Shown: one piece after another, positions 1-23,668 of the stretch
How positions within the stretch are numbered: position 1 is the first letter of the stretch
Layout: each line of letters begins with the position of its first letter
Source: a virus
IMG/VR virus record: IMGVR_UViG_3300027996_000166
Span: 1 to 23,668 of that record
Length of the DNA: 23,668 nucleotides
Reading direction: 5' to 3' (one strand)
The notes under the pieces: model-generated
Database searches by the model: none
The model's input: only the letters and a program-made list of their open reading frames with translations
What the model was told of the DNA's origin: nothing
Position numbers and translations under genes: made by a program

Positions 1-3000
1 GTATGTTTTTACTAGCGTTATTTAATTCACTCGGCCCTAACAGTATTTGACCAAGTGCAGTGTCATCACTGTTTTCTTGTGTGTCCTCACCTGACCAAGG
101 GTTTGGTGGCTGGTTACAAGTTGATAAATTACCACCACCACAAGGACTAAATCTTTGACCTAGTTTGTTATCAAAATTAAAACCACTTATGATAGGACCA
201 TCATCATCTTCATCGGTAATAAAAAATCCAGGATTACTTGGGTCTTCTACAAGTGTTGGAGTTCCAGGAGCAAAAAAATCTGAATCAATACTTTGGTCTA
301 CCTGTCCAGTGATTATTTCAGTATAAATTTTAGAAATTTCTTTTACGTACTGATAGTTTTGATTTTTTAATTCATTTTCATGACAACCAGACCCTCTATC
401 AAATAATGCTGAAACATTACAACCAGTCGCATCTATCAGGTATTTTAAAACATCTATTGGGTCTTGGTAACTGGTTATCCCTATGTCATTAAACCAAAAA
501 TTTGGGTCCCAACCATCTTCATAAAATGTCCCTGGAAAAAATTGTGGATTTTGTTTATATAAATCAAAAACACAACTGCTTTTATTTATACAATTTTCTA
601 TTTCATTTAATGTATCCCCACACATTTCAATACGGCCTAATGACACAATTTTAGTTGAGTTATAGGCGTTACAATATATGTTATCATCAATATCTGTTGC
701 TCCATTACCACAAGAATAACCATCACAGTTACCAAGTACTGTTTTGTTATGCCAATGTTTATGGTAATTTATGAAGTTTGTACTATAATTACCATCGGTT
801 GTTTCGGAACCCCTAATTAAACAATTTTTACACCTCTTTGGTGTATTATTGACATGTGGACAACATTGGTTGCTTCTGTAATTATCTGATGACCTAGTGT
901 CAGCACCAGGTCCACAAAATTTTTCTTTTTTAACTAGCTCACCACTTTGCTTTTTTAGTTTAGACTTGTACTTATATTGAAATAAATAAGCTGTACCAGT
1001 AATCCATGCGTCAAAGAAGCATCTTCTAATGACCTGTCTTTTTTCGGCTAATTCTATAATCCTACAACATAACCATTTTTCAAGGACATCTAAAGCACCA
1101 CAATTATTTTCATTAGCAACAAAAGAAAATGCTTTAAGACAAAGAACTGGGTCGTTACAGGTGGCGTCCGCAGGTAAAGCTAATGTGTCATCTGGACAAC
1201 CACAAACCTCTTTTATTGATATTATTCCGCTAATATCTGGTGAAGAAGGTGGGGTACAATCGATTCCATCGTCACAATTAGCGGTTCCACCACATGGTGG
1301 ACCATTATCGTCCCCACAAACTGAACCACTGTCTGGGTTTGTGTGTATACAATATTCTTCATCCGCACAAGATAGTGAAAACCCTCTTGAATTTGGACCA
1401 TATTGTATACAACAATACGAATCTTCTTCATCATCACAAAATTGAGACATAATATTACCAAGCCAACCAAAGGGCCGGAAGGCTATTATACTATAAAATC
1501 TAACTAAACAAAAAGGTGTGCCAAATATTGTGAAAGATAGGTTAAACCCTATATAAAAACCAAATGATAGTGTCATCATAATTATTATCATCCTAATAAA
1601 AGCCGCACCAATTTGTAAGAAAAAACTACCTAATCCAAACAAGAAGTCGGGTTTTTTAACAGCTGTATTAAATGGCATTACGTTATTAGCTGCCCCATCA
1701 GCGTCCGTATTTTTTAATCCAAGAAAACTCCACCTACTATTACCTTTTTTATATTTTTTTATATATTGAGCTATTGTGTATAATTGCTTCCACTCAAATA
1801 AGTGAAAATCTTTAAGTATAGAATTACCCGATGACGACGCAAAATTCAAATCATCAGTTTTATAGTCTGATATATCGTCTGTAAATCTTTGGTCTTCCGT
1901 ACCTCCGATGTTATCAGTATGACCGTCAGTTGTAAACCCTGGTGTACCACCGTGAGGTACACCTAAACTTGGGAAAATCATGTTGGCTGTCCTTCTTTTT
2001 CTATTAGATGGTGGTTCGTTGAAGGACATTTTCATCCTATACAAAGCTTTTGTCGGTAGTCCTATTTCTGGGTCTTCAGAAGGCACTAAATCACCAACTT
2101 CGTTGGTTACGACTCTACCAATATTCATTGGTAATGTAGTAACAAAAGTACCGTCATCATCAATTAAATCACCACCATTTATATCAAAAAATTCTAACTC
2201 GGTTGGTACAATCTTTTTGTTTTGAACCCACTCTACTATGTTTACTTCTTTTGCCCTTATAAAATTAATGGTTCCAGCCCCAGTTCTTAATTCTGTTAAT
2301 TCACCCATATCATTTCTTGGGTTGCATCTTTTATTAATAGAATTTTTTTCATTATCAGAAAATATTGAGCCTGTGAATAAAGCTGTTGGTTCTAGGACCA
2401 CATTAGTATCTATATCTACTCTTGTTATACCTATTTCACAATTTTCTGGTTTACCCCAAAATGGTATAACGTCTACTGACTGATTACTAGATTTTATTTG
2501 GACTAGTGTGTCTAGATTTTTACTTGTTTTAAACTTAGTATACCCATCGAAAAACCCTAATGGTGCCCCTTGTGATATTAAATCGTAAGGTCTACTACTT
2601 AATAAACCACAGTCACTTAGGTCTGTATCCATGTGTATGATTCTTGGCCCCACTGGTACGCCAAATAACATAAAGTCACCCGATTCATTAGTTTTTGTCG
2701 TATATTTGTAGTATTTTTCAAAAACTTCTATTATTACTTCGTTTGATAGGAGTGTTTCTTTGTCTGGAAAAGTACCTGTTGGTACATTTAAGTCACAGGT
2801 GGTTGTATTTAGTAATAGGTTATATCTATACCCCTCATTGTTTTTATCTGTTAGGCTCTTATATGGGTATAAATCTTTTATTAATTCGTTTTTTTCGTCC
2901 TCATCTGTGATTGGTATGAATATGGATACTTTTGAATTGGGTACACCAAAACCTTGATTGGCTAAAACCCTACCAACAACAACACCATAATTAGAGCAAA

Positions 3001-3142
3001 AATCTGCATACAAATCTTCTTGTGATATTTTTAAACTTAATACCTCTAAAAAATCAAAACTTTGTTCTAGTTTTACCTTTAAATGTTTATCATCACCACC
3101 TGGTTTTGTTTTTAATCTTATAGTTTTATTTAACTCTTCCAT
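1..3142 (-). CDS. Giant tail/baseplate protein with hydrophobic span and Cys-rich C-terminal half (3' end off window)
   Basis: An uninterrupted minus-strand frame of at least 1047 codons starts at ATG 3142-3140 and runs off the left edge. I scanned it codon by codon and found no stop. Residues about 25-145 resemble an Ig-like carboxypeptidase-regulatory fold: a GRVLANQGFGVPNSKVSIF strand pair and a later SGDFMLFGVPVGPR turn. Residues about 499-563 are almost entirely apolar and include IIIMMTLSFGFYIGF, enough for one or two membrane-spanning helices. After residue 565 the protein becomes cysteine-rich, with at least 32 Cys in 483 residues including CC doublets, against 5 Cys in the first 498. 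The start shares one base with the stop of the upstream gene (TAATG), so coupled translation is likely. It is the last visible gene of the structural operon. A virion role is inferred from context; the exact function is unknown. Confidence 0.8.
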   Translation of the reverse strand, partial: MEELNKTIRLKTKPGGDDKHLKVKLEQSFDFLEVLSLKISQEDLYADFCSNYGVVVGRVLANQGFGVPNSKVSIFIPITDEDEKNELIKDLYPYKSLTDKNNEGYRYNLLLNTTTCDLNVPTGTFPDKETLLSNEVIIEVFEKYYKYTTKTNESGDFMLFGVPVGPRIIHMDTDLSDCGLLSSRPYDLISQGAPLGFFDGYTKFKTSKNLDTLVQIKSSNQSVDVIPFWGKPENCEIGITRVDIDTNVVLEPTALFTGSIFSDNEKNSINKRCNPRNDMGELTELRTGAGTINFIRAKEVNIVEWVQNKKIVPTELEFFDINGGDLIDDDGTFVTTLPMNIGRVVTNEVGDLVPSEDPEIGLPTKALYRMKMSFNEPPSNRKRRTANMIFPSLGVPHGGTPGFTTDGHTDNIGGTEDQRFTDDISDYKTDDLNFASSSGNSILKDFHLFEWKQLYTIAQYIKKYKKGNSRWSFLGLKNTDADGAANNVMPFNTAVKKPDFLFGLGSFFLQIGAAFIRMIIIMMTLSFGFYIGFNLSFTIFGTPFCLVRFYSIIAFRPFGWLGNIMSQFCDDEEDSYCCIQYGPNSRGFSLSCADEEYCIHTNPDSGSVCGDDNGPPCGGTANCDDGIDCTPPSSPDISGIISIKEVCGCPDDTLALPADATCNDPVLCLKAFSFVANENNCGALDVLEKWLCCRIIELAEKRQVIRRCFFDAWITGTAYLFQYKYKSKLKKQSGELVKKEKFCGPGADTRSSDNYRSNQCCPHVNNTPKRCKNCLIRGSETTDGNYSTNFINYHKHWHNKTVLGNCDGYSCGNGATDIDDNIYCNAYNSTKIVSLGRIEMCGDTLNEIENCINKSSCVFDLYKQNPQFFPGTFYEDGWDPNFWFNDIGITSYQDPIDVLKYLIDATGCNVSALFDRGSGCHENELKNQNYQYVKEISKIYTEIITGQVDQSIDSDFFAPGTPTLVEDPSNPGFFITDEDDDGPIISGFNFDNKLGQRFSPCGGGNLSTCNQPPNPWSGEDTQENSDDTALGQILLGPSELNNASKNI

Positions 3143-4692
3143 TAATATCCGTATATTATCTTATCATTTCTAGTGTTGAAATACCCTATAACATTTGAAC
3201 TTGTTGTTATATCTTCATTTAACATATTTTTATATATCTTTTCAAATATCACCCTAAATTTATAGTCTTTATTGACATCTAAATTAGTAACATTAGTACT
3301 ATATGTTGTTTCGGTTGTATTATATTCTACTTTTGTTGTTGAGAACAGACTAGTCCAATTAGTGTCTGACTCCTCAGTAACTTCAACCGTAAAATAACCT
3401 TCATTCCTTATTTGTTCAATTATTGGGGTTACATTCCATTGTAAAATAACACTATCTTTATCTAATGTGCCTAAATTATTATACGAATCTAAGTTAGTTT
3501 TAAAATACCAAAAAGAAAGTATATCACCCTCTTTAATTGTTATGTAGTTTGGGTTAAATATTATTTTGTTAGGCGTTGTGGTACTTTTGTAGAATTCTAT
3601 ACCATCAAATAATTTTAAACCATTAACCATAGCTACAACTGTAGATTCATAATCAAAATTAGATGTTAAAAACACTTCTTGTGTGCCCTTTACTATATTA
3701 TTGTTAACTATGTTTGTTGTTGAGGCTGTAACACCGTTTGTGAATCCAGTTACTTGGAATGTGTCTATCTTAAATAACTCATTACTAGGTACTGATATTG
3801 CCGTTTGGAAACTCTCGGGACCAATCAAATACACAATCGTAATTATATCCCTAGATTCAATATTACCACTAGATATGTTTACTATAGGTGTCGTTCTAGG
3901 GTATAACGAGTTATCCATGGTGTAGTCTAGTGTTGGCGTTAATAAAACACCATTAACGTATAGGTTAATTTCATTACCTATAGGTTGATTAGCTAAATTA
4001 AAATAGTTTTTAAAATTACTACCTTTTATCGTTTCTTGTATCATAGTTACCCTATCTACTATATTGGCGAAAGTTTTACTAATTGTAGGTTTTGCTGGGT
4101 TAGTCACAGTTATAAAATACCAATCATAATCAAAGTTAAAATTATTTAATTGGTTTGAGTTTTCCCATGTGTCTATTTTTCTTTTAACGCACTCTTTGGG
4201 TGTGAATTTATAGTAACTCCTTAACATATACTCTGTGTTAGTGAGTGGTAATTCACCTAAAGATATTATATCGTTTATTGTTGTTGATGTTATTGCACTA
4301 AACTCATGACACTTTTCAAAAGATGGTGTTACGTTATTTAATGTTTTAAATGCGTTGTTTAACGAGAAGTTTGTTCTATTATATATTTTATAACAAAAAT
4401 TACCAGTATACCCAGTGTAATCAGTAGAGCCCGTAAAATTAAACCCTAAGTCTATATCATTAACTTCTGAAAAATTATAGACGGAATAACAGTTCGTAGG
4501 TGTGCCACTACATGGTGTTGTTGAACCAGTAACTGGTTTTGTTGCCCCACTTACCCAATATGTCGGCCCATTAAAGGGTTCGAAACAAAAATTAGTTACG
4601 GGGTTAACGTTATATATGTTACTTAAACCTAAATCCCTATCTAATGGGGTGTCCATATACTTATTTTCTTTTATTTTACATAAAAATCCCAT
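3142..4692 (-). CDS. Tail/fibre-type structural protein with fibre-like beta modules and FN3-like C-terminus
   Basis: This is a 516-residue protein. Residues about 240-290 and 337-397 are two copies of a module with a VNG(V/L)xL strand, a DY or EFY turn, and a final GD-I or RD-I strand followed by an aromatic. Similar modules are common in phage tail-fibre and adaptor proteins. Residues about 415-505 have the strand pattern of a fibronectin type III domain (VILQWNVTP, then DYKFRVIFEKIY). The N-terminal 170 residues have scattered Cys but no recognised fold. ATG 4692 overlaps the upstream stop as TAATG, like other junctions here. An alternative start is Met13 at 4656, which has a longer A-rich leader. 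The role as a peripheral tail or fibre-attachment protein is inferred from the modules and neighbours. Confidence 0.8.
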   Translation of the reverse strand: MGFLCKIKENKYMDTPLDRDLGLSNIYNVNPVTNFCFEPFNGPTYWVSGATKPVTGSTTPCSGTPTNCYSVYNFSEVNDIDLGFNFTGSTDYTGYTGNFCYKIYNRTNFSLNNAFKTLNNVTPSFEKCHEFSAITSTTINDIISLGELPLTNTEYMLRSYYKFTPKECVKRKIDTWENSNQLNNFNFDYDWYFITVTNPAKPTISKTFANIVDRVTMIQETIKGSNFKNYFNLANQPIGNEINLYVNGVLLTPTLDYTMDNSLYPRTTPIVNISSGNIESRDIITIVYLIGPESFQTAISVPSNELFKIDTFQVTGFTNGVTASTTNIVNNNIVKGTQEVFLTSNFDYESTVVAMVNGLKLFDGIEFYKSTTTPNKIIFNPNYITIKEGDILSFWYFKTNLDSYNNLGTLDKDSVILQWNVTPIIEQIRNEGYFTVEVTEESDTNWTSLFSTTKVEYNTTETTYSTNVTNLDVNKDYKFRVIFEKIYKNMLNEDITTSSNVIGYFNTRNDKIIYGY

Positions 4693-7600
4693 TATTCTAA
4701 TATTATATCATTTTTTGCTGCTTGTAATCTACCTTGGTACTGTAATTTTCTTCGTTTTCTTTCCTCTATGCCACCAACTGTTGACGGTAGGATTGTCGTG
4801 ACACCATTTTCTTTCGGTAGTGGTTTTATTTTTACTGTTTCAGTATCTATTGGTCCATTCTCAGTCGATTCGTAATCTAGTTCTCTGTACGTAACGTCAC
4901 GGGATTCATTACCATTATTTGTGTCGTAACTTTGTGACCTACCACTAGTTATTGGTTGTGGTGTTAGATTTGTATCATTAGGAATTGTCGTGACATCCCC
5001 CTCAACAAACTCAAAGTCAAAATCACACTCATCGTATTGTGTACATATTTCGTCTGGTCTATTACACCACCTTTCACCCGACACAAATATTGTTGTTGCT
5101 GGTATGAATTGTTCAACAAATTGTACCCAAAAACTTTGAAATGTTTTCTTATACCCCTCTAATTCTAATAAAGTAAATTTTGTTTTACACGCTAATGGGT
5201 CAGAATTTTGTGTTAAAATAATTGTTGTTGTTGAAGCTGTTGTTGCCCCACTATAACATGTGTTACCACTTAATGTAAAATTGTCAATACACCCTATGGT
5301 AGTTCTATAACATGTTTCGGTTCCAGCACTTAATGTATATTCATCTGGACAAGGACCACCAATATTACACATATCAAATGTTAAAAATAATTCTTTACTG
5401 TTAAGAACTAAATTACTATGTTTTTCTAAAACAGATGATTGTTTAAAATAATCAGTATACCTCCATTCTAATTCAGCGTCCAAACTAGGGGCGAAAGTTC
5501 TATTTATTTCACCATAACCTTCAATTAATCCGTATTGCCCTTGGGTTATTATCCTATTGTCAGTAAATCTACCACTTTGGTTTTGGTATTCGGAATACCC
5601 TAACTCACCAGGATTATAAACCCAAGATTTTTTATTATCTATCACTGGGGCTATATCAAAACCTGGGCAATCATTATTTATTATTTCAGTTATCGTTAAT
5701 TCTTCATTACAATTAAACTTAAAATTATCTAAGAATATATCATATACACAACAACAATTTAATCCAGACGTAAATTGTAGATAGGCGTTAAAACCTTCAG
5801 TAGTACCTGTTGTTGGTATTGTAAATTGTGTCGTAATATCAAACCAAGTTTCTAAATCAATAAAAGAAAATGAGTCTGATGTTTGTATAACATTATTTTT
5901 ATCATCTCTTATAACTAAGTTGACTGATATTGGTGCTTCTGGGTTATAACAACAAGGTGTTTCAGTTTCACCACTAATTGTTTGTGGTAACTGTTGTGAT
6001 GTTTGTGGGGTTCTTTTTGTTGTTGTTGAGTTATAGTCAACTAAATTATTGTTTTCATCAAATGATAATAAACATGGTTCCGTTGGGTTTTCTATTATTA
6101 TTATATCATCATCATTATCTTCTATCTCAACACAAGGGTTTTCAGGTTTACCAAAATAAAATGACATTGATACATCTATTGGTGTTTCACATTCTGGTTT
6201 GATTAAGTCTCTATTTAGTTTAAATTCTAGTGGTAAACATGGGTTTGGGTCACTTGTAAAACAATTAACATCACCATTATAACTTTCATATGACCACGGT
6301 AAATTATTAGCTGAAGCTATTTGTAAACAACACGTTTCACTTATTGATTCATTATTAAAAGTTACAATTGTTATATTTTGATTAAAGTCATCAACAATTG
6401 TTGTCATGGTTATGTCAGTTAAACTAACATTACAATCGTCCTGTGGTTCACAAAAACATAACGTACCATCAAAAAACCCACCTAATTCATCACATTTAGT
6501 AGAACTAACTGACTGTGGTATTCCTTGGCTTTCTGTTTGTTGTGGTCCTTGTGTTATTTCATAACATAAATAAAACCCACCACTAACAGCTAAAGCGTTG
6601 GATAGTAATATTTTTACTTTTACGTCCTCACTAATATCGTCACCATCTATATCTGAACTATTAAAGGCGTTATTAATAACAAAAATAACCTCATCAGAAG
6701 ATAAACCTAAAGATAATAGTGTTTCTGGTGTTAATAATAATTTAGCCCCTTCTTCTGTTGACGCTATGGATAAAAATAATCCAACATCAGTCAAACACTC
6801 ACACTCTATTATAGTTTCGGGTATTGTATCACAAAGACAAACTGACGATTCTTCACCAAACTCATTAACATTAGTGGTGAAGTTAGAGTCTGATAGGGCT
6901 TTACAACAATTTTCATTTACTATTGGTTCACCTGTTAATATGTCTATATAAAAACTACCGTTACCAAAGTTTGGTGTTAATGGGTTTGTTGGGTCTGATG
7001 TTATAACACTAACTAAAAAGTCCCAAAGTGGTGTGTTTATATTTTGTAAACTATCACCATTCATTGTTGTATATAAATTATCCCACCAAGCAAAATTATC
7101 ACAATCAACACATGTAATTCTTTCTTGTAGTTCATTAGTGGTTATTAAACCCAAGTCATAGGTTTCACATAAACTAGATGGCTCTAATAGGTTACAAGTT
7201 CTTGTGACTGAATCCCAAGAAACAATATTACCCAATGATTCATAATAAGTACAACACTCTTCAGTTAATGACATATCTCCATTACTAACAACTTCACCTA
7301 AAGTTGTTATAGTGTAAAATAAATCTTTACAGTTTATTAAATCTGTATCCGTGTCTGGGTTGTTATCCCCAACCCCATTTGGGTTTAAAACTAAATCACC
7401 TAAGTCTAGTATTGGGCCACCACTATTCGTATCACCATAAGTACAACAATTATCACAGGGGTTTACCGCTTCTGGGTTAAAGTTATTTGCTTGTGTGTCT
7501 ATACACCCAGTTACGGAAACACTACCGTACTGACAACAACCATTTGTTAATACACCACCTAAATCTGGTTGTGGGGTTGCACCAAATACATAACCAGTGC

Positions 7601-7694
7601 ACCAAATAGATGCGAATGGATTATAGTTACTAGCTGCTGGGTCTAAACAACCAACCCCCTCTTTATCACCACCTATTTCTATTATATTTGCCAT
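4692..7694 (-). CDS. 1000-residue Cys-rich virion protein with GC-D repeats
   Basis: It carries 49 cysteines, including CC doublets at 53, 83, 147, 263, 455 and 581 and a CCC at 647. Two N-terminal repeats start at GCLDPAASNYNPFA (residue 15) and GCIDTQANNFNPEA (residue 63). These match a module I associate with Bacteroidota extracellular proteins. Residues 348-357 (DIDGDDISED) look like an EF-hand or dockerin-type calcium loop. Residues about 505-662 have the strand layout of a carbohydrate-binding jelly roll, from SMSFYFGKPENP to YDIFLDNFKF. A QFVEQFIPATTIFVSGERWC segment lies at 858-877. The C-terminus is basic (EERKRRK, 977-983). No signal peptide is seen. It starts 15 nt after the gpI-like gene under an A-rich leader. 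A large tail or adhesion component is inferred; no named homologue is recognised. Confidence 0.82.
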   Translation of the reverse strand: MANIIEIGGDKEGVGCLDPAASNYNPFASIWCTGYVFGATPQPDLGGVLTNGCCQYGSVSVTGCIDTQANNFNPEAVNPCDNCCTYGDTNSGGPILDLGDLVLNPNGVGDNNPDTDTDLINCKDLFYTITTLGEVVSNGDMSLTEECCTYYESLGNIVSWDSVTRTCNLLEPSSLCETYDLGLITTNELQERITCVDCDNFAWWDNLYTTMNGDSLQNINTPLWDFLVSVITSDPTNPLTPNFGNGSFYIDILTGEPIVNENCCKALSDSNFTTNVNEFGEESSVCLCDTIPETIIECECLTDVGLFLSIASTEEGAKLLLTPETLLSLGLSSDEVIFVINNAFNSSDIDGDDISEDVKVKILLSNALAVSGGFYLCYEITQGPQQTESQGIPQSVSSTKCDELGGFFDGTLCFCEPQDDCNVSLTDITMTTIVDDFNQNITIVTFNNESISETCCLQIASANNLPWSYESYNGDVNCFTSDPNPCLPLEFKLNRDLIKPECETPIDVSMSFYFGKPENPCVEIEDNDDDIIIIENPTEPCLLSFDENNNLVDYNSTTTKRTPQTSQQLPQTISGETETPCCYNPEAPISVNLVIRDDKNNVIQTSDSFSFIDLETWFDITTQFTIPTTGTTEGFNAYLQFTSGLNCCCVYDIFLDNFKFNCNEELTITEIINNDCPGFDIAPVIDNKKSWVYNPGELGYSEYQNQSGRFTDNRIITQGQYGLIEGYGEINRTFAPSLDAELEWRYTDYFKQSSVLEKHSNLVLNSKELFLTFDMCNIGGPCPDEYTLSAGTETCYRTTIGCIDNFTLSGNTCYSGATTASTTTIILTQNSDPLACKTKFTLLELEGYKKTFQSFWVQFVEQFIPATTIFVSGERWCNRPDEICTQYDECDFDFEFVEGDVTTIPNDTNLTPQPITSGRSQSYDTNNGNESRDVTYRELDYESTENGPIDTETVKIKPLPKENGVTTILPSTVGGIEERKRRKLQYQGRLQAAKNDIILE
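7437..7649 (-). repeat. Two GC-D-x-x-A-x-N-Y/F-N-P protein repeats
   Basis: These are two adjacent copies of a Cys-containing module at residues about 16-57 and 64-86 of the 1000-residue protein. Each opens with GC(L/I)D, continues A-x-N-(Y/F)-NP-x-A, and closes with a CC-x-Y-G. A third copy lies in the 298-residue protein at about 13577-13645. The module resembles repeats in Bacteroidota secreted proteins and may be calcium-binding or disulfide-pinned; that function is inferred. Confidence 0.6.
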
Positions 7695-7709
7695 TTTATT
7701 TTATTTTCT

Positions 7710-9695
7710 TTATGCTAGATAACACCCAACCCCAATTTGCCATAACGCGTTTTGGTTGCCACTTACTGACTTATAATATATACAACAGTTCTCACTTATT
7801 GGTACACCGTTAGTGTCGGTTATTATTGTGTATTCAATACCACCAATGGTTTGTATATCTAATAAATAATTACCAGGAGAAGCTATTGGATGAAACGTTG
7901 GCGGTATATATGGTGGGCATATGTAACAACCTACACCTGAGACCTCTTCCCCAAATACATTGAGTAATGGTTCTGAGGCATAAAACCCATCGATATTTTC
8001 ACAACAATCTTTATTGTATAATGAACCATCTAAATTTGTTATTGTATTACTAATGTTGTCAATCAATGGGTCAGTACATCTTCTACAAAAAGGTGTGCTT
8101 CCTTGTGTTTGTATGTATTCAAACCCTAAAGATGTACAACAAGCGTTTGATAGTGTGTTACCACTTAAATCCGTTATATTAATTGTATTATCGTCTAATA
8201 CTGTTTCTTTAATTTCTCTAGGACATGGGAAACAACCAAGCTTTTCATTACCTAACGTTTGGATGGTGTTGTAAGTTGCTCTGAGTTGTTCGTAGGTACC
8301 CGATGCAGTTATTAAACTTATTGTGGGGGACCCAAAATAATAACCTAAAGATAGACAGCAAGACTGTGAAAGTATTGTAAAGTTATCCACACCAACCGGT
8401 TGTGTATCATCAATTAACGTCCCAAATAAACCATTAAAATTTATGGTTGTTTCTCTCGAACATTCATCTACATTCGTAACTATTTCACATAATTTTGTTT
8501 TAGGGTTCCAAGTACCACCCCTTAATTTACAACATTCTTCATTTTTCAATATTTCACCATTAAACATATAAAAACTTTTACCATTACTAAAATATGTGTT
8601 CATTACCATAATTAAGAAAGTACGAGCCTCTAATGGGTCGTTTCCGGTATACCCGTATTGTGTCGCTAATGTTAATATTTGTGTTTCACTATCACCTATG
8701 TTAGATAAAAAACTTTCTGGGGTATTTATAAGGTCTAGTGCCGATTCTGGTGGACACCACCAACAATAATAGAAGTTTTCATCTACTGGTGGTATCGTAC
8801 CTTGTTGGTCTACACCTATAGGCGTGGTGTTGTTTGGTTCCTGTTGTCTATTGGTTGGACCAGAAAACCCAAATCCCGTCTGACCACAATCAGTACAAAC
8901 TTCAAAATAGTTATCACCACTATTGTAGGGGTAGACCTCCATTACATATGTCGATGGGCCCGCCTCATCTAATAAGATATCTGTTGATAGTGTTTGGTAA
9001 GGATTTTTAAAATCTGAAAAAACAATTATTGGTATGGGTCCTGGTGATGACGGTAATTTTTTTAATACGTAATAAATACCAGGTTGTGATGCCCCAGCAA
9101 CAATACCAGATATGGGCCCTTTGGTTGTAATAGTTAAGGTTATTGGGTTAGTCACTGAAGCGGTTGGTGCGTCTATTGTAAATTGAGCTGTTGCCGGTGC
9201 TGAACCAGTACCACTCCATTCCGTTTGTGGTACATCTTTGAAAACAATACTATTACCGACACAATCATTATTAGTTGTGAGAGTTCCGCCAACACCAGTA
9301 ATGTTAGTTTGTAAAAATGTTAATTGGCAATCTGTTGTATTCCCATCTGGTCCGTCTATAACGATTACTTCAGCAGAATCAGCAGGGTTAGATATGGTTT
9401 TTTTAAAACAAATTACCCCATTTTCTGTTGTTTTTGGTATTAACCCGAACCTAGAACAACATTCCTCATTTTCTACATAATATGTGGTGGTTCCATTAGC
9501 GTCAATAAAACCTTCAAACCCTTCACCATTTGTTACTTCCGACCAAACCCAACCTTCACAAGGTACTGTGTTTGGTCCCCAATAAAAATCACAACACTCC
9601 TCAATATCGTGTGGGACACTTGTCTGGGTTTTAGGGTCCGAAATGTAAATTAACCCAGAAGGGTGAAAAGTTATGTCTGTTGGGCAGTCCGCACA
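7710..9695 (-). repeat. Array of CxxC...CC cysteine modules in the gpI-like protein
   Basis: Residues 671-1331 contain a degenerate repeating unit. A CxxC (often CxxCP) is followed 24-77 residues later by a CC doublet, usually in an (E/S/N)-x-CC setting such as NEECCKLRGG, SQSCCLSLGY, NACCTSLGF or KDCCENIDGF. The last unit ends four residues from the C-terminus (GVGCYLA). Seven CC doublets are visible. Similar doublets occur in the 1000-residue neighbour. I cannot assign a known domain name. Confidence 0.65.
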
Positions 9696-11705
9696 TAATT
9701 CCGATTCTCCAGCTTGGAATGTTATTCTTAGTGAATGGGTGTCACCACTATCTCTAACGTTTATTGGACCATCTGCATTACCAAATGAAACCAACCCTGC
9801 TGACAAAACATTAATATTATCATCTGGGTTTACAAAGAATGGTGAAACCTCTTGTCCGTAATTAGAGAATGGTTGCCCATTTTCATTTGGGGTGAATGTT
9901 CCGTTATTATACTCAGTAAAATAGTTAGTTATTAATGGTTCTGTCCTATTAATGTTTGTTGTTTCTTGGAACTCTTCAATGAAACATCTAAATCTATCCC
10001 AATATCTTTGTCCAAAATCATATGTACCGTAATGTGGGTTATTTCCTGTGGTTCTTATATTCCCTCCATTATACCAAAACCCATCATTTTGAAACCAAAA
10101 TGTTTCATCGTCTTTTGGTACCTCTGGAAATCCATTGTCATCAAAAGGGAATGTATTATAATTAAGGTCAAAATAATCAGGCCCAAACAGACTATTAAAT
10201 TGTCTTCTAACCGCATTCAAATCTAATCTATCTTTAGCTAAATAAACTCTTTCGTCCATAGTAACTAAACAATTATTTATACCAAACAATTTCATGAAAA
10301 ATTCTAAAACTTTTCTAGTACCCTTAGACCTAAACAACCACCAAGCATTTATAACCAATCTTCTCCATAACTCAATGTCTATTTCTTTTGCTGATAGTTC
10401 TCTTGAATAACCCGCGAATTGTGGGTCGTCACCTTCCTCGTCATTCTCCAATAAATTAAAAGCATTTCCTGTTGTAATTAAGGTGTCAAACCCTAATGTT
10501 TTTGCCATTATCTTTATTAAGCTATCTGATGTGTTATCTTTTTTATTATAAGTTACAACATTAGCGAAAGAAATGCCATCAATATATTTTTTAATTACAT
10601 CAAATTCTACACCATATACTCTTAATAGTTTAGAAACCCTCATACCAGTTTGTGAAGTACCCTCACCTTCTGTATCATATTCTATGATTGAGTCGGAAAC
10701 AAACCTTCTTAGTACTAAATCTGTTTTATTTTCATCATATAAATTAGCTATTTTAAATAAATTTTCTATATAATCTTCATAAGAAGCTGTGTTTATATCT
10801 AAATTGTAACCATCACTTGTTGGCCAAGAAAAACTTTTAAGTGTAAAACCTATATCACCATTACCATACTTAATTGGCACATTTATAGTAAAATTATATA
10901 TGGGTATCGTTAACCTGTCCAATAAAAGATTTTGAAAATCAGTTAAATTTATGAAAAATTTATCCCTTATTGTTTTGGTTGGTTTTATTTGGAAATTTCT
11001 TTGTGAAAAAGTTGTGCCCGATAATCCATTAAAAACTTTTCCATTAATATTAAAATATATATACCTATCACCGGTTGTTTTACCAGTCATACCTTTTATG
11101 GTGTACTCATTATCATTTTCATCACTTAAAACATATTCTGATACTTGTGAGGGTATATTATCTTGACCAAATGGATTATCAGTATAGTCTAAATTATATG
11201 GGTTATTAACCCCCACTGTTGGTGTTTTAAATGTTGCTGTATCTGTCGGTGTGTCGTAATTAAAATCTAATATGGTATTTATGCCTGATGGTCTTTGTTG
11301 GTTCGCATTTATGGGATTAACTGTTATTGATAAAGAGGCTGGCCATTTAACAATTATTTCTTGTACTGTATTTTCTAAAAACTTATAAAAACTACCAAAA
11401 TAAACGTATCTATTAATATTTGTTTTATCATAATTTAAATTAACATACACATTATTAGAGACCATTGTTTGTAACTCTGACTCAGTTATATTTAAATTAT
11501 TTAAATTATAGTAGTCTGACCATTCACCTAACTTAAAGTCTTGTGCCACCCTACCCTCAAAGTTGGATGTTATCGCGAAATTACCTAAAGTAAAAAAGGC
11601 ATTCGGGTCTGTAAACTGATTACCGACTAGACTTGGAGCAAAATCACCTTGTCTTAGTTTATAAGCGTCTGTTAACGAACCTGGTACTACTTTTCTTACT
11701 GCCAT
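7710..11705 (-). CDS. Baseplate protein: P2 gpI-like segment fused to Cys-rich C-terminal half
   Basis: This is a 1331-residue protein. Residues about 436-480 carry the P2 gpI-type tail protein signature: ELWRRLVINAWWLFRSKGTR, then VLEFFMKLFGI. In P2-like tails gpI follows J in the baseplate, and here it lies downstream of the J/gp6-like gene. Residues 1-430 are presumably wedge scaffold. From residue 671 the composition changes abruptly: 33 Cys in 661 residues against 2 in the first 670. CC doublets fall at 704, 749, 1058, 1116, 1189, 1234 and 1307, and CxxC pairs at 671, 937, 981, 1158, 1207 and 1260. Typical P2 gpI is only about 180 residues, so this is a large extension. It starts 11 nt after its upstream neighbour with MAVRK. 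Baseplate assignment is good; the function of the C-terminal half is unknown. Confidence 0.85.
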   Translation of the reverse strand: MAVRKVVPGSLTDAYKLRQGDFAPSLVGNQFTDPNAFFTLGNFAITSNFEGRVAQDFKLGEWSDYYNLNNLNITESELQTMVSNNVYVNLNYDKTNINRYVYFGSFYKFLENTVQEIIVKWPASLSITVNPINANQQRPSGINTILDFNYDTPTDTATFKTPTVGVNNPYNLDYTDNPFGQDNIPSQVSEYVLSDENDNEYTIKGMTGKTTGDRYIYFNINGKVFNGLSGTTFSQRNFQIKPTKTIRDKFFINLTDFQNLLLDRLTIPIYNFTINVPIKYGNGDIGFTLKSFSWPTSDGYNLDINTASYEDYIENLFKIANLYDENKTDLVLRRFVSDSIIEYDTEGEGTSQTGMRVSKLLRVYGVEFDVIKKYIDGISFANVVTYNKKDNTSDSLIKIMAKTLGFDTLITTGNAFNLLENDEEGDDPQFAGYSRELSAKEIDIELWRRLVINAWWLFRSKGTRKVLEFFMKLFGINNCLVTMDERVYLAKDRLDLNAVRRQFNSLFGPDYFDLNYNTFPFDDNGFPEVPKDDETFWFQNDGFWYNGGNIRTTGNNPHYGTYDFGQRYWDRFRCFIEEFQETTNINRTEPLITNYFTEYNNGTFTPNENGQPFSNYGQEVSPFFVNPDDNINVLSAGLVSFGNADGPINVRDSGDTHSLRITFQAGESELCADCPTDITFHPSGLIYISDPKTQTSVPHDIEECCDFYWGPNTVPCEGWVWSEVTNGEGFEGFIDANGTTTYYVENEECCSRFGLIPKTTENGVICFKKTISNPADSAEVIVIDGPDGNTTDCQLTFLQTNITGVGGTLTTNNDCVGNSIVFKDVPQTEWSGTGSAPATAQFTIDAPTASVTNPITLTITTKGPISGIVAGASQPGIYYVLKKLPSSPGPIPIIVFSDFKNPYQTLSTDILLDEAGPSTYVMEVYPYNSGDNYFEVCTDCGQTGFGFSGPTNRQQEPNNTTPIGVDQQGTIPPVDENFYYCWWCPPESALDLINTPESFLSNIGDSETQILTLATQYGYTGNDPLEARTFLIMVMNTYFSNGKSFYMFNGEILKNEECCKLRGGTWNPKTKLCEIVTNVDECSRETTINFNGLFGTLIDDTQPVGVDNFTILSQSCCLSLGYYFGSPTISLITASGTYEQLRATYNTIQTLGNEKLGCFPCPREIKETVLDDNTINITDLSGNTLSNACCTSLGFEYIQTQGSTPFCRRCTDPLIDNISNTITNLDGSLYNKDCCENIDGFYASEPLLNVFGEEVSGVGCYICPPYIPPTFHPIASPGNYLLDIQTIGGIEYTIITDTNGVPISENCCIYYKSVSGNQNALWQIGVGCYLA

Positions 11706-11716
11706 AAATTAATTTA

Positions 11717-12577
11717 TTACCCAATATTAGTTATTGTATCAAAATCTTTAGTTTCATCTATGTTACTTCTTTGTTCTCTAATTTCATAAAGTGGTTCACC
11801 ACTAAATTGGTCTTGTATCTCATAAAGATTATATTGTTTATATATTTCATTACTAAAGTTATATAATGTGTATATACCATCTTGTATGCCTTTACTTTGG
11901 TTACCGTATAAACCTACCGCTAATGAATTAATATCATATTCTGTTAAATTTAATTCCATTAATATAGGGTCAAAAGTTGTTTTATTAATTTTAATTTTTT
12001 GACCTGTTTTCCCAACATAAGGTAAACTATTAGGTTTTACTGTTGGTGCTGATGATGGTGTTACCGTTAAGAATACTAGGTTTGAATTGTTATTAAATCT
12101 ATACCTAACGGCTTTTTGTGTTGTACTGGGTAAGTTTTGTGTTATTGGTTCAGCTCTATTTGCTGAAGTTATTATAGTAAACGTATCTGTCGCGACACCA
12201 TTATCATAATACTCAATTCTAGAACCAACTAAAGAATCCAAATCCCCTAATACGTTAGAATCTAAAATAACCCCCTTTATGTTAGGGAATGCCGCTAAAA
12301 CACCACAATCAGTAATGTTTATGGTTATTATTCTAGGCCTTATTAATATATTGTATATACCAATATTGGAAAACTGGTCTGCTGGTAATTTTAAATTAAA
12401 ATATCCAGGTAATATGTCACCATCGGGGCCATTTAATGTTGTTAAACCCCCGCCGTTTATTGTTTTAAAATTATTTGTTGGTTCTACATTTCTATCACCA
12501 ACATAACTATATAATACCTCTATGTCGTTTAATGGTACACTTGATAATCTTTTGATTCCGTAATTTCCTATTGCCAT
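11717..12577 (-). CDS. Hypothetical virion protein, 286 residues
   Basis: I do not recognise the family. The protein is rich in Asn, Ile and Thr, has a single Cys, and shows no membrane segment or signal peptide. Short beta-prone strands (YNILIRPRIITINIT, then NIKGVILDSNVL) suggest an all-beta structural protein. ATG 12577 opens MAIGNYGIKRL under a leader with a run of A. It lies 2 nt after the stop of its upstream neighbour and 11 nt before the gpI-like gene. Position inside an unbroken structural operon supports a baseplate or tail role, which is inference only. Confidence 0.75.
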   Translation of the reverse strand: MAIGNYGIKRLSSVPLNDIEVLYSYVGDRNVEPTNNFKTINGGGLTTLNGPDGDILPGYFNLKLPADQFSNIGIYNILIRPRIITINITDCGVLAAFPNIKGVILDSNVLGDLDSLVGSRIEYYDNGVATDTFTIITSANRAEPITQNLPSTTQKAVRYRFNNNSNLVFLTVTPSSAPTVKPNSLPYVGKTGQKIKINKTTFDPILMELNLTEYDINSLAVGLYGNQSKGIQDGIYTLYNFSNEIYKQYNLYEIQDQFSGEPLYEIREQRSNIDETKDFDTITNIG

Positions 12578-12579
12578 AA

Positions 12580-13059
12580 TTAACTTTTTTTAATATAATA
12601 AAACCCATTTTTATAGGTTTCTAATCGCCCAATGTTGTTTATATCCGATAATCTCATGTGTTTTTCATATACATTACCAACACCTCTCTCTATAAATATT
12701 TCATCTTCTATTTCAGGCAAAAAAACTTGTTCTAATTTATTCTCTTCTTTTATTAATGGGTATTGTTCAAAGTCGTCACCTATTTTCTGAAGTTTAAATA
12801 TTGTGTCTTGTTTATACGGTTCTGTAACATAATTTGGTGCTGTATAAGTTTTTATTTTTTTTTGGTTTTTTGTTATTGACTTTGGTCCGTTTTGGAAGGT
12901 TTTATTAAAAAATGTTTTATAATATATATCATCAATTTCATATTCAATAAAATCTGTTTGTACATTTAAAACACCATTAATCCCAACTTTATATGGATTA
13001 TTAACGTCTAATGTTTTTAATTCACTTAATCTATTACTTGTTCTTCCTGTTATATACAT
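12580..13059 (-). CDS. Small hypothetical virion protein, 159 residues
   Basis: The family is not recognised. The protein has no Cys. It opens MYITGRTSNRLSELKTLDVN, has a basic lysine-rich middle (KSITKNQKKIKTY, about 60-72) and an acidic patch later (LPEIEDEIFIE, about 114-124). The tract AAAAAAAAATAAACT before the ATG is a typical A-rich leader of this window. It lies 13 nt after the Cys-rich gene upstream and 2 nt before the next gene. Its size and polar composition would fit a baseplate connector, but nothing in the sequence proves that. Confidence 0.72.
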   Translation of the reverse strand: MYITGRTSNRLSELKTLDVNNPYKVGINGVLNVQTDFIEYEIDDIYYKTFFNKTFQNGPKSITKNQKKIKTYTAPNYVTEPYKQDTIFKLQKIGDDFEQYPLIKEENKLEQVFLPEIEDEIFIERGVGNVYEKHMRLSDINNIGRLETYKNGFYYIKKS

Positions 13060-13072
13060 AGTTTATTTTTTT

Positions 13073-13969
13073 TTAATCCGGCACACAATAGAATTTATAC
13101 TGTCTTCTATGTCCACTACCACAACCAATGCTGTTGTCTTTCCATTTTACCCCACCAAAAATATTGCCGTCATCAGTAGAACTACAATTACACCCATTAT
13201 CAAATGTTCCATCACAACCAAAACCTTCAGATGTGCATTCAGCTTGTGTTAGTAGATGGTGTGTGTTTGCTGGACCTGGACAACAATGACATGGGTTTGG
13301 TATGACCGTTGGGGCACTTGCGGTAGCGATACACCCTGTGGTTTGTGCTTTACCACATCCGTTTGATTTACATCCATCAATTATTGCGTAGCTGGTACCG
13401 CAACTAGGGTGTATCGCTTTACACCATTCGTCAGCCTTATTCTCTAAAGTTGTTATAGATGGTAATTCTGCTACTGTTGCTTTACAAGATGTACCTAATA
13501 GATAACAACCGCCACCAATTGAACCTGCGGGTGTGTCAACCGAAACCCCGCCAGATGTTGTACCACCCGTAAAACCGTAGTCACAACAGCTCACACACTG
13601 AACTGTTGCTGAATCAGAATAGTTTATAGCGTTCATATCCATACAACCCGTTATTATAAAATCACCAGGTGTTGTTACATTAGTATTGTTTTCATCGTAG
13701 TTACTTGTTTCCCCACTACTTATAGGGTTTGTACCAAAATCACCATAACCATCATTATCTGTGTTCCAAAAACTACCCAAATCTACCACTTCTCGCGGTG
13801 GTTTAACATCAGTATAAACCCCCAAATCTTTTATACTTTGTTTAATTAGTATTGGTAAAAATAAATCTTCCTGATTAATATAGGCGATAGTGTCTTCAAT
13901 ACCATCATTATCCGTATCAATAGTTGTTAAAATTCTTTTAACCTTAATATTTCTTTCATATTTTTCCAC
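13073..13969 (-). CDS. Cys-rich (20 Cys) calcium-loop virion protein
   Basis: This is a 298-residue protein with 20 cysteines, nearly all after residue 108. Two thrombospondin-type-3-like acidic loops, DTDNDGIED (18-26) and NTDNDGYGD (69-77), are likely calcium-binding. At 108-131 sits a GC-D repeat (GCMDMNAINYSDSA, ending CCDYG), related to the two copies in the 1000-residue protein. A dense Cys/Gly region follows, including CHCC (227-230), and the C-terminus is basic-aromatic (GHRRQYKFYCVPD). The start is GTG at 13969-13967, overlapping the upstream TAG stop as TAGTG; its first residues EKY are shared with the upstream protein's start MEKYS. No signal peptide is visible. It may be a receptor-facing or spike-associated part of the baseplate, which is inference. 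Confidence 0.78.
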   Translation of the reverse strand: MEKYERNIKVKRILTTIDTDNDGIEDTIAYINQEDLFLPILIKQSIKDLGVYTDVKPPREVVDLGSFWNTDNDGYGDFGTNPISSGETSNYDENNTNVTTPGDFIITGCMDMNAINYSDSATVQCVSCCDYGFTGGTTSGGVSVDTPAGSIGGGCYLLGTSCKATVAELPSITTLENKADEWCKAIHPSCGTSYAIIDGCKSNGCGKAQTTGCIATASAPTVIPNPCHCCPGPANTHHLLTQAECTSEGFGCDGTFDNGCNCSSTDDGNIFGGVKWKDNSIGCGSGHRRQYKFYCVPD

Positions 13970-14694
13970 TATAATATAACTCTTTCTGTTAATGTTATTG
14001 TGTTAGTGGTGTTGCCACCAATAAGGGGTTGTGGTATTACAGCGAAATTATGGTTACCATTATTATTATTAGGGTTGTATACCGTAATTGGGCTAGTCCA
14101 GTAATCACTATTAGCACTATATTGTGTTATGTTTATTGGTGACGTAAAACCGTTTGGTAGGTTATAAAAATCATATACTTTACCATTTAATGCACTGAAA
14201 AATCTACCAATAATATATAAATTTAGGTCATCGTTTGTTTCATTAAATAACGTATAATTTCTATCCCAAAAAATCCTTTTTAGGTTGAAGTTTGGTGATT
14301 TTGTGTCTGTAACGTCTAATTCCTCGAATAACATTAAATTTCTATTTTCTGGACTATTTTTATCGTAAAAATATAATCTAAAATAACTTTTTAAGAATGA
14401 ATTTTTCCTAAGACCACCACTGCTGGAAGTGTTAAATCCTGCCGCTTCGTAATCTGCTAAATAAGTGTTTGTGCTCCTATCTAAAAACCTAAAATTTATA
14501 TTAATACCTAAGCTGTCAAATGTTTTATAGGCTATTTGTTCATCATCAATAAATGGGTTTATAGTGTTGTTAACCTCTATATCGACTAATTTGTCAATAG
14601 TTTCACTCAATCCTAATTGTGTAAAACTTGTTGATGGTGACATACTTATGTTTATATCCTTACCTTTTACTTTATTTATACTATACTTTTCCAT
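13969..14694 (-). CDS. Hypothetical virion protein, 241 residues
   Basis: The family is not recognised. I place the start at ATG 14694-14692 (MEKYSINKVKG). It forms the TAATG overlap seen at other junctions, whereas a two-codon-longer TTG start at 14700 would lie inside the upstream gene without benefit. The protein has no Cys, is rich in Asn and aromatic residues, and contains beta-prone stretches (YFRLYFYDKNSPENRN, about 85-100, and DDLNLYIIGRFFSALNG, about 135-151). It stops with TAG at 13969-13971. Its position between the gp6-like gene and the gpI-like gene suggests a baseplate component, perhaps an elaboration of the wedge; this is inferred. Confidence 0.77.
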   Translation of the reverse strand: MEKYSINKVKGKDINISMSPSTSFTQLGLSETIDKLVDIEVNNTINPFIDDEQIAYKTFDSLGININFRFLDRSTNTYLADYEAAGFNTSSSGGLRKNSFLKSYFRLYFYDKNSPENRNLMLFEELDVTDTKSPNFNLKRIFWDRNYTLFNETNDDLNLYIIGRFFSALNGKVYDFYNLPNGFTSPINITQYSANSDYWTSPITVYNPNNNNGNHNFAVIPQPLIGGNTTNTITLTERVIL

Positions 14695-16571
14695 TAACAA
14701 ACATCTTGTATTTCACCCACTCTTACGAATTCTTGGTCTATAATTTTTTCTGTAAGTGGGTTTTGTCTTCTTATAAAAAAACTGTAATTACCATAAAAAT
14801 AGTGTTTACCATTTATAAATGGGTAGTCTACACCAACACCTGAATTAGGTTCTATAAAACCAATATATAGTAAATCTCTCCAAGCTATACCGCCATTTGG
14901 GTATGTTTCTGCGTAATTTGGTATCCCTTCTGTTGGTTCATTTATACTACTAGTTTCTATTATATCAGAAAAATTCATTATCTCTAACTTACTGAATGGG
15001 TTTAAGAAATACCCCTCCCCATTTGGGTCGTCAGCTAAACCAAATCTATGTACTATTTTTGATATCACCTTCTCTTTAATTTCTAAACTATTATATTCAG
15101 CATAATCTCCAATGTAATCATATAAGTCATTAGGTTTTTCTATGGTACCCACACCATTAATAACGTATTTGGATATTGTTTCTAGCCCATTAATTGTTGT
15201 TATTTCGTAACTATTAAAGTCCCATCCAGCAACAACGTTAGACCATTTGTATGTGTTTTGGCCTGACCTTTTTATAAAACCTAAGTATAGTTCTGTTAGT
15301 GGTTTGTTGTTGTGGTCTAATAATTTACCAACATCTATATCCTTATTAAAATGATACAACCAAGTATCATTAGCTATACCTAACTCATTTACAATTGTTT
15401 TTGGGTATATACTAGTACTAAAAGCACATTTATATGAATCATATTCGTTTGTTGTTAAAACTTTATAACGTCTAACATAATATTCTGAAGGAGTACCATT
15501 TAATGTTCTAAATCTGGGTTTATTTGATGTGTATGATTGTGTTTGCCCCTTTGTTGTAAATAAAATATATTTTATAATGAAGGTGTTTGGGTCTAAAACT
15601 GAGTATACTTTAAATATACCATTTAAAATGCCTACACCCCTTAAATCTATATATGGTGGTATAAATTCTTGTGGTGGTGTGTATGATGGGTCTTCAGACC
15701 CTAGTGGTAATGATGCTGAAAATGGTACATCTAAATTGTGTGGTGTTTGTGTGGTTATTTTAAGGTATATATCATTACCACTAGAAAAAGTACCGGTAGT
15801 CCCACCATATTGGTCTGTTGCGGTAACCATGTTAATGTCTATTGTATTAGAAAAATTAATATCTTCTTGTGTTGTGTTAACGATTCTACGAAAATTACTT
15901 GGTTCTGTATAAGTGAATTCATATGGTGTGTCTAACACAAATTCTTTGTCCATATTTTTACCATCAATACCTAGACTTAATACCTTGTATATCCCATAAT
16001 ATGGGTTTGCAGGTATTTCCCTATTATATAGATAAACATAATCATCTACTGAAAGATTGTGTTTTTGTACACACTTAACACCTAATTTTTCTTCTTCACC
16101 TTCTGGTGTTGCTGGTAAAAAAGTTTTTATTTGTGGCCCCATATTAGCTGGTGACGATATGTTTGTACCAACTTGACTAATATATTCCATATTAAAATCA
16201 ATATCTTTTTCGTGTGGGTATAATATCTGTAATAACCAGTTATTTGGTGTTACCTTTGGGTTACCGTCAGGTAGTGGGTCCCAATCCTCACTTAGTGTGC
16301 CCGTTTTTACCGTGATTATACCATCATCCGCTATGATTCGTTCTGTTGGGTCTAGTTCATTCGCCGTATATATGTTTATTTTACCAGAAAAACGATAATC
16401 TCTAACTTCCACTCTTTCTTTTTCAAAAACATCAGCTTGGTTAACCACATTAACTAAATCATATTCTATTAATGGTTTAGTTGTGTTGTCTAAGCCAATA
16501 GTCAGGAAGGTATCAGTTTCTAAAGCGGACTTACTAGTTAATTGCTTTGGTACTTTTAATATTTGGCTCAT
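14694..16571 (-). CDS. Large structural (probable baseplate) protein, 625 residues
   Basis: No family is named with certainty. Two copies of a beta module are visible at about 165-214 and 268-335. Each has an HNL strand turn (VQKHNLSVDDYVYLY and TQTPHNLDVPFSA) followed by a G-I-(Y/F)-KVYS/KVLS strand and a final F(V/I)(L/I) strand. This resembles a domain in many phage virion proteins written HGL...GD.V...NG.Y.V. Cys is scarce. The gene starts 2 nt after the stop of the gp6-like gene, in the slot where T4 has gp7, but I see no clear gp7 signature. A wedge role follows from position only. Confidence 0.8.
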   Translation of the reverse strand: MSQILKVPKQLTSKSALETDTFLTIGLDNTTKPLIEYDLVNVVNQADVFEKERVEVRDYRFSGKINIYTANELDPTERIIADDGIITVKTGTLSEDWDPLPDGNPKVTPNNWLLQILYPHEKDIDFNMEYISQVGTNISSPANMGPQIKTFLPATPEGEEEKLGVKCVQKHNLSVDDYVYLYNREIPANPYYGIYKVLSLGIDGKNMDKEFVLDTPYEFTYTEPSNFRRIVNTTQEDINFSNTIDINMVTATDQYGGTTGTFSSGNDIYLKITTQTPHNLDVPFSASLPLGSEDPSYTPPQEFIPPYIDLRGVGILNGIFKVYSVLDPNTFIIKYILFTTKGQTQSYTSNKPRFRTLNGTPSEYYVRRYKVLTTNEYDSYKCAFSTSIYPKTIVNELGIANDTWLYHFNKDIDVGKLLDHNNKPLTELYLGFIKRSGQNTYKWSNVVAGWDFNSYEITTINGLETISKYVINGVGTIEKPNDLYDYIGDYAEYNSLEIKEKVISKIVHRFGLADDPNGEGYFLNPFSKLEIMNFSDIIETSSINEPTEGIPNYAETYPNGGIAWRDLLYIGFIEPNSGVGVDYPFINGKHYFYGNYSFFIRRQNPLTEKIIDQEFVRVGEIQDVC

Positions 16572-16573
16572 TT

Positions 16574-18397
16574 TTATTCTTTAACTCTAACTTTTATATC
16601 TGTTTGTGGGAATCTTATTTGAAACATCGAGTCGTATTCAGCGAATAATGTAAAATCTTCTGTTAAATTTATCTGTAACGTTTCTAAATCTGACATTTCT
16701 TGTGTTGTAACATTACTAGAATACGGTGTACCAGTCCTATTGAATACTTTGAAATCTATAACATTTAAAACCCCACCTACATTATTTATATTTTCGATTA
16801 ATTGTGATAAATAAATATTATCACCCATGTCCCAATCCTGTACTTTAAAATATTTTTGTACAGAATCAATAACCCCAGCAATAACTTCACCTCTTGAAAA
16901 TGCTTTATCTATAAAAATGTCTATATCAAAAGCCAAGTCAAATATTTTACCGTCCCTAGTTAAAACATAGTCATTAATCATTCTATAATCGGCTAACCAA
17001 GAGGCTATATTTTCTTTAAGTGTATTTGTAGACGAATTACTTAATTTTCCTTGACTGTCTAACCCTATAATCGCAATATCTATTTTATTTTGTCTTTCAG
17101 ATACGTTATTTCTAAACGGTATACCAAACGTACCAGGCATTTTATCTATTAATACAACATAATCTTTTAATGTTACTGCTCTATTTTGTGAAGAAAAGTT
17201 ATATCTAACCATCTTTTTTATTTGTTCAGTACTGGGAGCGTCAGCACCACCAAAAGCTGGGACTGGGTTATTTACTTTCAATGAGCCCTGAACCCTTTGA
17301 TTTGTTTGAGCGTTTGGCCCATTTACCTCCATAATGTAAGCTCCTCTAGCTGTTAATGTGTTAGCCCCAACATTGGCGTTTGCTCCACCACCAGTTCTAT
17401 ATCTAATATACATGGTTTTACCAACAGTTGGTATTTCACCCATAGCTGTGGTATTTATAAAATCACCAATTCTTAATGTAAAATTGTTGTTTGCGTAAGT
17501 ATTTAATTGTTCTTGGTCAGCATTACCCGAACCAAACGTCATTTTACAAAACCCCTTATCTGTATATTCTTTAATAAATCTTCTATTCGTATTAACCCAT
17601 TTACCTGGTGTTATCGTTGTATTATCTGTTTGTCTTGTTTTGTCTTGTATAAAAATTTTATCTTCCATTAAAGAATCCATTTCATACCAACTTAATTCTG
17701 GGTCCGAAAATTGTGATAGTGTTGGGTTTCCTTGTAAATTAGCTCCTTCAAGAGTAATTACTTGTTCTATAGATATTACGTTTGTGTTTGGTAGTACTAA
17801 CTCTAAAAATGGTTTGGCATCTATTTCTGTTATGGTCTTACTAAAAACATTTGTAACACCGGCCACTACAAATTCTCTTTTAACTAATGTATACCCAACT
17901 AAAGTTCCGTTTTGATTTAAATTTGGTAGTACTAATCTATTTGGTATTCCACCAATACTTAATGGTTCACTGAAATCAATATCATCAAGTGTTTCAAAAC
18001 TCTGACCACCACCTAAAACTTGAGCCCCATACTTTAATGTTGGTGCGTATCTTATGTCAAAGGTGTCACCATTGACTGGAACATTTACAGAAAAATCTAC
18101 TATAGATACCGATGGTCTTTTACCTGGAACATTTAAACCTAAAGTTCTAGCTATATTTAATATTGATTTTCTTTCTTGTGCAAAATCTAATTGTGTTTCT
18201 TGGAACATCCTATCGGTATTGAATGATAACATGTCTGATACTGCCGCGTTTAATTCTATTAACATAGTACCAATAGATGCATCATTAAAGTCTTGGAATG
18301 TTTCTGGGTAATATTTTTTAATAAAATTAAATAACTCTGTCCTTACGTCAGAAAAGTTTCTAGCGAAGTAATTAATTTTTTTGTTTGTTGTTGCCAT
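16574..18397 (-). CDS. Baseplate wedge protein, T4 gp6 / P2 gpJ family
   Basis: This 607-residue protein (T4 gp6 is about 660) belongs to the Baseplate_J family that forms the inner ring of contractile-tail baseplates. The diagnostic segment is at about 387-413: DAPSTEQIKKMVRYNF, then NRAVTLKDYVVLI, matching the family pattern of (P)(S/T)xExIK followed by RAVT-xxDY. The N-terminus (FNFIKKYYPETFQDF at 23-37, then a helical NTDRMFQETQLDFAQERKS at 60-78) fits T4 gp6-like proteins of environmental phages. It lies 1 nt downstream of the gp25-like gene, the W-J order conserved in P2-like and T4-like tails. In the assembled phage it should dimerise and join gp25 in the wedge. Confidence 0.92.
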   Translation of the reverse strand: MATTNKKINYFARNFSDVRTELFNFIKKYYPETFQDFNDASIGTMLIELNAAVSDMLSFNTDRMFQETQLDFAQERKSILNIARTLGLNVPGKRPSVSIVDFSVNVPVNGDTFDIRYAPTLKYGAQVLGGGQSFETLDDIDFSEPLSIGGIPNRLVLPNLNQNGTLVGYTLVKREFVVAGVTNVFSKTITEIDAKPFLELVLPNTNVISIEQVITLEGANLQGNPTLSQFSDPELSWYEMDSLMEDKIFIQDKTRQTDNTTITPGKWVNTNRRFIKEYTDKGFCKMTFGSGNADQEQLNTYANNNFTLRIGDFINTTAMGEIPTVGKTMYIRYRTGGGANANVGANTLTARGAYIMEVNGPNAQTNQRVQGSLKVNNPVPAFGGADAPSTEQIKKMVRYNFSSQNRAVTLKDYVVLIDKMPGTFGIPFRNNVSERQNKIDIAIIGLDSQGKLSNSSTNTLKENIASWLADYRMINDYVLTRDGKIFDLAFDIDIFIDKAFSRGEVIAGVIDSVQKYFKVQDWDMGDNIYLSQLIENINNVGGVLNVIDFKVFNRTGTPYSSNVTTQEMSDLETLQINLTEDFTLFAEYDSMFQIRFPQTDIKVRVKE

Positions 18398-18398
18398 T

Positions 18399-18782
18399 TT
18401 ATAATTCTATTTCTATAAAATCAGTACCAGCGAAAGAGGCCGAAGTAACTTTATAGTCTAGTCTAACTATTGCTGCCTTTTCGTTTCTTTCTGATTTAGA
18501 TACTGTTATTTCTAATATTGTTAGGTTTGGTATGAATTCTTTTATTGCTGCCTCTATTTCTGATTGTATAGATTTGTGTACTATACCGTCATTTTGTTCA
18601 AAAATATATTGTCTTAAGTTAACACCAAAAGATGGTAAATAAAGTCTTTGCCTTTTTTGTGTTAATAAAAGATGTAGTAAATCGGCTTTAATCGCTCTTT
18701 TACTAGTTTTTTCCATCTTTAGAAATTTACCTTTAGGGTCTTCTTCAAATGGAAACGATATATTTATGTATTTTTCTGCCAT
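18399..18782 (-). CDS. Baseplate wedge protein, T4 gp25 / P2 gpW lysozyme-like family
   Basis: This 127-residue protein is close to the 132 of T4 gp25. The family core is visible: a helix ending LLHLLLTQKRQRLYLPSFG (36-54), corresponding to the LLxTxxGER...PxFG segment, then LRQYIFE and a later amphipathic helix (SIQSEIEAAIKEFIP) with beta strands to the C-terminus. Despite the lysozyme-like name, this family is structural: it joins the gp6-like protein and contacts the sheath. It is the first gene after the terminator at 18851-18881 and probably the promoter-proximal gene of the structural operon. Its leader (AATAAAAAGAA before the ATG) is A-rich, with no canonical Shine-Dalgarno. Confidence 0.93.
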   Translation of the reverse strand: MAEKYINISFPFEEDPKGKFLKMEKTSKRAIKADLLHLLLTQKRQRLYLPSFGVNLRQYIFEQNDGIVHKSIQSEIEAAIKEFIPNLTILEITVSKSERNEKAAIVRLDYKVTSASFAGTDFIEIEL

Positions 18783-18803
18783 TTCTTTTTATTAATAAAT
18801 ATT

Positions 18804-18834
18804 CAACTATATAATTTATACTAAAAATATGAAA
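18804..18834 (-). promoter_or_regulatory. Candidate promoter of the structural operon
   Basis: On the minus strand TTTC (18834-18831) is followed after 19 nt by TATAGTTG (18811-18804). This is one mismatch per box from the Bacteroidota housekeeping consensus TTTG-N19-21-TAnnTTTG. The same stretch holds TATAAATT (18820-18813), one mismatch from the T4-type late box TATAAATA. It lies between a terminator and the first structural gene, where a promoter is expected. The region is AT-rich, so chance matches are possible. Confidence 0.4.
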
Positions 18835-18850
18835 TGTAAATTTTGGCATA

Positions 18851-18881
18851 AAAAAAGCCTCAGTATTGAGGCTCTTTTTTT
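18851..18881 (-). terminator. Rho-independent terminator after the ribonucleotide reductase
   Basis: A 7-bp perfect stem, AGCCTCA (18856-18862) with TGAGGCT (18867-18873), encloses a 4-nt loop. On the minus strand it is followed by a run of six T (18856-18851), some of which overlaps the stem base. A run of T also follows on the plus strand, so it could work both ways. It sits 15-45 nt past the reductase stop and separates the replication block from the structural operon. Confidence 0.88.
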
Positions 18882-18895
18882 ATTTAAACGTTTTA

Positions 18896-20110
18896 TTAGT
18901 TTATTTCTTCTTTTTCTGCGATAGTAGATAAGTCTACGTCAATCTCACATTGCCCACCACCACAAGCAATTTCACCACTTAAGTCTGTATTATCTTCTGT
19001 TTCTATGATTTTACTTAAATCAACGTCTAATAATGACTTCATCATTTCAAAATATTTTTCTTCTGTAATATCTTCAAATGGGGCCTGTACATATGTTCCA
19101 CCATCATAAGGTAATACCGATAAACCATTATAAAATTTACGATTCTCCCACATCCACTCACCAGCTAAATCCCAATCATTTTCTTTTAATGAAATTGTTG
19201 CTGAGACATTATGTGTGTTGGAACCTTTTCTATGACCTGGACTTATCCATTCTTGTGACACTTTTTTCACCCTTTCTAATAATTCAAATGGTGACTCTGT
19301 TCTCATAATAGCACCCTCTGGTGATTTTTGTGGTATTTCAATAACAGCCGTGTCATGTGGTCTGTAGTATTCATCTTGAATTAATTCTGGATGGAATTCA
19401 GATAAATATCCATATATTGATTCGTTTTTACCAACTCTGATTCTTCTAATGTAGTAATCATTATGCCAAGCGTGAATACCTGATGAAGTACCTAATGTTA
19501 ATGAAGTTGTTCCAGCCGGTTTAACCGTAGTACATCTAGCTGCTGGGTTAATTCCTATTAATTTAGCTACCCTAGTGTTTTCTTTTTTAACCAAACTAGC
19601 CGATTTTGTCATATCATAACCTAAAACTGTACCACTACCAATACCTGTCATTGATACGCCTATTAAAGCATCTTTTTCTGTGGTTTCTCTCCACTCTTCT
19701 CTTAGGTAATGAAAATCTGTGTAACCTGCTTGTAGTGTACCAATAAACGCTGCCCCTTTGACTCTTTCATTTAAATCTTCCTGACTTTCAATATCTGAAG
19801 CATTTACCTCACATAAGTTACAGAACTGAAATGGTCTTAGTGCTATTTCACAACATGGATTTGTACCCCAATCTTTATCATTTGAAAAGTAAATACCTGG
19901 TTCTCCAGCCCCCGATAATTCAACACGTTTCCAAACATCTAAAAAGAACTCTTTTGTTACTTTGTGTCTCATTAGTACCGCTGAATTATTAGCTCTACCT
20001 CTTTGTGGGTTAAGTTCCCACCAATTTCCTGCCTTACAAGAAATCATTTCATCATCGTCAGCTGAAAATAATGATATTAAAGCTGCTCTACGTATACCAC
20101 CAGCTAACAC
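18896..20110 (-). CDS. Class II ribonucleotide reductase, C-terminal (catalytic) part after in-frame stop
   Basis: This is the larger part of an adenosylcobalamin-dependent ribonucleotide reductase, which makes deoxynucleotides for phage DNA. The listed start is an internal GTG, but the frame is open up to 20170, and its extra 20 residues are conserved family sequence (THDIVCYIADA just before VLAGGIRR). It is therefore probably not an independent start. Catalytic residues in this numbering are N84, the thiyl-radical C86 and E88 in NPCCEI, with partner C97 in FCNLCEVN. A PAGTTS phosphate-binding loop lies at 198-203. The C-terminal redox pair is C383/C388 (CGGGQC), as in the Lactobacillus leichmannii triphosphate reductase. 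It stops at TAA 18896-18898, just before the terminator. No activity-cone domain is seen. Confidence 0.85.
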   Translation of the reverse strand: MLAGGIRRAALISLFSADDDEMISCKAGNWWELNPQRGRANNSAVLMRHKVTKEFFLDVWKRVELSGAGEPGIYFSNDKDWGTNPCCEIALRPFQFCNLCEVNASDIESQEDLNERVKGAAFIGTLQAGYTDFHYLREEWRETTEKDALIGVSMTGIGSGTVLGYDMTKSASLVKKENTRVAKLIGINPAARCTTVKPAGTTSLTLGTSSGIHAWHNDYYIRRIRVGKNESIYGYLSEFHPELIQDEYYRPHDTAVIEIPQKSPEGAIMRTESPFELLERVKKVSQEWISPGHRKGSNTHNVSATISLKENDWDLAGEWMWENRKFYNGLSVLPYDGGTYVQAPFEDITEEKYFEMMKSLLDVDLSKIIETEDNTDLSGEIACGGGQCEIDVDLSTIAEKEEIN

Positions 20111-20170
20111 AGCGTCAGCTATATAACAAACAATATCGTGTGTTTCGATTGTTGATAGGTTGTCACCATC

Positions 20171-20173
20171 TTA
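20171..20173 (-). other. In-frame TAA interrupting the class II ribonucleotide reductase
   Basis: The codons around it read K-TAA-D in one frame, with no shift. Conserved class II reductase sequence ends at GILSQK and resumes with DGDNLSTIETHDIVC. Removing this one codon's stop meaning would give a protein of about 632 residues. No ATG, GTG or TTG lies in frame between it and the GTG at 20110, so an efficient restart is not evident. Confidence 0.85.
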
Positions 20174-20794
20174 TTTTTGACTTAATATACCTTCTATTTT
20201 AAGTAAACACTCTTTAAGTGGTTGTGGTCCTGGCGCTTTACCACCAGACGTAACTAACATAGCCCCTTTTGGTCTGATGTCCGAAAAATCAAATTCGATA
20301 CGTGAACTTCGACCATTAAGATAAGATTTCATCAATACTTTAATTGCGTCAGCCCAACCTTCTATTGAGTCACCAATTAAAAATCTTTTTTTCCTTTTTG
20401 TGTATGGTTTGTTGATTGGTGGTAGTGAAGCTACATGATGTTTTTGTACTGAATAACCAACACCAGTCCCACCTAATAAAAGGAACATACATTCACTAAA
20501 AGCTTCTACACTATCAATAGGCATGTACGCACAATTATAAACTCTGTTTGGCGATATCTCCACTGGTTTACCCCCAAATTGCATGGACCTCATAGATGGT
20601 AATATTTTTTTATTATACACCAATTGATAAACTTTATTTATTTCGTCTTTAAGCTTTGGGTATCTTTTGATGTGCATATTTTTATTACGTGTTACCAATT
20701 CTTCCCAAGTTTCTCTTCTCTCCAATTCTGGCATATACTTAGCGTACTTCATATATACAGTTATGTCTGATAGAATTTTATTAGATAATTCCAT
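20171..20794 (-). CDS. Class II ribonucleotide reductase, N-terminal part (ends at in-frame TAA)
   Basis: These 207 residues are the start of the reductase completed by the next frame. ILPSMRSMQFGG (64-75) matches the family's PSMR-x-M-x-x-G segment. C88 in YNCAYMPID is the first of the two active-site redox cysteines. LLLGGTGVGYSVQ (105-117) and RPKGAMLVTSGGKAPGP (174-190) are core barrel segments. There is no N-terminal ATP-cone. Alone this fragment lacks the thiyl cysteine and cannot be an active reductase. The start is ATG 20794 under a long A-rich leader, 39 nt after the helicase. A recent nonsense mutation, a sequence error, readthrough or a two-chain enzyme would all fit; I favour mutation or error. 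Confidence 0.85.
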   Translation of the reverse strand: MELSNKILSDITVYMKYAKYMPELERRETWEELVTRNKNMHIKRYPKLKDEINKVYQLVYNKKILPSMRSMQFGGKPVEISPNRVYNCAYMPIDSVEAFSECMFLLLGGTGVGYSVQKHHVASLPPINKPYTKRKKRFLIGDSIEGWADAIKVLMKSYLNGRSSRIEFDFSDIRPKGAMLVTSGGKAPGPQPLKECLLKIEGILSQK

Positions 20795-20833
20795 TTTTAT
20801 TTATTTTTTTAATTGTTATTAATTATTATTGTT

Positions 20834-22231
20834 TTATTCGGTACTTTTTTGTTCTCTTCTTAATTTCGCCATTTTTAACCTTTCTTTAGCGTTCTCCTCT
20901 TTTCTAACTTCAACCTTTTTTTCGTAACCTAAAAAGGTGTCTGAAGTTTCTGTGTCAATAAACACTTTACCATTATCAAATGTACAATCTTCAAAAATAA
21001 CACCGTCTTTTCCGAATCTAGATTTTAAAACCGCTATTGTCGCCCTATTACCTTCCTTTTGGGATAAAGACCTAGCGATAGACATGATAAAATGTCCTAT
21101 TTGGGCTTTTTTGATTGACCCCCCCATTTGGTCACCAGTAACGACATCCGAAGAAACTGAACTTCTATTACCTTGTACAGCGGTCCAACCCACCATATTG
21201 TACTCAACTAACATAGATTCAAAACCCCTCATTACATTGCCTTCACCTGACCATTCATCATTATATCTTCTTGCTGATTCCACACAATCGATATAATCTA
21301 AAACAATCATATCAGGTTTAAATCCTGTTGATATTAAATGTCTGATGTATGATTTAATATGGTTTACTGTAATCCCTTCAGAAGTAAACTTTCTAATTAT
21401 CAAATCGTTTTCTCTACCATCAGTTTTTTCTTTAATAACATTTATTACGGACTCTTTATCGTCAGATAATTGATTTAACTCAATACCACTCCAACAAGAC
21501 GCATGCTTTCTTTTAATTACATCAGGTATATCTTCAAAAACAATTTGTAAAACATTGTAACCAGCGTTATATGCTGTGTTTGCCATTTTAGTTAGTATTG
21601 TTGTCTTACCAACCCCATATGGCGCTAAAACCACACCTAACTCTCCTCTAGATAAGCCTCCATCGGTTAAATTATCTATACCATTTATCCCCGTAGGGAT
21701 TGGATGCCTAAAATCCTCTTCTAAAACTGTATCCCAGCCATCAGTGATTGATGTTCCATCATCTTTTTCTGCTCCAACAGATAAAGCTTCTTTCATTATG
21801 TCAGCACACTCTTCATATCTACCAAATTCACCGTTATCAATGATTTTTGATATCTTGTCGTTTGCCTTTTTTAACTCTTGTTGTCTACAAAAATTTAATG
21901 ATTCTTTTTGTACGTATTCCCAATCATCTACTTCTAGATTTTTGATTTCTTTAGTTATTTCAAATACGTAATCTTGTGTTATTTTATCTTTTATCTCTAC
22001 CTTTAAAACCGTTTCAAGTGTATCCCATTTTGGTATTTTCTCGAAAGTTTCAAAATAATCTTTTATTGTAGCTATGATAAGTCTAAAATACTCGTTATCA
22101 AAATACTTCGCGTGAACTATATCGATAACTCTATCAGCAAATTTTTTATTTGCTGGGTGTAATATTTGATTTATAAATTCTGTTTGAAACCTGTACCCTA
22201 AGTACCCTAAAGTTGTAACTTTCTTACTCAT
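20834..22231 (-). CDS. Replicative DNA helicase, DnaB / T4 gp41-like
   Basis: This 465-residue protein has a RecA-type helicase core. Residues 1-160 form a helical N-terminal domain for hexamer assembly and primase contact. The core opens at PTGINGIDNLTDGGLSRGEL (179-198) and continues to Walker A APYGVGKTT (203-211) and Walker B MIVLDYID (308-315). VQGNRSS (352-358) fits the DNA-binding loop region, and KSRFGKDG (403-410) fits the late arginine-containing motif. The C-terminus is a charged, lysine-rich tail (KEENAKERLKMAKLRREQ). It should ring the lagging strand and unwind the fork. It follows the unknown 160-residue gene by 35 nt and precedes the reductase, in a replication cluster. I see no primase domain. 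Confidence 0.92.
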   Translation of the reverse strand: MSKKVTTLGYLGYRFQTEFINQILHPANKKFADRVIDIVHAKYFDNEYFRLIIATIKDYFETFEKIPKWDTLETVLKVEIKDKITQDYVFEITKEIKNLEVDDWEYVQKESLNFCRQQELKKANDKISKIIDNGEFGRYEECADIMKEALSVGAEKDDGTSITDGWDTVLEEDFRHPIPTGINGIDNLTDGGLSRGELGVVLAPYGVGKTTILTKMANTAYNAGYNVLQIVFEDIPDVIKRKHASCWSGIELNQLSDDKESVINVIKEKTDGRENDLIIRKFTSEGITVNHIKSYIRHLISTGFKPDMIVLDYIDCVESARRYNDEWSGEGNVMRGFESMLVEYNMVGWTAVQGNRSSVSSDVVTGDQMGGSIKKAQIGHFIMSIARSLSQKEGNRATIAVLKSRFGKDGVIFEDCTFDNGKVFIDTETSDTFLGYEKKVEVRKEENAKERLKMAKLRREQKSTE

Positions 22232-22266
22232 ATAAACTAAGTTTTGATTTATTAATAAATAACTAT

Positions 22267-22749
22267 TTATAGTGAGATTCCGCAGTATTCCACATCAAAA
22301 TTTTGTAAATAAAATGTTTCTTGTATTTCCTTAATTATAGAGGGGATTATTCTTCTAACATCAACAGAGTATCTAACTCTTTGTGGATAAACATTACCAG
22401 TAAATCTTTTTTTGATTCTGTGTAACTTATCATATCCCTTATCATTTGTTGTGACTTTTATTTCGAAATCAAAAACATCTTCATCATCATATATATTCTC
22501 AACTAAAATATCTTCTTGCAATTGTTTTCTAAATGGGTTATAACTTTTATATAGATAATCATATGTTTTATTCTTTAAGTCATCTTGGATTAACTCAACA
22601 CACCCATCTACACACTCAGCTAATTCAATTGAGTTTAACACTTTAGGGTTAAAATTCTTAACCGAAAAATATCTCTGACAAATAATATTGTCATTTATGT
22701 ATAATACAAACTCAAACTTCTTTTCAAATTTTCTATCAAATTTTTTCAT
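22267..22749 (-). CDS. Hypothetical protein between exonuclease and helicase, 160 residues
   Basis: The family is not recognised. It opens with a basic stretch MKKFDRKFEKKFEF followed by a beta-prone VLYINDNIICQRYFSV. An acidic middle (DILVENIYDDEDVFDFEI, about 79-96) precedes a basic segment (KLHRIKKRF, about 108-116). It has no membrane segment. Its ATG overlaps the upstream exonuclease stop as ATGA (TGA at 22748-22746), a tight coupling that suggests a replication or recombination accessory role. That inference rests on position alone. Confidence 0.75.
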   Translation of the reverse strand: MKKFDRKFEKKFEFVLYINDNIICQRYFSVKNFNPKVLNSIELAECVDGCVELIQDDLKNKTYDYLYKSYNPFRKQLQEDILVENIYDDEDVFDFEIKVTTNDKGYDKLHRIKKRFTGNVYPQRVRYSVDVRRIIPSIIKEIQETFYLQNFDVEYCGISL

Positions 22750-23668
22750 CTTTTTTGTTTTTTATAATTTATTTTTTCTTTTTTAGCTAACTTAATAAAT
22801 GGTTCCATAAAATTTAAGTAACCATTTTCCCCACCTGGTAAAGCGTACATAACACCATCTTCAATCATCATCTTGAGTACGTTTTTAGTGTCTCTCCCAC
22901 TTGGGTCTATGGGTAAGTTTATTAAATTATTTACATTATCTGTAGCCTCTTCTGTTAATAAAGGATTATTTAAATCAATTATTTTTTTATTAATTTCATA
23001 AAGTGGTCCCCTATGTGTTCCCCTTGTTTTACCCTCAATGATATTGTCAATAACTTTAAGTGGTGTTTTCCTTTCTTCTTTTATTTTCTTACTTTCTTCT
23101 ATTATCTCTTCTAGGGTTACTTCCCTTTCTTTTAATTGTGGAAAATGTTTCAACAGTGTGTTTTCAGTTACACCGTCAACACCTTTGATGTAATCACTCT
23201 TACACCCCTCAATAATCTTTATAAGTCCAGTGTTTGTATAATGGTGTTCAAAGAACCATTGGTAGTTACCTATCCCTACTTCCATTTTTTTATCCGCTAA
23301 AAAAATTGTAACTTCATTATTTATCATCTGACATAAATCACGGTCATTAGTATAAACCATAACATCCTCGTTACTTTTTTTATTTAAACAATAAAAAGCA
23401 ATTAAATCGTCAGATTCAACATCTGGGTGTTCATACTGTCTAATAGATAAATCTTCAGCATATTCCTTAACCCTTAGTTTTTGTAATTCATATTCCTTAT
23501 CGAAAAACCTAGGTCTATTTCCTTTGTATTCAGGGTAGTAGTCTAATCTAAGGGTTCCACCCCTTTCCCCATCCCAAGTGATAACTACTTTATCTATCTT
23601 ATGTTCTATAATAATTTTTCTTAGTGTACCATAAAAGGCGGATATACCACCTATATGTTTACCTTTAT
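22746..23668 (-). CDS. 5'-3' exonuclease / flap endonuclease family (5' end off window)
   Basis: The frame is open to the right edge, so the true start is outside the window; 306 residues are visible. Upstream of the first visible Met, family motifs read GISAFYGTLRKII, then VVITWDGERGGTLR and YYPEYKGNRPRF, matching the WD(G)...R...YP-x-YK-x-NR segment of polymerase I-type 5' nucleases and T4 RNase H. ESDDLIAFY, YTNDRDLCQM and GCKSDYIKGVDGV follow, giving the ExDD and D-x-D metal-binding acids and the helix-hairpin-helix. It should remove RNA primers or flaps during phage replication. The C-terminal tail is lysine-rich. It stops with TGA inside the next gene's start. Confidence 0.88.
   Translation of the reverse strand, partial: KGKHIGGISAFYGTLRKIIIEHKIDKVVITWDGERGGTLRLDYYPEYKGNRPRFFDKEYELQKLRVKEYAEDLSIRQYEHPDVESDDLIAFYCLNKKSNEDVMVYTNDRDLCQMINNEVTIFLADKKMEVGIGNYQWFFEHHYTNTGLIKIIEGCKSDYIKGVDGVTENTLLKHFPQLKEREVTLEEIIEESKKIKEERKTPLKVIDNIIEGKTRGTHRGPLYEINKKIIDLNNPLLTEEATDNVNNLINLPIDPSGRDTKNVLKMMIEDGVMYALPGGENGYLNFMEPFIKLAKKEKINYKKQKR

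Follow-up and report, generated by a model that had tools for sequence, protein, structure and literature searches.

What is the nature of a long cysteine-rich array joined to a baseplate protein, when phage structural proteins are assembled in the reducing cytoplasm and usually contain few cysteines? The question is raised by ORF D of the window, the whole 23,668-nt stretch of viral DNA analysed here (IMG/VR record IMGVR_UViG_3300027996_000166). A recount of D agreed with the initial annotation: 2 cysteines are present in residues 1-670 and 33 in residues 671-1331, with seven CC doublets (shuffle mean 1.6, p=0.0006) and six CxxC motifs (shuffle mean 1.6, p=0.003) in the tail. The (E/N/S)xCC context noted there was also recovered, the residues before CC being polar or acidic in all seven cases (HDIEECC, VENEECC, LKNEECC, ILSQSCC, TLSNACC, LYNKDCC, and PISENCC). 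The span 7710-9695 originally given to the array is too narrow, since the cysteine-rich stretch runs past 7710 into gene C. The features of the locus are listed in Table 1.

Viral contigs (up to 362 kb) were scanned with D, C, and J, yielding more than 120 loci from uncultured phages, and an iterated profile of D 1-660 found 61 ORFs. Nearly all of the near-complete ORFs consist of a cysteine-poor core of about 640 residues followed by a cysteine-rich stretch. Core cysteine count is mostly 2 (range 0-5, about 60 loci); in D the two are C479 and C574 (about 10269 and 9984 of the window), and most cores keep exactly two. The tails average 4.8% cysteine (range 2.3-7.0%) and hold between 1 and 8 CC each. 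In the relatives L006 and L003, the core is 64-68% identical to the window, versus 34-40% for the tail. Module order is kept between relatives, and near-identical tandem copies are found in L012/L131 and L137.

In 30 non-redundant homologous tails, CC totalled 133 against 36 expected (maximum 53 in 500 shuffles) and CxxC totalled 85 against 34 expected. When CC was kept in the shuffles, 73% of the gaps from CC to the next cysteine were 11-24 residues long (28% expected), and a next cysteine within 9 residues occurred in 1% (36% expected). At 160 profile-supported sites the median of this gap was 16 residues, with modes of 15, 13, and 17. The mere presence of C0 and C3 near CC is not clearly above chance at the cysteine content of the tails; the spacing alone is.

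The repeat unit is C0-x(10-45)-CC-x(8-32)-C3, and its four cysteines are invariant in units aligned from many relatives. Each module runs from C0 (often CP) through a beta-rich stretch, L-S/T-x-x-CC and often a Gly/aromatic stretch to C3, with C0-CC and CC-C3 spacings that vary widely between modules. The best-conserved motifs of the tail include CYWCPP and CCxLRGGTW. In a coordinated-loss comparison aimed at the pairing partners, both cysteines of CC were lost together or kept together. The initial annotation had taken CxxC...CC as the unit, but most CxxC motifs mark a module junction, consisting of one module's C3 and the C0 that follows it. Its seven units hold up as one recurrent module, although they are unevenly placed, with a 290-aa spacer (D 767-1057) that has few cysteines and no CC; the few-cysteine segments of this region are variable between relatives.

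An AlphaFold2 model of two modules of the compact relative L077 (mean pLDDT 75) gave a repeated strand-strand-helix(CC)-strand-strand order, so that each module is predicted to comprise two short strands, a short helix that bears CC, and a hairpin with C3 at its end. A search of the module profile, run as a check, assigned the units to no known domain in the libraries searched. Sequence searches of the tail or module against Pfam, PHROGs, and PDB gave no usable match, a PDB profile search of the module gave no solved relative (no match below E=0.6), and a PDB fold search of the two-module model gave no look-alike (best E 4.2). In BFVD, the fold search gave weak matches to three uncharacterised proteins of uncultured phages with no assigned function, A0A516LV21, A0A516MP93, and A0A516LRZ7 (probability 0.41-0.75, E 0.1-0.8, not significant). 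Modules of a similar kind may thus already be present, unannotated, in databases. A tblastn search of a relative's tail and gene C against annotated phages gave no match. The module thus appears undescribed in the libraries searched, while the protein carrying the array belongs to a known class.

Table 1. Coordinates of features of the wedge locus in the window
Feature	Position	Strand	Basis or content
D (ORF), 1331 aa	7710-11705	-	
D residues 1-637, Cys-poor conserved core, gp7/gpI (BW3)-class wedge protein	9795..11705	-	conservation, homology
D 366-479, gpI-like segment with ELWRRLVIN...SKGTRK motif	10269..10610	-	hhalign vs gpI alignment, E=0.024
Cys module 1 (C671xxC674, CC704, C716)	9558..9695	-	Cys positions in D
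Cys module 2 (C716, CC749, C766)	9408..9560	-	Cys positions in D
Spacer, D 767-1057, few Cys, no CC; overlaps long C0-CC loop of module 3	8535..9407	-	
CWWCPPE segment and Cys module 3 (C984, CC1058, C1073), long C0-CC loop	8487..8756	-	
Cys module 4 (C1082, CC1116, C1158xxC1161)	8223..8462	-	
Cys module 5 (C1161, CC1189, C1207xxC1210)	8076..8225	-	
Cys module 6 (C1210, CC1234, C1260xxC1263)	7917..8078	-	
Cys module 7 (C1263, CC1307, C1328), terminal, just before stop codon	7722..7919	-	
Gene C	4692-7694	-	49 Cys, 8 CC
Gene C residues 1-640, continued Cys-rich insert (35 Cys), CC-type modules included	5775..7694	-	
Gene C residues 640-917, second conserved domain (DNKKSWVY...QFIPATTI)	4944..5777	-	one chain with D core in 12 relatives
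J, gpJ/gp6-class wedge protein, 607 aa, 1 Cys	16574..18397	-	Pfam Baseplate_J E=0.04
K, gp25-class wedge protein, 0 Cys	18399..18782	-	HMM matches to gene before J in immuto, Mel-JY01

The class of the core was assigned from its locus and from homologs in cultured phages. J shares 25% identity with the 'baseplate wedge protein' of Flavobacterium phage immuto and also matches proteins of Microcystis phage Mel-JY01 and huge phage LR756508. In all three, as in the window, a gp25-class gene stands before J (annotated 'baseplate assembly protein' in immuto and 'tail lysozyme' in Mel-JY01), and a protein of 1265-1400 aa with 3-9 cysteines and no CC is encoded a few genes after J. These three proteins aligned to the D core by hhalign with 97.6% probability (E=3.9e-12, core profile columns 243-498). 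The gpI-like character that the initial annotation gave to the N-terminal part was thereby supported: an alignment of 11 P2-type gpI proteins matched D 366-479 through gpI residues 16-99, the expected KGT-motif segment, at a weak E=0.024, next to the far stronger match to locus homologs in cultured phages. The accompanying statement that gpI proteins are short does not hold for the class, since T4 gp7 has 1032 residues (PMC10457771) and the cultured relatives of the D core (immuto and Mel-JY01) have 1265-1336. The D core gave no usable match in Pfam, PHROGs, NCBIfam, or PDB sequences, TIGR02242 was detected in one relative (E=0.12), and an AlphaFold2 model of the N-terminal part was poor (pLDDT 58), its fold search returning no meaningful match. 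D is therefore best called a BW3-class protein, an assignment drawn from its locus and its homologs in cultured phages and not from a match to any family model.

The relation of D to gene C was seen in 12 ORFs in which the D core and the C-type second domain lie in one chain. In L035 and L042, the core directly adjoins the second domain, with 0 residues and 0 cysteines between them. Core and second domain are separated by 1227-1425 residues, with 35-50 cysteines and 4-7 CC, in nine complete fused ORFs, L130 among them; the tenth fused ORF with an insert, L046, is partial. In the window lineage, the same stretch is split by a stop and a start, gene C beginning 15 nt downstream of D, so the array spans D 671-1331 plus about C 1-640. 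Comparison of these sequences shows the array to be a large insert within a wedge protein of the gp7/gpI class; it reaches past the coordinates first noted. A simple C-terminal fusion is ruled out by the fused ORFs, in which core, array, and second domain form one chain; of the earlier proposal of modules fused to a gpI-like protein, the baseplate protein stands and the fusion gives way to an insertion. The three cultured or huge-phage outgroups also have no insert. The array may have been gained once or may have been lost in L035 and L042, which lie on long branches of the core tree.

With regard to hosts, the relatives do not establish the Bacteroidota link of the initial annotation: the closest named phages have Flavobacterium and Microcystis as hosts, and a further homolog is in a single-cell assembly of Prochlorococcus. 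That homolog was the single match when bacterial genomes were scanned with the D core, and the D tail had no match in them, so the scans gave no cellular source for the module. The contig concerned (L130, QCKH01000004.1, 83.8 kb), labelled as a single-cell genome of Prochlorococcus, shares synteny with the window and is probably phage; psbA is absent from it. Elsewhere in the window, a ribonucleotide reductase-like gene on the minus strand is broken by one in-frame TAA (about 20110-20171) between the ORFs 20171-20794 and 18896-20110. Both halves are matched by relatives of up to 997 aa and intact copies exist; the TAA is either a mutation or an assembly error. No RNA family was matched anywhere in the window.

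The distribution of cysteine among the proteins of the locus was compared. The wedge-region proteins K, J, H, F, E, and I average 0.02-0.61% cysteine (about 50 orthologs each; in the window, J 0.16%, K 0, H 0, and I 0.48%). Across orthologs, the non-structural proteins L-P contain 1-2.2%, and A, C, G, and the D tails 2.6-5.3%; histidine makes up 0.36% of the D tails. Given wedge-region proteins this poor in cysteine and D tails at 4.8%, the thiols are confined to add-on parts, which fits parts that become oxidised. Gene A (2-3142) is itself cysteine-rich, with 38 cysteines and 3 CC; it runs off the window end and has conserved orthologs of up to 1637 aa (L130). Pfam and PHROGs searches gave no family for the cysteine-rich neighbours of D.

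A second type of cysteine-based repeat, GC.D..A.N[YF], was observed at 7437-7655 in gene C, whose residues 1-640 begin with two copies, and at 13073-13969 in gene G; 40 ORFs in related loci carry it, and no Pfam model matched it. It has two forms, one with two cysteines and an acidic DDGSC-type site and one with four cysteines and CxxCC in its place. Once nine copies that lack a clear end are left out, the distinct copies comprise 29 with four cysteines, 7 with two, and 1 with three. The acidic DD/DN site is kept in 7/7 two-cysteine copies and DDG in 0/29 four-cysteine copies, indicating that the cysteines come as a pair in place of an acidic, calcium-type site. Going by sequence, the easiest reading of this paired gain is a disulfide.

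Based on these results, D is the N-terminal half of a BW3-class wedge protein that has acquired a very long internal array of small four-cysteine modules. Each module would hold two disulfides, with one cysteine of CC bonded to C0 and the other to C3; these bonds would form after lysis or at the cell surface. Once oxidised, the array could form an arm or collar at the rim of the baseplate, semi-rigid and resistant to proteases. In known phages, BW3 (gpI, T4 gp7, and pyocin PA0619) forms a (BW2)2-BW3 heterotrimer and is the attachment site of the receptor-binding proteins at the baseplate periphery, as in T4, A511, R-pyocin and, by prediction, P2 (PMC10811340). By analogy with these four, the arm would be placed at the periphery, at the site where BW3 of other phages holds receptor-binding proteins, and may position adhesins or touch the host. 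Fast tail divergence and the range of 1 to 8 CC are as expected of an exposed part. A disulfide-stapled, extended peripheral arm is given a probability of roughly 0.5 as the nature of the array. The fewer cysteines of the cultured and huge-phage core homologs, the scarcity of histidine, and the disulfide-rich tails of Agrobacterium phage Milano were counted for it; odd cysteine totals, the missing oxidase, and four-cysteine Fe-S precedents in tail tips were counted against it. Even cysteine numbers were found in 8/24 complete tails, with no excess of even counts, so pairing within a single chain does not account for every cysteine. Searches of 16-20 large relatives for a phage gene encoding DsbA, VKOR, or an Erv1-type oxidase were negative; the Erv1 control gave no signal. 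Thioredoxins are present in L159 and L160, encoded some 15 kb away from the baseplate genes in a small conserved cluster common to both relatives; both adjoin DNA-metabolism genes and look cytoplasmic. A more tentative extension is that an undescribed C-CC-C beta-beta-alpha-beta-beta module was expanded in a universal wedge protein into a spoke of variable length, covalently stapled and belonging to the wedge chain itself, which would replace a separate fibre-connector network and oxidise only after lysis.

Among the options raised at the outset (metal sites, disulfides formed after lysis, or a redox-triggered switch), disulfides are favoured. A metal-binding array, in which each module would be a Cys4 site for Zn or an Fe-S cluster and the arm would fold in the reducing cytoplasm before lysis, is unlikely, even though each module has exactly four conserved cysteines, CxxC knuckles are frequent, four-cysteine Fe-S sites occur in tail tips, and no phage oxidase was found in the large relatives. 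Two of the four ligands would be the neighbouring residues of CC, an uncommon arrangement for Zn or Fe-S sites. Moreover, CxxC mostly spans two modules rather than lying within one, the C0-CC and CC-C3 spacings differ widely among modules, the neighbouring GC.D..A.N[YF] repeat has true two-cysteine forms, and no solved metal protein was matched in the PDB sequence and fold searches.

Less probable still is that the array itself is a tandem cysteine-rich receptor-binding element whose module number and loops track host receptors, stability being a by-product. Such a role would suit the fast divergence, the changing module number, the near-identical tandem copies in L012/L131 and L137, and the peripheral position of BW3 in known phages, but the kept module order argues for a structural role and no carbohydrate-binding or fibre domain was detected in the Pfam and PHROGs searches. 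A redox switch in the manner of Milano, whose inter-subunit disulfides in wedge, sheath, and tube (PMC10811340) would be matched here by a baseplate kept closed until reduced at the host surface, is least probable despite the odd cysteine totals that leave cysteines free for inter-chain bonds, because the wedge-region proteins are cysteine-depleted (0.02-0.61%; sheath and tube genes lie outside the window), the cysteines are confined to the insert, A, C, and G, and regular four-cysteine modules suggest local folding rather than inter-subunit bonds.

The array has consequences beyond this locus. With a wedge core almost free of cysteine and up to 50 cysteines in one inserted array, these uncultured aquatic phages offer a clean natural experiment on oxidative virion maturation, and a module missed by current family libraries becomes recognisable in giant baseplate proteins that otherwise have no annotation, in many environmental phages.

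Compared with known systems, the locus resembles the BW3 family (T4 gp7, P2 gpI, and R-pyocin PA0619) in the order gp25-class, gpJ/gp6-class, D-type protein, in the weakly matching gpI-like segment with its KGT motif, and in the homology of D to large proteins at the same place in immuto and Mel-JY01. It differs in the array, which the cultured and huge-phage homologs examined do not have and which adds more than 1000 residues here, and in the split of the gene in two. The GC-x-D-x-x-A-x-N-Y repeats are alike in being adjacent, cysteine-based, repeated, and part of the same protein assembly, but they have a distinct motif, carry two or four cysteines, and have no LSxxCC helix. The Fe-S domain of lambda gpL and the RcGTA hub likewise places four conserved cysteines in a tail-tip protein (PMC10721106, PMC7296036), but as a single site per protein and not as a repeated C-CC-C; no PDB sequence match below E=0.6 and no fold match below E=4 linked the module to it. 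Milano is also a contractile-tail phage with unusually many cysteines in baseplate-associated proteins: its structural proteins contain 2.1% cysteine, and its tail contracts in vitro only when DTT is added to the denaturant (PMC10811340). In Milano, the cysteines are in the wedge core, sheath, tube, and receptor-binding proteins, whereas here the core is nearly cysteine-free and the cysteines, at 4.8%, are in the module array.

Follow-up and report, generated by a model that had tools for sequence, protein, structure and literature searches.

Does an in-frame TAA inside a conserved phage ribonucleotide reductase gene mark a recoding site, a split enzyme, a natural knock-out or a mistake in the contig? 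The question is raised by a stretch of viral DNA of 23,668 nucleotides (the window), in which an earlier note had reported a single in-frame TAA within a conserved class II reductase. The interval that it gave, 20111-20240, correctly brackets the stop, and the sequences on both sides match TIGR02505 in the same frame. The features of the locus are the following.

From ATG at 20794 to TAA at 18898-18896, minus strand: class II ribonucleoside-triphosphate reductase gene, 632 codons when read through the stop.
20174..20794, minus strand: 5' part of the gene (residues 1-207), 207 codons with an ATG start; TIGR02505, E 2e-28; PF21995; 90% identity to relative L001.
20171..20173, minus strand: private in-frame TAA, codon 208 of 632; the variant base is 20173, and the codon is GAA in 5/5 near-identical contigs.
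20108..20110, minus strand: codon 229, the first in-frame GTG past the stop; a normal conserved Val rather than a start; Val in 159/159 relatives.
18896..20170, minus strand: 3' part of the gene, frame unchanged; contains the TNPCCEI thiyl-Cys motif and the C-terminal CGGGQC; TIGR02505, E 1e-39 over the downstream 404 amino acids; alignment with 1L1L; conserved columns undecayed.

Judged by profile, domain and motifs, the gene is an adenosylcobalamin-dependent ribonucleoside-triphosphate reductase of class II (NrdJ/RTPR type). The TIGR02505 (RTPR) profile matches both halves, each of which alone scores below the curated cutoff of 340 bits that applies to the whole protein (98.9 bits upstream and 136.3 bits downstream). 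Residues 138-204 correspond to the class II RNR insertion domain (Pfam PF21995, RNR-II), and the stop is placed in the short loop directly after it. Taken together, the two halves align across the stop, in one frame, with the Lactobacillus leichmannii RTPR (1L1L), which shares with the window reductase the family profile, the TNPC.EI motif and the C-terminal C.GG.C, both motifs aligning between the two proteins. The window differs from 1L1L in its one in-frame TAA, which lies beside a one-residue gap on the 1L1L side. The earlier note had held that C88, the thiyl cysteine and CGGGQC are kept, and this is borne out: the predicted active-site residues are all there (NC at C88, TNPCCEI and CGGGQC), and no conserved column is violated on either side of the stop. 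Class II RTPR genes are common among marine phages (PMC10547690), and the nearest annotated isolate genes, those of Microcystis phage Mel-JY01, Oceanospirillum phage PD0307 and Vibrio phage VPs20, are each single and uninterrupted.

On the minus strand, positions 20176-20135 read AAA TAA GAT GGT GAC ..., and the homology that flanks the stop on both sides means that chance is not at issue. By that homology, the TAA is a genuine in-frame interruption of the 632-codon gene in the window contig. The single uninterrupted frame of a class II RTPR is broken here at codon 208 and is intact in five near-identical contigs.

Identification of those contigs depended on the method of search. Two ranked similarity scans listed nothing above ~90% identity; a degenerate pattern built from the window peptide that flanks the stop, in which codon 208 could be any codon, then found seven further contigs, including the near-clonal ones. 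Such a pattern can reveal sisters that a ranked similarity search does not list. In L277, L278, L279, L280 and L282, which come from five other metagenomes, the reductase protein is that of the window except at codon 208, which is GAA in all of them; the remaining two pattern-found relatives (94% amino-acid identity) also have GAA. The earlier note had proposed examining this codon in related reductases, and in the near-clonal phages it proves to be a sense codon. Over the 1,899-base gene, L277, L278, L279 and L282 differ from the window by one base only (coding-strand position 622), and L280 by that base and one further silent change. Identity to the window is 99.94-99.97% over 7-10 kb for L277, L278 and L279 and 99.7% over 14.8 kb for L280. 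Across the 10.1 kb common to the window and L277-L280, the window has a base found in no covering sister contig at one position only, 20173. By these comparisons, the TAA is a singleton change of G to T on the coding strand (GAA to TAA), found only in the window contig.

The wider family presents a similar picture. IMG/VR yielded several hundred homologues in two similarity scans and one pattern scan, among them 215 distinct relatives that cover the site. Codon 208 is GAA in 156 and GAG in 29 of these (185 together) and another sense codon in the other 30; a stop at this codon, or any internal stop in the gene, occurs in 0/215. With TAA, TAG, TGA or TGG at codon 208, the degenerate pattern matches the window and no other IMG/VR contig; with Glu at that codon, it gives more than 120 IMG/VR matches. 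The column is moderately variable, with 10 residue types among relatives, and ~30% of columns equal or exceed it in variability.

The coding sequence beyond the stop was examined for decay. Columns that are at least 99% conserved number 60 upstream and 119 downstream of the stop, and none is violated. The dN/dS of the downstream part against L001 is 0.077, and with 0 breaks over the 285 nonsynonymous sites of conserved columns, the time of neutral evolution can be at most ~0.01 substitutions per site. No synonymous differences separate the window reductase from those of L277, L278, L279 and L282, and the sister contigs tighten the neutral age of the lesion to essentially zero. By these measures, the region past the stop is undecayed, and purifying selection on it is intact. 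A fixed pseudogene was considered and rejected: 0/119 conserved downstream columns are broken, the gene has no further lesion and the sisters are intact.

The feature is absent from genomes that lie one base apart, which excludes a fixed site of recoding, an enzyme in two chains and a knock-out throughout the lineage; recoding and a split enzyme, even when counted jointly, are very improbable. Programmed readthrough or local recoding of the UAA would yield the full-length enzyme together with a 207-amino-acid truncated form. The conserved coding sequence downstream would suit such a mechanism, as would the variable loop position, at which any inserted residue could be tolerated. However, the near-clonal phages have GAA, so that a recoding site is not maintained, and codon 208 is not special, since one third of the reductase codons that are one step away from a stop are comparably variable. 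Conservation of the stop among close relatives, a mark of recoding, is found in 0/215 distinct relatives. No RNA structure downstream of the stop rises above shuffled sequences (fold z-score -0.35), no Rfam family matches, and no tRNA, suppressors included, is present in the 23.7-kb window, which is one fragment of the genome. Most other genes in the window also terminate normally at TAA, which upholds the earlier note's argument that a global code change is no explanation; with no tRNA found in the window, a local code change was rejected on the same grounds. Stop-codon reassignment in phages resembles the present case in having an in-frame stop inside a conserved gene, and the changes described are of TAG to Gln and TGA to Trp, with TAA not mentioned (PMC11210395). 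The window differs in having TAA rather than TAG or TGA, in a single gene, with no suppressor tRNA in the window and with TAA ending the neighbouring genes. Readthrough is accordingly given very little credence.

A reductase of two chains, the second restarted after the stop as in the NrdJ-a/NrdJ-b of phiYS40 or the NrdA of Aeh1, is scarcely credible. The stop does fall at a plausible split point, in the loop that ends the insertion domain, and the resemblance to the split nrdJ-a/nrdJ-b of phiYS40 and nrdA-a/nrdA-b of Aeromonas phage Aeh1 lies in the presence of two open reading frames (PMC3653736). Against it, no in-frame ATG, GTG or TTG lies between the stop and the GTG at 20110, as the earlier note had observed, and a restart at that GTG would lose E217, H219, D220, C223 and A226, each of which is invariant in 159/159 relatives. 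In the two-gene reductase of phiYS40, a Thermus phage, the split comes far later, 797 codons in, and there is a second ATG and a gap of 12 bases. Unlike the split phage reductases, the window has neither inserted DNA nor a second start, its interruption is in a different position from that of phiYS40, and its near-clonal sisters are intact. A search for relatives split at codon 208 into two chains, each with its own start, found none. Two of the four explanations offered in the earlier note, a nonsense allele and a base-call error, stand, and the other two, readthrough and a split enzyme, are effectively excluded by sisters that have GAA and one intact gene. Its further suggestion of a lineage knock-out or a recoding site fails, since the rest of the lineage has an intact gene with GAA at the codon. 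Overall, comparison across contigs indicates that the phage reductase is an ordinary one, that the stop codon is private to a single contig and that no special coding trick is involved. The case carries a caution, in that a lone stop in a metagenome contig resembles recoding until near-clonal contigs are compared.

The choice thus lies between an error in the contig and a rare allele. The TAA is probably technical, a base-call or assembly error rather than the mark of a true mutant genome, and the singleton pattern is consistent with this. It may have entered the contig consensus because few reads covered the site or because a base was damaged or misread; the virus would then carry a normal gene, the stop would have no function and the phage would encode an ordinary single-chain class II enzyme that makes deoxynucleotides for its own DNA synthesis. 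The competing explanation, a real and very recent nonsense allele, is possible and distinctly the less probable; some genomes in the sampled population would then carry a dead reductase and would either rely on the deoxynucleotide supply of the host or of a co-infecting phage, or be dead ends. The stop is only one substitution away from the GAA of the sisters, and the absence of decay, within the ~0.01 substitutions per site and with no synonymous difference from L277, L278, L279 and L282, fits a very recent origin. Lack of decay is predicted by error and by very recent mutation alike.

Two considerations make error the most likely explanation and a real nonsense allele a less likely one. A nonsense change in this gene is strongly selected against and should be rare in real genomes, as the lack of internal stops among the 215 relatives indicates, whereas random errors are blind to this constraint. 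In addition, sister assemblies carry similar private lesions, which are themselves not proven errors. The near relative L281 (617-2011) has a lone private TAA at conserved Tyr codon 59 of its replicative helicase, the helicase gene of L279 has three missense changes clustered within 8 bases, the extreme end of the L278 contig has a gap of 2 bases, and the reductases of L212 and L263 are broken by indels. Against error, nothing else over 10 kb sets the window apart from its sisters, which implies a contig of generally good quality in which the lone base could equally be real microdiversity. It is very improbable that a nonsense allele circulates at appreciable frequency in an environmental phage population as a natural knock-out, kept by complementation during co-infection or by hosts whose deoxynucleotide supply suffices. 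If the allele were both real and frequent, it would offer a natural knock-out for testing the dependence of the phage on its own reductase.

Some features of the surrounding sequences are recorded apart from the question of the stop. A chimeric join at the stop was rejected, as the two sides are equally close to L001 (90.3% and 89.6% identity) and the sister contigs run across the site. An intron or intein at codon 208 was likewise set aside, since there is no insertion there; the related phage reductases that do have an insertion have it at codon 315. These reductases (L125:1895-2676, L141:2851-3632 and L151:2034-2965) carry an in-frame insertion of ~300 amino acids that separates the paired Cys residues of the thiyl motif, TNPC|C-EIAL, and that matches intein splicing blocks (PF14890, E 7e-18) and, weakly, HNH.

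The replication genes of the window appear mosaic. Over window 18399-23666, the closest of the more distant relatives varies by gene: L001 for the reductase (89%), L052 for the helicase (90%) and L046 for the exonuclease (90%). Among the near-clonal contigs, L282 equals the window across the reductase gene, the stop base excepted (window 18500-20923), and about a quarter of its bases differ in the structural genes at ~14300-18400; distinct phages seem to have swapped the reductase block, unless the L282 assembly is chimeric. Between the window and L280, ~30 positions differ within the 118 bases of window 9558-9675, including a 3-base gap. This cluster sits in a large structural gene (7710-11705), amid DNA that is nearly identical elsewhere, and it may represent either a local exchange or a hypervariable patch.
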